Assembly (NCBI RefSeq): GCF_000379125.1
Contig: NZ_KB900626.1
Coordinates: 3,048,667 to 3,112,666, forward strand
DNA: 64,000 bases
From: Methylosinus sp. LW4
GTDB lineage: Bacteria; Pseudomonadota; Alphaproteobacteria; Rhizobiales; Beijerinckiaceae
Reading direction: 5' to 3'
Made by a program: the position numbers and the translations under genes. Numbering within the stretch: the first letter of the stretch is position 1; each line of letters starts with the position of its first letter. The notes below the pieces were generated by a model. It did not search any database, was not told the DNA's origin, and saw only the letters and a program-made list of their open reading frames with translations. Below are positions 1 through 64,000 of this stretch, in pieces.

Positions 1-268
1 CGCGGGAAAAGCCGGTTTCCGCGAGAGTAGCGTAGAGGAGACGTCCGGCGTCGTCGCCGGTGAAGGGGCGACTGGTGCGATTGGCGCCCATGCGTCCCGG
101 GGCGAGGCCGACGATCAGCAGGCGCGCGTTACGGGGGCCGAAATCGGCGACGGGCGCATTATGCCAGTCGGGATGGCGCTCCCGAAGCTCGTGCCGGTAC
201 ATGACCAAGCGCGGACAGAGCGGGCAATCATGGCCCGGCTCGTCCGCGCAGGAAGCTGATTTCGAAGG
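1..268 (-). CDS. Uracil-DNA glycosylase, family 5 type (partial, runs off the left edge)
   Basis: Removes uracil from deaminated DNA, starting base excision repair. The visible part translates as a run with two Cys in a C-x-x-C-P-R-L motif, then PDWHNAPV, GLAPG and NRTSRPFTGDDAG. These are hallmarks of the Fe-S-containing UDG family (UDGa/UDGb type). The C-terminus lies beyond base 1. The frame opens after a stop at 308-310, but no ATG, GTG or TTG lies in frame before the cysteine motif. The first in-frame ATG (200-202) falls after both cysteines that should bind the cluster. The true start is therefore unclear: a rare start codon or a frameshift are both possible. The end given here is only the approximate start of recognisable protein. 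The gene follows the NYN gene on the same strand. Family is confident, start is not. Confidence 0.75.
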
Positions 269-269
269 A

Positions 270-884
270 TCAGGCCTCGTGATCGTCGTCGGCGGCGCCG
301 CCCGGCGTCACCGGCTGCGGCCGGCGCTCTTGGAAGCGCTGCATGCGCTCGGCGCGCTCGCCCGGATCGCGGCCGATCTTGCCGACGAGATGGATGAGAT
401 CCACGAATTCGTCGGCCTGACGGCGAAGCTCGTCGGCGATCATCGGCGGCTGGGTGGTGATCGTCGAGATCACCGAGACGCGAACGCCCTTGCGCTGCAC
501 GGCCTCGACCAGCGAGCGGAAGTCGCCGTCGCCCGAGAACAGAACCATATGGTCGATGTGCTCGGCCATCTCCATGGCGTCGACGGCGAGCTCTATGTCC
601 ATATTGCCCTTGACCTTGCGGCGGCCGAGGGAGTCGACGAACTCCTTGGTCGGCTTGGTGACGACGGCGTAGCCGTTATAGTCGAGCCAGTCGATCAGCG
701 GACGAATGGACGAATATTCCTGATCCTCGATCAGCGCTGTGTAATAGAAAGCGCGGATGAGGCGGCCCTTGCCCTGGAACTCACGCAGCAGCCGCTTGTA
801 ATCGATATCGAATCCGAGCGATTTGGCCGTCGCGTAGAGGTTGGCGCCGTCAATGAATAAGGCAATTCGTTCCGGGTCTGCCAT
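270..884 (-). CDS. NYN-domain protein (LabA/DUF88 family, putative RNase)
   Basis: Predicted cytoplasmic PIN-like nuclease of the LabA/DUF88 group. The start was set at ATG 882-884, giving 204 residues beginning MADPERIALFIDGANLY; the longer frame upstream has no family-like sequence. The acidic motifs typical of NYN domains are visible: FIDGANL near the N-terminus, KGNMDIELAVDAM in the middle, and FSGDGDF, which carries the second Asp pair. The C-terminus is Pro/Arg rich and ends DHEA. It is transcribed divergently from rpoZ, a placement often seen in alphaproteobacteria. Substrate is unknown; RNA processing is inferred from the fold. Confidence 0.85.
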   Translation of the reverse strand: MADPERIALFIDGANLYATAKSLGFDIDYKRLLREFQGKGRLIRAFYYTALIEDQEYSSIRPLIDWLDYNGYAVVTKPTKEFVDSLGRRKVKGNMDIELAVDAMEMAEHIDHMVLFSGDGDFRSLVEAVQRKGVRVSVISTITTQPPMIADELRRQADEFVDLIHLVGKIGRDPGERAERMQRFQERRPQPVTPGGAADDDHEA

Positions 885-1279
885 CTTTGTTGGTCTCGCT
901 TGTCGGGTCCAGTATGGAGGGGCCGCCGCTCGCTTGCCGCACGCGCTGTCGACCCTACTGGCAGCACGCATCTTCTACCGTGACGCGAATCGACAGTGAC
1001 GATAATCTCGACTCTGTCGTCGCTGACAGGCGAGCCGTCTCCGAACAGCTCTACGTCACATTAAAGTCACGCCCTTCTTAAATCCGTAAATCGACCATGT
1101 ATCGGCGGTCGTCAAGGGGGTAGGCGAAAATTCTGCCCAGAAATACTACAGCAATAGATGGCTCGACAAGCGGCGCCGACGCTTTCGGCGCCCATAGCCC
1201 GGCGCAGCCGCGCATTGCCAGCGGCGAAAAATTAGTGTAGCAGCCCGACCGATCGAACGCTAGAGGAGTCCGAGAAGTC
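885..1279. other. Intergenic region between the NYN gene and rpoZ
   Basis: This 395-base divergent gap holds no credible gene; the short frames that cross it lack family similarity and ribosome sites. It is AT-richer than its surroundings at about 1065-1160 and 1215-1240, as expected for divergent promoters. I could not assign either promoter with confidence. No tRNA cloverleaf or other RNA was recognised. Confidence 0.5.
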
Positions 1280-1663
1280 ATGGCGCGCGTCACCGTCGAA
1301 GACTGCATCGACAAAATCGAGAACCGCTTCGATCTGGTCCTGCTCGCGGCCCATCGCGCGCGGCTGATCTCCTCCGGCCAGTCCATTCTGGTCGAGCGCG
1401 ACAAGGACAAGAATCCCGTCGTCGCCCTTCGCGAGATCGCCGAGACCGCGCTTTCGCCGGACGATCTGAAGGAAGACTTCATCCATTCGCTGCAGCGCCA
1501 TGTCGAGGTCGACGAGCCGGAGACCGAGACTGTGCCGTCGCTGGCCGCCTCGCCCGATTCCGACGGCGGCGACGCGCAATTCGACCGCATGACGGAGGAG
1601 GATCTTCTCCGCGGCCTCGAGGGTCTGGTGCCTCCGGCCGAGGTCGAGGACGAAGGCGAGTAA
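1280..1663 (+). CDS. rpoZ: RNA polymerase omega subunit
   Basis: Small subunit that helps fold and assemble beta' in RNA polymerase and contributes to ppGpp binding. The protein has 127 residues. The N-terminus [20 protein letters not shown] and the following [13 protein letters not shown] are the canonical omega signature, and the acidic C-terminal tail is the usual alphaproteobacterial extension. The start ATG follows a GAGGAG-like ribosome site. It lies 197 bases upstream of rsh on the same strand, the usual rpoZ-spoT neighbourhood, so polymerase and ppGpp synthesis are genetically linked. Confidence 0.97.
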
Positions 1664-1860
1664 TCGCGCGTCTCCAAAGGGAAGAGGCCGCCCCCTCACG
1701 CGCTGAAAACGCTAGGGGCTGGCGGCGAGCTGTTCTACAATCACGCCCGAATGCGGCCGTCGGCCGGCTTCGGGCGCTCGCGCCGCCTTCCGTCCGATCT
1801 TCCCCGTGAGCTCCGCGACGCCCCCGACGGTCCGCCCAACCAGATCGCCGGTCGACGCCT

Positions 1861-4071
1861 ATGATGCGCCAATACGAGCTCGTCGAGCGAGTTCGAAAAT
1901 ATAATCCGCAGGTCGACGAGGACCTGCTCAATCGCGCCTATGTCTACGCCATGAAGGCGCATGGCCAGCAGACGCGCGCCTCCGGCGATCCTTATTTCTC
2001 GCATCCGCTCGAAGTGGCGGCGATCCTCACCGACCTCAAGCTCGACGACGCCACCATCGTCGCCGCCGTGCTGCACGATACGGTCGAGGACACGAGCTCG
2101 ACGCTCGACGAGATCAACCGCCTGTTCGGCCCGCAGATCGGCAAGCTGGTCGATGGGCTGACCAAGATCGAGAAGCTCGACCTCGTCTCCAAAAAAGCCG
2201 CGCAAGGCGAGAATTTCCGCAAGCTCCTGCTCGCGGTCGCCGAGGATGTGCGCGTGCTGCTGGTGAAGCTCGCGGACCGGCTGCACAATATGCGCACGCT
2301 GCATTTCGTGCCGCCGGAAAAGCGCGCCCGCATCGCGCAGGAGACGCTGGACATTTACGCCCCGCTCGCCGGCCGCATGGGCATGCAGCGCCTGCGCGAG
2401 GAGCTGGAAGGGCTCGCCTTCCGACATCTGACGCCGGAGGCCTATCAGGCGATCGAATCCCGCCTGCACGATCTGCGCGCGAAAAATGGCCGCATCATCA
2501 AGAAGATCGAGAAAGAGCTGACGCAGGAGTTCGCCACGCGCGGCATTCACGCCGCCGTCACCGGGCGGCAGAAGACGCCCTATTCCGTCTGGCGCAAGAT
2601 GGAGCGCAAGTCGATCGCCTTCGAGCAGCTCTCCGATATTTTCGGCTTTCGCATCATCGTCGACGATGTGGAGGATTGCTATCGCGCGCTCGGCATCGTG
2701 CACACCAAATGGCCGAGCGTGCCGGGACGGTTCAAGGATTATATCTCGACGCCCAAGCAGAACGATTATCGCTCCATTCACACCACTGTGATCGGCCCCG
2801 GCCATCAGCGCGTCGAGCTGCAGATCCGCACTGCGGCCATGCATGAGATCGCGCGTTTCGGCATCGCCGCTCATGCGCTCTACAAGGATTCCTCCAGCGA
2901 CGAGGGCAAGGAGGAGCTGGCCAAGGAGAGCCGCGCCTTCAAATGGCTGCAGGACACGCTGGAGCTACTCGCCCATGGCGACAGCCCGGAAGAATTCCTC
3001 GAGCATACGCGGCTCGAATTGTTCCAGGACCAGGTGTTCTGCTTCACGCCCAAGGGCGGGCTGATCGCGCTGCCGCGCGGCGCGACGCCGATCGACTTCG
3101 CCTATGCGGTGCATACGCGCGTCGGCGATTCGGCGGTCGGCGCCAAGATCAACGGACGCATCGCGCCGGTTCTGTCGCAATTGCAGAATGGCGACGAGGT
3201 GGAGATCGTCCGCGCGGAAAGTCATGTGCCGCCGGCGGCGTGGGAGTCGCTCGTCGTCACCGGCAAGGCGCGCTCCGCCATTCGCCGCGCGACGCGCGAG
3301 GCGGTGCGGATGCAATATGCCGGGCTCGGCCGGCAGATCGTCACCCGCGCTTTCGAGCGGGCGGGACGTCCGGTCTCGGACGAGAAGCTGAAGGCCGCGC
3401 TGCCGCGCCTCGCCCGCGCCTCGCTCGAGGACGCATTCGCCGCGGTCGGCCGCGGCGAGATCTATTCGGGCGATGTGGTGAAGGCGGTCTATCCCGATTT
3501 CAGCGAGGAGCGTAAGCCCGCCCCGCAGATGCGGCTCGAGCCGGGCGAGCCCGGCTGGTTCGGCATGAAGTCCAACGTCAATGTGGTGTTCAAGGCGCCG
3601 GGCGCCTCCGATCAGGCCAGCGCCATTCCGATCCGCGGCCTGCGCGGCGATGTGCCGGTGCGCTTCGCGCCGGAGGGCGGCGCCGTGCCGGGCGACCGCA
3701 TCGTCGGCATACTGACGCCGGGCGAAGGCATCACCATATATCCGATCCAATCGCCGGCGCTCACCGCCTTCGACGATCAGCCCGACCGCTGGCTGGACGT
3801 GCGCTGGGACATAGACCCGGAGAGCCGCGAGCTCTTCCCGGCCCGCCTCGTGGTGACGGCCATCAACGAGCCGGGAACGCTGGGCGGGCTGGCGACGCTG
3901 ATCGGCGAGACGGGGGCCAATATCGACAATGTCGCCTTCGCCATCCATTCTCCCGACTTTCGTGAGATGCGATTCGATCTTGAGGTCGCCGATCTGAAGC
4001 ATTTGAACGACATCATCGCCCGGCTGCGGGCGAGCGCTCTGGTCAGCAAGGTCGAGCGCGTCATCGGGTGA
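1861..4071 (+). CDS. rsh: Bifunctional (p)ppGpp synthetase/hydrolase (Rsh)
   Basis: Makes and degrades the alarmone (p)ppGpp in the stringent response. The protein has 736 residues. The N-terminal HD hydrolase domain has His48 and the HD pair at 72-73 (VLHDTVEDT). The synthetase domain follows, with RFKD at about 290 and YRSIHTTV. RFKD marks the bifunctional SpoT/Rsh class, as opposed to the EXDD of synthetase-only RelA. A TGS domain starts near 391 (VFCFTPKGG), and a C-terminal ACT domain covers roughly 660-736. All catalytic motifs are present, so the enzyme should be active in both directions. It begins with two adjacent ATG codons; either could serve. pdxJ follows after 28 bases. Confidence 0.97.
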   Translation: MMRQYELVERVRKYNPQVDEDLLNRAYVYAMKAHGQQTRASGDPYFSHPLEVAAILTDLKLDDATIVAAVLHDTVEDTSSTLDEINRLFGPQIGKLVDGLTKIEKLDLVSKKAAQGENFRKLLLAVAEDVRVLLVKLADRLHNMRTLHFVPPEKRARIAQETLDIYAPLAGRMGMQRLREELEGLAFRHLTPEAYQAIESRLHDLRAKNGRIIKKIEKELTQEFATRGIHAAVTGRQKTPYSVWRKMERKSIAFEQLSDIFGFRIIVDDVEDCYRALGIVHTKWPSVPGRFKDYISTPKQNDYRSIHTTVIGPGHQRVELQIRTAAMHEIARFGIAAHALYKDSSSDEGKEELAKESRAFKWLQDTLELLAHGDSPEEFLEHTRLELFQDQVFCFTPKGGLIALPRGATPIDFAYAVHTRVGDSAVGAKINGRIAPVLSQLQNGDEVEIVRAESHVPPAAWESLVVTGKARSAIRRATREAVRMQYAGLGRQIVTRAFERAGRPVSDEKLKAALPRLARASLEDAFAAVGRGEIYSGDVVKAVYPDFSEERKPAPQMRLEPGEPGWFGMKSNVNVVFKAPGASDQASAIPIRGLRGDVPVRFAPEGGAVPGDRIVGILTPGEGITIYPIQSPALTAFDDQPDRWLDVRWDIDPESRELFPARLVVTAINEPGTLGGLATLIGETGANIDNVAFAIHSPDFREMRFDLEVADLKHLNDIIARLRASALVSKVERVIG

Positions 4072-4099
4072 GCGAGATAAAAGCTCGGGGTGAGGAAAC

Positions 4100-4852
4100 A
4101 TGGCTGCTCGCCGCATACGCCTCGGCGTGAATGTCGATCACGTCGCCACTATTCGCAACGCCCGCGGCGGCCTCTCGCCGGACCCGGTGCGCGCCGCTTT
4201 GCTCGCCATCGAGGCCGGCGCGGACGGCATCACCGCGCATTTGCGCGAGGATCGTCGCCATATTCGCGACGCCGACATGGCGCGGTTGAAGGCGGAAATA
4301 TCCAAGCCGCTCAATTTCGAAATGGCCGCGACCGAGCAGATGCTCGACATTGCGCTCACGACCAAGCCTCACGCCGTCTGCCTGGTGCCGGAACGCCGCA
4401 CCGAACGCACCACAGAGGGCGGGCTGGACGTCATCGGCGGGCATGATCACCTCGTCCCCTTCGTCGACGAGCTAAGCCGCGCTGGCATTCGCGTCTCCCT
4501 ATTCATCGAGCCGAGCGCGGAGGCGATCGACGCTGCGACTTCGATCAAGGCGCCGGTCGTCGAGCTGCACACCGGCGCCTGGTGCCACGCCGTCGAGGTG
4601 GGCGATTCCGAGGCCGCCGAGCGCGAGTTCGCCCGCATCGTGGCGGCCGCGGCCCATACGGCGGAGCGCGGGCTCGAATGCCACGCCGGCCATGGGCTGG
4701 ACTATGCGACGGCGCGGCGCATTGCGGCGCTGCCGCAGATCGTCGAGCTGAACATCGGCCATTTCCTCATCGGCGAAGCGGTCTTCGTCGGCCTCGCCGA
4801 ATCGATCCGCGCCATGCGCCGGGCGATCGACGAAGGCGCGGGCGCCGCATGA
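4100..4852 (+). CDS. pdxJ: Pyridoxine 5'-phosphate synthase
   Basis: Condenses 3-amino-2-oxopropyl phosphate with deoxyxylulose 5-phosphate to give pyridoxine 5'-phosphate, in the DXP-dependent vitamin B6 route. The 250-residue protein is full length. The N-terminal [17 protein letters not shown], the [14 protein letters not shown] phosphate-binding region and the C-terminal [14 protein letters not shown] are all family signatures. It is co-directional with rsh upstream, and its TGA overlaps the ATG of acpS (ATGA), so the two are translationally coupled. Confidence 0.97.
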
Positions 4853-5244
4853 TCATCGGCTTCGGCAGCGATCTCTGCGACATTCGCCGCATAGAGCAGG
4901 CGCTCGAGCGCTATGGCGAGCGTTTCATCCGCCGCTGCTTCACCGATATCGAACGCGAGAAATCGGAAGGACGCGCCGCCCGCGCGGCCTCCTACGCCAA
5001 GCGCTTCGCCGCCAAGGAGGCCTGCGCCAAGGCGCTCGGCACCGGCATAAGCGACGGAATTACCTGGAAAACCATGGGGGTGGTCAATCTGCCCTCCGGC
5101 AAGCCGACGGTCGAGCTGACCGGCGGCGCCGCCGAGCGTCTGGCCGAGATCGCGCCGCAGGGCGCGCGGATCGTCATTCACCTCACATTGACCGACGAAT
5201 ATCCGCTCGCGCAGGCCCAGGTTCTCATAGAGGCGCTGACGTGA
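4849..5244 (+). CDS. acpS: Holo-[acyl-carrier-protein] synthase
   Basis: Transfers the phosphopantetheine arm from CoA to acyl carrier protein, activating fatty acid synthesis. The protein has 131 residues starting [16 protein letters not shown], with the metal-binding Asp8, and has [14 protein letters not shown] with the catalytic Glu. The frame extends upstream inside pdxJ, but the family start is the ATG at 4849 that overlaps the pdxJ stop. Gene order pdxJ-acpS-lepB-rnc-era is standard for alphaproteobacteria. A dispersed inverted repeat separates it from lepB. Confidence 0.96.
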
Positions 5245-5260
5245 TAGACGAGCGAGGCGA

Positions 5261-5316
5261 GCGAGCCTGAAGGCTCGCGGTCCGAGAGCCCATGGACCGC
5301 GAGCCTTCAGGCTCGC
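5261..5316. repeat. Dispersed inverted repeat, family C, copy 1
   Basis: Two perfectly complementary 20-base arms, 5261-5280 (GCGAGCCTGAAGGCTCGCGG) and 5297-5316, flank a 16-base loop. Each arm is itself a small hairpin (GAGCC-tgaa-GGCTC), so the RNA can fold as one long stem or two short ones. The same arms recur at 58211-58268, also between two co-directional genes. It could act as an attenuator or mRNA-stabilising element between acpS and lepB. Function is inferred, the repeat is directly visible. Confidence 0.85.
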
Positions 5317-5372
5317 TCGCGCATCGAAACGGGCGACCAAGAGCGGCTTCGGCCAAAAGGGAGTGACGTGGT

Positions 5373-6164
5373 TTGAGCAGGAACGTCTCGGTCGCCGAAC
5401 GGCGCGACGAAGGTGGTTTGCTCGAGACGATCAAGGTGATCGTCCAGGCGCTGGTCATCGCGCTCGTCATTCGCACGCTGCTGTTTCAGCCCTTCAACAT
5501 TCCCTCGGGCTCGATGATCCCGACGCTGCTGATCGGCGATTATGTCTTCGTCTCGAAATACGCCTATGGCTATTCGAACTACTCGCTGCCCTCCGTGCCT
5601 TATCTCGACTGGCGGCTCGATCTCTTCTCCGGCCGCGTGCTCGGCTCGCAGCCCAAGCGCGGCGATGTGGTGGTGTTCAAGCTGCCGCGCGACAATGAGA
5701 CCGATTACATCAAGCGCGTGATCGGCCTGCCGGGCGACCGCATTCAGATGATCGAGGGCCGCCTCTACATCAATGGCGAGATCGTGCCGCGCGAGCCCAA
5801 GCCCAAGGAAAAGCACGAGGGCCGCGACGGCCGCGAGGTCGAGGTGCCGACCTACACCGAGACGCTGCCCGGCGGCGTCGCCCATACGATCATCGAGATC
5901 GAGGGCGACCACGGCTATAAGGACAACACAGAGCTCTTCGTGGTGCCGCCGAACAATTATTTCATGATGGGCGACAATCGCGACAATTCCACCGATTCGC
6001 GCTTCGCGCCGGAAGAAGGCGGCGTCGGCTATGTGCCCTTCGAAAATCTCGTGGGCCGCGCCGAAATCATCTTCTTCTCGGTGCAGAAGGACGAATATGC
6101 TCTGGCCTTCTGGCGCTGGCCCTGGACGGTCAGATGGGATCGGCTGTTCAAGCCGGCGCATTGA
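5373..6164 (+). CDS. lepB: Signal peptidase I
   Basis: Inner-membrane serine protease that cleaves signal peptides from exported proteins. The protein has 263 residues. One N-terminal membrane segment (about 18-36) is followed by NIPSGSMIPTL with nucleophile Ser47, and by YIKRVIGLPGDRI with general base Lys114. The late box FMMGDNRDNSTDSR is also present. The start is TTG, chosen because the preceding GGGAGTGA fits a ribosome site and no ATG precedes the membrane segment. It lies between acpS and rnc. Confidence 0.96.
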   Translation: MSRNVSVAERRDEGGLLETIKVIVQALVIALVIRTLLFQPFNIPSGSMIPTLLIGDYVFVSKYAYGYSNYSLPSVPYLDWRLDLFSGRVLGSQPKRGDVVVFKLPRDNETDYIKRVIGLPGDRIQMIEGRLYINGEIVPREPKPKEKHEGRDGREVEVPTYTETLPGGVAHTIIEIEGDHGYKDNTELFVVPPNNYFMMGDNRDNSTDSRFAPEEGGVGYVPFENLVGRAEIIFFSVQKDEYALAFWRWPWTVRWDRLFKPAH

Positions 6165-6190
6165 CGCGGCTCGACGCAAAGCAGACGGAA

Positions 6191-6892
6191 ATGGGAGCTC
6201 TCGGTCGGGAGGACCTCGCCACGCTCGAGGCGAGCGTCGGTCACGGCTTCGCCAATCGCGGCTTGCTGGAGCATGCGCTGACCCATGTCAGCGCCTCGGC
6301 GGCGCGGCCGGAGTCCTATGAGCGGCTGGAGTTTCTCGGCGACCGCGTGCTCGGCGTCGTCGTCGCCCATATGCTCTATGAGAACTTCCCGCAGGAGAGC
6401 GAGGGCGAATTGTCGCGGCGGCTCGCCGATCTCGTCCGCAAGGAATCCTGCGCCGAGGTCTCCGAGCGCTGGGGCGTCGGCCCCTTCATGCGGCTCGGCG
6501 ACGGCGAGGCGCAGACGGGCGGACGGAAAAAGCGCGCCATATTGGGCGATATGTGCGAGGCGATCATCGGCGCGGTCTATCTCGACGGCGGCCCGCAGGC
6601 GGCCGAGGCCGTGGTGCGCGCCGCCTTCGCCGAGCGCATGCGCGCGCCGGGACGCCGCTTGCGCGACGCCAAGACCGCGCTGCAGGAATGGGCGCAGGCC
6701 CGCCGCCTCGCCACGCCGCGCTACCGCCTCGCCGCGCGCAGCGGGCCGGACCACGCGCCCTTCTTCGAGGTGGCGGTGGAGGTGGAAGGTTTCGAGGCCG
6801 CACGCGGCGCCGGCGCCTCCAAGCGCGCCGCCGAGCAATCCGCCGCGCAAGCCTTTCTCGACCGCGAGGGGATAGAGAGGGAGGACGCGTGA
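6191..6892 (+). CDS. rnc: Ribonuclease III
   Basis: Cleaves double-stranded RNA in rRNA maturation and mRNA turnover. The protein has 233 residues from ATG 6191. The catalytic signature ERLEFLGDRVL has Glu44, Glu47 and Asp51. The second metal-binding segment GDMCEAIIGAVYLDGG lies near 118-133, and a double-stranded RNA-binding domain covers about 157-230. An in-frame ATG at 6134 would overlap lepB by 31 bases but adds non-conserved sequence. Transcribed with lepB and era. Confidence 0.96.
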   Translation: MGALGREDLATLEASVGHGFANRGLLEHALTHVSASAARPESYERLEFLGDRVLGVVVAHMLYENFPQESEGELSRRLADLVRKESCAEVSERWGVGPFMRLGDGEAQTGGRKKRAILGDMCEAIIGAVYLDGGPQAAEAVVRAAFAERMRAPGRRLRDAKTALQEWAQARRLATPRYRLAARSGPDHAPFFEVAVEVEGFEAARGAGASKRAAEQSAAQAFLDREGIEREDA

Positions 6893-6931
6893 GCAACATG
6901 CAGCGCCGGCTCGCGCGATATTCGCCGCTTT

Positions 6932-7046
6932 CCTTCTCCCCGTTCACGGGGAGAAGGTGAGGATGAGGGGCTCGGGGCGTTTTCCGTTTCGTGGCTCGCG
7001 CCCCGAGCCCCTCACCCCGACCCTCTCCCCGCACGCGGGGAGAGGG
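6932..7046. repeat. Interspersed palindromic repeat (RIME-like), family A, copy 1
   Basis: Fills the rnc-era gap. A left hairpin (6932-6957, CCTTCTCCCC ... GGGGAGAAGG) and a right hairpin (7020-7046, CCCTCTCCCC ... GGGGAGAGGG) flank an inner complementary pair, GAGGGGCTCGGGGCG and its reverse complement. This architecture resembles rhizobial RIME-type mosaic elements. Related copies lie at 48447-48602, 52259-52448 and 56348-56480. No coding function. Confidence 0.85.
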
Positions 7047-7087
7047 AGATATTCCGAAAATCCGATGACATCGAAAGGCGCATTCTC

Positions 7088-7987
7088 GTGACCGAAACAA
7101 GCTGTGGCTTCGTCGCCTTGGTCGGCGCGCCCAACGCCGGCAAATCGACGCTGCTCAATCAGCTCGTCGGCGCGAAAGTCTCCATCGTCTCGCGCAAGGC
7201 GCAGACGACGCGCGCCCTCGTGCGCGGCATAGCGCTGGAGGGCGAGGCGCAGATCATTCTGGTCGACACGCCCGGCATTTTCGCGCCCAAGCGTCGGCTG
7301 GACCGCGCCATGGTGGCGAGCGCCATCTCCGGCGCCGGCGACGCCGACGCCATCGTGCTGCTAGTCGACGCGCGCCGCGGCCTCGTCGCGGAGGTGGAGG
7401 AGATCGTCGCCAAGCTCGCCGCGCTCGGCGCGCCCAAGATTCTCGCGCTCAACAAGATCGATCTCGTGCCGCGCGATTCGCTGCTGGCGCTCACCGCCGC
7501 GCTCACGCAAAAGGCGAATTTCATCGAGACCTATATGATCTCGGCGCTCAACGGCGACGGCGTCGCCGATCTCAAGGCCAAGCTCGCCGCGCTGATGAAG
7601 CCCTCGCCCTGGCTCTATCCCGAAGACCAGCTCTCCGACGCGCCGCTGCGGCTGCTCGCCGCCGAGATCACGCGCGAGAAGATCTTCGAGCGCCTGCACG
7701 ACGAATTGCCCTATCAATCGACGGTCGAGACCGATTCCTGGCAAAATCAGAAGGACGGCTCGGCGCGCATAGAGCAGACGATCTATGTCACCCGCGACGG
7801 ACAGAAGAAGATCGTCATCGGCGAAGGCGGCCGCACCATAAAGGCGATCGGCCAGGCCGCGCGCCGCGAGATCGCGGAAGCCTCCGAGCAGAAGGTGCAT
7901 CTCTTTCTGTTCGTCAAGGTGCGCGAGAATTGGGCCGACGATCCCGAGCGCTATCGCGAGATGCGGCTGGATTTCCCGAAGGAGTGA
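7088..7987 (+). CDS. era: GTPase Era
   Basis: Ras-like GTPase with a KH domain that binds the 3' end of 16S rRNA and assists 30S maturation. The protein has 299 residues. G1 is GAPNAGKS (13-20), G3 is DTPG, G4 is NKID, and the C-terminal KH domain includes IVIGEGGRTIKAIGQAARR. The start is GTG at 7088. It closes the lepB-rnc-era block. recO, which often follows era in this class, is absent here; a convergent transport gene ends 24 bases downstream. Confidence 0.96.
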   Translation: MTETSCGFVALVGAPNAGKSTLLNQLVGAKVSIVSRKAQTTRALVRGIALEGEAQIILVDTPGIFAPKRRLDRAMVASAISGAGDADAIVLLVDARRGLVAEVEEIVAKLAALGAPKILALNKIDLVPRDSLLALTAALTQKANFIETYMISALNGDGVADLKAKLAALMKPSPWLYPEDQLSDAPLRLLAAEITREKIFERLHDELPYQSTVETDSWQNQKDGSARIEQTIYVTRDGQKKIVIGEGGRTIKAIGQAARREIAEASEQKVHLFLFVKVRENWADDPERYREMRLDFPKE

Positions 7988-8011
7988 CGCGGCCGACATT
8001 GCGCGACGAGA

Positions 8012-9505
8012 TCATCCGCTCGCCTTCAGCAGCAAGCCTCGCGGCACGATCCGCGACTCCGCGAGATCGAACAGCCCTTGCACGGCGAGCGCCATCAGCG
8101 CGGCCGGAATCGCGCCTTCGAGGATCAGCGCGAAATTATCCAGCCGCACGCCGGTGAAGATCGGCTGGCCATAGCCGCCGGCGCCGATCAGCGCGCCGAG
8201 CGTCGCCGTGCCGACATTGATGACCGCCGCCGTCTTCAGCCCCGCCAGCATCGCCGGCGACGCCATCGGCAATTCGACGAGAAGCAGTCGCCGCCAGGGC
8301 GTGAGGCCGATGGCGATGGCCGAATTTTCGATCGCGCGCGGAATGGTCGCAAGGCCGGTCACGACATTCCGCACGATCGGCAAAAGGCTGTAGAGGAACA
8401 GCGCGGCGATGGCCGGCGACGCGCCTATGCCGAGCAGCGGAATCATGAAGACCAGCAGAGCGAGCGAGGGAATCGTCTGCAGCACGCTGACGAGGCCGAG
8501 GATCGCATGGCCGAGACGCGGACGCTTCGCCGCCGCGACGCCGAGCGGCAGAGCGACGAGGATCGCCGCCGCGAGCGAGACGCCGACGAGAAAGAGATGC
8601 TCGCGCGTGCGTCGCCACAGCCGCTCGGCGAGGCTCTGCGAAGGCGCGGGCGCCTCGACGCCGAATTGCGCGGCGACGAAATTCGCCGCCGCCTCGCGCT
8701 CTGTGCGAAGGCCCGCCCGCACCGCGACATTCATCGCGATCATCGCCGGCGCGTCTATGCGGCCCTCGAGCCGCAGCATAGACATGACCGCCTGTGGCGC
8801 GCGCCGCTCGAGATCGGCGCGATAGAGCAGGACGGCGCGATTCTCGGCAAACAGCTTGCGGTCGTCGATGAGCGCGAGAATGCGCCGGTCGGCGAGTTGC
8901 GGATCGGTGGCGTAGAGATCGACGACGTCGATCGCGCCCTCGATGAGGCCCTTATAGGCGATGTCGTGATCGAGCCCGCGCACATCCTCCGTCGTGAATC
9001 CATAGGCCGCGCGCAGCGCCGGCCAGCCATCGGCGCGCGCGAGCAATTCCTCGCTCAAGCCGAAGACGAGCGACGCATGCTGCGCGAGATCAGAAATGTT
9101 CCGCACGCCCAGCGCCTCCGCTCTGTCGCGCCGCATGCCGAGCGCATAGCCATTGCCGAAGCCGAGCGGCAGGCTCATGCGCAGCCCCAGCTCGCCGAGG
9201 GCGTCGGCGAGCTGGCGATCATTGGCGAGCCGCAGCTCGGCCAGAATCTCCTGCCGCAGCGTGCCCGTATATTCGGGATAGGCGTCGATCTCGCCGGAGA
9301 GCAGCGCGTTCCAGACGAGGCGCGTGCCGCCGAGCGCCGGACGGCGAATGACGCGCGCGCCCGAAGCGGCGGCGAGATCGGCGACAATGTCCGAGAGAAT
9401 GACGGATTCGGTGAAGCTCTTGGAGCCGATGCGCACGGCGTCTCCCTCGCGCGCGCAGGCGCCGAGCAGAAGGAGCGCGAGCAGCATTGCGAGAGCGCGC
9501 CTCAT
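8012..9505 (-). CDS. Osmoprotectant-type ABC transporter, substrate-binding domain fused to permease
   Basis: Imports a quaternary amine or similar compatible solute (OpuC/ProWX family). The 497-residue protein starts with a lipoprotein-like signal (LLLLLGACA). An OsmF/ProX-type binding domain covers about 20-285 (RIGSKSFTESVIL, DAYPEYTGTLRQEIL). It is followed by a ProW-type permease with about five or six membrane segments from 300 to 470 and the EAA loop around AIGLTPWRRLLLVELPMASPAM. In most fused members the permease comes first, so the binding-domain-first order is less usual. Its ATG overlaps the stop of the ATPase gene upstream. The exact substrate cannot be read from sequence. Confidence 0.88.
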   Translation of the reverse strand: MRRALAMLLALLLLGACAREGDAVRIGSKSFTESVILSDIVADLAAASGARVIRRPALGGTRLVWNALLSGEIDAYPEYTGTLRQEILAELRLANDRQLADALGELGLRMSLPLGFGNGYALGMRRDRAEALGVRNISDLAQHASLVFGLSEELLARADGWPALRAAYGFTTEDVRGLDHDIAYKGLIEGAIDVVDLYATDPQLADRRILALIDDRKLFAENRAVLLYRADLERRAPQAVMSMLRLEGRIDAPAMIAMNVAVRAGLRTEREAAANFVAAQFGVEAPAPSQSLAERLWRRTREHLFLVGVSLAAAILVALPLGVAAAKRPRLGHAILGLVSVLQTIPSLALLVFMIPLLGIGASPAIAALFLYSLLPIVRNVVTGLATIPRAIENSAIAIGLTPWRRLLLVELPMASPAMLAGLKTAAVINVGTATLGALIGAGGYGQPIFTGVRLDNFALILEGAIPAALMALAVQGLFDLAESRIVPRGLLLKASG

Positions 9506-10263
9506 CGCGCGCGCTCCGGCGGAAGCGGCAGATCGGAAATCCGCCGCGCGCTGGCGCGCACGAAGCGCGTGACGAACTCCTCCGCCGGCCGCTCGACGAA
9601 ATCGACGAAACGTCCTTGCTGGACGATGCGGCCGTGATTCATCAGCACGATTCTCTCGGCGAAGAATCCGGCCTCGGCGAGATCATGCGTGACGATGACG
9701 ACGGTCTTGCGCAGCCGCGCGAATATGGCGGCGAGATCGTCCTGCAGATCGGCGCGGATCAGCGGGTCGAGCGCGCCCAGAGGCTCGTCCATCAGCAAGA
9801 TTTCGGGATCGAGCATCAGCGCGCGCATCAGCGCCACGCGCTGCCGCTGGCCGCCGGAAAGCTCGGCCGGAAAGCGCTCCAGCGCCTCGGCCGGAAAGCG
9901 CGTGAGCTGCAGCAGCTCCTCGAGCCGCGCCGCGCGGCGCTCCGCCAGCCAGCCCATCTCGCGCGCCATCAGCTCTATGTTGCCGCGCGCGGTGAGATGC
10001 GGGAAGAGGCCGCCCTCTTGAATCACATAGCCCATGACGCGCCGGAGCTTCTCCGCCGAGCGCGGCGTCAGCAGATGGCGCGCCACCTCTATCTCGCCGT
10101 GGTCCGGCGTCACGAGCCCGACGACCATCGAGAGAAGCGTGGATTTGCCGGAGCCGGAGGGGCCGATCAGCGCCGTCGTGCGCGCGGGCTCTATCGTCAG
10201 CGTGACGTCGTCGACGACGCGCGCGCCGCCGAAACATTTACGGACATGCTCCAGTCGGATCAT
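9502..10263 (-). CDS. Osmoprotectant-type ABC transporter ATP-binding protein
   Basis: Energises the fused permease encoded directly downstream. The 253-residue protein has Walker A GPSGSGKS near 34-41, signature LSGGQRQRV, Walker B ILLMDEPLGALD and the switch His in VTHD. The start was taken as ATG 10261-10263 (MIRLEHVRKCFGG); the open frame extends upstream through a repeat but has no family similarity there. The C-terminus lacks the CBS pair found in many ProV/OpuCA proteins, so osmotic gating by CBS domains is unlikely. The four-base overlap with the next gene indicates one operon. Confidence 0.9.
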   Translation of the reverse strand: MIRLEHVRKCFGGARVVDDVTLTIEPARTTALIGPSGSGKSTLLSMVVGLVTPDHGEIEVARHLLTPRSAEKLRRVMGYVIQEGGLFPHLTARGNIELMAREMGWLAERRAARLEELLQLTRFPAEALERFPAELSGGQRQRVALMRALMLDPEILLMDEPLGALDPLIRADLQDDLAAIFARLRKTVVIVTHDLAEAGFFAERIVLMNHGRIVQQGRFVDFVERPAEEFVTRFVRASARRISDLPLPPERAR

Positions 10264-10643
10264 GACTGCGCCGCGGCGTCGGGTGACGTCGCTCAAATGG
10301 CGCGCGCGGGCGTGGTTCCAAGGGGTCGGCCGCGACGAGGAGCGGCGAAGATGCGGGGGCGAACGAGAAGTGGTGATTTGACAAGGCGCGTCCACCTCCC
10401 CCTCGAGGGGGGAGGTCGAGCGCGAATGCGCTCGGGAGGGGGTGACGCCCCGAGTCTTTGCAGTTGAACCCCACCCCGTCCGGCTATCGCCGGCCGACCC
10501 TCCCCCTGAAGGGGAGGGTGAGCGCGTCCCTTTCGGCATTCCCCCGATTGCTCTGCGCCACGCACGGCCTCGGCTTGAATCCGGCGGAGCGACGTGAGAG
10601 CTTCGCGCTTCCGCGGCGTCGCCGCTCGGCGTTTCCTCACCCG
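10264..10643. other. Divergent gap with interspersed palindromic repeat
   Basis: The 380-base gap between the ABC ATPase and dinB contains a composite palindromic repeat at about 10393-10520. It has a left hairpin CCTCCCCCTCGAGGGGGGAGG, an inner CGAGCGCGAATGCGCTCG stem, and a right hairpin ACCCTCCCCCTGAAGGGGAGGGT. It is related in layout to the family A elements but has its own arm sequence. No gene was found in the rest. Confidence 0.75.
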
Positions 10644-11717
10644 ATGGCGTCGCAACGCAAGATCATCCATATCGACATGGACGCTTTCTATGCGTCGGTC
10701 GAGCAACGCGACGATCCGCGATTGCGCGGACGTCCCGTCGCCGTCGGATCGCCGCGCGAGCGCGGAGTCGTGGCGGCGGCGAGCTATGAGGCGCGCGCTT
10801 TCGGCGTGCGCTCGGCCATGCCCTCCGTCACCGCGCTCAGGCGATGTCCCGATCTTCTCTTCGTTCCGCCGCGTTTCGACGTCTATCGCGATGTGTCGCG
10901 GCGCATTCGCGCGATCTTCCTCGATTACACGCCGCTGGTCGAGCCGCTCTCGCTCGACGAGGCCTATCTCGATGTCACCGAAAATCGCAAGAAGATCGCC
11001 TCCGCCACCCATATCGCCGAGGAGATAAGAGCGCGCATTCGCAAGGAGACGCGGCTGACCGCCTCGGCGGGCGTCTCCTACAATAAATTTCTGGCCAAGC
11101 TCGCCTCCGATCAGAACAAGCCGGATGGCCTCTTCGTCATCACGCCGGACAGAGGCGCGGAATTCGTCGCCGCGCTGCCGATCGGCAAGTTTCACGGAGT
11201 GGGGCCGGCGACGGCGAAGAAGATGAATGCGCTCGGCATAGAGACGGGGCTCGATCTGCGCAGCAAGCCGCTGCCCTTTCTGCAGCGGCATTTCGGCAAA
11301 TCGGGAAGCTATTTTTATGGCATCGCGCGAGGCGTCGACGAGCGTCCGGTGCGGCCGGACCGCATTCGCAAATCGATCGGCGCGGAAGTGACCTTCGCGC
11401 ATGATCTCTTCGCGCTCGAGGAGGCGATCGCCGCTCTCGCGCCCATCGTCGCGCGCGTCGCCGCCCATTGCGAAGGCGCGCGCATCGAGGGGCGCACGGT
11501 GACGCTGAAAGTCAAATATGCGGATTTTCAGCAGATCACGCGGCGCAGCACCGGCGCCGCGCCGATCGCCTCGCGCGCCGCGCTGGAGGCCTGCGCGCTG
11601 GCGCTGCTACGCCCGCTGTTTCCGTCAGAGAAAGGCGTGCGCCTGCTCGGCGTCACGCTCTCCTCGCTCGCGCCCGCGGGCGGAAGCGAGGATCCGCAGA
11701 TGAGCCTCGCCGTCTGA
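10644..11717 (+). CDS. dinB: DNA polymerase IV (Y family)
   Basis: Error-prone translesion polymerase. The 357-residue protein starts at ATG 10644 with MASQRKIIHIDMDAFYASVE, in which Asp11 and Asp13 belong to the catalytic site. LSLDEAYLDVT supplies the second acidic pair. TASAGVSYNKFLAKLASD and the helix-hairpin-helix GKFHGVGPATAKKM are intact, and a little-finger domain completes the protein. The longer open frame upstream runs through the repeat and was discarded. No LexA box was recognised immediately upstream. It is convergent with the glucan gene. Confidence 0.95.
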   Translation: MASQRKIIHIDMDAFYASVEQRDDPRLRGRPVAVGSPRERGVVAAASYEARAFGVRSAMPSVTALRRCPDLLFVPPRFDVYRDVSRRIRAIFLDYTPLVEPLSLDEAYLDVTENRKKIASATHIAEEIRARIRKETRLTASAGVSYNKFLAKLASDQNKPDGLFVITPDRGAEFVAALPIGKFHGVGPATAKKMNALGIETGLDLRSKPLPFLQRHFGKSGSYFYGIARGVDERPVRPDRIRKSIGAEVTFAHDLFALEEAIAALAPIVARVAAHCEGARIEGRTVTLKVKYADFQQITRRSTGAAPIASRAALEACALALLRPLFPSEKGVRLLGVTLSSLAPAGGSEDPQMSLAV

Positions 11718-11729
11718 GACGGCGAAGCC

Positions 11730-13292
11730 TCACGGCGCCGTCCACGGATAGGTCCATGTTTCCGTCAGCGTCAGCGGGCCAGCCTTGAGGAAGGCGCGAA
11801 TATCCGCCGTCTGGCCGGATTTCACCGCTATGTCGAACATCACGCGCATGCCGTCTATGTGCGGATTGGCGGCGACGCTCGAGCGGATGACCGTGCCATT
11901 CGTCGCCGAGGCGACGACTTCCACCTGCCCAGGATCATTGACGTAATAAGCGAGATCGCCGCCGGCGAAATCGACGATGAAGCGATGCGCGCCTAGGGTC
12001 GTCGCCTCGCTCGAGCCGAGCGCCCGCGCCGGCGCCTCGAATGTGTTCACCGCGCGGCCATTGGGCGAGAGCCGCGGCAGATCGAGCAGCGAGGTGATGC
12101 GATAGGCGTAGGAGAAGGGCTTGCCGATCTCCAGCGGCTGCGCGCCGACAAAGGCAGCGACGATATTGTCATTGGTCTCGTCGAGCGTCGGCAGCTCCAG
12201 CAGCTCGACGGCGCCCTCGCCCCACGATCCTTGCGGCTCGATGAAATAGCTCGGCCGCCGCTCATAGGCGAGATCGATGTCCTGATAGGTCTCGAAATTG
12301 CGGTCGCGCTGCATCAGGCCGAAGCCGCGAATATTCGGGTCCGAGAAAGTGGTGAGCCGCGCGATGGGCGCATTGGCGAGCGGGCGCCAGAGCCATTCCT
12401 TCGACTCGCCATGGACGAGCAGCCCGTCCGAATCATGCAGCTCGGTGCGGAAGCCGTCGCGCATGCGGCGGTCGTTCTCGCCGGTGAGATACATGGAGGT
12501 GAGCGGCGCGAGGCCGAATTTCGCCTTGCGGCGCGGAAAGATGGTCGCCTGCACGTCGATCGTGCTGTCCTGGCCCGTCGTCAGATCGAAACGATAGGCG
12601 CCGGTCGCCGCCTCGCCGTCGAGCAGCGCATAGAAGGTGATGCGATTGCCGCCCGGCTGCGGCGTCTCGATCCAGAACTCGCGGAAGAAGGGGAAGACTT
12701 CCGTATTGTCGCCGCAGTCGACGCAGAGCGCGCGCGCCGAGAGGCCATAGCGCTGGCCGCGGCCGAGAAAGCGGAAATAGCTGGCGCCGAGGAAGGAGAT
12801 CACCTCGTCGTGCACATGCGGATCATTGAGCGGGAAATGCAGGCGGAAGCCGGCGAAGCCTATGTTGATCGGCAGCGTCCGCTCGAATTTGTTGCGGCCG
12901 TAGTCGAACAGCGCCGCCGAATAGGGAATGGGCGTCGGTATGCCGTCCCTTATCGTGTTCACCGTCACCGGGCGCTTGTAGAGAAAGCCCAGATGGAAGG
13001 TGTGCAGACGGAAAGAGCCAGGAATATTCGAGAACAGCGCCTTTTCCGGCCGGAAGCGCAGATCGCGGAAAGAATCGAAGTCGAGCTTCGCCAATTCGTC
13101 CGGCAGCTGCGGCGGCGCCGCCTCGAAAGGCGCGCCGGCGAGGTCGCGAGCGCGACGCGCCACATCCTCGAGGCCGAAGCGCGGCTGCGTTCCGTTCTGC
13201 ACGGATTGCGCGACGGCGCGCCCGAGCGGCGCGGCCTGAGCGCCCGCCGCGACCATCGCGCCGAGAAGCCGGCGGCGTGTGATGTCGATCAT
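11730..13292 (-). CDS. opgD: Periplasmic glucan biosynthesis protein (OpgG/OpgD family, Tat exported)
   Basis: Works in the periplasm on osmoregulated periplasmic glucans. The 520-residue protein has a twin-arginine signal near the N-terminus (TRRRLLGAMVAAGAQAAP), which is typical of OpgD; OpgG uses a Sec signal. The mature part carries family blocks such as FDSFRDLRFRPEKALF, GFLYKRPVTVN, SYFRFLGRGQRYGLSARAL and FFREFWIETP. The start ATG 13290-13292 places the twin-Arg motif at residues 6-8; the upstream extension is not family-like. No opgH glycosyltransferase is adjacent, so the partner must lie elsewhere. Confidence 0.9.
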   Translation of the reverse strand: MIDITRRRLLGAMVAAGAQAAPLGRAVAQSVQNGTQPRFGLEDVARRARDLAGAPFEAAPPQLPDELAKLDFDSFRDLRFRPEKALFSNIPGSFRLHTFHLGFLYKRPVTVNTIRDGIPTPIPYSAALFDYGRNKFERTLPINIGFAGFRLHFPLNDPHVHDEVISFLGASYFRFLGRGQRYGLSARALCVDCGDNTEVFPFFREFWIETPQPGGNRITFYALLDGEAATGAYRFDLTTGQDSTIDVQATIFPRRKAKFGLAPLTSMYLTGENDRRMRDGFRTELHDSDGLLVHGESKEWLWRPLANAPIARLTTFSDPNIRGFGLMQRDRNFETYQDIDLAYERRPSYFIEPQGSWGEGAVELLELPTLDETNDNIVAAFVGAQPLEIGKPFSYAYRITSLLDLPRLSPNGRAVNTFEAPARALGSSEATTLGAHRFIVDFAGGDLAYYVNDPGQVEVVASATNGTVIRSSVAANPHIDGMRVMFDIAVKSGQTADIRAFLKAGPLTLTETWTYPWTAP

Positions 13293-14076
13293 TTCAGTCG
13301 GTTTCCGAGAAAATTGAGCGACGGGCGGAAGCCCGTCTTCTGGTCGCAGACGAATCGGGGTCGCAGACGAATCGGGCGTTCTTGGGGACGCCGCCCCGCC
13401 TGCGAGCGCGGCGCGCGTCGCCCGGCCCCGTCCGAGCTTCTGCCTATCCGGCTTTGCGCCCGCCCGCAAGACGGTGGAGCTATCACCCCGGGCGGGGCGC
13501 AAAATGGGCGAAAGGGCGACAAATTTCGCCGAGGCGCGAAAAAGCCCTTGCAGAGCGGGCGAAAGCGCGTATTTACGTTCTCGCCCACTTTCGCACGTGC
13601 CTGTGGTCGTGTGTCGGTCGATGGGGATCCGGACAAGAGGCCGGTCAACCATCGGAATAAAACCGGCAGCCGGAGGCGAAACCGGCGAACCTCGCCTGAG
13701 CGAGGGATCGCGACTTAAAGCAACGACGGACCGGGCTTTTTCGTCTCTGTCGACCCTCCAAAGGTCGGCGTACCGAAGAGGCTTGTCTTTCTTGCCGGGC
13801 GTGCGGAAAGGGAAAAATCCCCTTCCAAGCGATGGCTATTCGAATCGGATTCGATGTCCGTCTGGACATTCGCGTCCGTGTCTCGTCTAGCCGACGGCGC
13901 ATCACCCGACCGTCCTGCGCTTCGCCGCGAGCGAGGCCTTGGCGGTCATGGAACGCAGTCGTCTCGATGTTCAGCGCGCCTCCACAGCGTGCTGCGCAAA
14001 CGACGTCGTGCATCCGATCGAAGCCCTTGGCCACTCCGCGGCGCTATATGCCGCGACTTCGTTGGGGATGCCGCAA
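13293..14076 (+). promoter_or_regulatory. Long structured leader upstream of ornithine decarboxylase (speF-type candidate)
   Basis: The 784-base gap has no convincing gene on either strand. A promoter-like pair, TTGCAG (13548-13553) and TATTTA (13570-13575) with a 16-base spacer, would give a leader of almost 500 bases. Near the gene, consecutive perfect hairpins are visible: CGAATC-g-GATTCG (13841-13853), then ATGTCC-gtct-GGACAT (13854-13869), preceded by GGAAAGGG/CCCCTTCC (about 13805-13826). Long conserved leaders of the speF RNA motif are known ahead of alphaproteobacterial ornithine decarboxylase genes. Assignment to that motif is inferred from position and structure, not from an alignment. 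A short frame 13832-14080 ends on the start codon and could be a leader peptide. Confidence 0.45.
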
Positions 14077-15219
14077 ATGACGGATCGTATTCGCGAATTT
14101 TTGGAGGCCCGTCGTCGCGCCGGACGCGATGTCGGCCCCTGCCTCGTCGTCGACCTCGAGGTCGTGCGCGACAATTACACGAGCTTCGCCAAGGCGCTGC
14201 CGGACACGCGCGTGTTCTACGCGGTGAAGGCCAATCCGGCGCCGGAAGTGCTCTCGCTGCTCGCCTCGCTCGGCTCCTGCTTCGACACGGCCTCCGTCGT
14301 CGAGATCGAGCAGGCCATGGCCGCCGGCGCGACGCCGGAGCGCATCAGCTTCGGCAACACGATCAAGAAGGAGCGTGACATCGCCCGCGCCTATGCGCTG
14401 GGCGTGCGCCTCTTCGCCGTGGATTGCGAGGCGGAGGTCGAGAAGATCGCCCGCGCCGCCCCTGGCTCCAAGGTTTTCTGCCGCATTCTCTGCGACGGAA
14501 CCGGCGCCGAATGGCCGCTGTCGCGCAAATTCGGCTGCGCGCCGGATATGGCGCCGCGCGTCCTCGAGCACGCGCATCGCCTCGGCCTTGTCGCCTATGG
14601 CGTCTCCTTCCATGTCGGCTCGCAGCAGGGCAATCCGAACATGTGGGACGGCGCGCTGAGGTCGGCCTCGTCCATCTTCCGTGATCTGGCCGAGCGCGGC
14701 ATTCAGCTGCAGATGGTCAATCTGGGCGGCGGATTTCCGACCCGCTACCTCAAGAATGTGCCGGCCGTTAAGGCCTATGGGCAGGCGATCTTCCGGGCGT
14801 TGTCGAAGCATTTCGGCAATCGCATTCCCGAGACGATCATCGAGCCGGGCCGCGGCATGGTCGGCAACGCGGGCGTGATCGAGGCCGAGGTCGTGCTGGT
14901 GTCGAAGAAGTCGCGCGAGGACGAGGTTCGCTGGGTCTATCTCGACATCGGCAAGTTCAACGGCCTCGCCGAGACGACCGACGAGATGATCCGCTATCCG
15001 ATCCGCACCGAGGCGGACGGCTCCGCGACCGCGCCTTGCGTCATCGCCGGGCCGAGCTGCGATTCGGTGGACGTGCTGTATGAGAAGGAGCCTTATCTCC
15101 TGCCCATCAGCCTGGAGATCGGCTCGAAAGTGCTGATCGAGGGAACCGGCGCCTATACGACGACCTATTCGTCGGTCGGCTTCAACGGCTTCCCGCCGCT
15201 CGAATCCTTCGTGATCTGA
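14077..15219 (+). CDS. speC: Ornithine/lysine decarboxylase, PLP fold III
   Basis: Decarboxylates ornithine (possibly also lysine) to putrescine, starting polyamine synthesis. The 380-residue protein is of the eukaryotic-like alanine-racemase fold. PLP Lys51 sits in FYAVKANPAP, the phosphate-binding GGGFPTRY follows, and the active-site Cys of the partner subunit lies in GPSCDSVDVLYEK. The start ATG 14077 has GGGG nine bases upstream; earlier in-frame starts at 13939 and 14068 add unconserved sequence. The gene is preceded by a long structured leader. The symbol speC/odc depends on convention; the fold clearly separates it from the large fold-I SpeF of enterics. Confidence 0.93.
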   Translation: MTDRIREFLEARRRAGRDVGPCLVVDLEVVRDNYTSFAKALPDTRVFYAVKANPAPEVLSLLASLGSCFDTASVVEIEQAMAAGATPERISFGNTIKKERDIARAYALGVRLFAVDCEAEVEKIARAAPGSKVFCRILCDGTGAEWPLSRKFGCAPDMAPRVLEHAHRLGLVAYGVSFHVGSQQGNPNMWDGALRSASSIFRDLAERGIQLQMVNLGGGFPTRYLKNVPAVKAYGQAIFRALSKHFGNRIPETIIEPGRGMVGNAGVIEAEVVLVSKKSREDEVRWVYLDIGKFNGLAETTDEMIRYPIRTEADGSATAPCVIAGPSCDSVDVLYEKEPYLLPISLEIGSKVLIEGTGAYTTTYSSVGFNGFPPLESFVI

Positions 15220-15337
15220 CGCCTCGGCCGCGCGCCTTTGGGCCCGCGGCCTCCCGCCAAAATCTCTGTCCCGTTCGGCGGGCGCGCTGTGATGCGCGCC
15301 AGGCGCGAGGGTCGTCCGTCCTCGAAGGGAGGAACCG

Positions 15338-15979
15338 ATGGCCTTTGAACTCTCTCGGCATGAGACCGGATCGCTCGGCTTTCCGGGCGTCGGCATGGTC
15401 GCGGAAGAGAGCCGCTCGGCTCGCCGCCCGGTTTGCGTGATCTCAGAGGAAGCCGCGGAAGACATTGCCGCACGCGAGGCGCTGCTCGACGCGGCCTTCG
15501 GCCCGGCGCGCTTTCTGAAGACTTGCGAGCGGCTGCGCGAAGGCCGCAAGCCGGCGCGCGGTCTCGCGCTGGTCTGCAAGGATGAGGATTGCCTCGTCGC
15601 CACAATGCGCATGTGGGCGATCTTCGCCGGTCCGGGACGTCCGGCGCTGCTGCTCGGCCCGCTCGCAGTGGCGCGCGACTATCGCTCTCTCGGCCTCGGC
15701 GCCGCCATGATCGAGGCGGGCCTTTCGCGTGCGGCGGTCCGCAATCATCGCGCGGTTCTGCTCGTCGGCGACGCGCCGTATTATACGCGCTTCGGTTTCG
15801 AGACCCGCTTCACCGACGGGCTCACAATGCCAGGTCCCGTCGAGCGCGAGCGCTTTCTCGGCCTCGAGCTGACGCAAGGCGCTCTGACGGGGGCGTCGGG
15901 CCGTGTTTCCGCCGCCGGCCTGACCGTCCGGGCGGTCGCCCCGGCCATGACGATCGGCGAGCTGGCGCGCGCAGCGTGA
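15338..15979 (+). CDS. GNAT-family N-acetyltransferase
   Basis: Predicted acetyl-CoA-dependent acetyltransferase, 213 residues. The core GNAT signature LLLGPLAVARDYRSLGLGAAMIEAGL contains the acetyl-CoA pyrophosphate loop, followed by VLLVGDAPYYTRFGFE, which resembles the YhbS/COG3153 subgroup. An N-terminal extension of about 35 residues precedes the domain. It starts at ATG 15338 after GGAGG. It follows ornithine decarboxylase at 118 bases on the same strand, and polyamine acetylation is conceivable but not supported by any specific motif. Confidence 0.8.
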   Translation: MAFELSRHETGSLGFPGVGMVAEESRSARRPVCVISEEAAEDIAAREALLDAAFGPARFLKTCERLREGRKPARGLALVCKDEDCLVATMRMWAIFAGPGRPALLLGPLAVARDYRSLGLGAAMIEAGLSRAAVRNHRAVLLVGDAPYYTRFGFETRFTDGLTMPGPVERERFLGLELTQGALTGASGRVSAAGLTVRAVAPAMTIGELARAA

Positions 15980-16057
15980 CGTCGGGGACCGCGAGTCGGA
16001 AAGGGCGAGCCTTTCGTGCCGCCCGCCTCTGAGCCGACCGTCGCCCGCCCATTCGTG

Positions 16058-16102
16058 AAAAGCAAAACGCCCGAAGTCTCGCGACTTCGGGCGCTTTGCT
16101 TT
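16058..16102. terminator. Bidirectional Rho-independent terminator
   Basis: A strong stem, GCCCGAAGT (loop CTCGCG) ACTTCGGGC, is extended by AAAGCAAAACG on one side and CGCTTTGCTTT on the other. A-rich and T-rich flanks on both sides suit termination of the rightward acetyltransferase transcript and of the leftward atp operon, whose last gene ends at 16153. Confidence 0.85.
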
Positions 16103-16152
16103 GGTCTCTCTGAGGAAGCGGCGCGCGGCCGCCTCCCAGAAGAGCGCGGCGA

Positions 16153-16629
16153 TCAGTGCGCCAGCGACTTCACATCCGCAATGCCGGCGGAGACGAAATC
16201 GGTTCCGGCCACGCCCTTGCGCAGCACGGCCTCGGCGACCTTCACCGCGGCGTCGGCGGCGCTGGCGCGCACCTCGGCGGCGGCCTGAGCCTCGGCCTGG
16301 GCGATCTTGTCCTCCACCTGCTTGGTGCGGCGGGTGATATAGTCCTCGAGGCGCTGGCGCGCTTCGGTCGCCAGCAGCTCGGCCTCGCTCTTGGCCTGAG
16401 CGACGATCGCCTTGGCCTCTTCCTCGGCCTCCTCGCGCTTCTTCTCGAAGGAGGCGAACAGGCTCTCGGCCTCGCTGCGCAGGCGCTCGGCCTCGGCGAG
16501 CTCGCTCTTGATTCGGATCACGCGCGCGTCGAGCGCGCCCGCGAGCTTCTTATGCGCGCCCACATAGAGCAGCACGCAGACGAAAATGCCGAAGCCGATG
16601 GCGACGAAAACTTCCGCGTCGAAATGCAT
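16153..16629 (-). CDS. atpF: ATP synthase F0 subunit b
   Basis: Peripheral stalk subunit that links F1 to the membrane sector. The 158-residue protein has one N-terminal membrane segment (about 5-25), then a long charged helix with a dense Ala/Glu/Lys pattern typical of the right-handed coiled coil. It is the last gene of the F0 operon and lies 11 bases downstream of the b' gene. A strong terminator follows at 16058-16102. Alphaproteobacteria normally carry separate b and b' genes, and that is what is seen here. Confidence 0.95.
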   Translation of the reverse strand: MHFDAEVFVAIGFGIFVCVLLYVGAHKKLAGALDARVIRIKSELAEAERLRSEAESLFASFEKKREEAEEEAKAIVAQAKSEAELLATEARQRLEDYITRRTKQVEDKIAQAEAQAAAEVRASAADAAVKVAEAVLRKGVAGTDFVSAGIADVKSLAH

Positions 16630-16640
16630 GGCTCGACCTC

Positions 16641-17225
16641 TCAGCTCGCCTTGATGTTACGATATTCGCCCTGCAGCGTCTCCGCGGCGAAACGGGCGCC
16701 CGTCAGCTTCTCGAGGATCGCTCCGGCGGCGTCGGTGGCGATCGCCTCGACATTGGCCAGCGCCTCGGATTTGGCGGCGAGAATCTGCGCTTCGGCGGCG
16801 GCGACCTTCTCGGCGAAGGCGGCTTCCTCGCTCGCGCGGCGCGTGGCTGTGTCGGCGGCCGCCTGCTGCTGGGCGGCGCGGCCGATGTCCTGCGCCTGCG
16901 CCTTGGTGACGCGCAATTTCTCGTCATGCGCGGCGGCGGCTTCCTGCGCCTTCGCCTGAAGCTCGCGCGAGGCGAAGAGATCGCTCTCGATGCGGCTCTC
17001 GCGATCGTGCAGGATAGAGCCGATGCGCGGCAATGCGATGCGCGACATGAGAAGATAGAGAAGCCCGAAGGTCAGCGCCAGCCAGACGAGCTGCGGAACG
17101 AAATTCTCCGTCTGGAACGGCGGAAACTCGCCTCCGCCGTGATGCTCGACGCTCGTTTGCGTCGCGCTCGGCTCATGGGCTCCATGCGGCGCCGCCTCTT
17201 CGGCGGCGAGAACGATATTCGCCAT
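16641..17225 (-). CDS. atpG: ATP synthase F0 subunit b'
   Basis: Second, divergent peripheral-stalk subunit, forming a b-b' heterodimer. The protein has 194 residues. A variable His/Glu-rich N-terminus of about 40 residues precedes the membrane segment FVPQLVWLALTFGLLYLLM, followed by the conserved RIALPRIGSILHDRESRIESDL and a long Ala-rich helix. Named atpF' or atpG depending on the source. It is separated from atpE by a perfect 26-base palindrome that may tune expression relative to the c subunit. Confidence 0.95.
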   Translation of the reverse strand: MANIVLAAEEAAPHGAHEPSATQTSVEHHGGGEFPPFQTENFVPQLVWLALTFGLLYLLMSRIALPRIGSILHDRESRIESDLFASRELQAKAQEAAAAHDEKLRVTKAQAQDIGRAAQQQAAADTATRRASEEAAFAEKVAAAEAQILAAKSEALANVEAIATDAAGAILEKLTGARFAAETLQGEYRNIKAS

Positions 17226-17262
17226 GACGGCTTCCAGCCTCTTGTCTGCGTGGGAGACGACA

Positions 17263-17288
17263 AAGGCTCGGGACGCGTCCCGAGCCTT
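17263..17288 (-). terminator. Perfect palindrome between atpE and atpF'
   Basis: A 26-base perfect palindrome, AAGGCTCGGGACG and its exact complement, begins 15 bases after the atpE stop and ends 37 bases before the b' start. It has no U-tract in the transcribed direction, so it is more likely a partial terminator or a processing/stability hairpin than a full stop. Such an element could let atpE mRNA exceed downstream mRNA, matching the multi-copy c ring. Confidence 0.7.
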
Positions 17289-17303
17289 CGTTCATTAAGG
17301 CCT

Positions 17304-17534
17304 TCAGGCCTTGAGATAGAGCAGGATCGCGATCAGGAACGCGAAGATGCCGAGACCTTCGGCCAGCGCCGCGCCGATGATGGCGTTGGTGAACTGGGCG
17401 GCCGCGGCCGACGGATTGCGCAGAGCGCCGTTGAGATAGTTGCCGAAGATGATCGCGACGCCGATAGCGGCGGCGCCCGTTCCGATGGCGGCGAGACCAG
17501 CGCCGATCGGACCGTAGACGGAAACATCAGCCAT
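17304..17534 (-). CDS. atpE: ATP synthase F0 subunit c
   Basis: Forms the proton-driven rotor ring in the membrane. The protein has 76 residues and two membrane helices joined by the polar loop [11 protein letters not shown]. The proton-carrying carboxylate is Glu59 in [11 protein letters not shown], and the Gly-rich first helix ([18 protein letters not shown]) allows tight packing. A good ribosome site (AGGAGC) precedes the ATG. The ion-binding site has no additional Na+ ligand pattern that I can see, so it is a proton enzyme by default. Confidence 0.96.
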
Positions 17535-17587
17535 TGTTAGCTCCTGCTCTTTTTTAGACGGGCGACCATTTATTGTTCGAATATTTA

Positions 17588-18328
17588 TCAGTGGCCCGGG
17601 TGGATCGCGTCATTGAGATAGACGCAGGTGAGGACGGTGAAGACGAAAGCCTGGAGGCAGTTGACCAGCAGCTCCAGAGCGTAGAGCACGACGACGCCGA
17701 GGACCGGGACCGGCGCGAGCGCCGCCCAGGAGCCGGCGCCCAGCAGCATCACCGCGAGACCGCCGAACACTGCGAGCGTGATATGGCCCGCGAGAATATT
17801 GGCGAAGAGACGAACGGAGAGCGACACCGGCCGCGACAGGAAGGAGATGATCTCGATCGGGATCAGAATGACCAGCACCGGCGCGGGAACGCCATGCGGC
17901 ACGAACAGCCGCAGAAAGCCGAAGCCGTGGCGATAGAGCCCGTAGAGGATCACCAGAAGGAGAACGAAAGCCGCGAAGGCGAAGGTGAGGACGATCTGGC
18001 TCGACAGCGAATAGGTGTAGGGGACGAGGCCGATCAGATTCGACATCAGGATGAAGGTGAACAGCGTGAACACGAAGGGGAAGAAGCGCATCCCTTCCTT
18101 GCCCGCCGTGGAGCGCACCGTATTGGCGACGAATTCGTAGAGAACCTCGGCGAGCGCCTGTCCGCGGCCCGGCACCAGCGCGCGCTTGGACGTCGCGAAT
18201 ATGGTGAGGATGATGGCCGCCGAGGCGGCGAGCAGCATATAGAGCGAGGCGTTGGTGAAGGAGACGTCGACGCCATTGATGAAGTAAGGCGCAATACGCT
18301 GGAGCTCGAACTGCTCGGTAGGATTCAT
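17588..18328 (-). CDS. atpB: ATP synthase F0 subunit a
   Basis: Stator subunit holding the two proton half-channels. The 246-residue protein has about six membrane helices. The essential Arg lies in [19 protein letters not shown], and the N-terminal [16 protein letters not shown] is typical of alphaproteobacteria. It lies between atpI and atpE in the usual order, with 53 bases to atpE and 64 bases from atpI. Confidence 0.96.
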
Positions 18329-18392
18329 CGCTCGATCCGGACGACGCCCGGCCCTTCATCTCCGCGGCGCCGAGGGAGTCGGGCCGCCTGTT

Positions 18393-18728
18393 TCATCCCC
18401 CGCCTCGCGCGTCTTTCGGCGCGACGAAGCGAAACACATTGTAGAAGCCCGCAGCGACGCCGAGCCCCAGAAACAGGATCAGCAGCCACGGCCCGGTGCC
18501 GAACCAGCGATCCGCCTGCCATCCGATCAGCGTCGCGACGAGAATCGCCGCGACGAATTCGGACAGCACGGTGAAACCCGCGCTCAGCGCCTTTCCGAAC
18601 GACCCGCCGACCGGCAATCCGCCGCCAGTCTCGGCGCGTCGCTCCTCCTCCTTGCTGCCGAGCTCGGCCTGGAGCCTCTCCAGTCTCGCGCGCAGCTCGC
18701 GGTCGCTCACATTCTTGTCCGTGGTCAT
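18393..18728 (-). CDS. atpI: ATP synthase assembly protein AtpI
   Basis: Small membrane protein (111 residues) that helps assemble the c ring. The hydrophilic N-terminus (MTTDKNVSDRELRARLERLQ, rich in charge) precedes two membrane segments, about 50-70 (AGFTVLSEFVAAILVATLIG) and 80-100, and the family's GTGPWLLILFLGLGVAAGFYNV block. The start at ATG 18726-18728 was chosen because the longer frame upstream lacks similarity. It is the first gene of the F0 operon and is preceded by a near-consensus promoter. Confidence 0.93.
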   Translation of the reverse strand: MTTDKNVSDRELRARLERLQAELGSKEEERRAETGGGLPVGGSFGKALSAGFTVLSEFVAAILVATLIGWQADRWFGTGPWLLILFLGLGVAAGFYNVFRFVAPKDARGGG

Positions 18729-19262
18729 CGGCTCTCCTCCTCGCGCAAAAGCTTCAGAGCACGCGCGAGCAGCATAGATGATCGCCGAAGAAACGCCCGG
18801 ACAGGGGCGACGGAAGGGATTTCGACGCGACGCGAAATCGGCCGGGCGGCCAAGTCGTTCGAGCCGCGCGCAACATATGGGCAGCGCCATTTCGTGTCAA
18901 GCCGCAGCCGCCGCCGCGAATCGCCCGGAAAACCAGGGTTTTTCCGCGATTGTCCATTTCTTGCGCAGACTCCTTTTCGCGGTTGCGAGATGGTTCGCGG
19001 CCGCAATGCGACGCCGCATCCCCTCGCCTCGCCCGTCCGCCCCTCGGAGGAGCGCGCGGGGAGCCATCGGGGACGATCATGAAGGGGCGAGGCCGTCCGC
19101 GCTCTTTCGCGGCGGGGCGAGGAATGGCATGGTCCGTCCCGAGCGCGCGCAAATGCATCGATTTCATCGCGCGATCGAAAATTTTCAGTGGCGTCGAAGG
19201 CGCTGTTCTGGCGTCATCTTCCGAACGATCCTCGCGCGCGCGACGATGCGGATGGCGGACCA
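18729..19262. other. Divergent gap between atpI and the LysR gene
   Basis: This 534-base stretch contains the atp promoter at 18872-18900 and otherwise no gene I can support. The open frames crossing it are basic, Arg/Ser rich and lack motifs. A small hairpin GGAAAACCAGGGTTTTTCC is visible near 18930-18950. No obvious LysR T-N11-A operator was identified before 19263. Confidence 0.5.
18872..18900 (-). promoter_or_regulatory. Promoter of the atpIBEF'F operon
   Basis: Reading leftward, TTGACA (18895-18900) is followed by a 17-base spacer and TATGTT (18872-18877). The -35 box is a perfect sigma-70 consensus and the spacing is ideal. The expected transcript start near 18865 gives a leader of about 137 bases to atpI. 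This is the strongest promoter-like match I saw in the window. Confidence 0.75.
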
Positions 19263-20234
19263 ATGACCGAGCTGCGGAACTTCGATCTCAATCTTCTCGT
19301 CGCCTTCAATTTTTTGATGGAGGAGCGCAATGTGTCGCGCGCGGCGCAGAAGATGTTCATCACCCAATCGGCGATGAGCCATGTGCTGCAGCGCTTGCGG
19401 CAGCAGCTCGACGATCCGGTGCTGGTGAAGACGCCGCAGGGCATGAGGCCGACGCAGCGCGCGCTCGCCCTCGTCGAGCCCGTCGCCTCCATCTTGAACG
19501 AGGTCGAGCTGGTGATCCGCGGCTCGAAGGAATTTTCGCCGGCGACGACGCAGCGGCGCTTCACCATCGCCACCAATGATTATGTCGAGTTCTGCCTGCT
19601 GCCGCCGCTGATGAAATCGGTGAGCCGGCAGGCGCCCAATGTGGAGATCCATCTGGTGCAGACCTCCGGCTCGCTGCGCGAGGCGGCGGACGCCGGCGAC
19701 GTCGATCTCGTGATCGGCTTCGACGTGATCCTGGATTCGACGCCCTATGTGCGGCGCGAGCGGCTCTACACGGATCGCATCGTCGCGCTGGTGCGGCGCG
19801 ACCACCCCGATTTTCCGACCGATGAGCCGACGCTCGAGCAATTCGTCGCGGCGCGGCACATGCTGATGTCGCGACGCGAGGCGGGCACCGGAATCATCGA
19901 CGATTGGCTGGAGCGCCGCGGCCTCGCGCGCAAGGTGTCGCTCGTCGTGCCGAATTTTCTCTCGGCGCCCTGGATCGTGGCGAGCAGCGATCTCGTCTTC
20001 TCATTGCCGCTGCGCATCGCCGAACATTTCGTGCGTCTCGCGCCGCTGCGAATATTGGAGATACCGATCGAGTTCCCGACCTATGATCTCTTGATGGTCT
20101 GGCACTCGCTGCAAGACCGCGAGCCGGCGCACGCCTGGCTGCGGCGCGAGATCGTGGAGATTTGCCGCGGCGTGGTGGAGGCGCCGGCGGAGGAAGCGCC
20201 GGGGGCGCGCGCGAAGGGGCGAGAGCCGGTGTGA
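19263..20234 (+). CDS. LysR-family transcriptional regulator (NodD-like)
   Basis: DNA-binding regulator of 323 residues. The N-terminal winged helix has LNLLVAFNFLMEERNVSRAAQ and QSAMSHVLQRLRQQLDDPVLV. The substrate-binding domain covers about 95-300. It is most like the NodD/NahR subgroup in its first helix (MTELRNFDLNLLVAFNFLM). The start ATG 19263 matches family length; an in-frame start at 19188 would add 25 odd residues. Its flanking genes are atp (divergent) and ettA (convergent), which give no clue to the inducer or target. Confidence 0.88.
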   Translation: MTELRNFDLNLLVAFNFLMEERNVSRAAQKMFITQSAMSHVLQRLRQQLDDPVLVKTPQGMRPTQRALALVEPVASILNEVELVIRGSKEFSPATTQRRFTIATNDYVEFCLLPPLMKSVSRQAPNVEIHLVQTSGSLREAADAGDVDLVIGFDVILDSTPYVRRERLYTDRIVALVRRDHPDFPTDEPTLEQFVAARHMLMSRREAGTGIIDDWLERRGLARKVSLVVPNFLSAPWIVASSDLVFSLPLRIAEHFVRLAPLRILEIPIEFPTYDLLMVWHSLQDREPAHAWLRREIVEICRGVVEAPAEEAPGARAKGREPV

Positions 20235-20272
20235 AGAATGCGCTAGCCGCTCATCATCGGGTTACACGGCCA

Positions 20273-20349
20273 TCATTGCGAGCGAAGCGAAGCAATCCAG
20301 AGCCGTGGGGCGGTTCTGGATTGCTTCGTCGCTCCGCTCCTCGCAATGA
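20273..20349. repeat. Interspersed inverted repeat, family B
   Basis: Imperfect inverted arms, TCATTGCGAGCGAAGCGAAG-type at 20273-20300 and its counterpart at 20316-20349, surround a short loop. This TTGCGAGGAGCGAAGCGA-type element is a familiar dispersed repeat in alphaproteobacterial genomes. It lies between two convergent genes and may help terminate transcription. A shorter piece, CCCTCTCCCGCGATAGCGGGGGAGGG, follows at about 20401-20428. Confidence 0.75.
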
Positions 20350-20445
20350 CGACCATGCGGAATGCGTGGCATTCACGCGGAAACCGTAGCACGCCTTCGC
20401 AAAAGCCCTCTCCCGCGATAGCGGGGGAGGGCCGGGGAGGGGGCC

Positions 20446-22098
20446 TCAGCGCGAGAATTTCTTATATTTCAGCCGATGCGGAATCACGCTGTCGATGCCG
20501 AGGCGACGCTTCTTGTCCTCCTCGTAATCGGCGAAATTGCCCTCGAACCATTCCACATGGGAATCGCCCTCGAAGGCGAGCATATGGGTGGCGATGCGGT
20601 CGAGGAAGAAGCGGTCATGCGAGATGATGACCGCGCAGCCGGCGTAATCCACCAGCGCTTCCTCCAGCGCGCGCAGCGTGTCGACGTCGAGATCGTTGGT
20701 CGGCTCGTCGAGCAGCAGAACATTGGCGCCCTGCTTCAAAATCTTGGCGAGATGCACGCGGTTGCGCTCGCCGCCCGAGAGCATGCCGACCTTCTTCTGC
20801 TGGTCGGTTCCCTTGAAGTTGAAGGCGCCGCAATAGGCGCGGGAATTGATCTCGCGCTTGCCGAGATAGATGATGTCATTGCCGCCGGAAATCTCTTCCC
20901 ACACGGTCTTCTTGTCGTCGAGCGCGTCGCGCGACTGGTCCACATAGCCGAGCTGCACGCTCTCGCCGACGGTGACGGAGCCATTGTCCGGCTTCTCCTG
21001 GCCGGTGATCATGCGGAACAGCGTCGTCTTGCCGGCGCCGTTGGGGCCGATCACGCCGACGATGCCGCCGGGCGGCAGCTTGAAGGTCAGATCGTCGATG
21101 AGCAGGCGATCGCCGAAAGCCTTCGACACATGCTCGACATCGATGACATTGGCGCCGAGACGCTCGGCCACCGGAATGACGATCTGCGCGGTCGTCGGCG
21201 CCTTCTCGTTCTGCTTGGCGACCAATTCCTCATAGCGCTGGATACGCGCCTTGGACTTGGCCTGGCGCGCCTTGGGGGAGGCGGAGATCCACTCGCTCTC
21301 GGCCTCGAGGGCGCGCTGGCGGGCCTTGTCCTCGCTGTTCTCCTGCGCGAGGCGCTTCTGCTTCTGCTTCAGCCAGCTGGTGTAATTGCCCTCATAGGGA
21401 ATGCCGCGGCCGCGATCGAGCTCGAGAATCCACCCCGTCACATTGTCGAGGAAGTAGCGGTCGTGGGTGACGATGAGGATCGCGCCCGGATAATTGCGCA
21501 AATGGCCCTCGAGCCAATTCACCGTCTCGGCGTCGAGATGGTTCGTCGGCTCGTCGAGCAGCAGCATTTCCGGCTGCTCGAGCAGCAGGCGGCAGAGCGC
21601 CACGCGGCGCCGCTCGCCGCCGGAGAGCTTTGTGACGTCGGCGTCGTCGGAGGGGCAGCCGAGCGCCTCCATCGCCTGATCCACCTGGCTGTCGAGATCC
21701 CACAGGCCCTTGGCCTCGATCTCGTCCTGCAGGCGGGTCATCTCGTCGGCGGTCTCGTCCGAGTAATTCACGGCGAGATCATTGTAGCGGTCGAGAATCG
21801 CCTTTTTGTCGGCGACGCCGAGCATGATATTGCCGCGCACGTCGAGCTCTGGATCGAGCTGCGGCTCCTGCGGCAGATAGCCGACGCGCGCGCCCTCGGC
21901 GACGAAGCCCTCGCCCGTATATTCCTTGTCCATGCCGCCCATGATGCGCAGCAGGGTCGATTTGCCGGCGCCGTTGACGCCGAGCACGCCGATCTTCGCG
22001 TCCGGGTAGAAGGACAGATGGACATTGTCGAGGACCTTCTTGCCGCCCGGATAGGTCTTGGTGAGACCTTGCATGTGATAGATGAATTGCCGCGCCAT
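20446..22098 (-). CDS. ettA: Energy-dependent translational throttle protein EttA (ABC-F)
   Basis: Ribosome E-site ABC-F ATPase that gates the first translation step according to the ATP/ADP ratio. The 550-residue protein contains two ABC cassettes. Walker A sequences are GVNGAGKST and GPNGAGKTT; signatures are [16 protein letters not shown] and [15 protein letters not shown]; both have LLLDEPTN Walker B motifs. The linker between cassettes holds the charged PtIM region ([20 protein letters not shown]). No membrane segment is present, as expected. The family name rests on the typical [20 protein letters not shown] start. Confidence 0.95.
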
Positions 22099-22278
22099 GG
22101 GTGATCGGTCCCGCTAGAGAAAGAAACTCGGCGCGATGTTTAGCGCCTTTTGGGCGGAAGTGAAAACCGGCTTTTTGCGTCGGCGCCGGCGCGGTCGCGC
22201 AAGGCCCGTACGGCGCCGGAAGTTGACAGCGGCGGGGCTTTTCCGCAGAGATCGCCGGTCTCCAACGAGAGCGGGCTC

Positions 22279-23295
22279 ATGCGCGTCTTCGTGACCGGCA
22301 CGGCCGGATTCATCGGCTTCCATCTCGCACAGCGCCTGCTCGAGCTCGGCCACAGGGTCGACGGCTTCGACGGGCTGACGCCTTATTACGATGTGACGCT
22401 GAAAGAGTCGCGCCACGCCCGGCTCGCAAGCTTCGAAGGCTTTCGCCCCCATATCGCCATGCTCGAGGATATGGAGGCGCTGACCCGCGCCGTCACCGCG
22501 GCGGAGCCGGAGGTCATCGTCCATCTCGCGGCGCAGGCGGGCGTTCGCTACAGCCTCGAGAATCCGCGCGCCTATGTCGACGCCAATCTCGTCGGCGGCT
22601 TCAATATTCTCGAGCTGGCGCGGACGCAGGGCGTTCGCCATCTGCTGATGGCCTCCACCAGCTCCGTCTATGGCGGCAATCAGGACGTGCCTTTTTTGGA
22701 GAGCGAGCGCGCCGATTTTCCGCTCACCCTCTACGCCGCCACGAAAAAGGCCAATGAGGCCATGGCGCATTCCTATGCGCATCTCTGGGCCATTCCGACA
22801 ACCATGTTCCGCTTCTTCACCGTCTACGGCCCCTGGGGCCGGCCGGACATGGCGCTGTTCAAATTCGTCGACGCCATAGAGAAGGGCCGGCCGATCGACA
22901 TCTACAATCACGGCGAGATGCAACGCGACTTCACCTATGTCGGCGATCTCGTCGAGGCGATCACGCGGCTCGTCGACCGCGCGCCGCAGATCGGCGCGGA
23001 CGCCTCGGTCTCGCCGGTCGCCCCGTTCCGCATCGTCAATATCGGGCGCGGCGAGCCGGTGGGCCTGCTGGATTTCATCGAGGCGATCGAGCGAAAATTG
23101 GGCAAGACGGCGATCCGCAACTATCTCGAGATGCAGAAGGGCGACGCCCCCCGCACTTTCGCCGATTGCTCGCTGCTCGAGCGGCTGACCGGCTATCGCC
23201 CGCAGACCTCGGTGGAGGAAGGCGTCTCGGCCTTCGTCGACTGGTATCGCGCCTATTATGACGGCCGCCGAGGCCCGGCCGTGAGCAATCCTTAA
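22279..23295 (+). CDS. NAD-dependent epimerase, probably UDP-glucuronate 4-epimerase
   Basis: Interconverts UDP-glucuronate and UDP-galacturonate for surface polysaccharides. The 338-residue protein has the Rossmann motif [11 protein letters not shown] and the catalytic YAATKKANE (Tyr-x-x-x-Lys). The region [17 protein letters not shown] and the [20 protein letters not shown] block are typical of the UDP-glucuronate epimerase subgroup (LpsL/CapI-like). The start at ATG 22279 gives the glycine motif at the correct distance from the N-terminus. uppP follows after 88 bases, so both genes serve envelope sugar chemistry. Confidence 0.9.
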
Positions 23296-23383
23296 CCATC
23301 TGTCTGAGACAAGACCGTAACCGCCGCGCGGGGGCGATTCGCGCCCTCCGGCGCGGCCTTGGGCCTCGTTTCGGAGAGCTTTC

Positions 23384-24256
23384 ATGGCCTTGGCTTGCAC
23401 TTCAGGTCTCGACACCGGCTTCGTCGAGCTCGGCTATGCGAAAGTGGCGGCGCTCGGCGTCGTGCAGGGCGTAACCGAGCTTCTCCCCATTTCCTCCACG
23501 GCGCATATGCGCATCGTGCCGGCGCTGCTCGGCTGGAAGGACCCGGGCTCGGCCTTCTCGGCCGCCATGCAGCTCGCCGCTCTGGCAGCCGTGGTCAGCT
23601 ATTTCTGGAAGGATATTCGCGGGATCGCCTTCGGCTCGGTCCAGGCGGCGCTGCGGCGCGATTTCAGCGATTGGAACTTCCGCTTCCTCATCTGGATCAT
23701 TCTCGCGACCATCCCCATCGGCCTCGCCGGCATCGCGCTCTCGGGCGTGCTGAACGCCTGCGGCTCGCCGCTGCGCTCGCTGCCGGTCATCGGCATCTCC
23801 TGCATCGTCATGGCGGCGCTGCTCGCCATCGCCGAGCTCTATTGCAACCACTCCCGCACGCTGGACCATGTGAGCCTGAAGGATGCGCTGGTCGTCGGCT
23901 TCGCCCAGGTGGGCGCGCTGGTGCCGGGCGTCTCGCGCTCCGGCTCCACCTTGACCGCGGCGCTGTTCCTGGACCTCAAGCGCGAGCAGGCGGCGCAATT
24001 CTCCTTCCTGCTCGGGCTGCCCGCCATCACCCTCGCCGGCCTCAAGGAGCTCTATGAGCTGCACAAGGCGCATCTCGACGGCCACGGCTGGTCGGTGCTG
24101 GCGGTCGGCCTGGTCGTCGCCTCCATTTCGGCCTTCGCGGCCATATGGGGGCTGATGCGCTTTCTGGAGCGCTTCTCCACCTGGCCCTTCGTCGCCTACC
24201 GGGCCTTTATCGGCGTGGTCCTGCTCGCCGGCGCCGCCACCGGCCTATTGTCTTGA
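23384..24256 (+). CDS. uppP: Undecaprenyl-diphosphatase
   Basis: Integral membrane phosphatase that regenerates undecaprenyl phosphate, the carrier for peptidoglycan and O-antigen; overexpression can give bacitracin resistance. The 290-residue protein has about eight membrane helices. The two active-site signatures are present: GVVQGVTELLPISSTAH and PGVSRSGSTLTAALFL. A start at ATG 23384 is preceded by GGAGAG. It follows a nucleotide-sugar epimerase on the same strand. Confidence 0.96.
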   Translation: MALACTSGLDTGFVELGYAKVAALGVVQGVTELLPISSTAHMRIVPALLGWKDPGSAFSAAMQLAALAAVVSYFWKDIRGIAFGSVQAALRRDFSDWNFRFLIWIILATIPIGLAGIALSGVLNACGSPLRSLPVIGISCIVMAALLAIAELYCNHSRTLDHVSLKDALVVGFAQVGALVPGVSRSGSTLTAALFLDLKREQAAQFSFLLGLPAITLAGLKELYELHKAHLDGHGWSVLAVGLVVASISAFAAIWGLMRFLERFSTWPFVAYRAFIGVVLLAGAATGLLS

Positions 24257-24373
24257 GCCACAAGGGAGGCGGCGCCGATTCGGTCGTTTCGACGCCGCGA
24301 TCTTTTATTTTTGTTCGCTTTGTCGGCGTCCGGCTCTTGCCGAAACAGGCCCTCGGGACCTAACATCGGAGCC

Positions 24374-24895
24374 ATGGTCGAGACCGCCACCCTCATTCGC
24401 CATGCTGGACCCGGCGACGCCGAGGCGATCACGCATGTGCACGACTCCTCCTGGCGAGACGCCTATCGCGGCGTCATTCCGGGCGGGGAGCTCGAGCGCA
24501 TGATCGCCCGCCGCGGGCCGCAATGGTGGGCGCGGGCGATCGTGCGGGGCAGCGGCATTCTGGTGCTGGAGTTCGACCAGGACGTCGTCGGCTATGTCAC
24601 CTACGGCCGCAATCGCGTGCCCTCCATGCCTTACTCGGGCGAGATCTTCGAGATCTATCTGCTGCCCGAATATCAGGGCCTCGGCTTCGGCCGACGCCTG
24701 TTCAACGCCGCGCGGCAGGAGCTCGCCGCGCATGGCTATCTCTCCACCATCGTCTGGGCCTTGGCCGATAATGACAAGGCTCTGGCCTTTTATCGGCGGC
24801 TCGGCGGCCTCACCGTTCGCCGCGCGGAAGAGCGCTTCGGCGACGACATGCTGGCGCGCGTCGCCTTCGGATTCGTCTCCGCGCCCGTCCGCTGA
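24374..24895 (+). CDS. GNAT-family N-acetyltransferase
   Basis: Predicted acetyltransferase of 173 residues. Motif A reads EIYLLPEYQGLGFGRRLFNAARQ, a textbook acetyl-CoA loop, and the C-terminal ALADNDKALAFYRRLGG is motif B. The N-terminal IRHAGPGDAEAITHVHDSSWRDAYRG is seen in ribosomal-protein-alanine-type and small-molecule acetyltransferases. Start ATG 24374. ppa follows 26 bases later, so co-transcription is likely, but substrate is unknown. Confidence 0.85.
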   Translation: MVETATLIRHAGPGDAEAITHVHDSSWRDAYRGVIPGGELERMIARRGPQWWARAIVRGSGILVLEFDQDVVGYVTYGRNRVPSMPYSGEIFEIYLLPEYQGLGFGRRLFNAARQELAAHGYLSTIVWALADNDKALAFYRRLGGLTVRRAEERFGDDMLARVAFGFVSAPVR

Positions 24896-24921
24896 CTTTT
24901 CCCACCGTCAGGAGTTACTAG

Positions 24922-25455
24922 ATGCGTCTCGACGCCATTGAAATCGGCGCGAATCCCCCATTCGAGGTCAATGTCGTGATCGAAGTGCCGCTGGGCGGCG
25001 AGCCGATCAAATATGAGCTCGACAAAGCCTCTGGAACGCTCGTCGTCGATCGTTTCCTCTACACGTCGATGCGCTATCCCGGCAATTACGGCTTCATCCC
25101 GCACACTCTGTCGGAAGACGGCGACCCCTGCGACGTGCTGGTCGCCAACACGCGCCCCATCGCGCCCGGCGCGCTGATCGCCGTGCGCCCCATCGGCGTG
25201 CTCTACATGCGCGACGAGGCCGGCGGCGACGAGAAGATCATCGCCGTGCCCGCGCCCAAGCTCACCAAGCGCTACGACAAGGTGCAGAACTACACCGACC
25301 TGCCGGAGATCACGACGCGGCAGATCGAGCATTTCTTCGCCCATTACAAGGACCTCGAGCCCGGCAAATGGGTCGAGGCGGCCGGCTGGGGCGACGCCGC
25401 GGCGGCGCATAAGATCATCAATGAAGCGATCGCGCGGGCGAAAAAGGCCGAGTAG
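24922..25455 (+). CDS. ppa: Inorganic pyrophosphatase (family I)
   Basis: Hydrolyses pyrophosphate in the cytoplasm and so pulls biosynthetic reactions forward. The 177-residue length is typical of bacterial family I enzymes. The metal-binding signature GDPCDVLVA is intact, as are the early KYELDKASG and the [11 protein letters not shown] blocks. A ribosome site AGGAG precedes the ATG. An inverted repeat directly after the stop may terminate the transcript. Confidence 0.96.
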
Positions 25456-25457
25456 AC

Positions 25458-25526
25458 GAGCGAATAGAGAGTAGCGAATAGCGAGCAGCAAAAACTATTC
25501 GCTACTCGCTCTTTCGCTATTCGCTC
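25458..25526. repeat. Inverted repeat between convergent genes (GCGAATAG type), family E
   Basis: The left arm GAGCGAATAGAGAGTAGCGA (from 25458) and the right arm, which includes TATTCGCTACTCGCTC and TTTCGCTATTCGCTC, are largely complementary around a GCAGCAAAAA loop. The hexamer CGAATA is itself repeated within each arm. It sits in the 69-base gap between ppa and the DUF1636 gene and plausibly serves as a terminator for both strands. Confidence 0.75.
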
Positions 25527-25899
25527 ACCCCTTCGGCGCCGGCGGCGTGCGCGAGATGATCCCCTTGCGCATGGCGTCCGGCCGATCCTTCTTCGGCACC
25601 AGGCCGGTTTCCGAGGCCGTGTAGCGGCGCGCCGATTCGATGAGATCGTCCACATCGGCGACCTTGTCGAAATCGCCCAGCACATAAGTCCACTTGCCCC
25701 GCGCGGCCATGGCCACTGTGCAGGGGCGCGAGCACACGCCGAGACATTCCACCGGCTCCGCCGCGACGATCGCCCGATCCTCCGCCGTCAGCCGCGCGCC
25801 GAAGGCCTCGAGCAGCGCATGGCCGGGACGGACCTCTGGATCATCCTTGGCGCGGCAGACGGTGCACACATAGACAGTCGTCGTTTCCGGCTCGCTCAC
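25525..25899 (-). CDS. DUF1636 metal-binding protein (thioredoxin-like, [2Fe-2S] type)
   Basis: A small soluble protein of 124 residues from GTG 25899. Cysteines occur as VYVCTVCRA near the N-terminus and ECLGVCSRPCTVAM in the middle, the layout of DUF1636 proteins, which resemble thioredoxin-like ferredoxins. The family often accompanies cobalamin genes, but none are seen here. GAAGGAGGT lies four bases before GTG 25899, supporting this start. An alternative GTG at 25920 overlaps the stop of the gene upstream and adds seven residues. Function unknown. Confidence 0.8.
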   Translation of the reverse strand: MSEPETTTVYVCTVCRAKDDPEVRPGHALLEAFGARLTAEDRAIVAAEPVECLGVCSRPCTVAMAARGKWTYVLGDFDKVADVDDLIESARRYTASETGLVPKKDRPDAMRKGIISRTPPAPKG

Positions 25900-25916
25900 C
25901 TGACCTCCTTCGCCGC

Positions 25917-26396
25917 TCACTTCGGCGGCTCATATTTGCACTGCGCCCCGCCGCCGGCCTTTTGCGCGACCTCGTCGGGCTCGACCGCGCAGTCGAGAGC
26001 GGAGGCTGCAGCATAAATCGTTCCGGCCGCGCCGTCCGGCGGCACGCCCACCTCGAGCAGCGTCGCGAATATCTCATGCGCCTGGCGGCCGACGAACTGG
26101 ACCTTCTTCTGGCCGAAGGTCAGCTCGCATGCATGCTGCGTGATGTCCACATTGCTGGCGCGGCAGCTGATCGAATCGACGGCCACCTCTATCGTCTGGC
26201 CCTTGGGAAAAGCGATTTTCGCATGCCCGTCGGCGAGCTTGGCGAGCGCCGCCTTCGCGGCCGGCTTCACCGCCGGCGAACGCGCGCCGACGAGCGCGGC
26301 GAGCGACAAGGCGCCGGCGCCGTCCGTCGTGGAGCCGGCGAAAGCGGCGCCCTCGGCCGCGAGAATGAAAAAAGCGGTCGCGAAAATCCGTCTCAT
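25917..26396 (-). CDS. Secreted protein of unknown function
   Basis: I do not recognise this family. The 159-residue product starts at ATG 26394-26396 with a clear Sec signal (MRRIFATAFFILAAEGAAFA). The mature part is Ala/Lys rich, then has a compact region with four Cys (SCRASN, HACELTF, LDCAVEPD and the C-terminal QCKYEPPK), suggesting two periplasmic disulfides. It is probably co-transcribed with the DUF1636 gene, whose upstream GTG overlaps its stop. Confidence 0.7.
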   Translation of the reverse strand: MRRIFATAFFILAAEGAAFAGSTTDGAGALSLAALVGARSPAVKPAAKAALAKLADGHAKIAFPKGQTIEVAVDSISCRASNVDITQHACELTFGQKKVQFVGRQAHEIFATLLEVGVPPDGAAGTIYAAASALDCAVEPDEVAQKAGGGAQCKYEPPK

Positions 26397-26487
26397 GCGC
26401 AATCCCTTCCGAGCGTCGCGCATCGCGCGCGAGGGGCGCAGGATCGCGGCATGCGCGGCCGAAATCAAGGCGCCCTGGCGGCGAAGC

Positions 26488-27222
26488 TCAGGCGAGCGCG
26501 CCGCGGCTCTCGATCAGATCGCGCCGCTCGGAGGGCAGAGGGGGCTCGCGCTCGCCGCCGCAACACTCATTGGAGAGGCGCGCGACATTCTCGATGGTGA
26601 CGTCGCGCGTCTCGGTGCGCACGCCGATCTCGCGCAGCTTGGCGAAGGCGCGCGACAATGTCTCCTGCTTGACGCCGAGCCGCGCGGCGATGAGCCGCTT
26701 GTCATAGGGCAAGCGCAGGCTGCAGCTTTCGACATTCGGCGGACACAGCGTCAGCAGGAAACGCGCGAGCCGCTGCTCGGCGGTCTGGCCCTTGAGCGAT
26801 TCGATCTCGCCGATGAGCCCGCACAGCTTGCGCGCGGTCTCCTCGATCACCGCCGATGCGAGGGACGGAGATTCGCGCAGCATGTAGCGAAATCGCGGCG
26901 CGGAGAGCTTCATGAGCTGCGCCGTCCCCACCGCTTCCGCGCCGACGCGGTAGCTCTCGCCGTCCGGGCTCAACGCCTCATAGAGGCTCTCGCCGATATT
27001 GCAGATATTGATGAGAGTCTCGTCGCCGCAAGATGCGGTGCGCGTCAGCTTCACGAATCCATCGAGCACGATGGCCACATGCAGCGCGCGATCGCCTTGA
27101 CGAAAAATCGTCTGCCCGTCTTCGAACTGTTCTAATTTCGCGTCGCGGGTGAGCCGCTGCATCGACTGCGCATCGACAGTCGCGAACATCGGCACGCCTC
27201 GAAGAGACGGCGGCTCCAGCAT
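26488..27222 (-). CDS. Crp/Fnr-family transcriptional regulator
   Basis: Regulator of 244 residues. A cyclic-nucleotide-binding-type beta-roll covers about 15-125, then a long dimer helix, then a winged helix with DKRLIAARLGVKQETLSRAF. The recognition helix retains the Glu-Thr-x-Ser-Arg of FNR-type proteins, so an FNR-like TTGAT-N4-ATCAA site is possible. The N-terminus lacks the four-Cys cluster of oxygen-sensing FNR. Later cysteines occur (CGDET, CPPNVESC, ECCGG), but not in the FNR arrangement. It is more like the FixK/Dnr group; the signal is unknown. Confidence 0.85.
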   Translation of the reverse strand: MLEPPSLRGVPMFATVDAQSMQRLTRDAKLEQFEDGQTIFRQGDRALHVAIVLDGFVKLTRTASCGDETLINICNIGESLYEALSPDGESYRVGAEAVGTAQLMKLSAPRFRYMLRESPSLASAVIEETARKLCGLIGEIESLKGQTAEQRLARFLLTLCPPNVESCSLRLPYDKRLIAARLGVKQETLSRAFAKLREIGVRTETRDVTIENVARLSNECCGGEREPPLPSERRDLIESRGALA

Positions 27223-27444
27223 CAGCGCGCTCCCGCGGTCGCCGACTTTATTTGCGCAAATCGGCGCGTTCGTCGGTCATTGCGGGCAATCTACCGCGAA
27301 GCTTCCCCCTGGGAAAGCGCTCGCTCTCGGACAGGAGGTCGCACGAAGCGCGCGCCCCAATGCCGCGCGCGCGTGTAAAAAGCCGCGATCCGCCTTTGAT
27401 TTCTGGCCTTTTCGCTATTCGCGCAGCGCTGCATGAAAATGAGA

Positions 27445-27484
27445 GAGCTCGGCGTCTGCGCAATATTGCGCAGACGCCGAGCTC
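27445..27484 (-). terminator. Perfect 40-base palindrome downstream of metW
   Basis: Bases 27445-27464 (GAGCTCGGCGTCTGCGCAAT) are followed at once by their exact reverse complement (27465-27484). It begins 38 bases past the metW stop and is followed leftward by TCTCATTTTC, a weak T-tract. The simplest role is terminator of metXW. A perfect palindrome with no spacer would give a very stable hairpin or a large dimeric protein site. Confidence 0.7.
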
Positions 27485-27521
27485 CGCGAGATTCAATCGC
27501 CTAAGTATTTTTCGCAGCTAA

Positions 27522-28181
27522 TCATGATATTTTTTTCGGCGCATCGCGCTCGAGCAGGAAGATCGCCTGCGCGCCGAAGAGATTCCACACCCACCAGGGC
27601 GCGTTCACGCGGATGGGCGCGCCGGCGTGATCCAGCGCCACGCCGCGCTCGATATGCGCGCCGAGCGCTTCGACGAGATCGACGAAATCCCTGATCGTGC
27701 AAAGATGTATGTTGGGCGTGTCGTACCAGGCGTGCGCCAGAGTCGTGGTCTGCGGCATGCGCCCCTTGGCGAGCAGCGACAGCCGCACTTTCCAATGGCC
27801 GAAATTGGGGAAGGACACGATCGCGCGCCGGCCGATGCGCAGCATGTCGACCAGCACCTGACGCGGATGATGCGTCGCCTGCAGCGTCTGCGAGAGAATC
27901 ACATAATCGAATCCGTCGGTCGGATAGTCGCGCAGATCGGTGTCGGCGTCGCCTTGAATCACCGACAAGCCTTTGGCCACGCAGTCATTGACGCCGCGCT
28001 GCGACAATTCCACGCCGCGTCCGTCCACCTGCTTGGTGTCGGCCAGCAATTGCAGCAGCGCGCCGTCGCCGCAGCCGACATCGAGCACGCGGCTGCCCGG
28101 CGCGACCATCGCCGCGACGGCGGCGAGATCGAGACGAACGGGGCGCTGCTGCGCGCTCTGCGGAAAGATGGGAGCGTTCAT
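27522..28181 (-). CDS. metW: Methionine biosynthesis protein MetW
   Basis: SAM-dependent methyltransferase-fold protein that partners with MetX; it is required for efficient homoserine acetylation in several proteobacteria. The 219-residue protein has motif I VLDVGCGDGALLQLL, followed by GVELSQRGVNDCVAKGLSV and the MetW-specific FPNFGHWKVRLSLLAKGRMP. It starts three bases after the metX stop on the same strand, the classical metXW pairing. Confidence 0.95.
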   Translation of the reverse strand: MNAPIFPQSAQQRPVRLDLAAVAAMVAPGSRVLDVGCGDGALLQLLADTKQVDGRGVELSQRGVNDCVAKGLSVIQGDADTDLRDYPTDGFDYVILSQTLQATHHPRQVLVDMLRIGRRAIVSFPNFGHWKVRLSLLAKGRMPQTTTLAHAWYDTPNIHLCTIRDFVDLVEALGAHIERGVALDHAGAPIRVNAPWWVWNLFGAQAIFLLERDAPKKIS

Positions 28182-28184
28182 CGG

Positions 28185-29369
28185 CTAGGCCTCCTCGGCC
28201 CGCGGCAGGCCGCGCGCAGCGGCGGCCGCCTCCAGAAATCCGCGCGTCGTCGCGATGAAATCCGGCTCATAGACGAGAAAAGCGTCATGGCCCTTGTCGC
28301 TGTCGATCTCGACGAAGGAGACCGAGGCGCCGCCGGCGTTGAGCGCATGCACGATGGCGCGCGAGGCGGAGGTCGGATAGAGCCAATCGGTATTGAAGGA
28401 GACGACGCAAAAGCGCGTCTTCGTGCCCTTGAACGCCTGCGCCAACGAGCCGCCGTAATCGGCCGCGAGATCGAAATAATCACAGGCGCGCGTGACATAG
28501 AGATAGGAATTGGCGTCGAAGCGATCGACGAAGGCCATGCCCTGGTGACGCAGATAATTCTCGATCTGAAAATCCGCGTCGAAGGAGAAGGTGGGCGCCG
28601 CGCGATCCTGCAGCTTGCGGCCGAACTTGCGTTGCAGCGCCGGCTCCGAGAGATAGGTGATATGCGCGGCCATGCGCGCCACGGCGAGGCCCTTCTCCGG
28701 CCGCACGCCCTGCTCGAGATAGCGCCCGCCGCGCCAATCGGGATCGGCCATCACCGCCTGCCGGCCGACCTCGTGAAAGGCGATGTTCTGCGAGGAATGC
28801 TTGGGCGCCGTCGCGATCGGCATGGCGGAGAAGACGCGCTCTGGATAGCTCGCCGCCCATTGCAGAACCTGCATGCCGCCCATGGAGCCGCCGGCGACGC
28901 AGAAGAGCTGGTCTATCCCGAGATGATCGATCAGCATCGCCTGGGCGCGCACCATGTCGCGAATGGTGACGACCGGAAAATCGAGCCCATAGGGCCGGCC
29001 CGTCGTGGGATCGATCGAGGATGGGCCGGAAGTGCCGAGGCAGCCGCCGACGACATTGGAGCTGACGATGAAATAGCGCTCGGTGTCGAAGGGCTTGCCG
29101 GGGCCGACCATGACATCCCACCAGCCGGGCTTGCCGGTCAGCGGATGCACATTGGCGGCGTGCTGGTCGCCGGTCAGCGCATGGCACAGCAGAATGGCGT
29201 TGGAACGCTCGGCGTTCAACTCGCCATAGGTCTGGTAGGCGATCGTCAAAGGCGCGACGCAGCCCCCCCCGTCGGTGAGGAGCGGCTGGTCCGGCGGGAA
29301 CTCGACGATGCGCCCATTGAGCGGGTCCGAAGAGGACAACGTCTCTATGGCTGGAAGCGCATTGGCCAA
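28185..29369 (-). CDS. metX: Homoserine O-acetyltransferase
   Basis: Acetylates homoserine with acetyl-CoA in methionine synthesis. The 394-residue alpha/beta hydrolase has the nucleophile elbow [14 protein letters not shown], the [20 protein letters not shown] block near the N-terminus, and late [10 protein letters not shown] carrying the catalytic His. The start is TTG at 29367-29369, preceded by GGAGAG; the next in-frame ATG lies deep inside the domain. A promoter and overlapping palindrome lie immediately upstream. Confidence 0.95.
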
Positions 29370-29390
29370 ATTCTTCTCTCCTGTTCGATA

Positions 29391-29439
29391 TGCCGAACAA
29401 TTTGTTCGGCAACATCGGCGGCCGAGAGGAGAGTGTCAA
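29391..29439 (-). promoter_or_regulatory. metX promoter with overlapping palindromic operator
   Basis: Reading leftward, TTGACA (29434-29439) is followed by a 17-base spacer and GATGTT (29411-29416). Directly after lies a perfect 21-base palindrome, TGCCGAACAA-t-TTGTTCGGCA (29391-29411), overlapping the last base of the -10 and covering the expected start point. A third half-site TGTTCG at 29382-29387 extends the series TGTTCG/CGAACA/TGTTCG. The arrangement is that of a repressor operator. No regulator is identified. Confidence 0.65.
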
Positions 29440-29474
29440 GACCTCGAGCGTTCAGGGCGCATGTCCGCGGCCTC

Positions 29475-30458
29475 TCATCGCGCCGCGGGCTTGGGCGGGC
29501 CGGCGAAGGCCTGGGGCGGCAGGCCGGGATCGAAATGGACCGCGGCGGCCCGGGTCTCCACCGGCTTGGTCTCTACCGATTTGGCCGGCTCGCTATAGCG
29601 GCGAACCTCGGTCGTCGTCTCCTCATGGCGATGGAGAGGCCTGACCTTCGCCTTATGGACCAGCGGCCGCTTGGCCGGGGCGGCGATGCTCGCCACCGTC
29701 GCCGGGGCCGCGGGCCGCTCGCCGGCGGCGGGCGAAGGCGCGGGCGTATCGACGCCGCTGCGGGCGGCCTCGACGACGCGCTCCACATTGGCGGCCTCGG
29801 TGGCGCGCAGCCGTGAGAACCAATCGGCGAATTGCTGCTCGGTGACGCCCTTGCGGCAGAGGCGCATGCGGATCGAGGCGGGAATCTCGTCGCCGCGAAC
29901 GATGGTCGTCGCGGCGGCGTCCGGCCGGGCGACGGCGCGCAGATCATCGACCCATTGCCAGGCGAAGGCGCAGCGCGTTCCCTCCGACCCCGGCCCCACG
30001 GCGAGGCCGAAGGGTCCGAGCTCATTGCGCAGCGGCTTGGCGATTATGCGCATGCGCGTCGTCGGAAAGCGCAGCGACAGCTCCTGACGCACGCCGACCT
30101 CGGTGGGCTTGCCCATGGGGATCTCGCCCTCGTGGCCGCTCCCGGCGGCGGCCGCGCGAATGTCGACGGTCAGCTCGTTCCAGCCCTTGCCCATAAGGGC
30201 GCGGTCCAGCGCGACGCTCTGGCGCCAGCCATTGGCGTAGCGGCGCTCCTCGAGGCCGCCGCGCACGCGCGCTTCCACCGGCAGCGCCAGAATGGAGGCG
30301 GCGCCGCTGCGCGCCTCGACGCCCTGCGCCGGCGGCGGCGCCGCTGTGGCGCCGGTCGGCGTCGGATCGACGGCGAGAATGCCGCGCGTCGGGGAGCAGG
30401 CGGAAAGGCCGAGCGCGAGCAACAGCAGCGGCGGCGAATGTCTCGAGAAACGGCTCAT
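29475..30458 (-). CDS. bcsN: Cellulose biosynthesis protein BcsN
   Basis: Accessory lipoprotein of alphaproteobacterial cellulose operons; role unknown. The 327-residue protein begins MSRFSRHSPPLLLLALGLSA followed by Cys, a lipobox. The middle contains WQWVDDLRAVAR and IRMRLCRKGVTEQQFADWF; the C-terminus is Pro/Ala rich. Start ATG 30456-30458. It is the last gene of the bcs operon, 22 bases after the TPR gene. Assignment rests on position, lipoprotein nature and general resemblance to BcsN. Confidence 0.75.
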   Translation of the reverse strand: MSRFSRHSPPLLLLALGLSACSPTRGILAVDPTPTGATAAPPPAQGVEARSGAASILALPVEARVRGGLEERRYANGWRQSVALDRALMGKGWNELTVDIRAAAAGSGHEGEIPMGKPTEVGVRQELSLRFPTTRMRIIAKPLRNELGPFGLAVGPGSEGTRCAFAWQWVDDLRAVARPDAAATTIVRGDEIPASIRMRLCRKGVTEQQFADWFSRLRATEAANVERVVEAARSGVDTPAPSPAAGERPAAPATVASIAAPAKRPLVHKAKVRPLHRHEETTTEVRRYSEPAKSVETKPVETRAAAVHFDPGLPPQAFAGPPKPAAR

Positions 30459-30480
30459 GACGAAACTCCGAAAAAGAAAT

Positions 30481-32574
30481 TCAGCGGGACTGGCTCTGCT
30501 TGGACGACGGCAATGAAAGCACCGCGGCGAGATCGGGCGGCGGCGGCGCGGCGCCGTAGCGATTGCGCGGCGCCATGGCGGTGGCGACATGCTCGGCGGC
30601 GCTGGCCGTGAGCTGCGTGGCGGCGTCGGCCTTCTGCTGGCCGATCCAGGCCGGATCGGCCTCCTGATTGGCCCATTGCGTGCCGGCCGGAGCGACCTGC
30701 TCGGAGGCCGGCGGCCAGCTCGCCAGATCGACGGCGTTCCAGCCGGGCGAGAGGATGAAGCCGTAGCGCTCCGAGGGCATGGGTCCGACGCCGGGCACGC
30801 GCCGCGCCACCAGCGGCGCCTTGCCGGCGAGCGGCTCCGTCCGCAGGCCGACCGGAACGGCGGCGGCCGCGACCGGCGCCGGCTGGGCGGAGGACGAGCG
30901 CGCGGCGACCAGCGGCAGCGGCGCGAAGCGCAGCGGATTTTCCGCCGTCACCGCCAGAGGGAATTTGCCGCGCGCGGCTTTCAGCACGCGCTCGCGCTGC
31001 TGCTCCTGCGCCGCCACCTTGGCGGCGTCCGGCGTCGTCGCCTCCTTCTTCTCGGCCTCGACGCGCAGGCGGTCGCGCTCGGCGGCGAGCGCCGGCCCGG
31101 CCGGCCCCGGCACCACATAGCCGGCCATTTTCACCGCCGGCCCATGCGCCTTGGCGGCGACGCGCGAGTCGCAGGGGAAGGGCGGATGATAATAATCATC
31201 CGGGAACAGCAGCTCGACGAGCTTGGGGAACAGACCGTCATAGCGGTTGATGAGCTCCAGCGCCTCCTGGTCCTTGCGCAGGCGCTTCAGCGTCAGCACA
31301 TAGCCGTAGAGCGTCGCCTCCTTCGGGAACCAGGCGACCGCGCGCTCGAACCAGAAACGCGCGACATCGAACTGGCAGGAATTATAGGCGTACCAGCCGA
31401 GCCCCTGCGCGCCTTCGCCGGAGGCCGATTCGATCGTCACCGCCGCATAGCGGGCGAGACGCGCCGGCTCGACATAGGGCGGCGTCTCCTGGGTGAGATC
31501 GCGCTCCAGCAGATCGAGAAAGAGAATGCCATTGTTCACCAGCGGCGCGCGCCAGGCGTAGGAGACCTCCTCCGCCTCGCGGCGCAGATCGAGCGCGCGC
31601 AGCGTATGGGCGAGCCCATGCGCGATCATCGCGTCGCCGCCATTCTCGATCGCCGCCTTGAAGGATTCGAGCGCGTTACGAAAATCGCGGCGCTTGTATC
31701 GCAGCCAGGCGACGAGGCCGAGCTGCTGCGGCTCGCGCGTGAATTTGGCGAAATTCTCGAAGCGCTGCAGCTCGTCGGCGGAGATATCGTCCTTGCGCTC
31801 GTCGCGCAGCACGGCGACGATGCGCGCGCGAGTGATGTCGATCGCCACTTCGGCGAATTCGTCTTCCGACCCTTTCGAGCTCTTGCGCGCCTCGATCAGC
31901 AGCGTCTCGACATCGCTCATGCGCAGCGTGGCCATCGCCTTCTGCATGGTGGCGAGGCGAATGTGCTTGTCCTCATTGGAGGCGAAGATCGCCTTATAGA
32001 CCTCGACCGCCTCATTGATCTGCCCGGTGCGCGCAAAGGCCTCGGCGATCGTCCATTGCGCCTCCACATCGGCGTTGGCGATGAAGAAGCGGCCGTCGCG
32101 CGCGAAGGAGGCGATGTCGAGCCAGCGCCCCTCGCGCCAGAAGGCGAAGATCTGATTGCGCTGCTCCTTCTGTTTGAGCTTCTGCATCAGATCGTCGGAC
32201 GGACGCCAGCCGGGCATGTCCTTGCGGCGCGCGGCGATGTTCTCGCGCAATTCGTCGAGCCTGTCGCTCGAGAACAGCTCCCACAATCCCGCCTCGTCGA
32301 CATCGCCGCGACGCGGGCCGTAGAGATCGGCCGGCGGCTCGAAATTGGGATAAAGCCGCCGCAGCCGCGAGAATTCGGCGCGCACGCGCGCGCGCTGATC
32401 CAGCGAGGCGTAATAGCGCAGCGCGAGATCATCGGGCTTTTCGGGCGCCGCGGCGGCGGGCGCCGGCGCGACGAGAATGGATTGAGGCGCGGCGCCTTGG
32501 GCGTGCGCGCGCGGAGCCGCCGCAAAGGAAACGGCGCAGGCCGCGAGGAGAAGGGCTCTCAATTGGCGAGACAC
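30481..32574 (-). CDS. Periplasmic TPR-type protein of the cellulose operon
   Basis: Occupies the position of bcsC. The 697-residue protein has a Sec signal (ALLLAACAVSFAAAPRAHA) and helical-repeat segments resembling TPR or Sel1-like units through about 120-470 (AEAFARTGQINEAVEVYKAI, AWLRYKRRDFRNALESFKAA, WYAYNSCQFDVARFWFERAV). A long Ala/Pro-rich low-complexity C-terminus follows. BcsC ends in an outer-membrane barrel; this protein ends in KQSQSR and has no barrel, so it is not a full BcsC. It overlaps bcsZ by 16 bases, so it is co-translated. It probably scaffolds glucan export or interacts with another pore. Confidence 0.8.
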   Translation of the reverse strand: MSRQLRALLLAACAVSFAAAPRAHAQGAAPQSILVAPAPAAAAPEKPDDLALRYYASLDQRARVRAEFSRLRRLYPNFEPPADLYGPRRGDVDEAGLWELFSSDRLDELRENIAARRKDMPGWRPSDDLMQKLKQKEQRNQIFAFWREGRWLDIASFARDGRFFIANADVEAQWTIAEAFARTGQINEAVEVYKAIFASNEDKHIRLATMQKAMATLRMSDVETLLIEARKSSKGSEDEFAEVAIDITRARIVAVLRDERKDDISADELQRFENFAKFTREPQQLGLVAWLRYKRRDFRNALESFKAAIENGGDAMIAHGLAHTLRALDLRREAEEVSYAWRAPLVNNGILFLDLLERDLTQETPPYVEPARLARYAAVTIESASGEGAQGLGWYAYNSCQFDVARFWFERAVAWFPKEATLYGYVLTLKRLRKDQEALELINRYDGLFPKLVELLFPDDYYHPPFPCDSRVAAKAHGPAVKMAGYVVPGPAGPALAAERDRLRVEAEKKEATTPDAAKVAAQEQQRERVLKAARGKFPLAVTAENPLRFAPLPLVAARSSSAQPAPVAAAAVPVGLRTEPLAGKAPLVARRVPGVGPMPSERYGFILSPGWNAVDLASWPPASEQVAPAGTQWANQEADPAWIGQQKADAATQLTASAAEHVATAMAPRNRYGAAPPPPDLAAVLSLPSSKQSQSR

Positions 32575-33701
32575 GACGAATACCTCATTTGCGCGGCGAG
32601 CAGCGCCAGCAGATGCAGAGTGGCGGGGTAATAATCTTCATTGGCTTTGGGCGCGGCGAAATCGGCGGGCAGCTTGGCGCCGTCGACGACGCAGGCGACG
32701 AGCGCGGCGATCGACGCTATGCCGCTGCCGCCGAACTGGCCGACCTCCTTGCCGGACGCGACATCGACGATCGGCGGCGCCTCCTTGGCGCGCTGCGCCC
32801 AGGCGAGGAAGGGCGCGTAATGCGCGCGCTCGCCGACGCCGGCCCAGGCGAGATAGAGCGGAATGCGCACGGCGTTATAGGCGAACTCCGGCGCGAAGCC
32901 TTCGGCCGGCCGCGCGCGCCAGCCCTCGAGCGCGATCCAATCGGCGGGCAGAGCCTGCGGCGTCGGCCGCGCCGCTTCCAAAAGATCGAGACCTGTCTGC
33001 GTGAGGCCGGCCCAATCGACTTCCGGCGCGACGCTGTCGAGCCGCGCCAGGGCCGGGAAGACATAATAGGAGAGATTGACCACCGGCCCGTCGGAACGAT
33101 CCGAGGCGTTGAAGCCCGCGACCGCCGGCAGCAGCAGCGCGCCCATCTTGGTCTTGAACAAGACCGCCTTGCGCGAAAGCTCGACGGCGATGCGCCGCGA
33201 CGCCATGCGAAACGGCAGATCGTCCCAATATTCCGCCGCCTCCGCCAGCGCCCAGGCGATGAGGAGATCGCCGTCCGAGGCGTTGTTCATGTCGCCGACG
33301 GCGGGACGGCGCTGCGGATCGAAGCGCCAGGCGACCAGCTCGTCATTGCGCACCATGAGATTGGCGCGCGTCCAGCCCCACAGGCGATCGAATGTGGCGC
33401 GGTCATTGGCGGCGACGGCGAGCAGCATGGCGTAGCCCTGCCCCTCGCTGTGGCTCACCTGGTCGTTGGCCGTGTCGATGACGCGGCCCTGCTCGGCGAT
33501 GAAGCGCTTCTTATAGGCGCTCCACGCCTCCGGCGCGCGCAGCGCGCCGCCGAGCTTGATCTTATGCGCATCGAGCGACAGCGGAACGCCGATGATCGCG
33601 GCGATCTCCGCTATGGGCTCGGCGCGCGCCGGCGCCGGCGCCAGAGCGACGGCGAGGCCGAGGACCGCGAGAACGGGCGCGGCGAGAGACGCAATTCTCA
33701 T
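32559..33701 (-). CDS. bcsZ: Periplasmic endo-beta-1,4-glucanase BcsZ (GH8)
   Basis: Cellulase that trims nascent cellulose in the periplasm. The 380-residue protein has a Sec signal (LAVLGLAVALAPAPARA). GH8 hallmarks are visible: AWSAYKKRFI, SEGQGYAMLLAVAANDRATF with the catalytic Glu, and NNASDGDLLIAWAL with the catalytic Asp. The start is ATG 33699-33701, overlapping the bcsB stop by four bases. The end overlaps the TPR gene start. Confidence 0.95.
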   Translation of the reverse strand: MRIASLAAPVLAVLGLAVALAPAPARAEPIAEIAAIIGVPLSLDAHKIKLGGALRAPEAWSAYKKRFIAEQGRVIDTANDQVSHSEGQGYAMLLAVAANDRATFDRLWGWTRANLMVRNDELVAWRFDPQRRPAVGDMNNASDGDLLIAWALAEAAEYWDDLPFRMASRRIAVELSRKAVLFKTKMGALLLPAVAGFNASDRSDGPVVNLSYYVFPALARLDSVAPEVDWAGLTQTGLDLLEAARPTPQALPADWIALEGWRARPAEGFAPEFAYNAVRIPLYLAWAGVGERAHYAPFLAWAQRAKEAPPIVDVASGKEVGQFGGSGIASIAALVACVVDGAKLPADFAAPKANEDYYPATLHLLALLAAQMRYSSCLAN

Positions 33702-36376
33702 CTCGAGCTCCTTCCGATATTGCGCGTCAGCCACAGAGTGGAAGCGGCGAAGAGCGCGGCGATGAGAATGGAGAGGCCGACATAGACGCCGGGATGCAGC
33801 GACATCCATCCGGCGGCGATGAGCCTCAGATTGCCGAAGGAGAGCGGCCGCGTGACGATGAAGCGCGCGCTCTCCGCCGGAGTCGCCACCATTTTCGCGT
33901 CCTTCATGTCCAGCATGGCGAGCTGGCCCTGCACGCGGCGCGACACGCGCGGATCGACGAGACAGGCGGAGGCTTCCGCCAGAGTCGCGGCGTTGGGCGC
34001 TGTGACCACGGTCCAGACATCCTTGGCCGTGTCGCCGAGAATGGATTGGCTCATCGCCAGCGAGGCCTGCTGCGTGGCGACATGATCGGCCGCCTCCGCC
34101 TCGAAGCCCGCGCGCAGCCATTGCGCCGCGTCGGCGACGCGCGCCGCGCTCCACACGCCGGCGACGCGCAAACGCTCCACGACGCCATAGCCCCAGCGGC
34201 CCTCGCGGCGCAGATCGTCGCGCCAGGCCTCCAGCAGATCCTGCTCGCCCTCGCCGCGCTCCATGCTTTTTCGCACAGAGCCGACGGGCGCGAAATCGAC
34301 GCGCTCCGGCTCGCCGCCGGGCGTCGGCGCCGCGGCCGCGCCGCCCGCCTGCGCGGTGATGGTCTTGTCGAGCATGTTGCGCGGCGCATAGCAGGCCATG
34401 GGAAAATTGCGCTGCAGGACGAAGCGATTGCGCGCGGCGATCTCGAGCGGCGAGAGCCGCTTCTCCGACGCCTTGCGACGATCGGCGGTCAGATTCGGCC
34501 CCCAGGCCTCGCGCAGAGTGTCCGCGGGCATGTCGAGACGTTGCAGCAGAGCGGCGTCGAAGGAGTCGAGCGGCGCCACGGCGAGCGTCGGCCCCTGCCC
34601 TTCGCCGGGCGGCGCATCGACGATCTCGAAATCGATCGGCCGTCCGGCGGCGACGGCGAAATGCGCGACGATCGTCGCCGCCGCGCCCACCGCATCCGTG
34701 TCGAGCGACGGCATATAGAGCTTGGGCCGCCCCTTGGCGCCGGCATAAGGAAAGCCGCCGGTCGCCGTCACCGCGAGATCGGGCATTCGCGCGATGCGCG
34801 CGATCGGCGGCAGCTCGATCTCCGTCTCGTCGAGGAAGAGGAATCGCTTGGCCGCGCGCATCGACGCGAGCGGATCGCAATCGGCGTCCTGACGCGTCGG
34901 CACATGCGCCTCGATCTCGATGCGATTGAGGCCGGGCTTGAGAAAACCGAGCGGCAACGGCAGCGGATTGTCGCGGAAGACATCGCCCGCGGCCTTCAGA
35001 AGATTGAGGCTCACCGCCGTGCGCTCGTCGACCTTGACGACGATCTGCGCATTGGAGTCGAGCCCCGCCGCATAGCCGCCGGCGAGACGCAGCAGCGCAT
35101 TGCCGTAATCGGCCGCATAGAAATCCGGCGGCATGACGATGTTGAAGGCGGCGCGATAGAGATGGCCGGTGAACTCCTCGCTGGCGACGCCGAGATCGCG
35201 CAGCTTCACCTTGCGTCCGCCGTCGAGCCGATAGCCGGGAAATGCGGCCGATGCGCGCAAGCCTTGCGGCGAGCCCTTGGGCGCGGGCAAGACAGAGAGA
35301 CGGCGGATCGCCTCATCCACTTGCGCGGAAGTCGCGCCGGTCACGACGATGCTGGCTCTGCGGCCGGGCGCCGCCGGCAGCACGAAGGCGCGCGGCTCGT
35401 CTATGGGGCCGACGCGCGAGAGATCGATGCGGCCGACCAGCTCCGACGCAGGACCGACGAAGAGATTGACGCCGTAACGTCCGCTCGCCGCAGGACCGGC
35501 GTCGACGACCGGCTGCTCGAAACGGCCGGCGAGCGAGATCGCTTGCGCTGCGCGCAGCATGCGCTCGATCTCGAAAGATTTGGCGTTGACGCCGAGCACG
35601 GCGCGGATCGGCAGCGCGCCTTGCTCATCCGGCGGCAGCGCGCCGAGATCGGAAATGCTGGTGACGCCGGCGTCGTCCTCCGGCAGCACCAGGCCAGTCT
35701 CGGTCGGATCGATCTGCGTCCATAATTCGTAAGTGGCCTCGAGCGAGCAATCGACGCGATGACGCTGGCTCGTCGCGATGCGCACGGAGTTGAAGCCCGG
35801 CCGCATCACGCCCGGCGGAATGTCGAAGACGATGGTCTCCACCTCCTGCACCGCGCGAATCTGCGTGTCGCCGATCGTCTGATCGTTGATGGTCAGAGTG
35901 AGCGCGGAGGCCTCCGGCATCACCGAAACGGCGGCGAGATAGCCGATGCGAAATTGCAGACGGCGCGACGCCTGCGCCTCGGTGACATAGATCGGCCACT
36001 CTGAAGAGCCGATCTCGCCGGCGAGGCGATAGCCCTGAATATTATTGGTGAGATGCCGCAGCATGGCGCCGGCGACGGCGGGCCGAGACGCGACCGGCGC
36101 GACGGCCGCGGGTTGCGGCGCCGGCGAAGGCGCGATCGACGGCGCGGGCGTCGACGCGGCGGGCGGCTCCACGGCGGCGATGCGGGCAGTCTCGCGCGCG
36201 GCGAAGCGCGCGGGGATGATCGGCTGGAGGCCGGAAATCGCCGGCCTCGGCCTGTCGACTTTCAGATGAAACAGCTGCTCTTGCGGCGCTGTCGTGAAGA
36301 TCGCCTGGGCGCCGACCGCGATCGGCGTCAACGCCGTCGTGGTCGCGAGCAGAAGGGCGAGGACTCGGAACTGCAT
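33698..36376 (-). CDS. bcsB: Cellulose synthase regulatory/periplasmic subunit BcsB
   Basis: Periplasmic partner of BcsA that guides the glucan and is anchored by a C-terminal membrane helix. The 892-residue protein starts with a Sec signal (LLLATTTALTPIAVGAQA). Carbohydrate-binding and flavodoxin-like modules of the BcsB family follow (FQIGYLA-like jelly-roll segments, GYRLAGEIGSSEWPIYV). A membrane segment lies near 865-885 (VYVGLSILIAALFAASTLWL). It overlaps bcsZ by four bases. Confidence 0.95.
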   Translation of the reverse strand: MQFRVLALLLATTTALTPIAVGAQAIFTTAPQEQLFHLKVDRPRPAISGLQPIIPARFAARETARIAAVEPPAASTPAPSIAPSPAPQPAAVAPVASRPAVAGAMLRHLTNNIQGYRLAGEIGSSEWPIYVTEAQASRRLQFRIGYLAAVSVMPEASALTLTINDQTIGDTQIRAVQEVETIVFDIPPGVMRPGFNSVRIATSQRHRVDCSLEATYELWTQIDPTETGLVLPEDDAGVTSISDLGALPPDEQGALPIRAVLGVNAKSFEIERMLRAAQAISLAGRFEQPVVDAGPAASGRYGVNLFVGPASELVGRIDLSRVGPIDEPRAFVLPAAPGRRASIVVTGATSAQVDEAIRRLSVLPAPKGSPQGLRASAAFPGYRLDGGRKVKLRDLGVASEEFTGHLYRAAFNIVMPPDFYAADYGNALLRLAGGYAAGLDSNAQIVVKVDERTAVSLNLLKAAGDVFRDNPLPLPLGFLKPGLNRIEIEAHVPTRQDADCDPLASMRAAKRFLFLDETEIELPPIARIARMPDLAVTATGGFPYAGAKGRPKLYMPSLDTDAVGAAATIVAHFAVAAGRPIDFEIVDAPPGEGQGPTLAVAPLDSFDAALLQRLDMPADTLREAWGPNLTADRRKASEKRLSPLEIAARNRFVLQRNFPMACYAPRNMLDKTITAQAGGAAAAPTPGGEPERVDFAPVGSVRKSMERGEGEQDLLEAWRDDLRREGRWGYGVVERLRVAGVWSAARVADAAQWLRAGFEAEAADHVATQQASLAMSQSILGDTAKDVWTVVTAPNAATLAEASACLVDPRVSRRVQGQLAMLDMKDAKMVATPAESARFIVTRPLSFGNLRLIAAGWMSLHPGVYVGLSILIAALFAASTLWLTRNIGRSSR

Positions 36377-36418
36377 CTTGGCACTCTTTTTTTGCGAGAA
36401 TGTTTTGTGAGGAAAGGA

Positions 36419-38725
36419 TCAGACGTTCTCGTTCTTCGAAGACGGCGCGCGCTCCGCCGCTCGCGGGGCTTTCGCTTCCGTTGGCGGACGCAGGCGCGGC
36501 GGACGCCGGCCGAGGAGGTTGGAGAGATCGGCGAAGGGCGGCGGCTCGCGCAACGCGGCCTCGCTGGCGCGGGGGCGCAGATAGGCGAAGGCGCGCAGCG
36601 GCTCGATCACGCCCCACCAGAGAAACTGCACCGTGCCGGCGATAATGCCCTTGTGCTTGCGGCGCGCGGACTGGAAGCGCTCGAGCGCGGTCGCGTCGCC
36701 ATACATCAGATCGGCGAGCGCGAGATGATCCTGCGGCTGCGACAGCGCGAAGGCGATGTGACGGCGTCCATCCGGCGCAACGCCGACGATGCGCGCGGAA
36801 AAGCTCGGACGGCGCGCGGCGTCGGCGATGGAGTCGATATAGAGGCGCCCTTCCGTCTCCTTCGCCGCGGCGAGCGCCTTGGCGTCGGAATCGGTGGCGG
36901 CGCGCAAGCGGCAGCCGCCGGCGGAGACCTCCTCTATGGCGACGCGAACATGCTCCTCGCCGAGCGCGAGCGCGCCGCGCCGCTCCACCAGAAGATGCGG
37001 ATGCGTCTCGCGGCGACGGCGTTCCGCCACCGCGCCGAGCGCGACGCCGGCGGTGACGAGATTGAACATGTTCCACAGGCCGACGAAGAACATCAGCTGA
37101 CGCACGCCGGGCTCCGCGACGCAGCGATAGACGGCGACGCCGGCGCCGAGCGCGAGCAGCCCATAGATGGCGAAGAAGGGCCAGGCGAGCTCGCTGAGAC
37201 GATCCTGCGTCGGCGCGGCGCCTTTGGCGGTCACGTTGAAGGAAGGGCTGCGCGGCCGCAGAAAGACCGAGACGATGGCCTTGGACAGAAACACGCCCTG
37301 GCAATATTCATACAGCTCCGACACCCAGGGCCAGCGCACCTTGCCGAAGAGATAATTCTGCAGCATGGCGTTCACGACGACATAGGTCGCGGTATAGGCG
37401 ATCGCCTCTTCTATGTTGGAGACGAAGATCTTCACATCGAAGAGAATGAAGGCGAGCGGCGCCAGCATGAAGACGAGGCGCGGGAAAGGAAAGAACCAGA
37501 AGCTCATGCTCGACAGATAGCCGAGCCGCTGCAACGGCTCGAGGCCGCGCTTCAGCAGCGGATTGCGCAGCAGGAAGATTTGCAGCATGCCCTTGCACCA
37601 GCGCACGCGCTGGCCGATGAAGGAGGCGAAAGTGTCGGGCTGCAAGCCGGCGACGAGCGGCTTGTCGACATAGACGCTGGTCCAGCCGCGCGCATGCAGC
37701 TCCAGCGCGGTCTCGCAATCTTCCGTGACGGAGACGCCGGAGAAGCCGCCGGCCTCGTCCAGCGCGGCGCGCCGCAGCAGCGCCGCAGAGCCGCAGAAGA
37801 AAGCCGCATTCCATTTGTCCAATCCGCGCTGCGTGACGCCATAGAACATCTCGTTCTCGGACGGCATGCGGCGGAAGGTGCGCAGATTCTGCTCGATCGG
37901 ATCAGGATTGAGGAAGACATGCGGCGTCTGCACGAGGAAGAGCCGATCATCCTCGAAGAAATAGCCGATCGTCTCGCGCAGGAAGGAGCGGAACGGCGCA
38001 TGATCGGCGTCGAGCACGACGACGATGTCGCCATCGACATGCTCCAGCGCCGCGTTGAGATTGCCGGCCTTGGCGTGCTCATTGCGCTCGCGGGTCAGAT
38101 AATAGCAGCCGAGCGCGGCGCAGAGCTCCTGCAGAGCGGCGCGGCGGGCGCGGGCGCGCTCCGCGATCGCGGGATCGGGATGCGCGCATTTTTGATCCGT
38201 GCCGCCATCGTCGAGCAGATACACATTCAGACGATCGACCGGATAATCCATGGATTTCGCCGCAGCGAGCGTCGTCGCGAGAATGGAGAGGTCCTCGTCA
38301 TAGCTCGGCGTCAGCACATCGACGATCGGCAGAGCGTCATCCTCTATCTGCGGCGCCGGCTCGCGCTTCAGCGGCTCGGCGTTGACGACGAGGGTGAGAA
38401 GCAGCATCGCGACGCAATAGAGCTCGGCGGCGAGCAATATGGAGCCGCAGGTGAGTCCGACCGGATCGGACAGCGGCGGCAGAGTGGAGGTGATGCGCCA
38501 ATAGACATAACGCAGCACCACGAAGAGCGCGAGCGCGATGAACAGCTGGCGCGCTTCCGCGCCGCGCGAGAACTTCCACAAAAGGGCGAGGAGGAAGATG
38601 ACCGAAACGCTGGTCGCCAGCTGCGCCTGCACGCTCACCGGCTGTGTGGCGAGAGCGACGGCGACGCCGCCGAGAAGGAGAAAGGAGAGAAAACGCAAGA
38701 GAGACATGGCGACGCCCATGAGCAA
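36419..38725 (-). CDS. bcsA: Cellulose synthase catalytic subunit BcsA
   Basis: Inner-membrane GT2 glycosyltransferase that polymerises UDP-glucose into cellulose and extrudes it. The 768-residue protein has about eight membrane helices. Catalytic motifs are SYDEDLSIL (first Asp), DADHAPF (DxD), TEDCETAL (TED, the catalytic base) and QRVRWCKG, the QxxRW motif. The C-terminal PilZ domain begins with the RRRRETH (RxxxR) motif and has VSAGGCRL, so cyclic di-GMP control is expected. bcsB follows 42 bases downstream. Confidence 0.96.
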   Translation of the reverse strand: MLMGVAMSLLRFLSFLLLGGVAVALATQPVSVQAQLATSVSVIFLLALLWKFSRGAEARQLFIALALFVVLRYVYWRITSTLPPLSDPVGLTCGSILLAAELYCVAMLLLTLVVNAEPLKREPAPQIEDDALPIVDVLTPSYDEDLSILATTLAAAKSMDYPVDRLNVYLLDDGGTDQKCAHPDPAIAERARARRAALQELCAALGCYYLTRERNEHAKAGNLNAALEHVDGDIVVVLDADHAPFRSFLRETIGYFFEDDRLFLVQTPHVFLNPDPIEQNLRTFRRMPSENEMFYGVTQRGLDKWNAAFFCGSAALLRRAALDEAGGFSGVSVTEDCETALELHARGWTSVYVDKPLVAGLQPDTFASFIGQRVRWCKGMLQIFLLRNPLLKRGLEPLQRLGYLSSMSFWFFPFPRLVFMLAPLAFILFDVKIFVSNIEEAIAYTATYVVVNAMLQNYLFGKVRWPWVSELYEYCQGVFLSKAIVSVFLRPRSPSFNVTAKGAAPTQDRLSELAWPFFAIYGLLALGAGVAVYRCVAEPGVRQLMFFVGLWNMFNLVTAGVALGAVAERRRRETHPHLLVERRGALALGEEHVRVAIEEVSAGGCRLRAATDSDAKALAAAKETEGRLYIDSIADAARRPSFSARIVGVAPDGRRHIAFALSQPQDHLALADLMYGDATALERFQSARRKHKGIIAGTVQFLWWGVIEPLRAFAYLRPRASEAALREPPPFADLSNLLGRRPPRLRPPTEAKAPRAAERAPSSKNENV

Positions 38726-38773
38726 AGACGAACAACGAAACGGCGACGGGGAGAAAAATCTGCGGCGGTAGAC

Positions 38774-39589
38774 TTAGAAAGCGATATGCGTGTCGAGAAT
38801 TCCATAGGCGCCGCTGCCGCGCACGCGATCCCGCAGATAGCCGCTGGAGAGGCCGATCTGCAGCGCGCCGAATTTCAGCCCGGTGAGATGCGCGCCGGCG
38901 CGCCATTGCGAAAAATAATCATCGCCGAGCGCCAGCGCCTCCGGGCCGACATAGACATAATCGGCGAGCTCCACGCCGAACTTCAGCCGCGTGTAATAGG
39001 AATTATGCACGGTGGAATAATAGGCGATGAGCGCGATCATGGTGGAGTCGGTCGGCCGCGCGAAAGCCTCGACGCCGACCTTGGCGCCGGCGGAAACGCC
39101 GCGCACCTGATTGCCCGGATCGAAAGGCGACAGGCTGTGATTCATTACATCCGGGCCGACATAGAGAGCGACGCCGCCTTGATTGGTGACGACCTCATAG
39201 CCGACCATGAAGGACCCGTCCTCCAGCGTTCCATGCACGCGGCCATAGCCGGTGTTGCTCGGAATGAAAGCGGCGCCGACGGGGACATAGACGGGCAGAT
39301 CGCTGGCGTCATAGGCGTATTTGCCGATGACGGTGGAAACGCGAATGCGCGGTCCGCTCTCCGCCAGCGAGCCGAAGGGCGCGATCTTGCCGATAGCGGC
39401 GCCGGCGATGGAACTGCGCGACGTGCCGTCGACGGAAAGATCGATGGAGACCGTCGGCTGAGGCGTTGCCGGAGGCGGCGGCGCCGACGCCTCCGGCGCA
39501 GGGACGCCCGTATACCAATCGGCGGCGCGCGCCGTCGACCAAATCGCCGCGAAGAACACCAGCGGCAAAGCTGTTCTCGAGAGCATCAT
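38774..39589 (-). CDS. bcsS: Cellulose biosynthesis protein BcsS
   Basis: First gene of the cellulose operon. The 271-residue protein has a Sec signal (ALPLVFFAAIWSTARA) followed by a Pro/Ala-rich linker, then a beta-rich domain with alternating hydrophobic and aromatic residues (GSFMVGYEVVTNQGGVALYV, KFGVELADYVYVGPEAL). It ends in THIAF, a terminal Phe preceded by alternating residues, as in outer-membrane beta-barrels. A porin-like role is inferred; BcsS has no assigned biochemical activity as far as I know. bcsA follows after 48 bases. Confidence 0.8.
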   Translation of the reverse strand: MMLSRTALPLVFFAAIWSTARAADWYTGVPAPEASAPPPPATPQPTVSIDLSVDGTSRSSIAGAAIGKIAPFGSLAESGPRIRVSTVIGKYAYDASDLPVYVPVGAAFIPSNTGYGRVHGTLEDGSFMVGYEVVTNQGGVALYVGPDVMNHSLSPFDPGNQVRGVSAGAKVGVEAFARPTDSTMIALIAYYSTVHNSYYTRLKFGVELADYVYVGPEALALGDDYFSQWRAGAHLTGLKFGALQIGLSSGYLRDRVRGSGAYGILDTHIAF

Positions 39590-39709
39590 GACTCTTCATT
39601 CCCAGGCCCGATCGGGCGACGCGCGCGGGAATGTCCGCGAACATTCGCGTCTCTCGATCAAGAGCGCCTGACATGGCGCCTTCCTTAAGAATGGAGGTTA
39701 ATGGGACAA

Positions 39710-39738
39710 TGTTTATTGAATGCTTTCGCGCTTCGCAA
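39710..39738 (-). promoter_or_regulatory. Candidate promoter of the bcs operon
   Basis: Reading leftward, TTGCGA (39733-39738), a 17-base spacer and TAAACA (39710-39715) resemble a sigma-70 promoter. The predicted start near 39703 leaves a leader of about 114 bases before bcsS, which contains a short inverted repeat AATGTTCGCGGACATT. No cyclic di-GMP riboswitch was recognised in it. Confidence 0.45.
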
Positions 39739-39787
39739 AGAAGCCGTTATGCCTAATGCGCGGTACTGCTCAGCTCACGCGCATTTG

Positions 39788-40582
39788 TCAGAGCGCCTCT
39801 ATCGTGGCTGTGAGATGCGCGAGATCCTCGCTGCGCGAGAGACGATGATCGCCTTCCATCACCAAGGTCAGCACGACAGGATCGCAGGCGAGACATTCCA
39901 TCAGCCGCAACGCGTGACGATAGGGCACATCCTCGTCGCGCATTCCCTGCATTATATGCACGGGCGCATTCACGCGAATGACATCCTCGAGCATGAGATG
40001 CGCGCGTCCTTCCTCGATGAGCCGACGCGTGATCGGAGTCGGCTCCGGCGAATAGGGCGACGGACGCATCCATGCGCCCTCCTCGAGAATCGCGCGACGA
40101 ATAACGTCGTCGGCGTTCTTCCAGATGAGCTCCTCGGTGAAATCGACCGCGGGCGCGATGAGCACGAGAGCATGCGGACGACGGCCTTGCTCGACGAGTC
40201 GACGCGCCATCAGCAGAGCGAGCCAGCCGCCCATCGAGCTTCCGACGAGAATTTGCGGGCCGCGCGTCGAAGCCTCGAAGACCGCGAGGCTCTGCGCCAG
40301 CCAATCGCCGATCGTTCCATCCTCGAAACGGCCGCTCGATTCGCCATGGCCGGAATAATCGAAGCGGACGAAAGCGCGTCCCTCGCGCTCCGCCCAGGCG
40401 TCGAGATGCGTCGCCTTGGATCCCTGCATGTCGGATTTGAAGCCGCCCAGCAGCATCACGCCGGGACGCTCCGCCCCCGCGCCGCGCGCCGCGCGAATGC
40501 GCCGGGCGATGCGCCAGGGCTCCCGCCCGGCGAGGGAAAGATCGACGAAGCTCAGTCCCTCCTCGACGCCGTCCACAACCAT
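39788..40582 (-). CDS. Alpha/beta hydrolase
   Basis: Predicted esterase or thioesterase of 264 residues. The nucleophile elbow is VGSSMGGWLALL. The oxyanion region is VMLLGGFKSDMQGSKA, and the late GDHRLSR supplies the catalytic His. It resembles the ABHD10-like group (depalmitoylase-type) by the GGFKSDMxGxKA motif. It has no signal peptide. It lies upstream of the cellulose operon on the same strand but beyond the bcs promoter, so a link with cellulose is not indicated. Confidence 0.85.
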   Translation of the reverse strand: MVVDGVEEGLSFVDLSLAGREPWRIARRIRAARGAGAERPGVMLLGGFKSDMQGSKATHLDAWAEREGRAFVRFDYSGHGESSGRFEDGTIGDWLAQSLAVFEASTRGPQILVGSSMGGWLALLMARRLVEQGRRPHALVLIAPAVDFTEELIWKNADDVIRRAILEEGAWMRPSPYSPEPTPITRRLIEEGRAHLMLEDVIRVNAPVHIMQGMRDEDVPYRHALRLMECLACDPVVLTLVMEGDHRLSRSEDLAHLTATIEAL

Positions 40583-40760
40583 CGTCTCCCCGCCGCGCGG
40601 GCGCGCCGACCCGCAAAATTAAAGGAATTTCATCGCTTGCTCAGTAACATGGTCCGATCCAGGGACCAAAGGGGCCATATTGCCGGCCCATTTCTGGGGC
40701 GAAGAGGGCCCCCGCCTCTCGACCAAGACGACGTTCTCGTTTACTGGGCAGGTTGGCTCC

Positions 40761-41978
40761 ATGCTAGAGAATTTCCACGCTTTCCCCTCGACCAGCCGTC
40801 CTCTCGCCGGTCGCGCCGTTCTGCAGATCGTGCCGGCTCTCCAATCGGGCGGCGCCGAACGCACGACGATCGACATCGCCGAGGCGCTGCATATGGCCGG
40901 CGCGCGGTCGCTCGTCGCCTCGGAGGGCGGCCGCATGGTCAGCGAGCTGCAAGCCAAGGGCGGCGTATGGCTGCCGTTTCCGGCCGCGACGAAAAACCCG
41001 CTCGCCATGGCGCTGAACGCCTACCGTCTCGCCCGCATTCTGCGCGAGGAGAACGTCGATATCGTGCATGCGCGCTCGCGCGCCTGCGCCTGGGTCGCGC
41101 ATCACGCCGCGCGGCGTGCCGGCGCGCGCTTCGTCACCACCTATCACAGCATCTATGGCGGCGCCTCCGCCATCAAGCAGCGCTATAATTCCATCATGGC
41201 GGCGGGCGATCTCGTCATCGCCAACTCGCGTTTCACCGCCTGTCATATCGCCGAGCTCTATCCGCAGGCGACGCAGCGCATCGTCGTCATCGCGCGCGGT
41301 CTCGATCTGCGCGCCTTCTCGCCTTTCGCCGTCGAGCCCGCCCGCGTGGAGCGCGTGCGCTCCTCCTGGGGCGTGGCGCGGCACGAGCGCGTCGTGCTGC
41401 TGCCGGCGCGGCTCTCCGCGCGCAAGGGCCATGGGACGCTGATCGAGGCGGCAAAGCTGCTCGTCGCCGAAGGTTTTGCCGATGTGCGCTTCATTCTGGC
41501 GGGAGACGCGCCGAACGCCGGCTTCCGCGCCGAGCTGGAGGCGCATATCGCGCGCGCCGGCCTCGTCGGAATCGTGCGCGCGACCGGCCATTGCGCCGAT
41601 ATGCCGGCAGCCTATCTCGCCGCCGCCGTCGCCGTCGCGCCCTCGACGACGCCGGAGGCCTTCGGCCGCGTCGCCATAGAGGCGCAGGCCATGGGCGCGC
41701 CGATCGTCGTCTCGGACATCGGCGCTGCGGTCGAAACCGTGCTCGCCCCGCCGCAAGTGGACGCGGCCGATTGCACCGGCTGGCGCGCGCCGCCGGGCGA
41801 TTCCGCCGCGCTGGCCCGCGCGATTCGCGAGGCGCTGGAGCTGCGCCCCTCCGCCCGCGAGGGGCTGACGGCGCGCGCGCGGCTCCATGCGCAGACGCAT
41901 TTTTCCGTGGAGCGCATGTGCGCCGCGACGCTGGACGCCTATGAGCGGCTGCTTGCGCCGCAATCTGCGGGCGCATGA
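40761..41978 (+). CDS. Glycosyltransferase family 4
   Basis: Retaining GT-B glycosyltransferase of 405 residues, cytoplasmic side, likely for lipopolysaccharide or exopolysaccharide. The N-terminal Rossmann fold has VLQIVPALQSGGAERTTIDI; the C-terminal fold has LLPARLSARKGHGTLIEA and the donor-binding APSTTPEAFGRVAIEAQAMG (Glu-x7-Glu). Start ATG 40761 was preferred; a TTG at 40680 adds 27 non-conserved residues. The sugar specificity cannot be read. Confidence 0.9.
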   Translation: MLENFHAFPSTSRPLAGRAVLQIVPALQSGGAERTTIDIAEALHMAGARSLVASEGGRMVSELQAKGGVWLPFPAATKNPLAMALNAYRLARILREENVDIVHARSRACAWVAHHAARRAGARFVTTYHSIYGGASAIKQRYNSIMAAGDLVIANSRFTACHIAELYPQATQRIVVIARGLDLRAFSPFAVEPARVERVRSSWGVARHERVVLLPARLSARKGHGTLIEAAKLLVAEGFADVRFILAGDAPNAGFRAELEAHIARAGLVGIVRATGHCADMPAAYLAAAVAVAPSTTPEAFGRVAIEAQAMGAPIVVSDIGAAVETVLAPPQVDAADCTGWRAPPGDSAALARAIREALELRPSAREGLTARARLHAQTHFSVERMCAATLDAYERLLAPQSAGA

Positions 41979-42083
41979 CGCGCGCGCGGAAGAAATGGTT
42001 CGACCTCACCCCTGCGAAGCGGATATTCTCCTTGCATAAAAGCTATCTAGCGATCGATCGCAGCGCGACAAAGGAGTTGGCGG

Positions 42084-43496
42084 ATGGCATATGATCTCAT
42101 CGTCATCGGCACGGGGCCGGGCGGCTATGTCTGCGCGATTCGCGCGGCGCAGCTCGGCCTCAAGACCGCCGTCGTCGAGAAGCGCGCGACCCATGGCGGC
42201 ACTTGCGGCAATGTCGGCTGCATCCCCTCCAAGGCGCTGCTGCACGCCTCGCACATGTTCGAGGAGGCGGGCCACGGCCTTTCCGATCTCGGCGTGATCG
42301 TCGAGCCGCCGCGGCTCGATCTCGAGAAAATGATGAAGCACAAGGCCGATACGGTGGCGGCCAATGTCGGCGGCGTCGCCTTTCTGTTCAAGAAGAACAA
42401 GATCGATTCCTACCATGGCGCCGGCCGCATTCTCGGCGCCGGCCGCGTCGAGGTGACGGACGAGAACGGCGCGACGCAAATTCTCGAATCGCAATATATC
42501 GTCATAGCGACCGGCTCCGCCGTGGCGCCGCTGCGCGATGTCGACGGCAAGGAAATCGCCTTCGACGAGAAGACGATTCTCTCCTCCACCGGGGCGCTGG
42601 AGCTCGAATCGGTTCCGAAGCATCTCGTCGTCGTCGGCGCGGGCGTCATCGGCCTCGAGCTCGGCTCGGTCTGGCGGCGGCTCGGCGCGCAGGTGACGGT
42701 GATCGAATATCTCGACCGCATATTGCCGGGCGCCGACGCCGAGGTCGCGACCCGCTTCCAGAAGATTCTCGAGAAGCAGGGCTTCTCCTTCCATCTCGCC
42801 GCCAAGGTCACGAAAATCGACAAGACGCCGGAGGGCGTCTCCGTCTCCTACGCCTCCACCAAGGGCGGCGGCGGCACGCCGATCACCGCGGACGCCGTGC
42901 TGATCGCCACCGGGCGCATTCCCTATACGGCGGGCCTCGGCCTCGAGGAGACGGGCGTCGCCACCGAGCGCGGACGCGTCGTCATCGACGATCATTTCCG
43001 CACCAATGTGCCGGGCATTTTCGCGATCGGCGATGTGGTGCGCGGCGCCATGCTCGCCCATAAGGCGGAGGAGGAGGGCGTCGCCGTGGCGGAAATCCTC
43101 GCCGGCCAGGCGGGGCATGCGAATTACGGGGTCATTCCCTCTGTGGTCTATACGATGCCGGAGATCGCCTGGGTGGGCCTGACCGAGGAAGAGGCGAAAT
43201 CGGCGGGGATCGCCTATAATGTCGGCAAATTCCCATTCTCCGCCAATGGCCGCGCGCGCGCCAATCGGCAGACGGAGGGATTCGTCAAAGTGCTGGCCGA
43301 CGCCGCCACCGATCGCGTGATCGGCGTGCATATTCTCGGCTCGAACGCCGGCGAGCTGATCGCCGAAGGCGGCGTGCTGATGGAATTCTCCGGCGCGGCG
43401 GAAGATCTCGCCCGCACCTGCCACGCGCATCCGACGCTGTCGGAGGCGATAAAGGAAGCGGCGCTCGGCGTCGCCAAGCGCTCGATCCATTTGTGA
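42084..43496 (+). CDS. lpdA: Dihydrolipoamide dehydrogenase
   Basis: E3 flavoprotein of 2-oxoacid dehydrogenase or glycine-cleavage complexes; reoxidises lipoamide with NAD+. The 470-residue protein has the FAD motif IGTGPGGYVCAIRAAQLG, the redox disulfide in GGTCGNVGCIPSKALLHAS, an NAD-binding GAGVIGLELGSVWRRLG and the C-terminal HAHPTLSEAIKEA with the catalytic His. A strong ribosome site AAGGAG precedes the start. No E1 or E2 gene is nearby, so it serves complexes encoded elsewhere. Confidence 0.96.
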   Translation: MAYDLIVIGTGPGGYVCAIRAAQLGLKTAVVEKRATHGGTCGNVGCIPSKALLHASHMFEEAGHGLSDLGVIVEPPRLDLEKMMKHKADTVAANVGGVAFLFKKNKIDSYHGAGRILGAGRVEVTDENGATQILESQYIVIATGSAVAPLRDVDGKEIAFDEKTILSSTGALELESVPKHLVVVGAGVIGLELGSVWRRLGAQVTVIEYLDRILPGADAEVATRFQKILEKQGFSFHLAAKVTKIDKTPEGVSVSYASTKGGGGTPITADAVLIATGRIPYTAGLGLEETGVATERGRVVIDDHFRTNVPGIFAIGDVVRGAMLAHKAEEEGVAVAEILAGQAGHANYGVIPSVVYTMPEIAWVGLTEEEAKSAGIAYNVGKFPFSANGRARANRQTEGFVKVLADAATDRVIGVHILGSNAGELIAEGGVLMEFSGAAEDLARTCHAHPTLSEAIKEAALGVAKRSIHL

Positions 43497-43834
43497 AGGG
43501 CGGGGCCCCGGCGGACGCAGAACCAAGCCACGAGACACTGCGCCCGTCCTGGCCGGGCTTGTCCCGGCCATCCACGCCAAGCGGCCGAGAAACCGAAGGA
43601 AAGCGCCAGCCGTCGGCGGTATTTCATCCCCAGCGCGCGCCGCCGGAGTTTCGGCGACACGCCAAATTCTCGAGCCGCCTCGGCGCGCGCGGGCGCGGAT
43701 GGCCGGGACAAGCCCGGCCAAGACGCCGTGGGGGTGAGAAGGATGCGCGCATTCGATAACTATCCAGACAGAGGTAAAAAACGCCTCATCCGGGATGAAT
43801 GCGCTGCGATCGCTCACGACCACAGCGCGGAGCG
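43497..43834. other. Intergenic gap with interspersed inverted repeat, family D
   Basis: The 338-base gap between convergent lpdA and usg contains inverted arms 43546-43573 and 43697-43724 built on GGCCGGGCTTGTCCCGGCCATCC-type sequence and its complement. Each arm is itself a hairpin. This is a common dispersed element of alphaproteobacteria. The rest shows no gene. Confidence 0.75.
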
Positions 43835-44104
43835 TCAATGAAAACGGAACTCCTTGTCCACCAAGGAGATTTCCGCCGGGCGAATGAGCCCGCTATGCGC
43901 CACTTGCACCGAATGGAGCCGTCCGTCGAGGCTCCTCTGCCAAAAATCCAGAAACTTCCGCAATTGCGGAAATTCGGGCTGCAGATCGTAGTCCTGCCAG
44001 ATGTAGGACTGCATGATCGCGGGATGATCGGGCAGACGGTAGAAAATATTGGCCGTGGTCAGCCCATAGCCTTCGAGCATTCGGCGAAATTCGCGCGACG
44101 CCAT
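43835..44104 (-). CDS. usg: Usg family protein
   Basis: A small soluble protein of 89 residues named after a gene near tryptophan synthesis operons; its function is unknown. The sequence has the family's MASREFRRMLEGYGLTTANI, YRLPDHPAIMQSYIWQDYDL, and a late LDFWQRSLDGRLHSVQVAHS, ending with EISLVDKEFRFH. Start ATG 44102-44104; a longer frame upstream adds 18 residues that do not fit the family. Confidence 0.9.
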   Translation of the reverse strand: MASREFRRMLEGYGLTTANIFYRLPDHPAIMQSYIWQDYDLQPEFPQLRKFLDFWQRSLDGRLHSVQVAHSGLIRPAEISLVDKEFRFH

Positions 44105-44231
44105 GAGACGCCTCCTCTTCGATCGCATGAGAACGATAGGTTCGACTGCGATCATCATGCAAGGCGAATGCCGAATAATCTTTTAAAAACAAATCGCTAG
44201 CAGCAGGAGCGGGCGAGTGCTGATGAAAGGG

Positions 44232-44264
44232 CGTCCGCGCTCCGAAAAATCGGGGAGCGCGGAC
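44232..44264. terminator. Hairpin terminator downstream of the GlcG/HbpS-like gene
   Basis: Stem CGTCCGCGCTCC (44232-44243) and its exact complement (44253-44264) with a nine-base AT-rich loop. It lies 18 bases after the leftward gene's stop. The following T-tract is short, so termination may be partial. Confidence 0.6.
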
Positions 44265-44281
44265 GTCCTCGCGTGCGAAAC

Positions 44282-44773
44282 TCACTGCGTGAGAGTGTCC
44301 GCGCCGGTTTTCGCGACTTGCGCGTCCTGCTGCGAGGTCGCGCCGGAAACGCCGATCGCGCCGATGATCTCGCCCTTGTAGACGAGCGGCACGCCGCCCT
44401 CGAGCGGGGTGACATTGGGCAGGCTCAGCAGAGCGACGCGGCCGCCGGCGACGGCGTCCTCGAGCGCCTTGGTCGGACGCTTGAACAGCGCCGAGGTGCG
44501 CGCCTTGCGCGTCGCCGTCTCGGAGGAGGAGGCCTGCGTGCCGTCGAGGCGCTGCAGATAGAGGAGATTGCCGCCGTCGTCGACGATGGCGATCACCACA
44601 TTCCAGCCGTTCTTGACGGCTTCCGCCTCGGCGGCGGCGGCGGCCTTCTTGGCGCCGTCCAAAGTGAGGGAGAATTTCTGCTTCACGCCCTTATTGTCGC
44701 CCTCCGCCGCAGAGGCGCCGGAAAGAGTGAGGAAGAGAGCGCCGAGAGCGGCGGCGGCCGTGAGGAAGCGCAT
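44282..44773 (-). CDS. Periplasmic GlcG/HbpS (DUF336) family protein
   Basis: A 163-residue exported protein. The Sec signal ends around SGASAAEG. The core shows the heme-degrading-like HbpS/GlcG fold: SLTLDGAKKAAAAAEAEAVK, VVIAIVDDGGNLLYLQRLDG, TATRKARTSALFKRPT and VPLVYKGEIIGAIGVSGATS. Related exported proteins are frequent near PQQ alcohol dehydrogenase genes in methylotrophs. Its role is uncertain; small ligand or heme binding is inferred from the fold. Confidence 0.85.
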   Translation of the reverse strand: MRFLTAAAALGALFLTLSGASAAEGDNKGVKQKFSLTLDGAKKAAAAAEAEAVKNGWNVVIAIVDDGGNLLYLQRLDGTQASSSETATRKARTSALFKRPTKALEDAVAGGRVALLSLPNVTPLEGGVPLVYKGEIIGAIGVSGATSQQDAQVAKTGADTLTQ

Positions 44774-44987
44774 TTGTTGTCTCCAATATCTATAGAACTA
44801 CTATAGTAGAATACGCCAAAAGGTTCTCGTCAAGGCGCGGACTGCGCCGAAAGCCGCCCGCGATCGCCGCGAAGTTGTGGCGCGGCCGGCGGAGAGCGCA
44901 TATTTCTGTTCACGGCCCAACCCTTTGCGCATCGGCGCCACGAAGGAGCGGGACAGGACGAAACGCCCGGGAACAGGACGAAACGCC

Positions 44988-45557
44988 ATGGAATCGATCG
45001 GCCGCCGCCTCACGCGCGCATTCTGGTTCAGCCTCGCCGTGCTGTTCCTCGTCGAGAGCTGGCTGTGGGACCATGTGAAGCTGTGGCTGCTGCGCCTCGC
45101 CGCCGCGCTGGGCGTGAAGGAGCTGGAGGCGCGGCTGCGCGGCTTCATCGCCGGCCTCACGCCCATTGCGACGCTGGCCGTCTTCGCCCTGCCGGCGATC
45201 ACGATCCTGCCCTTGAAGCTGCTGGCGGTGGCGGCCATCGCCCATGGCCATGTGCTCACCGGGCTGGCGGTGATCCTCGCGGCCAAGACGCTGGCGCTGG
45301 GCGTCACCTCTTTCCTCTTCGACGCCAGCCGCGAGAAGCTGCTGCAGCTCGCCTGGTTCGCGCGCGTCTATGATCTGACGCTGCGCGTCAGCCGCTGGGC
45401 CCATGAGCGAGTGGAGCCGTTCAAGCAGAAGATTCGGGAGGCGAAGGATTATCTGAAGACGCAGATTTCCCGCGTTCTGGGCGAGGAGGGCCGCTCGCTG
45501 TTCTTGCGCAAGCTGGCCCTGCTGCGCGCCCGCGTCCGCCGCCGCGACGCGGCGTGA
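44988..45557 (+). CDS. Putative membrane protein, unknown function
   Basis: I do not recognise the family by name. The 189-residue product (from ATG 44988, MESIGRRLTRAFWFSLAVLF) has three or four hydrophobic segments in its first two-thirds, including ITILPLKLLAVAAIAHGHVL, then a charged helical tail (ERVEPFKQKIREAKDYLKTQ). The open frame starts earlier at 44877, but the additional residues are rich in Arg/Pro and unlike a membrane protein start. Single-gene transcription is likely. Confidence 0.65.
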   Translation: MESIGRRLTRAFWFSLAVLFLVESWLWDHVKLWLLRLAAALGVKELEARLRGFIAGLTPIATLAVFALPAITILPLKLLAVAAIAHGHVLTGLAVILAAKTLALGVTSFLFDASREKLLQLAWFARVYDLTLRVSRWAHERVEPFKQKIREAKDYLKTQISRVLGEEGRSLFLRKLALLRARVRRRDAA

Positions 45558-45578
45558 CGGAAAGCTCGGCTCCGCCGC

Positions 45579-45713
45579 TCAGCGGCAGAGCGCATAGCCG
45601 AGACAGGCATCGGCCGAAGCCGCCTGTCCCGAGGTGACGATGATCCACACGCCATAGGCGAAAGCCATGACGAGCACCACTCCGAGCAGAGACAGTCTCG
45701 GCGTCTGACCCAT
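45579..45713 (-). CDS. Small single-span membrane protein
   Basis: A 44-residue product from ATG 45711-45713 with one hydrophobic segment (LLGVVLVMAFAYGVWIIVTS) and two Cys near the C-terminus (ACLGYALC). I see no named family, but the amphipathic start and hydrophobic core are non-random. It is convergent with the membrane-protein gene ending at 45557. Low certainty. Confidence 0.45.
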   Translation of the reverse strand: MGQTPRLSLLGVVLVMAFAYGVWIIVTSGQAASADACLGYALCR

Positions 45714-45926
45714 TTTCCCCTCCACCGATCGCCGGCGCCCGTCCCCGTACGGGACGCCGTCAACCTGCCTGAGCCGGAAAATCGCGCGCGTGCGCGAGAG
45801 CACGATGCGAAAAACCAGCGGCTTCGCAAGGAAGGAAGGGCGGAGCCAGAAAAAGGCGAGACCTCGCCAGGATTCAAAATTTCAGCGAGGAAGCGCTTGA
45901 CGAGATCGTTCGGAATGTAAGCGAAA

Positions 45927-46919
45927 TCAATTCGATTTCGAATTGTCGCGGCCGCGGGGATGGGCCGAGCGCCAGGCGTCCAAAAGCCGGCTCTTGTCGA
46001 CGGCGGCGTAGATCTGCGTCGTCGAGAGCGAGGCGTGGCCGAGCAGCTCCTGAATGCTGCGCAGATCGCCGCCGCGGCCGAGCAGATGCGTTGCGAAGGA
46101 ATGGCGCAGCGCATGGGGCGTGGCGCTCGCCGGCAAGCCCAGCCCGCCGCGCATGCGCTCCACGACGAGCTGCAAGATTCGCGGCGAGAGCGGCCCGCCG
46201 CGCGCGCCGACGAAGAGCGGCCCGCCGGCGAGCTGATAGGGGCAGAGCGAGATATATTCCTCTATCGCGCGGCGGACCGGCTCTATGACCGGGACGACGC
46301 GCGTCTTGCCGCCCTTGCCGGCAATGGCGATGCGGTCGATGGCGCCGATGGGCGCGCGGTCGCACTCGATCGACAGCGCCTCGGAAATGCGCAAGCCGGC
46401 ACCGTAGAGCAGCGCCAGAGCCGCGGCGTCGCGCGCGAGGACCCAAGGCTCGCGCGCCTCCCCGGCGCGGGTCTCGGCGCGGGTGAGATCGCGCGCATCG
46501 GCGACGCTCAGCGCCTTGGGCAGGCTGTGCGGCTTTTTGGGCGCGTGGACGGCGCCGAAGACATCGGTCTTGGCGAGGCCCTTTTTCTCGAGGAAGCGCA
46601 TGAGCGAGCGCACCGCCGCCAGCGCCCGCAGCAGCGAGCGATTCTCCAGCCCCTCGGTCCGCCGCCGCGCCATGAAGGCGCGTATGTCGGCGGGAGCGAG
46701 CGCGCTCAAAATGGCGGCGTCGGCCGGCGCGCCCTTGTGCTCGGCGAGAAAGGCCAGAAAAAACCGCGCGTCCCGCGCATAGGCGTCGAGCGTATGGCGG
46801 GAGGCGCGCCTTTCCCCGGAGAGATGCTCCAGCCAGGCGAGCGCCGCCGCGACGATATCGGGCGCCGCCGGAAAGGCGGCGCCCGATCTTTTGGTTGCGG
46901 CTCTTGGGGAATCGCGCAT
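45927..46919 (-). CDS. xerC: Tyrosine recombinase XerC
   Basis: Site-specific recombinase that resolves chromosome dimers with XerD at dif. The 330-residue protein has an N-terminal SAM-like core-binding domain (WLEHLSGERRASRHTLDAYA) and a catalytic domain with Arg in YGAGLRISEAL, Lys in GKGGKTRVVP, His-x-x-Arg in HALRHSFATH, His in LGHASLSTTQIYA and the nucleophile Tyr in that last segment. All five residues are present. It lies downstream of the zeta gene on the same strand; it is not associated with an integrated element here. Confidence 0.93.
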   Translation of the reverse strand: MRDSPRAATKRSGAAFPAAPDIVAAALAWLEHLSGERRASRHTLDAYARDARFFLAFLAEHKGAPADAAILSALAPADIRAFMARRRTEGLENRSLLRALAAVRSLMRFLEKKGLAKTDVFGAVHAPKKPHSLPKALSVADARDLTRAETRAGEAREPWVLARDAAALALLYGAGLRISEALSIECDRAPIGAIDRIAIAGKGGKTRVVPVIEPVRRAIEEYISLCPYQLAGGPLFVGARGGPLSPRILQLVVERMRGGLGLPASATPHALRHSFATHLLGRGGDLRSIQELLGHASLSTTQIYAAVDKSRLLDAWRSAHPRGRDNSKSN

Positions 46920-46975
46920 GGGATAAGTGGTGGCGCGCGGCGATAAAGGAAGGGTAAAGCCCCGCCTCTTCGCGC

Positions 46976-47296
46976 TCAGCCCTGTTTCAGCTCGAGCCGA
47001 GCCTTCTCCAGCAATTCGTCGAGAGTGCGGCGAAGCTGATGGTCGGACTGCTCGACGCCCGCCGCCGCGAAATCCGCCTTCACTGAGGAAAACACCCGCT
47101 CATCGGCGTTGGCGGAGGCCTCGGCGACGACCAGAGCCTCGGCGTAGGCTTCCGCCTCCGGCCCTGATTTGCCCAGCTTTTCCGCCGCCCACAGGCCGAA
47201 CAGCCTGTTGCGCCGCGCCTCCGCGCGGAACTGCAGCTCCTGATCGTGGACATAGCGTTTTTCGAAAGCCTCTTCCCGGTTGTCGAATATGCTCAT
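46976..47296 (-). CDS. F1-ATPase inhibitor subunit zeta (DUF1476)
   Basis: Alphaproteobacterial protein that binds F1 and blocks ATP hydrolysis. The 106-residue protein starts MSIFDNREEAFEKRYVHDQE, the segment equivalent to the inhibitory N-terminus, followed by the conserved ARRNRLFGLWAAEKLG and a four-helix core. The neighbour purC on the opposite strand is its usual companion. The F0 operon lies 28 kb away in this window. Confidence 0.93.
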   Translation of the reverse strand: MSIFDNREEAFEKRYVHDQELQFRAEARRNRLFGLWAAEKLGKSGPEAEAYAEALVVAEASANADERVFSSVKADFAAAGVEQSDHQLRRTLDELLEKARLELKQG

Positions 47297-47642
47297 GACG
47301 ACCCTCGGATGTTTCTTTCAGATGCTTCCTCGGCCCGCGCTCGGACGGACACAGGAGGGGATGTAGGGGAATCGGCCCCGATTCCAATGATATTCGCGCA
47401 ATTAGCGAAAAATTCAGTCAAGTTGTGTCCGCCCCTCGATTCGGCTAGTCTCTTCTGGCGGGTTGTAACCGCGGCTGGAACAGGATAGGACCCGGTTCGA
47501 TCCGCGGCCATGCGAACGCCGCTTCGGACGGGACGCCGCTTTTTCTTGAGCTCAGCGCTCTGGACGAGACGAGCGTCGCGCTGGAGCCGAACCGAGGAGC
47601 CACGGGCCCGTAATGGATTTTCTCAAGCCCCGGTTGATCCCG
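47297..47642. other. Divergent gap between the zeta gene and purC, with candidate purC promoter
   Basis: The 346-base gap has no gene. A possible purC promoter reads TTGTGT (47423-47428), a 17-base spacer and TAGTCT (47446-47451). The leader would be about 185 bases. No known riboswitch was recognised. Confidence 0.4.
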
Positions 47643-48407
47643 ATGAATCGCCGCCGCCGCATCTACGAAGGCAAGGCCAAGGTCCTCTATGAAGGCCCGG
47701 AGCCGGGCACCTTGATTCAGCACTTCAAGGACGACGCCACCGCTTTCAACGCCAAGAAGCACGAGGTCATCGACGGCAAGGGCGTCCTCAACAACCGCAT
47801 CTCGGAATTCGTCTTCCAGCACCTCAACGACATCGGCGTGCCGACGCATTTCATCCGCCGGCTGAACATGCGCGAGCAGCTGATTCGCGAGGTGGAGATC
47901 GTTCCGCTCGAGATCGTGGTGCGCAATGTCGCCGCGGGCTCGCTGTCCAAGCGCCTCGGAATGGAGGAAGGCACGCAGCTGCCGCGCTCCATCATCGAGT
48001 TCTATTACAAGAACGACGCGCTCGACGATCCGATGGTCTCCGAGGAGCATATCACCGCCTTCGGCTGGGCGAGCCCGCAGGAGATCGACGACATCATGGC
48101 CTTGGCCATTCGCGTCAATGATTTCCTCTCCGGCCTCTTCCTCGGCGTCGGCATCCGCCTCGTCGACTTCAAGATGGAGTGCGGGCGGCTGTGGGAAGGC
48201 GACATGATGCGCATCGTCGTCGCCGACGAGATTTCCCCCGACTCCTGCCGCCTGTGGGACATCAAGTCCAACGACAAGCTGGACAAGGACCGCTTCCGCC
48301 GCGACATGGGCGGCCTCGTCGAGGCCTATACGGAAGTGGCGCGCCGTCTCGGCATTCTTCAAGAGAATGAGACGCCCCGCCCGAGCCAGCCCAAGCTGGT
48401 GCAGTAA
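47643..48407 (+). CDS. purC: Phosphoribosylaminoimidazole-succinocarboxamide synthase
   Basis: Joins CAIR and aspartate to give SAICAR in purine synthesis. The 254-residue protein starts [20 protein letters not shown] and has the SAICAR signatures [20 protein letters not shown] and [17 protein letters not shown] 47643 fits the family start; an in-frame start at 47613 adds ten residues. purS and purQ, which often follow in this class, are not here; hemA converges instead across a repeat. Confidence 0.96.
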
Positions 48408-48446
48408 GCAAGCTGGTGCAGTAAGGCGGAATAATCGAGCGCGCTT

Positions 48447-48602
48447 CCTTCTCCCCCGCGTGGGAGAAGGTGGCCCTCGCGTCAGCGAGGGTCGGATGAG
48501 GGCCCGAGCCGCTCGAGGCCCAACCGATATCCCGGAAAATCGTCAGGCGCCCTCATCCGACCCCGCTTCGCGGGGCCACCTTCTCCCGCGGGCGGGAGAA
48601 GG
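48447..48602. repeat. Interspersed palindromic repeat (RIME-like), family A, copy 2
   Basis: The left hairpin CCTTCTCCCCCGCGTGGGAG and right hairpin CCTTCTCCCGCGGGCGGGAG flank inner segments GTCGGATGAGGGC and GCCCTCATCCGAC, which are complementary. It lies between the convergent purC and hemA genes and may terminate both. It shares the CCTCATCCGACCCC block with the copy at 52259-52448. Confidence 0.85.
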
Positions 48603-48651
48603 AGACGCGAGCTTTCCTAAATTCTCGATCTGTCCCGAGAGAGCCCGCCGC

Positions 48652-49938
48652 TCACTGAGCGGCGAGCTTGATCTCGGGATAGGTACAGCGCTCGCGGCTC
48701 TCCGCATCGATATGCAGATGCTGCGGCGCTTCGACGAAGGGAATGCCCAGCGTCTGCCACACATCCGCCACCGCCTCCACCAGAGCGACGATATGCTCCG
48801 GCGTGTGGCGGGGGGTCGGGGTGATGCGCAGACGCTCCGATCCGCGCGCGACGGTCGGATAGTTGATCGGCTGAATATAAATGTCGTGGCGCTCGAGCAG
48901 CATGTCGCTCGCGGCCTTGCACAGCTCGGCGTCGCGCACCATCACTGGCACGATATGCGAGCCATTCTCCAGCACCGGCAGGCCAGCGGCGGCCAGCGCA
49001 TGCTTGGTGATGTGCGAGGCGCGCTGATGCGCGGCGCGCAGATCGGAACGCGCCTTCAGCAGCCGAACGGCGGCGGTCGCCGCGGCGGCCACGGCCGGCG
49101 GCAAGGCGGTGGTGAAGATAAAGGAGGCCGCATAGCTGCGAATGGCGTCGATGACGACGCGATCGCCGGCCACATAGCCGCCGAGCGTGCCGAAGCCCTT
49201 GGCCAGCGTGCCTTCGATGACGTCGATGCGATGCATCACGCCCTCGCGCTCGCAGATTCCGCCGCCGCGCGCGCCATACATGCCGACGGCGTGAACCTCG
49301 TCGATATAGGTCATCGCGCCATAACGCTCGGCCAGCGCGGCGATTTCGGCGACCGGGGCGATATTGCCGTTCATCGAGTAGAGGCTCTCGAAGACGATGA
49401 GCTTGGGCCGCGCGCCCGCCTCGATCAGCAGCTCCTCGAGATGGGCGAGATCATTGTGGCGGAAGATCTTGCGCTCGGCGCGCGAGCGCTTCACGCCCTC
49501 GATCATGGAATTATGGTTGGAGGCGTCGGAGAGGATGACGCAATCGGGCAGAAGATCGGCGATGGTCGAAATGGCCGCGAGATTGGAAATCCAGCCCGAG
49601 GTGAAGACCAGCGCGGCCTCCTTGCCGTGAAGGTCGGCGAGCTCGCTCTCCAGCTCCACGATCGCATGGCTGGTGCCGGAGATGTTGCGCGTGCCGCCGG
49701 AGCCGGCGCCGACGCGCGAAGCGGTCTCCACCATTGCGGCGATCACATCCGGGTGCTGCCCCATGCCGAGATAGTCATTGGAGCACCAGATCGTCACATC
49801 GCGAATCGAGCCGTCGTCGCGATGCCAGACCGCTTGCGGAAAGGTTTCCACACAGCGTTCGAGATGGGCGAAGACCCGGTATCGGCGTTCCTCCTGGAGA
49901 CGAGTGACCGCCGTCTCGAAAAAGCGCCGATAGTCCAT
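48652..49938 (-). CDS. hemA: 5-Aminolevulinate synthase
   Basis: Condenses glycine and succinyl-CoA to 5-aminolevulinate, the alphaproteobacterial C4 entry to heme. The 428-residue PLP enzyme has [20 protein letters not shown], the [19 protein letters not shown] substrate segment and the PLP Lys in [14 protein letters not shown]. The start ATG 49936-49938 has AAGGG seven bases upstream; a second in-frame ATG at 49953 is also possible. No FNR-type box was recognised upstream. Confidence 0.97.
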
Positions 49939-50204
49939 GTGACGACCCTTCATACCGCGATAGGAGGCCGATACTCTTGGCCCCGCGCGGGACGCCTACG
50001 CGATGGAACCGCGCTGCTCCCGCTTTGTGCGTTTTGCTACATAAACCATCCGAAGAGGCTTGGCGAGAGGCAGATCGTCGCGCCGAGACGAAGTCACGAA
50101 AAGGCCACGAATCCTTTTCTCTGCGCGAGCGTGAGCGTGAAAAATTTTCCCGTTTCGGCGCGCAATTTCATTTTGCGCCGCACAATGGTCGACGAACCAT
50201 ATCT

Positions 50205-51515
50205 CTATAGTGGGAGACGCGCCACCAGCAGCGCGCCGCGCGGCTCCGCGGATTCGAACGTCAGCCGTCCGCCGAGCGCTGCGACGCGCTCGGCCATGCC
50301 GCGCAGCCCTATGCCTTCGCGCGCGCCCTGCGCCACGCCGGCGCCGTCGTCGCGCACGGCGACGCGCAATTCCCTCTTGCCGCAGGCCTCTATGCGCTCC
50401 ACCGTCACATCGACGCGCGTGGCGCTCGCATGGCGGAACACATTGGTGAGCCCCTCCTGCACGATGCGATAGGCGGTGAGGGCGATCGACTCGTCGAGCG
50501 GCTCCCCGGCGTCGTCGATATGGAGGCCGATCGCGACACCGGCGTCGAGATCGCGCCAGCCTTGGGCGAGCGCCTGCAGCGCGCCCTCGAGGCCCATCTC
50601 GTCCAGCGCCGCCGGCCGCAGCCGGCCGAGAATGCGGCGATTGACCTGCTGCAGCGCGCCGAGCTGCGCGTCAATATTCAGGCAATCTTCCCGGCGCGCG
50701 CCCTCGAGCTTGCGGGCCAGAGCGCCGAGCCCGGCGCGAATGCTGAACAGAAACGGGCCGATCTCGTCATGGAGGTCGCGCGCGATGTCGCGCCGCTCCT
50801 CGTCCTGCACATGAATGATGCGCTCGACCAAAGCGCGGTTTTCCGCGTCGAAACGCGCGAGCGTCTCCGCCAGCGCATCGACCCGGCCGGCGATGGCGAC
50901 GAATTCCGGCGCATCGCCGGCGACCATGCGCACGTCGCGATCGCCATGCTCGATGCGCCGCAGCGCCTCGGCGAGAGTGGAGACCGGCGCGAGGGCGCGC
51001 GAGACGACCACCGACACCACGCCGAAGCCGGCGAGCGCCAGAGCCGCCGCGCCCAGGGCCAGCGCCCAGACTTCCTCCCAAATCTCGTCGATCTCGTCGC
51101 CCGGCTCGGCGACCAGCGCCAGCTCCCCGCGCAGCCGGCCGCGCCCGTCCAGAGCGATGCGCGTCTCGCTGGGCGACCCGGCGACCAGCGCCGCGAACCA
51201 GGCCGGCGCGCGCCGCTCCTCGACCGAAGCCCCCCGGGCCTCGCCGGAGCCGACCATGAAGATATGAATGTGCCGCAGCCGATCGACATCGGCGAGCCGG
51301 CCGCGCAGCGCGGCGAGCGGATCGTCACTCTCCTCGACGCTGGCCAGCGCCGTCGCCACGAACTCGCGCGCGAGGCGCGCCGTGCTGTCCGATTCGGCGC
51401 GCACGCGCGCGGCGGCGTGCAGCGTCAGCAGGCCGACGCCCAGGGCGAGGCCGACCGCGAGCGTCGCGCCGAGCAGCGCCAGCAGCCTGGCGCGCAACGA
51501 CAATCCTTTCAGCAT
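50205..51515 (-). CDS. NarX-type sensor histidine kinase (HK1)
   Basis: Inner-membrane kinase of 436 residues. Helices at about 9-31 and 150-172 bracket a periplasmic sensor domain of about 115 residues. A HAMP linker follows, then the HisKA_3 helix with phospho-acceptor His249 in RRDIARDLHDEIGPFLFSIR, and an ATPase domain (DDGAGVAQGAREGIGLRGMA). It is paralogous to the kinase at 53205, with the same topology and a similar start (about MLKGLSLRARL). Divergent from its likely partner regulator at 51625. The stimulus is unknown; nearness to the lut genes suggests metal, alcohol or dehydrogenase status. Confidence 0.92.
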   Translation of the reverse strand: MLKGLSLRARLLALLGATLAVGLALGVGLLTLHAAARVRAESDSTARLAREFVATALASVEESDDPLAALRGRLADVDRLRHIHIFMVGSGEARGASVEERRAPAWFAALVAGSPSETRIALDGRGRLRGELALVAEPGDEIDEIWEEVWALALGAAALALAGFGVVSVVVSRALAPVSTLAEALRRIEHGDRDVRMVAGDAPEFVAIAGRVDALAETLARFDAENRALVERIIHVQDEERRDIARDLHDEIGPFLFSIRAGLGALARKLEGARREDCLNIDAQLGALQQVNRRILGRLRPAALDEMGLEGALQALAQGWRDLDAGVAIGLHIDDAGEPLDESIALTAYRIVQEGLTNVFRHASATRVDVTVERIEACGKRELRVAVRDDGAGVAQGAREGIGLRGMAERVAALGGRLTFESAEPRGALLVARLPL

Positions 51516-51624
51516 GGACCCCGCCTTTGCAAAGCGCGGCGACTTTACGTAAGGGTAGCCGCGGGTCAATCCTTGCCGGCGCTTCCGAGCGAAGCGTCCC
51601 GAAACGAGGCGTCGCGAGCGAAGA

Positions 51625-52245
51625 ATGCGTGTCCTGATCGTCGACGATCATCCGATCATCGTCTCCGGCTGCGCTTCCATGCTCGCCGGCGAAGGCGACA
51701 TAGAAGCCCGCGACGCCGGAGACGCGGAGACGGCGCTGACGCTCTTCGTCGAATGGCGGCCGGATGTTTCCGTCGTCGACATCAACCTCCCCGGCGCCTC
51801 CGGCTTCGAGCTGACGCGCCGCATGCTGCGCCACGACGAAGAGGCGCGCATCGTCATCTTTTCCATGAACGACGATCCGATCTTCGCCGCGCGCGCGATA
51901 GAGGCCGGCGCCCGCGGCTATGTGACGAAGAACGACGATCCGTTTCTGCTGCTGCGCGCGGTGCGCGAGGTGGCGGCGGGCGGCGTGTTCATGATGCCGC
52001 GGCTCGCCAATCGGCTGGCCTTCGACAAGACCGCGTCGCTCGCCAATCCTCTGGCGGAGCTGAGCTCGCGCGAGCTGGAGATTTTACGTCTGCTCGGCAA
52101 GGGCTCGAGCATGACCGAGATCGCCGACGCCGTGCATGTGTCCTACAAGACCATAGCCAACACATGCTCGCTGCTGAAGCGCAAGCTCGGCGCGCGCACG
52201 CCGATGGATCTCGTGCGCATAGCGATAGAGCAGCGCCTGGCGTGA
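51625..52245 (+). CDS. NarL/LuxR-type response regulator (RR1)
   Basis: The 206-residue protein has a receiver domain (phospho-acceptor Asp52 in VVDINLPG, acidic pair Asp7-Asp8, Lys102) and a C-terminal LuxR-type HTH near 140-200 (ELSSRELEILRLLGKGSSMT, VSYKTIANTCSLLKRKL). Divergent from HK1 by 109 bases and presumably its partner. It is a close paralogue of RR2 on the opposite strand; both keep all receiver residues, so both should be functional. PedR2/AgmR-type regulators of PQQ dehydrogenases belong to the same family. Confidence 0.93.
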   Translation: MRVLIVDDHPIIVSGCASMLAGEGDIEARDAGDAETALTLFVEWRPDVSVVDINLPGASGFELTRRMLRHDEEARIVIFSMNDDPIFAARAIEAGARGYVTKNDDPFLLLRAVREVAAGGVFMMPRLANRLAFDKTASLANPLAELSSRELEILRLLGKGSSMTEIADAVHVSYKTIANTCSLLKRKLGARTPMDLVRIAIEQRLA

Positions 52246-52258
52246 AGGGGCGTTTCTC

Positions 52259-52448
52259 CCTTCTCCCGCTCGCGGGAGAAGGTGTCGCGCGAATGCGCGA
52301 CGGATGAGGGCTCGAGGGCGCTTTCTTCCAAAACTTCCCGAAAGAAATGTCTAAAAATTCCCGCAGATAGATCGGCGCATCAGAACACGATGCGCCCTCA
52401 TCCGACCCCGCTTCGCGGGGCCACCTTCTCCCGCGAGCGGGAGAAGGA
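52259..52448. repeat. Interspersed palindromic repeat (RIME-like), family A, copy 3
   Basis: The outer hairpins CCTTCTCCCGCTCGCGGGAG and CCTTCTCCCGCGAGCGGGAG flank inner blocks CGATGAGGGC-like and GCCCTCATCCGACCCC with an extra CGCGCGAATGCGCG stem. It lies exactly between the convergent RR1 and RR2 genes, at the centre of symmetry of the two kinase-regulator pairs. Confidence 0.85.
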
Positions 52449-52468
52449 GCGCGCACGACGATCGTGGG

Positions 52469-53101
52469 TCACACCAATTCTTTCGCCAATTTATTCTCGA
52501 CGGCGATGCGGATGAGATCGGCGCGCGAGCGCGCGGCGAGCTTGCGCTTCAGCAAGGAGCAGCTGTTCGCCACCGTCTTGTAGGACACGCGCATGATATG
52601 CGCGATCTCCGCCATTCCCTTGCCTTCGGCCAGCAGGCGCAAAATCTCCAGCTCGCGGCCGCTCAGCCCCTCGAGCGGATTGGCGCCGTGCTTCTGATCG
52701 AAAAAGGCGAGCTTTTGCGCCACCTGATTGGAGAGATAGCGCTCGCCCGCGGCGACCATGCGCACCGCCTTGACGAATTGCGAAGGATCCTCGTTCTTGG
52801 CGAGATAGCCCTTGGCGCCATGCTCGATCGAGCGCGCGGCGAAGACGGGATCGTCATTCATGGTGAAGACGATCGCCTTCGTATCCGGCTTGCGCTTCAG
52901 CATGCGCCGCAGCAGCTCGAAGCCCGAGAGCCCCGGAAGATTTATGTCCAGCACAATGACGTCCGGCTGCGCCGAGGCATGCGCCTCCAGCGCGGCGTCG
53001 GCGTCGCGCGCCTCCAGCACTTCTATGTCGGATTGCCCGGACAACATGCCGCGGCATCCGGCAATCACCATGGGATGGTCGTCGACGATCAGCACGCGCA
53101 T
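52469..53101 (-). CDS. NarL/LuxR-type response regulator (RR2)
   Basis: Paralogue of RR1, 210 residues. Receiver residues Asp7, Asp8, Asp52 (VLDINLPG) and Lys102 are in place, followed by a LuxR-type HTH (GLSGRELEILRLLAEGKGMA, VSYKTVANSCSLLKRKL). It faces RR1 and is divergent from kinase HK2 by 103 bases. A candidate promoter is visible upstream. Probably acts with HK2. Confidence 0.93.
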   Translation of the reverse strand: MRVLIVDDHPMVIAGCRGMLSGQSDIEVLEARDADAALEAHASAQPDVIVLDINLPGLSGFELLRRMLKRKPDTKAIVFTMNDDPVFAARSIEHGAKGYLAKNEDPSQFVKAVRMVAAGERYLSNQVAQKLAFFDQKHGANPLEGLSGRELEILRLLAEGKGMAEIAHIMRVSYKTVANSCSLLKRKLAARSRADLIRIAVENKLAKELV

Positions 53102-53130
53102 CGGGCATAGCCATTGTTCTAGAGAAGATT

Positions 53131-53160
53131 ACTATGCGAATGCAAAAGCTTGTTTGTCAA
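53131..53160 (-). promoter_or_regulatory. Candidate promoter of RR2
   Basis: Reading leftward, TTGACA (53155-53160), an 18-base AT-rich spacer and CATAGT (53131-53136). The -35 box is a perfect consensus. The expected start is about 20 bases ahead of the RR2 start codon. It lies in the 103-base divergent gap with HK2. Confidence 0.5.
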
Positions 53161-53204
53161 TCTTCGGCGCTCGCGCCGACGCGACGCCAAAGTGGGAGCG
53201 TTCC

Positions 53205-54599
53205 ATGTCCTTGAAGGCGAGGCTCGGCTGGCTCATCGCCATCGTCCTCACGGCTATGCTCGCGGTCAATGTGGCGATCATGATCGGCCACGCCGGCCCG
53301 CGCGTGCGCGCCGAAGCGGAGAGCATAGAGCATTTGTCGCACGAGCTGGTCGAGACCGCGCTCGCCAGCGTGCAGGAGACCAAGGACCCCATCCCCTCGC
53401 TGCGCAGGCTGTTCGACAATCTGCGCAATCTGCGCCACATAGAGATAGAGATATTGCCCAATGACGATATCGCGCCGAGCTTCGACTCGAAATTGCGCAA
53501 GGAGATGCAGACCGGCGTGCCGGACTGGTTCGTGAGCCTGTTCGCGCCGACGCCCAAGATCGACATCATTCCCGCACGCATCGGCGACGTTCAATATGGC
53601 AATATCGCCATCATCTTCGATCCGGTGGACGAGCTCGCCGAAATATGGTCGGACCTGCTCTGGCTCGGCGCCATCAGCCTCGCCGTCACATTGCTGATGC
53701 TGGCGCTGGTGCTGACGCTGCTGAGCCGCACGCTCTCGCCATTCGATTCGCTGGGACGCGGCTTGGCGCGGCTCGAAGCGGGCGAGAAGGATGTGCGTCT
53801 CGATCTGCGCGGCGCCTCCGAATTCAGGAATATTTCCCAAAAGCTCAATTCGCTCGCCGCGACGCTCGATCGCGTGACGGAGGAGAATCATTCGCTCATC
53901 GATCGGCTGTTCGCCGTGCAGGATTCCGAGCGCCGCGACATCGCCCGCGATCTGCATGACGAAGCCGGCCCCTGTCTCTTCTCCATCCGCGCCGGCGCCG
54001 CGACGCTCGTCGCCGCCGCCTCGGGAAATTTTCCCGATCCCGAGCTGCTACGGCGCACCTGCGCGAATATAGACGCCGCCGGACAGGCGCTGCAGACCTT
54101 GCTGCGGCGCATGCTCGAGCGGCTGCGCCCGCCGGCGATGAGCGAGCTCGGCCTCGAGACCGCCTTGCGCGGGCTCTTCGCATCCTGGAGCGACAGCCGC
54201 GCCGATGTGCGGTTGTCGCTGCGCATCGCGCATGATCTCTCCTGCCTCGACGAGAAGATCGCGCTGACCGCCTATCGCGTGGTGCAGGAGGCGCTCACCA
54301 ATATTTTCCGCCATTCTTCGGCCGCCAACGCCGAGGCGCGGCTCGAATTCGTCGAGGCTCCGCCCGAGCTCGCCGGCGCCGAGGCGCTGCGCGTTCTCGT
54401 CGAGGACGATGGCGTCGGCCTGCCGGAGGAGCGCAGATTCGGCCTCGGCCTCATCGGCATGAGCGAGCGCGTTCATACGCTCGGCGGCGTGATGCGCATG
54501 GAGCGTCGGCCGGAGGGCGGCACGCGGATAGAGGTGCTGCTGCCGCTGCCCGAGGTGGAGGAGGCCGAGGCGGAAGAGCGCGAGAGCGACGATCTGTAG
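53205..54599 (+). CDS. NarX-type sensor histidine kinase (HK2)
   Basis: Paralogue of HK1, 464 residues, with TM helices at about 8-28 and 151-173 around a periplasmic domain of about 120 residues, then HAMP, then HisKA_3 His251 in RRDIARDLHDEAGPCLFSIR and an ATPase domain (EDDGVGLPEERRFGLGL). The C-terminus adds an acidic tail (EVEEAEAEERESDDL) lacking in HK1. The start ATG 53205 (MSLKARLGWLIAIVL) was chosen; the frame upstream is not kinase-like. It is the first rightward gene before lanM, 93 bases away, so it may regulate the lut set. Confidence 0.92.
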   Translation: MSLKARLGWLIAIVLTAMLAVNVAIMIGHAGPRVRAEAESIEHLSHELVETALASVQETKDPIPSLRRLFDNLRNLRHIEIEILPNDDIAPSFDSKLRKEMQTGVPDWFVSLFAPTPKIDIIPARIGDVQYGNIAIIFDPVDELAEIWSDLLWLGAISLAVTLLMLALVLTLLSRTLSPFDSLGRGLARLEAGEKDVRLDLRGASEFRNISQKLNSLAATLDRVTEENHSLIDRLFAVQDSERRDIARDLHDEAGPCLFSIRAGAATLVAAASGNFPDPELLRRTCANIDAAGQALQTLLRRMLERLRPPAMSELGLETALRGLFASWSDSRADVRLSLRIAHDLSCLDEKIALTAYRVVQEALTNIFRHSSAANAEARLEFVEAPPELAGAEALRVLVEDDGVGLPEERRFGLGLIGMSERVHTLGGVMRMERRPEGGTRIEVLLPLPEVEEAEAEERESDDL

Positions 54600-54692
54600 C
54601 GGAGCCATACACGAAGGTACGCTTTGTGCGATCGGCCGGCTCCGACTATATTGGGAGAATCTCGCGATATTCGTCGGGAAAAGGAGGCAAGA

Positions 54693-55097
54693 ATGACGAC
54701 CAAATTTCACATTATCGCTCTCGGCGCTGGACTTTGCTTCGCATCGGCCATGGTTGCGCAACCGGTTTTCGCCGCGCCTTCGCCGATCAAGAGCTTCGAC
54801 ACGGATAATGACGGCACACTCGATCTCGCCGAGGTGAGCAAGGCGGCCGAGGCCGTCTTCGACAAGCTCGAGAAGGACAATGACGGCACCGTCGACCGCA
54901 AGGAGGTCGGCGCGCGCATCTCCAAGAAAGATTTTGTCGCCGCCGATCCCGACGATGACAAAACGCTCACGAAAGAGGAATATCTCGCCCTCGTCGCCAA
55001 GCTGTTCAAGGCGGCGGACAAGGACGACGAAGGCACGCTCGACGCCAAGGAGCTGAAGTCCAAGGCGGGCCAGGCGCTGCTGAAGCTGATTCGCTGA
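54693..55097 (+). CDS. lanM: Lanmodulin-like periplasmic EF-hand protein
   Basis: Likely periplasmic lanthanide- or calcium-binding protein of 134 residues. A Sec signal ends near ALA/FAA at about 27-28. Four EF loops occur at 36-47, 60-71, 85-96 and 109-120, with spacings of 24, 25 and 24 residues, followed by a 14-residue tail ending ALLKLIR. From memory this equals the layout and tail of Methylorubrum lanmodulin. Key differences: only loop 3 has Pro at position 2 (DPDDDKTLTKEE); loop 2 starts with Glu, and loop 3 lacks Gly6 and Asp9. AAGGAGG precedes ATG 54693. Its neighbours are PQQ/lut genes, which supports lanthanide use. A calcium-binding alternative cannot be excluded. Confidence 0.8.
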   Translation: MTTKFHIIALGAGLCFASAMVAQPVFAAPSPIKSFDTDNDGTLDLAEVSKAAEAVFDKLEKDNDGTVDRKEVGARISKKDFVAADPDDDKTLTKEEYLALVAKLFKAADKDDEGTLDAKELKSKAGQALLKLIR

Positions 55098-55125
55098 GCG
55101 AAAGAAGGAGCGGCCGACTAGCGTC

Positions 55126-56310
55126 ATGATAAAGCGTTGCGTCATCGGGGCGTCGGTCGCCGCCTTTCTCGCCATAATTCCCGCCGCCGCCGAGCCGCTG
55201 CGGGTGAAGCTCGGCGTGCTGCGCCAGCAGCACTCCAGCGAAACATTGTCGATCCTCGACCTGCCGGCCGAGGACGACACTCTGGCCGGCGCGCTGATCG
55301 GCGTCGCCGACGACAACACCACAGGCCGCTTCACCGGCCAGAGCTATGAGGCCGTCGACGAGAAGCTCGCGCCCGGCGACGATGCGGTCGCCGCCGCGCA
55401 AAAGCTGCTCGACCAGGGCGCCGTGGCGATACTCGCCGATCTTTCCGCCGACGATCTTCTGCATGTCGCCGACGCGCTGAAATCACGCGACGCGCTCGTC
55501 CTCAATGTGAGCGCGGCCGACGACAGGCTGCGCGAGGAAGATTGCCGCGCCAATGTCATTCATGTCGCGCCGACGCGCTCCATGCTCACAGACGGGCTGG
55601 CGCAATATCTCGTCTGGAAGCAATGGCGCCGCTGGCTCGTCATCAAAGGCTCGCACCCGGAGGACGAGCTGCTCGCCGCCGCCTATCGCGCCAGCGCGAA
55701 GAAATTCGGCGCCAAGATCGTCGACGAGCGCGTCTATGTCGACACCGAGGGCGGGCGCCGCTCCGATTCCGGCAGCGTGCAGACGCAGCGGCTGATTCCG
55801 CCGCTGACGCAGGGCGCGAATTATGACGTGCTGATCGCCGCGGATGAGAGCGAGGTGTTCGGCAATTATCTGCCCTATCGCACTTTCGATCCGCGGCCGG
55901 TCGCCGGCGCGGCCGGGCTCGTTCCGACGAGCTGGGACGCCTCTCATGAGCAATGGGGCGCGGTGCAGCTGCAAAACCGCTTCCGCGCGCAGTTTCACCG
56001 CGGCATGAACGCGCGCGATCATCAGGCCTGGATCGCCGCGCGCATGATCGGCGAGGCCGTCACCCGCGCCGCCTCCGCCGATCCGAAGGCGCTGCGCGAC
56101 TATCTTTTGGGTCCTGAATTCACCATTGCCGCCTTCAAAGGCGTGCGCCTGTCGCTGCGGCCCTGGAATCGTCAGCTGCGCCAGCCTATCCTGCTCGGCG
56201 ACGGACGCATGATCGTCTCGGTGTCGCCGCAGGACGGCTTCCTGCATCAAACCTCCGAGCTCGACACATTGGGCGTCGACAAGCCCGAAACCAAATGCAG
56301 GCTGAAATGA
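55126..56310 (+). CDS. lutA: Periplasmic binding protein of PQQ-dehydrogenase-associated ABC system (LutA-like)
   Basis: The 394-residue protein has a Sec signal (IGASVAAFLAIIPAAAEP) and a periplasmic-binding fold of the branched-chain amino acid type. It matches the family annotated as substrate-binding protein of the PQQ-dependent alcohol dehydrogenase system: LGVLRQQHSSETLSILDLPA, YLVWKQWRRWLVIKGSHPED, VFGNYLPYRTFDPRPVAGAA and LRPWNRQLRQPILLGDGRMI. In Methylorubrum the related LutA belongs to the lanthanide uptake cluster. Its stop overlaps the next start (ATGA). Symbol inferred by cluster similarity. Confidence 0.85.
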   Translation: MIKRCVIGASVAAFLAIIPAAAEPLRVKLGVLRQQHSSETLSILDLPAEDDTLAGALIGVADDNTTGRFTGQSYEAVDEKLAPGDDAVAAAQKLLDQGAVAILADLSADDLLHVADALKSRDALVLNVSAADDRLREEDCRANVIHVAPTRSMLTDGLAQYLVWKQWRRWLVIKGSHPEDELLAAAYRASAKKFGAKIVDERVYVDTEGGRRSDSGSVQTQRLIPPLTQGANYDVLIAADESEVFGNYLPYRTFDPRPVAGAAGLVPTSWDASHEQWGAVQLQNRFRAQFHRGMNARDHQAWIAARMIGEAVTRAASADPKALRDYLLGPEFTIAAFKGVRLSLRPWNRQLRQPILLGDGRMIVSVSPQDGFLHQTSELDTLGVDKPETKCRLK

Positions 56311-57446
56311 AAACGAAGACGCTGACCAATAACCTTCGTGCGCGACTCCTTCTCCCGCTCGCGGGAGAAGGTGGCCCCACGAAGTGGGGTCGGATGAGGG
56401 TCCATTCGGGACAGCTCGGCGGCTCGCCCTCATCCGTCGCGCATTCGCGCGACGCCTTCTCCCTCGAGTGGGAGAAGGGGAGCGCGCTGGTTCGATCGCT
56501 CGCCCTTCTCGCAATCGTGAGCGCCTCTCCTGCGCAGGCCTTCACCGCCTATGTCAGCAATGAGAAAGGCAATAGCGTCACCATCATCGACACCGACAAG
56601 ATGGAGGCGATCAAGACCATCAAGGTCGGGCGCAGACCGCGCGGCATAGAGATCTCCAAGGATAATTCCGAGGTCTATATCTGCGCCGGCGACGACGACA
56701 CGATTCAGGTGCTCGACACCAAGACGCTCAAGATCACCGGCAATCTGCCCTCCGGCCCCGATCCCGAGCTGATGATATTGAGCCCGGACGGCAAGACCGT
56801 CTACGTGTCCAACGAGAACGACAATCTCGTCACCATGATCGACACCAAGACCAAGCGCCAAGTGGGCGACGTGCCTGTCGGCGTCGAGCCGGAAGGCATG
56901 GCGGTGAGCCCGGACGGACGCATTCTCGTCAACACGTCCGAGACCACCAATATGGCGCATCTCATCGACACGCAGACGAAGCAGATCATCGCCAATGTGC
57001 TGGTCGACGCGCGCCCGCGCTTCGCCGCCTTCAAGCCGGACGCCTCCGAGCTGTGGGTGTCTTCGGAAATCGGCGGCACCGTCGCCGTCATCGATCCGCA
57101 GAGCCATAAGGTGACGCAGAAAATCCGCTTCGAGGTTCCGGGCCTTTCAAAAGAGGCGATCCAGCCGATCGGCATCGCCTTCACCAATGACGGCAAGCGC
57201 GCCTTTGTCGCGCTCGGCCCCGCCAATCGCGTCGCGGTCATCGACACGGCAACGAAGAAAATCGAAAAATATCTGCTCGTCGGGCAGCGCGTCTGGCATC
57301 TCGCCTTCACGCCGGACGAGAAATATCTCCTGACCGCCAATGGCGTCTCCAATGATATTTCCATCGTCGACGCCGCGAGCCTCAAAGTGCTGAAGTCCAT
57401 TCCCGTCGGCGCCTTCCCCTGGGGTATTGCGGTGGCGACGAAGTGA
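56307..57446 (+). CDS. lutD: YVTN beta-propeller protein (LutD-like) with a repeat inserted in its N-terminus
   Basis: Periplasmic seven-bladed propeller of the PQQ-dependent catabolism-associated type. The 379-residue frame from ATG 56307 overlaps the lutA stop. Residues 59-379 carry a signal-like segment (SALVRSLALLAIVSASPAQA) and about seven repeats of the form VYVSNENDNLVTMIDTKT. Residues 15-58 are translated from a family A repeat (PLAGEGG... WEKG) that keeps frame. Without it, MKTKTLTNNLRAR would join SALVRSLALLA as a normal signal peptide. Whether the expanded signal works or translation restarts downstream (for example ATG 56395) is unclear. The ATPase gene overlaps its stop. Confidence 0.85.
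   Translation: MKTKTLTNNLRARLLLPLAGEGGPTKWGRMRVHSGQLGGSPSSVAHSRDAFSLEWEKGSALVRSLALLAIVSASPAQAFTAYVSNEKGNSVTIIDTDKMEAIKTIKVGRRPRGIEISKDNSEVYICAGDDDTIQVLDTKTLKITGNLPSGPDPELMILSPDGKTVYVSNENDNLVTMIDTKTKRQVGDVPVGVEPEGMAVSPDGRILVNTSETTNMAHLIDTQTKQIIANVLVDARPRFAAFKPDASELWVSSEIGGTVAVIDPQSHKVTQKIRFEVPGLSKEAIQPIGIAFTNDGKRAFVALGPANRVAVIDTATKKIEKYLLVGQRVWHLAFTPDEKYLLTANGVSNDISIVDAASLKVLKSIPVGAFPWGIAVATK
56348..56480. repeat. Interspersed palindromic repeat (RIME-like), family A, copy 4, inside lutD
   Basis: Outer hairpins CCTTCTCCCGCTCGCGGGAG and CCTTCTCCCTCGAGTGGGAG, with inner CCCCACGAAGTGGGG, CGGATGAGGG, CCCTCATCCG and CGCGCATTCGCGCG blocks. These are the same modules as in the copy at 52259-52448. 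The element is within one codon of 132 bases, a multiple of three, so the reading frame survives. Confidence 0.88.
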
Positions 57447-58195
57447 GCGACGAACCGCTCGCGCTCGACGTCGCGCATATCGGCCACAGCTATGGCGCGC
57501 GGCGCGCGCTGGACGATGTGAGCTTCTCCGTCGCGGCGGGAAGCTTCACCGTTCTGCTCGGCCTCAATGGCGCCGGCAAGAGCACGCTCTTCTCGCTCAT
57601 CACGCGTCTCTACGCCGCGCGCGAGGGAAAGATCGCGATCTTCGGCCATGATGTCGCGCGCGAGAGCGGCGCGGCGCTGCGCCGGCTCGGCGTCGTCTTC
57701 CAAGCGCGCACGCTCGATCTCGAATTGAGCGTGATGCAGAATTTCATCTATCACGCCGCGCTGCACGGCATCGGCCCCGGCGAGGCGAAGCGACGCGGCG
57801 CCGCGCTGCTGGAGCGCGCCGGCCTCGCCGATCGCGCCAAGGACAAGGCGCGCGATCTCTCCGGCGGGCAAATGCGCCGCGTCGAAATATTGCGCGCGCT
57901 GCTGCACGAGCCACGCCTGCTGCTGCTCGACGAGCCGACCGTCGGCCTCGACATAAAGGCGCGCGCCGATATTCTCGCGCAAGTGCGCGCGCTGGTCGCC
58001 GAGCGCAAGCTCGCCGTGCTGTGGACCACGCATCTCATCGACGAGGTGACGCCGAGCGACGATGTCGTCGTGCTGCATCAAGGCAAGGTTCTGGCCGCCG
58101 ACACATCGGCCAATATCATGGCGGCGACAAGAACCGACAACATCGGCGCCGCCTTCGAGCGCCTGACCGGCGCGAAGGCGCGGGACGCGGCGTGA
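57443..58195 (+). CDS. lutE: ABC transporter ATP-binding protein, PQQ-dehydrogenase-associated (LutE-like)
   Basis: ATPase of 250 residues that pairs with the permease at 58287. Walker A GLNGAGKS is at 40-47, the signature is DLSGGQMRRVEILRAL and Walker B LLLLDEPTVGLD. The GTG start overlaps the propeller stop. The distinctive SVMQNFIYHAALHGIGPGEA after the Q-loop fits the family annotated as ATP-binding subunit of the PQQ-dependent alcohol dehydrogenase system. A family C repeat separates it from the permease gene. Confidence 0.88.
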   Translation: MSDEPLALDVAHIGHSYGARRALDDVSFSVAAGSFTVLLGLNGAGKSTLFSLITRLYAAREGKIAIFGHDVARESGAALRRLGVVFQARTLDLELSVMQNFIYHAALHGIGPGEAKRRGAALLERAGLADRAKDKARDLSGGQMRRVEILRALLHEPRLLLLDEPTVGLDIKARADILAQVRALVAERKLAVLWTTHLIDEVTPSDDVVVLHQGKVLAADTSANIMAATRTDNIGAAFERLTGAKARDAA

Positions 58196-58210
58196 TGCGG
58201 CCCTTGCGAT

Positions 58211-58268
58211 GCGAGCCTGAAGGCTCGCGGGCCGCCTCACGCCATGGACCGCGAGCCTTCAGGCTCGC
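58211..58268. repeat. Dispersed inverted repeat, family C, copy 2
   Basis: Arms 58211-58230 and 58249-58268 are identical in sequence to the two arms at 5261-5316, with an 18-base loop instead of 16. Part of the loop (CATGGA before the second arm) is also shared. It lies in the 91-base gap between lutE and lutF. Confidence 0.85.
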
Positions 58269-58286
58269 TCTCAGAATGGAATTTCT

Positions 58287-59111
58287 ATGATGCGCGAAAC
58301 AAGCGGCTTCACCGCGCGCCAATACGCCATCTGCCTCGCCGGCGTCGTCTGGCGCGAAGCCTTGCGCTTTCTGCATCAGCGAGAGCGCTTCGTCTCCGCG
58401 CTGGTGCGGCCCTTGGTTTGGCTGCTCATCTTCGCGGCGGGCTTTCGCCAGGTGCTCGGCGTCTCCATCATCCCGCCCTATGAAACCTATGTGCTCTACG
58501 AGGTCTATATCACGCCGGGATTGATGGCGATGATCCAGCTGTTCAACGGCATGCAGTCCTCGCTGTCGATGGTCTATGACCGCGAGATGGGCAATATGCG
58601 CACGCTGCTGGTCTCGCCCTTTCCGCGCTGGTATTTGCTCGGCGCCAAGCTTCTCGCCGGCGTCGCCGTGTCGATATTGCAAGTCTACGCCTATCTCTTC
58701 ATCGCCTATTTCTGGGAGATCGAGCCGCCGACGCCGCTCGGCTATCTCACCGTGCTACCGGCGCTCATGCTCGCGGGCTTGATGTTCGGCGCGCTCGGCA
58801 TGCTGCTCTCCTCCGCGATCAAGCAGCTGGAGAATTTCGCGGGCGTGATGAATTTCGTCATCTTTCCGATGTTCTTCGCCTCCTCCGCGCTCTATCCGCT
58901 ATGGCGCGTGCAGGAGTCGAGCCCCGTCCTCTATTGGATTTGCCTCGTCAATCCCTTCACCCATGCGGTGGAGCTGATCCGCTTCGCCTTTTATGAGAAA
59001 ATCTCCTGGGACTCGCTCGCCGCCGTGGCCGGCTACACGAGCTTCTTCTCCGCCGGCGCGCTCATCGCCTATGATCCAGCCAAGGGAATGCTGATGCGCA
59101 AGGGCGGCTGA
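58287..59111 (+). CDS. lutF: ABC transporter permease, PQQ-dehydrogenase-associated (LutF/PedC-like)
   Basis: ABC-2 type permease of 274 residues with about six membrane segments. Motifs include FVSALVRPLVWLLIFAAGFR, YVLYEVYITPGLMAMIQLFN and FASSALYPLWRVQESSPVLY. The family is annotated as an alcohol-related ABC permease (PedC). The ABC-2 fold is more often linked to export, so the direction of transport is not settled. Two adjacent ATGs at 58287 and 58290. The last gene of the rightward lut set; it converges with the nitroreductase gene. Confidence 0.88.
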   Translation: MMRETSGFTARQYAICLAGVVWREALRFLHQRERFVSALVRPLVWLLIFAAGFRQVLGVSIIPPYETYVLYEVYITPGLMAMIQLFNGMQSSLSMVYDREMGNMRTLLVSPFPRWYLLGAKLLAGVAVSILQVYAYLFIAYFWEIEPPTPLGYLTVLPALMLAGLMFGALGMLLSSAIKQLENFAGVMNFVIFPMFFASSALYPLWRVQESSPVLYWICLVNPFTHAVELIRFAFYEKISWDSLAAVAGYTSFFSAGALIAYDPAKGMLMRKGG

Positions 59112-59123
59112 GCCGCCCCGCGC

Positions 59124-59960
59124 TCATTCGGCCGCCTCGAAGACACGCGCGTCGCGACGCGCTGCGACGGTCCCGGGCGTCGTCTCGATCCACTCGACCG
59201 CGACGGGCTTGCGCGTTCGGAACATCTCCGGCGCCGGCAGCGCGTCATCAGCCTCATAGCCGATCAATATGGAAGCGACGATGTCGATCTCCGCGCCGAG
59301 GCCGAGATAGCGTCGAAGATCGCGCTGCACATTGAGATAATTGGATTGGATGCAGGTGGCGAGGCCGCGCGACTGCGCGGCGAGCGTCACCGCATAAGTG
59401 AAATTGGCCAATCCGAAAGTGCGCGTCAAAGCATTGACGCGCACCAGCACAGGCACATTGCGCAGCGATGTGAAAAAGCAGCGCAGCCCTTGCAAAAGGC
59501 CCGGCTCACCCGCCGCGCGCCGCAGCAGCGCGGTGAGCGACAAGCGCACGAGATCGACATATCTGCGCCGGTCCGCGGTGCGATAGACGAGCAGTAGCCG
59601 CGGCGCGCCTCTCACCTCGAAGAAGCGCCGATACATGCCGATCACATAACGCCGCCATTCGTCCGCCGTCGCCGTCCCGCGATCGTCATTGGAAGGAGGA
59701 GTTGCGCCGCCATTGCGCAACACCTGCTCGAGCACCGGAAAGACCGACTCCCATCCCGCGAGCTCGAAACGCGCGATCACATCCTTCGAGGCCTCCTGGC
59801 CGAGCGCGATCACCTTCCAGGCTTGCGTGTTGCCCGGCGACGGAGCCCATGACGCGAGCTCGAATATTTCCGCGAGCAATGCGTCATCGACCGGCGCATC
59901 GCTGTAATGCCGAATGGCTCTTCTTTCGCGCAATCCCCGCTCGAGATCGATCTCGTCCAT
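59124..59960 (-). CDS. Nitroreductase-family flavoprotein
   Basis: FMN-dependent oxidoreductase of 278 residues. The N-terminal RERRAIRHYSDAPVDDALLA and ASWAPSPGNTQAWKVIALG are standard FMN-binding segments, and LAAQSRGLATCIQSNYLNVQ the later one. An insertion of about 100 residues (70-170) lies between them, longer than in simple nitroreductases. Start ATG 59958-59960. It closes the leftward Wzc operon, 50 bases after the crotonase gene. The substrate is unknown. Confidence 0.85.
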   Translation of the reverse strand: MDEIDLERGLRERRAIRHYSDAPVDDALLAEIFELASWAPSPGNTQAWKVIALGQEASKDVIARFELAGWESVFPVLEQVLRNGGATPPSNDDRGTATADEWRRYVIGMYRRFFEVRGAPRLLLVYRTADRRRYVDLVRLSLTALLRRAAGEPGLLQGLRCFFTSLRNVPVLVRVNALTRTFGLANFTYAVTLAAQSRGLATCIQSNYLNVQRDLRRYLGLGAEIDIVASILIGYEADDALPAPEMFRTRKPVAVEWIETTPGTVAARRDARVFEAAE

Positions 59961-60010
59961 GCGCTCACTCCTCCGCTTCCATTGACGCTGCGCTTCCATC
60001 GCCGGCCGCC

Positions 60011-61051
60011 TCAATTCGGCATAGAGACGCGAACGCCCTCGCCGTCGCCCGATTCCTCGCCGGCGCCGATCGCTTTCGAAAAATGGCGATTGAGACGCTT
60101 CGGACGCTGGCGATGCGCCGCGATCGATTCCGCCAAGCGCGCTCCGACGCAAGACGATGCGCGAATGCGCGGCGCGTCGATGATCTCGTGCAGCGCGGGC
60201 GACAGATCGTCCATCTCATCGGCGAAAGCGATATGGGCGAGAATTTGCAGCAGATGCGCTTCCGCGATGTTGCGCGTCTCGCCCGTTCGATCTTCGACCG
60301 TGAAGAAGGCGTCGCCGATGCGCGCCGGGCGACCCTGGAACACCGCCGCCATGCGGTCGATCGCAATTTTTGCGTCGGCGATCCGCTCCGCCGCGGTGAA
60401 GCGCTCTACCCTTTCGCGATCGGCGAGAACCTCGGACAGAAGCACGGGTATCGCATCTGTCACCATGGCGCGCGACATCACGTCCCATCCGATCAGCCCG
60501 GCCATATGGCAGAGCCCGAGGGTGTGATAGGGAACGCCGATCCGCAAATGCGGCATCAATATTTTGACGTCCGATCGCACGCAGACGACCTCGCGGCAGC
60601 TGAGCGCCAATTCGACGCCGGCGCCGACGAGATGGCCTTCGACGCGCGCCGCTGTCGGAACGCTGCGGCCGAGCTCGCGCAGCAGCTGCGTCAGGCGAAC
60701 AAAATAATTGTCCTCGCCCAGCAAATCTTCGCCCGGACTGACGCGCCGCGCCGCAGCCTCGAAATCGTGGAGATTGAGACCTGCGCAAGCGACCGAGCCC
60801 GAGGCCGCATCGAAGGAGATCTGCAAACGATCGAAGGGCAGCTCGTGAAAGCGGCGAAGCGTCTCGTAGAGACTATCGGTTGCCGCTTTCGTCACCGCAT
60901 TGTGGTTCGGCGGATCCGAGACGACGGCGTGAAGCACGCGCTCCCCGACCTTGTAGCGCAGGCCAGGAACATCCGCGAGCCCGAGCATCGCGCGCTTCGC
61001 CTCTTGCTGAAAATTGACGTCGTGCTGCATTTTGAAAGCTCCGATCGGCAT
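60011..61051 (-). CDS. Crotonase-fold protein with a missing catalytic Glu
   Basis: Related to enoyl-CoA hydratase/isomerase, 346 residues. The core EGHLVGAGVELALSC keeps the first catalytic Glu position (Glu147). The second Glu segment reads LMPHLRIGVPYH, with His168 in place of Glu, so ordinary hydratase chemistry is doubtful. The N-terminal ALVSDPPNHNAV-like segment is intact, and there is a long C-terminal extension (residues 260-346) rich in charged residues. Start ATG 61051 or Met8. Similar in outline to RpfF-type enzymes but not convincingly one. It lies in an operon with Wzc and a J-domain protein. Confidence 0.7.
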   Translation of the reverse strand: MPIGAFKMQHDVNFQQEAKRAMLGLADVPGLRYKVGERVLHAVVSDPPNHNAVTKAATDSLYETLRRFHELPFDRLQISFDAASGSVACAGLNLHDFEAAARRVSPGEDLLGEDNYFVRLTQLLRELGRSVPTAARVEGHLVGAGVELALSCREVVCVRSDVKILMPHLRIGVPYHTLGLCHMAGLIGWDVMSRAMVTDAIPVLLSEVLADRERVERFTAAERIADAKIAIDRMAAVFQGRPARIGDAFFTVEDRTGETRNIAEAHLLQILAHIAFADEMDDLSPALHEIIDAPRIRASSCVGARLAESIAAHRQRPKRLNRHFSKAIGAGEESGDGEGVRVSMPN

Positions 61052-61111
61052 GAAATCGCGCCCGTCGAAACGGACGCGTGATAGACGAATTTTCGGTTGC
61101 GCCGAGCGCGC

Positions 61112-61756
61112 TTATGATCCGGCGCTCGATTTCGACGCCTCGACCGCGCGAAGCAGAAATGTCGCGAGCCAGGACGTCTCCGCCTCGACGAGGCTGCTCG
61201 GGATCAATATCGCGATCACGACGATCGCGACCGCGATGAGGAAGAGCGACGGGATCAGCAATCTGGAGCGGCGTCGCTCGATCGGCCGAGGCACCCAGGG
61301 GATATGGCGGATCGGCGGCGCCGCGCGTCGCGCGCTCGTCTGCATCTCGCCTCGATCCGGCGCCTTTTGCGCATCCCGCCAAGCCGCGAGCACACGCCGC
61401 GCGAACACGGTCTTCCATTCGGCATGGGCGTGATCTGGATGCAGCCAGATCATCAGCCACCGCATATGCTTTCGCATATCCGCGCGGCTCGCGCCGGGAC
61501 GCACGCCGAGTATCCTATGGCTGTCGGCCGTGGGAAAGAACAAGATCTGCTGCACATAAAACTCCGCCGCCGCTTTCACATAGCCCCTGTCCTTTCCGGA
61601 ACGACGCGCGGCCTCCTCGAGCGTTTCCTCGCAGCCGGCCGCGATGCGAATGACCTCGAGCACGTCGTCTGGCAAAGGCAGCTCGCGCGCGCGCGCCGCC
61701 ATCGGCGGGATCGACGCGAGATCGAGCGCGCATTGCAATGCCCGGCTTCTCAGCAC
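61112..61756 (-). CDS. Membrane-anchored J-domain protein
   Basis: The 214-residue protein (GTG start at 61756, just past the Wzc stop) has a helical N-terminal part, then a J-domain-like region with SHRILGVRPGASRADMRKHM and the diagnostic HPD at 106-108, then a C-terminal membrane helix at about 166-186 (LLIPSLFLIAVAIVVIAILI). The HPD suggests it recruits a DnaK-type chaperone, with its J-domain probably facing the cytoplasm. An alternative ATG at 61810 would overlap the Wzc gene by 53 bases. J-like membrane proteins appear in some exopolysaccharide loci. Confidence 0.75.
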   Translation of the reverse strand: MLRSRALQCALDLASIPPMAARARELPLPDDVLEVIRIAAGCEETLEEAARRSGKDRGYVKAAAEFYVQQILFFPTADSHRILGVRPGASRADMRKHMRWLMIWLHPDHAHAEWKTVFARRVLAAWRDAQKAPDRGEMQTSARRAAPPIRHIPWVPRPIERRRSRLLIPSLFLIAVAIVVIAILIPSSLVEAETSWLATFLLRAVEASKSSAGS

Positions 61757-61757
61757 G

Positions 61758-64000
61758 TCACTGTTCCATCGCTGACGAAATCGCGCGATCCTTTTGGCCC
61801 TTTGCGCCATAGCCGAAATATTCGCCGCCATAGGGCTGGCCGGGGCCGTAAGCGTCGCCATAGGCGTAGCCATAGGAGTGACCGACATTGGTCGCGTCGA
61901 ACTTATTCAGCAATCCGCCGAGGATTCTCGTGCGCGCGAAGTCGAGCCGCTTGACCGCCGCGCGGACGACCCGCCGGCGTGTGCGCATCGAATCGACGAC
62001 GAAAATAGCGCCGTCCACCATGCTCCCGAGCAATGGCGCGTCGGCGAGACCGACGACGGGCGGGCCGTCGATGACGACGATGTCGAATTTCTCACGCGCC
62101 AGCGCGAGCAGCGAGGCGAAGCGCGGCCCCGCCAATAGCTCCGCGGGATTCGACGGCACAGGACCGGACGACATGAAGGTGACGCCATAGATGAGATTTT
62201 CGGTGACGGCGGCTGAGGCGTCCAACGCCCCGGTCAGCACATTGGCGAGGCCGATGCTGTTGTCGACGGAGAGCACGTCATGCAACGACGGCTTCCGCAT
62301 ATCGGCGTCGATCAGAAGCACCTGCATTCCGAGCTGCGCAAAATTGGCCGCGATGCAGATGGATGTCGTCGACTTGCCTTCGCCGGGCCGCGAGCTGGTG
62401 ACGAGGAGCGTCTTGGGCGCGCCCGTCGCCGTCGAGAATTGCAGCGACGTTCGCAGCGAGCGATAGGCTTCCGCCATCGAGGAGAGAGGATTGTCGATGA
62501 CCTCGCTCGCGACAGAATAGGAAGGATCGCGGGCTTTCTCGTCGTCCCGCGGCGCAAGGGGAATGACTCCGAGCACGGTGAGGCCGAGCGCCTCCTCCAT
62601 CTCTTCGGGAACCTTGAACGTATCGTCGAGAAATTCGCGCACCGCGATCGTCGCGACCGAGGCGATCAGGCCGAAGGCGATGGCGAGGCTGAGATTCAGC
62701 AGCAGCCGCGGGCTCGATGGAGTCTTCGGCCGCTCCGCCTTGTCGATGACCGAAACATTGTTGGTCCCGATCGCGCCAGTGACGCCGACCTCCTTATATT
62801 GCTGCAGCAAGCCGTCGTACAGAGATCGGTTCGTGTCGACCTCTCTTTGCAGAATATTATATTGAATGCTGCGATCTCGCAGATCGAGCGCATCCGCCTT
62901 CAGGCTTTCGATGCGCTTGATGAACGACGCTTCCTGATCGCGCGCGGCCTCGTAGCGCGCCTTGATCGCCTGCCGAATGAACTCGACATGCTCCTTGATC
63001 TGGCGATCATATTCCGCGATCTGCGCCCGTAGCTGCCGCATCTCGGGAAAATCCGGCTTCATGACGCCGAGCTTGTCCTGATAATCCGCCATCAGCTCGG
63101 TGCGACGCTCGCGCGCCTTCTGAATGCTCTTGTCGTCGAGAACCTGCGGCAATCCCAATCCGCTGCCGCTCTGCGCCTGCGCCCACAGCTGCTCTTCCTT
63201 GATGCGCTGGGCCATGGCGACGCCGAGCGAATCGTTGAGCGATTTGAGATTGGCGCCGGCGATGGAGAGCTTGTCGTCGACATTCACAATGCCTTCGCGC
63301 TGCGCATAGGCGACGACCTGCTTCTCGGAATCTTCCAGCTTGACCTTCACCTGCTCCAGCTTCTCCTCGAGGAAGCTGCGCGCATAGGCGGAGGCGCTGT
63401 AACGGCGATCGAGCGTCATCGCCACGAAATTGTCGGCGAGCCCTGCGCTGATCTGCTGCGCGAGAGCGGGATTTTTGTCGCTGAAGCTGACCTTCACGAT
63501 GCGCGACATCGGAATGGGCTGGACGGTGAGCCCTTTCAGCACCGCTTCGACCGCCATGCGTCGCCTGCGGACATTGTCGGGCTCCTCGTCGCGTCGCTCC
63601 GACAAGCCGCGCAGCACGCGCCCGAGCAGAGAGACCTCCAAATCGACGAAGCTCTTCTTATCCGCGAGGGCGAGCGAGGACACGACGCGCTCGGCGAGCG
63701 CGTGACTCTTCAAAAGCTCGTATTGAGTCGTGTAGAATTGCGGATCGTCGGTTTTCTCCACCAGCGCGTCTTGAATGCGCACGACCTTCGCGGCCTCGCG
63801 ATCGATCTGTATCGTCGTCGTCGCCGTATAGATTCGCGGCATCAGGAAGGTGACGACGAAGCCGCAGAGCACGGCGCCGGCGCAGATGGCGGCCACGAGA
63901 ATGCGGTGCTTGATGAACAGGCCGACATATTTGAGGAAGCTCGAGGCGCCGCTATTTTGTTCGGCGCCCATCTGATAATCGTCATAGGCGACAGAATAGC
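61758..64000 (-). CDS. Wzc-type polysaccharide co-polymerase and tyrosine autokinase (edge of window)
   Basis: Inner-membrane protein controlling polysaccharide chain length. The first in-window ATG (63971) gives 737 residues, but the frame stays open to base 64000 and no ribosome site precedes that ATG, so the true start probably lies outside. A Wzz-like domain has membrane helices at about 26-46 and 430-455 around a long periplasmic coiled coil. The cytoplasmic BY-kinase has Walker A SSRPGEGKSTTSICIAANFA, Walker A' VLLIDADMRKP and Walker B IVVIDGPPVVGLAD. A C-terminal tail holds seven Tyr (SYGYAYGDAYGPGQPYGGEY and two bases of cluster beyond), the autophosphorylation cluster. Confidence 0.93.
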   Translation of the reverse strand, partial: YSVAYDDYQMGAEQNSGASSFLKYVGLFIKHRILVAAICAGAVLCGFVVTFLMPRIYTATTTIQIDREAAKVVRIQDALVEKTDDPQFYTTQYELLKSHALAERVVSSLALADKKSFVDLEVSLLGRVLRGLSERRDEEPDNVRRRRMAVEAVLKGLTVQPIPMSRIVKVSFSDKNPALAQQISAGLADNFVAMTLDRRYSASAYARSFLEEKLEQVKVKLEDSEKQVVAYAQREGIVNVDDKLSIAGANLKSLNDSLGVAMAQRIKEEQLWAQAQSGSGLGLPQVLDDKSIQKARERRTELMADYQDKLGVMKPDFPEMRQLRAQIAEYDRQIKEHVEFIRQAIKARYEAARDQEASFIKRIESLKADALDLRDRSIQYNILQREVDTNRSLYDGLLQQYKEVGVTGAIGTNNVSVIDKAERPKTPSSPRLLLNLSLAIAFGLIASVATIAVREFLDDTFKVPEEMEEALGLTVLGVIPLAPRDDEKARDPSYSVASEVIDNPLSSMAEAYRSLRTSLQFSTATGAPKTLLVTSSRPGEGKSTTSICIAANFAQLGMQVLLIDADMRKPSLHDVLSVDNSIGLANVLTGALDASAAVTENLIYGVTFMSSGPVPSNPAELLAGPRFASLLALAREKFDIVVIDGPPVVGLADAPLLGSMVDGAIFVVDSMRTRRRVVRAAVKRLDFARTRILGGLLNKFDATNVGHSYGYAYGDAYGPGQPYGGEYFGYGAKGQKDRAISSAMEQ

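Follow-up and report, generated by a model that had tools for sequence, protein, structure and literature searches.

Does the close grouping of a lanmodulin-like gene, a set of ABC transporter genes and two sensor kinase/response regulator pairs in Methylosinus sp. LW4 represent a system for the sensing and uptake of rare-earth metals, as had been proposed from a sequence-only reading of the region? To address this question, we analyzed the locus within a stretch of 64,000 nucleotides (the window), together with the rest of the genome and with corresponding regions in other bacteria.

Gene content and genomic context of the lanM–lut locus

All nine genes are present and intact in the DNA of the window (50205..59111), in the order originally described. 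Their features, with the promoter-like element upstream of lanM, are:

50205..51569, minus strand: HK1 (454 aa from TTG), a sensor histidine kinase whose lineage is linked to lanM/lut, with HisKA_3 and HATPase_c; the start is probably Met18, at about 51518, rather than the TTG
51625..52245, plus strand: RR1, a response regulator of NarL/LuxR type, encoded divergently from its partner HK1 (Response_reg and GerE)
52469..53101, minus strand: RR2, a response regulator that groups in the mxaB-position clade (Response_reg and GerE)
53205..54599, plus strand: HK2 (464 aa), a sensor histidine kinase that groups in the mxaY-position clade, with HisKA_3 and HATPase_c; the start is most likely the ATG at 53205, within a longer open frame
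54623..54652, plus strand: promoter-like TTTGTG-18-TATATT in the HK2–lanM gap, as read in the window
54693..55097, plus strand: lanM, lanmodulin, 134 aa (NCBIfam LanM)
55126..56310, plus strand: lutA, periplasmic substrate-binding protein (TIGR03863)
56295..57446, plus strand: lutB, YVTN beta-propeller (TIGR03866); start uncertain, 56295 to about 56490
57443..58195, plus strand: lutE, ABC ATPase (TIGR03864)
58287..59111, plus strand: lutF, ABC-2 type permease (TIGR03861)

The five rightward genes had been described as a lanM-like protein, binding protein, propeller, ATPase and permease and likened to the lut set of Methylorubrum. All five pass the respective NCBIfam cut-offs, the last four in the PQQ-linked ABC families of lut and ped clusters. 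LanM reaches 162.8 bits against the equivalog cut-off of 135 (NF053806), LutA 467.0 against 413.6 (TIGR03863), LutB 505.4 against 287.3 (TIGR03866), LutE 333.7 against 302.25 (TIGR03864), and LutF 399.6 against 241.35 (TIGR03861). This LanM match is the only one in the genome, and it matches the Mex-LanM structure 6mi5 with an E value of 3.1e-28; the relatives of LutA found in the PDB by sequence are weak (best E 0.019).

Profile searches of the window for PQQ dehydrogenases (TIGR03075) and for the TonB receptor barrel (PF00593) returned no matches, in agreement with the initial description, and the proposed search of the whole genome recovered both kinds of protein. Three PQQ dehydrogenases are encoded outside the window, two of them with the DYD motif that we take to be the mark of XoxF-type dehydrogenases, and the third, without the DYD grouping, is taken as MxaF. 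A LutH-like TonB receptor lies on the same contig, 1.9 Mb from the locus (C1:1183307-1185280); with 541 bits it was the sole match at E 1e-3 among the 34 genome candidates scored, and it is 42% identical to the receptor from a Methylobacterium-type genome whose gene is flanked by lutG and lanM. By sequence, it is the putative cognate receptor of the lut system. Because the five proteins pass their family cut-offs and the genome encodes XoxF-type and LutH-like proteins, the locus is, judged at the sequence level, a real lanthanide handling and uptake locus, in a compact version of a type already described.

Conservation of the layout and comparison with known systems

The order lanM-lutA-lutB-lutE-lutF is found at all eight LanM places of the window's genus (the window included) and at six of the nine in Methylocystis (g18), and because the same order recurs to this extent in both, the layout is conserved and not a product of chance. 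The laboratory strain M. sporium DSM 17706 has it as well. A kinase/regulator pair of the HK/RR kind also occurs in those eight and those six regions, and a LutH-like receptor is encoded between HK1 and lanM in five of the six from Methylocystis. In a further genus (g34), a regulator is found immediately upstream of lanM in 6/6, with LutA, LutB and LutF missing there, and the kinase does not adjoin the regulator in four of the six genomes. The placing of sensor pairs next to lut ABC genes, which had been pointed out in this genome, is not peculiar to it. To quantify the linkage, we counted genomes encoding both lutA and a kinase match: the two lie within 15 kb of each other in 23 of 59, compared with about 1.7 expected, and do not in the other 36. 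Across 199 genomes, LanM and the kinase co-occur in 54, LanM is found alone in 6, the kinase alone in 11, and neither in 128. It should be noted that 8 of the 20 wider kinase regions contain no lut, mxa or LutH-like gene.

The families of LutA, LutB, LutE and LutF are clustered with LanM in Methylorubrum extorquens AM1 (lutA-H, lanM) as they are here. The present locus differs in that lanM heads the gene row, that LutG and LutH gave no match beside the genes in the near-identical region L086, and that two MxaY-like sensor pairs adjoin, whereas no such pair occurs in any of the ten lanM regions read from Methylobacterium-type genomes (g9), four of which have lut genes. In the ped cluster of Pseudomonas putida KT2440, the same four ABC-system families (pedA1A2BC) are encoded beside the pedS2/pedR2 lanthanide switch with its LuxR-type regulator (PMC12997753). 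The theme of a sensor beside a lut-type ABC system is therefore already known; in contrast to our locus, the ped cluster itself contains the dehydrogenases, LanM is not among its tabulated genes, and the same source describes P. putida as having no LutH homologue (PMC12997753). LutH-like, HK, RR and lutABEFG genes occur together in all seven regions of a third cassette (g44/g55, taken as Bradyrhizobium-type), which shares the ABC genes and whose kinase falls with ours in the same 44-row clade (support 100/99). That cassette differs from the present locus in including the LutH-like gene and LutG, and in 3/7 also xoxF/xoxG, and no LanM match was found in those regions. The literature listings searched contained no report of such a switch beside alphaproteobacterial lut/lanM loci.

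Relationships of the two sensor pairs

HK1 and HK2 have their H, N and G boxes in place, and RR1 and RR2 their conserved aspartates. Of the initial assignment to NarX/NarL-type pairs, the kinase/regulator pairing and the NarL-type regulators stand, but the kinases score far below the NarX cut-off of 578 bits (HK1 52.1, HK2 58.1), and nitrate sensing of the NarX/NarL type was rejected. By sequence they look like LapD/MoxY-type, MxaY-like kinases rather than NarX relatives. The sensor part of both resembles the LapD_MoxY_N domain at scores under the Pfam cut-off of 25 (23.2 bits in HK1 and 19.6 in HK2), and PF16448 is precomputed for several close relatives of HK1. An AlphaFold2 model of HK1 (mean pLDDT 81.1, pTM 0.49) returned mostly kinase-core structures, for example DesK, among the 50 PDB matches listed, the best of these being a WalK-YycH model with a poor rmsd; these matches did not assign a fold to the periplasmic part.

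The MxaY/MxaB switch of M. buryatense, where MxaY (METBUDRAFT_1818) runs the lanthanide switch (PMC5018670), likewise combines a HisKA_3 kinase and a NarL-type regulator, with a LapD/MoxY sensor part that HK1 and HK2 resemble below the Pfam cut-off; here, by comparison, the pair adjoins lanM-lut, with a second, lut-linked pair next door. Because the pairs resemble this calcium/rare-earth enzyme switch, we predict that both are likely rare-earth sensors. HK1 and HK2 share the acidic motif P-x-D-E-x-x-E-x-W, including three conserved acidic residues, at what is probably the position of the lanthanide-blind MxaY substitution E147G. Of 66 related kinases, 12 lack the motif, and six of these 12 fall in a clade with partial linkage to xoxF/lut genes; among the 30 loci examined in a phylum-wide search several kinases were without the exact motif or unreadable.

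Phylogenetic analysis placed HK1 in a 17-row clade (97/97) and RR1 in a 14-row clade (100/98). HK2 groups in a 16-row clade (100/100) with seven mxaD-adjacent kinases and one mxaF-adjacent kinase, and RR2 shares a 12-row clade (100/99) with seven regulators adjacent to mxaD. The HK2/RR2 clade thus adjoins mxaD or mxaF elsewhere in the Methylocystaceae, whereas here the pair adjoins lanM, outside the mxa cluster; inspection of the gene list by eye revealed no kinase/regulator pair downstream of mxaD in this genome. The inferred MxaY of M. silvestris (L214) falls in a clade other than that of HK2. That mxaYB simply changed its place inside Methylosinus, leaving mxaD for lanM, was rejected for HK2 (AU p 1.9e-6) and weakly for RR2 (p 0.024), both p-values being optimistic as the group was picked after the trees were seen. 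A diverged pair, by replacement or retention, fits better than such a relocation.

MoxY-type systems are known as regulators of methanol utilization, and several of the related kinases adjoin mxaF or mxaD. The transporter and LanM might accordingly serve lanthanides while the sensor pairs read methanol, formaldehyde or PQQ-enzyme status, neighbors through shared methylotrophy only; PMC3615186 indeed lists the OB3b mxaY as a putative sensor protein for methanol utilization control. We consider this unlikely, given that HK1-lineage pairs are accompanied by lut, lanM or LutH-like genes and not by mxa genes, that pairs from g44/g55, which belong to the same larger clade, likewise occur with lut/LutH-like genes, and that MxaY itself drives a lanthanide switch.

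We compared by eye the sequences upstream of lanM (16 loci), of mxaF, of the two XoxF genes and of the LutH-like gene, together with the two divergent kinase/regulator gaps, and saw no regulator-binding palindrome common to them. Only the lanM promoter-like element is conserved, within Methylosinus: variants occur in all seven Methylosinus-type upstream regions, including that of the window, and none was seen in the g18 and g34 regions compared.

LanM, transport and the proposed working of the locus

LanM has a signal-like N-terminus, as judged by eye, and four EF loops (36-47, 60-71, 85-96 and 109-120). The position-2 proline of Mex-LanM is found in one of the four, loop 2 begins with E, and position 9 of loop 3 is T. 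Together with proteomics of M. trichosporium OB3b, in which LanM stayed under the detection threshold whether lanthanide was present or absent (PMC12482762), these deviations could indicate a LanM weakened or shifted to calcium, in a locus that is a relic or serves another metal. This is improbable considering the spacing of 12-13 residues between EF loops, the D at position 9 in three of the four, the score over the equivalog cut-off, and the retention of the one-P2/three-D9 pattern in all eight copies of the genus.

The permease LutF belongs to the ABC-2 class, which includes many exporters, and the second-best family of LutE is DrrA-type (182.5 bits, under that family's cut-off). That the ABC system exports or extracts a chelator, lipid or PQQ-enzyme-related compound, with LanM guarding against lanthanide toxicity in a locus for detoxification and not import, is very improbable despite the annotation of the P. 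putida ATPase PedB as efflux (PMC12997753), as La stays periplasmic in M. extorquens lutA, lutE and lutF mutants (PMC7391723) and PedA1A2BC is essential for PedH-dependent growth of P. putida (PMC12997753).

Our preferred reading, to which we assign a probability of roughly two in three, is that of a Methylosinus-type methanotroph locus for lanthanide handling and import with probable lanthanide-responsive regulators, working as follows. Lanthanide, probably chelated, would pass the outer membrane via the LutH-like receptor, and periplasmic LanM would buffer it for the two XoxF-type dehydrogenases, while LutA and LutB would pass it to LutE/LutF for import. HK1/RR1 would read the periplasmic lanthanide status and set the expression of lanM and lut, and HK2/RR2, as a relative of the mxaYB-position pair of other Methylocystaceae, would govern the switch between MxaF and XoxF. 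Reasoning from MxaY and PedS2, we expect HK1 and HK2 to be active when lanthanide is absent and to be damped when it is present. The substrate, transport direction, signal and target promoters are what we infer here, beside the observed family membership, gene order, conservation, linkage, phylogeny, and presence of XoxF-type and LutH-like genes. The original candidate reading of a sensing-and-uptake system is supported, and sequence-based attempts to refute it did not succeed.

A further-reaching idea, which we advance tentatively, is that HK1/RR1 may be the founding-type alphaproteobacterial lanthanide-uptake sensor, with a LapD/MoxY-like kinase that would read periplasmic lanthanide via the P-x-D-E-x-x-E-x-W motif atop the second membrane helix and control lanM, the lut genes and LutH. 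In the Methylocystaceae, a duplicate may then have been taken over for the Ca/Ln switch of methanol dehydrogenases, both now standing side by side in one Methylosinus-group uptake-and-switch locus.

OB3b is described as being without close MxcQE/MxbDM homologues (PMC9291206). For rare-earth sensing by alphaproteobacterial methanotrophs, the locus gives two concrete sensor candidates, one of them from a lineage whose members in several genera are linked to lanM and lut genes, with the three conserved acidic residues as concrete targets for mutation. LanM, the ABC system and the sensors together represent a compact native set for rare-earth biosensing and recovery.

The lanM-lut locus and its genomic setting

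All nine genes that the sequence-only reading had placed in the locus are present, and every one of the five rightward proteins (LanM, LutA, YVTN propeller, ATPase, permease) scores above the threshold that NCBIfam curates for the family expected of it. The names LutA, LutB, LutE and LutF follow Roszczenko-Jasinska et al. (PMC7391723), and the equation of the YVTN protein with LutB is taken from PMC9291206. Upstream of lanM(+) stand two histidine kinase/response regulator pairs in the order HK1(-) RR1(+) RR2(-) HK2(+), with kinase and receiver residues intact in both. A candidate promoter at 54623-54652, within the 93-base gap behind HK2, probably gives lanM its own start, and the short gaps from there to lutF (28 bases between lanM and lutA, an overlap of lutB and lutE, 91 bases between lutE and lutF) would allow a single transcript. 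The uptake gene set is already known from M. extorquens and P. putida; in the latter, pedA1A2BC adjoins pedS2/pedR2 (PMC12997753).

The solved structures nearest to LanM are Mex-LanM (6mi5/8fns, E ~1e-28), 9pi2 and 8dq2, the last being Hans-LanM. Its EF loops are spaced 12-13 residues apart, with a proline at position 2 in loop 3 only and D9 in loops 1, 2 and 4; one P2 and three D9 recur in all eight LanM copies of the genus. Among named records the closest LanM proteins are those of Methylosinus sp. Ce-a6, M. sporium, a Methylocystaceae MAG and Methylosinus sp. Sm6.

The LW4 genome comprises 4.82 Mb in three contigs, with the window on that of 3.97 Mb (C1). It encodes three PQQ dehydrogenases, two with the DYD motif of XoxF and one without, taken as MxaF from its surroundings. 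None of the three falls in the window, nor does any of the 69 TonB-barrel matches of the genome, which bears out the earlier claim that the window holds neither a dehydrogenase nor a TonB receptor. The second DYD (XoxF-type) dehydrogenase lies on the 0.84 Mb contig (C2:436390-438093, region L026), with a TonB-receptor match ~8 kb off (C2:427226). Several of the 69 matches in this 4.8 Mb genome are clustered on C2, suggesting a large metallophore uptake repertoire.

Scoring against the receptor that Methylocystis-type genomes carry between HK1 and lanM gave a single LW4 match at E 1e-3 (34 candidates scored), at C1:1183307-1185280 (541 bits). The protein encoded there shares 42% identity with a receptor from a Methylobacterium-type genome whose gene stands between lutG and lanM; with this second receptor as query, the next best LW4 receptor reached only 49 bits (30 loci compared of 69 matches). 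On this sequence likeness we take C1:1183307-1185280 to be a putative LutH-like receptor. Two other kinase loci were seen on C1: a third, distant kinase/regulator pair at ~3.63 Mb (L023, 11464-13622; 32% to HK2), beside which no lanthanide genes were recognised in the gene list of that region, and a hybrid kinase with a PAS-like kinase (by eye), of another type, ~7 kb upstream of mxaF (L024, 2-2925).

Conservation and linkage of the kinase/regulator pairs

A search for LanM across the family (199 genomes) gave 73 places at E 4.1e-26 or better, in 60 genomes. Sixty of these places were read (59 regions and the window; five of the 13 left out are in the Methylobacterium-type genus g9), and neighbour genes were scored by tblastn with the window proteins. 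The order lanM-lutA-lutB-lutE-lutF is kept at all eight places of the window's genus and at six of nine in Methylocystis (g18), where one of the three places without it sits on a 5 kb contig. A kinase and a regulator of the HK/RR kind share the region with lanM-lut in those eight and those six; in L091 and L092 the distance is ~9 kb to lutF and ~13 kb to lanM. HK2/RR2 alone adjoins lanM in genome G079, with HK1/RR1 30 kb away, and HK1/RR1 is the only pair at the lanM locus of Ce-a6. In Methylosinus sp. Sm6 (L008/L091), type I restriction-modification-like genes (by eye) stand directly upstream of lanM, where other strains have the sensor gene.

The genus g34 has a regulator immediately upstream of lanM at all six places, none of which gave a tblastn match to LutA, LutB or LutF; the kinase adjoins this regulator in two, and three of the remaining four genomes have it elsewhere, beside a LutH-like gene. 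None of the ten places read in g9 carries such a pair, though four hold lut genes (LutA, LutB, LutF and LutG sharing 65-92% identity with their Methylorubrum salsuginis counterparts). LanM and HK1-like kinases co-occur: of the 199 genomes, 54 encode both LanM (E 4.1e-26) and such a kinase (E 1e-50, with the best eight candidates scored), six LanM alone, 11 the kinase alone and 128 neither (p-value 1e-30, inflated by kinship). Neither was found at the thresholds applied in G106, a small genome of the window's genus (2.8 Mb, 99% complete). Region L194 (genus g17) has lutFEBA, a LutH-like receptor, HK1, RR1, a pqqB-like gene and an XoxF-like dehydrogenase (40%) within 18 kb, with no LanM match.

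Within 297 genomes of the order, LutA is encoded in 102, an HK1-like kinase (1e-30) in 61 and both in 59. The two lie at most 15 kb apart in at least 23 of the 59, against ~1.7 that random placement in 4 Mb genomes would give; the count of 23 is a minimum because only the top five kinase candidates were scored per genome, kinship weighs on it since nine of the 23 belong to g44/g55, and it rests on coordinates of HK1-like kinases at large, not of the HK1 lineage specifically. With the inferred MxaY of M. silvestris as query, 32 of 398 genomes across the phylum gave a match, and one region was read from each of 20 of these, mostly among the better matches. All seven regions from g44 and g55, which we take to be Bradyrhizobium-type, carry a LutH-like gene, the kinase, a regulator and lutABEFG; three further regions combine lut genes with the kinase (L254, L261, L262), two combine mxaF with it (L251, L252), and in eight of the 20 neither lut nor mxaF was seen.

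Among the papers covered, mostly from outside subscription journals, none was found to describe a pair of LapD/MoxY type as a regular component of lut/lanM loci in Alphaproteobacteria, which is weak evidence of absence. Lut homologues are mentioned for Bradyrhizobium in PMC12628762, the available main text of which makes no mention of a histidine kinase, response regulator or regulator.

Phylogeny of the two pairs

HK1 falls in a 17-row clade (support 97/97) and RR1 in one of 14 rows (100/98); lanM, lut or LutH-like genes are in the read region of 16 of these kinases and 13 of these regulators, the exception being G079. HK2 belongs to a 16-row clade (100/100), of which seven members flank mxaD, one adjoins mxaF, five are lanM-adjacent (window's genus) and three are orphans with neither a regulator nor a marker gene found nearby. 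These orphans (L178, L185, L186) come from three Methylosinus-type genomes and are alike in surroundings. The 12-row clade of RR2 (100/99) includes seven mxaD-adjacent regulators. Within LW4, HK2 matches HK1 and otherwise only one kinase, at 32%, and the gene list of L105 (by eye) has no HK2/RR2-type pair downstream of mxaD. Tree comparison speaks against mxaYB having simply changed place within Methylosinus.

After removal of 15 near-duplicate or long rows, a broader tree with 71 kinases joined HK1, HK2 and the g34 and g44/g55 kinases in a 44-row clade (100/99), with the mxa-linked branch as one of four. The read region holds lanM, lut, LutH-like or mxa genes for 37 of the 44 rows, the other seven being L178, L185, L186, L189, L191, L196 and L203. 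Outside this clade falls L214, the inferred MxaY of M. silvestris, whose 473 aa agree with the length stated in PMC9291206. HK2 therefore resembles MxaY in position and family without being a close orthologue.

A shared acidic motif in the sensor region

Only four acidic residues between positions 51 and 236 are invariant among 57 sequences (HK1, HK2 and 55 HK1 homologues): E58, D157, E158 and E161, the last three within the motif P-x-D-E-[ILV]-x-E-[IV]-W. In the AlphaFold2 model of HK1 the motif is predicted at the start of a helix (156-206) that would run through the second membrane span. Of 66 related kinases, 54 show the pattern D-E-x-x-E-x-W, and the inferred M. silvestris MxaY is one of them; the six-member clade around L102 and L206_3688 lacks it throughout. 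The motif glutamates of HK2 are residues 143 and 146, numbered from the ATG at 53205. A LapD/MoxY domain is part of MxaY (PMC6115532); in M. buryatense the conserved residue E147 of this protein lies outside the kinase domains, and the E147G variant is constitutively active with or without lanthanum (PMC5018670). This E147 probably falls in the P-x-D-E-x-x-E-x-W motif.
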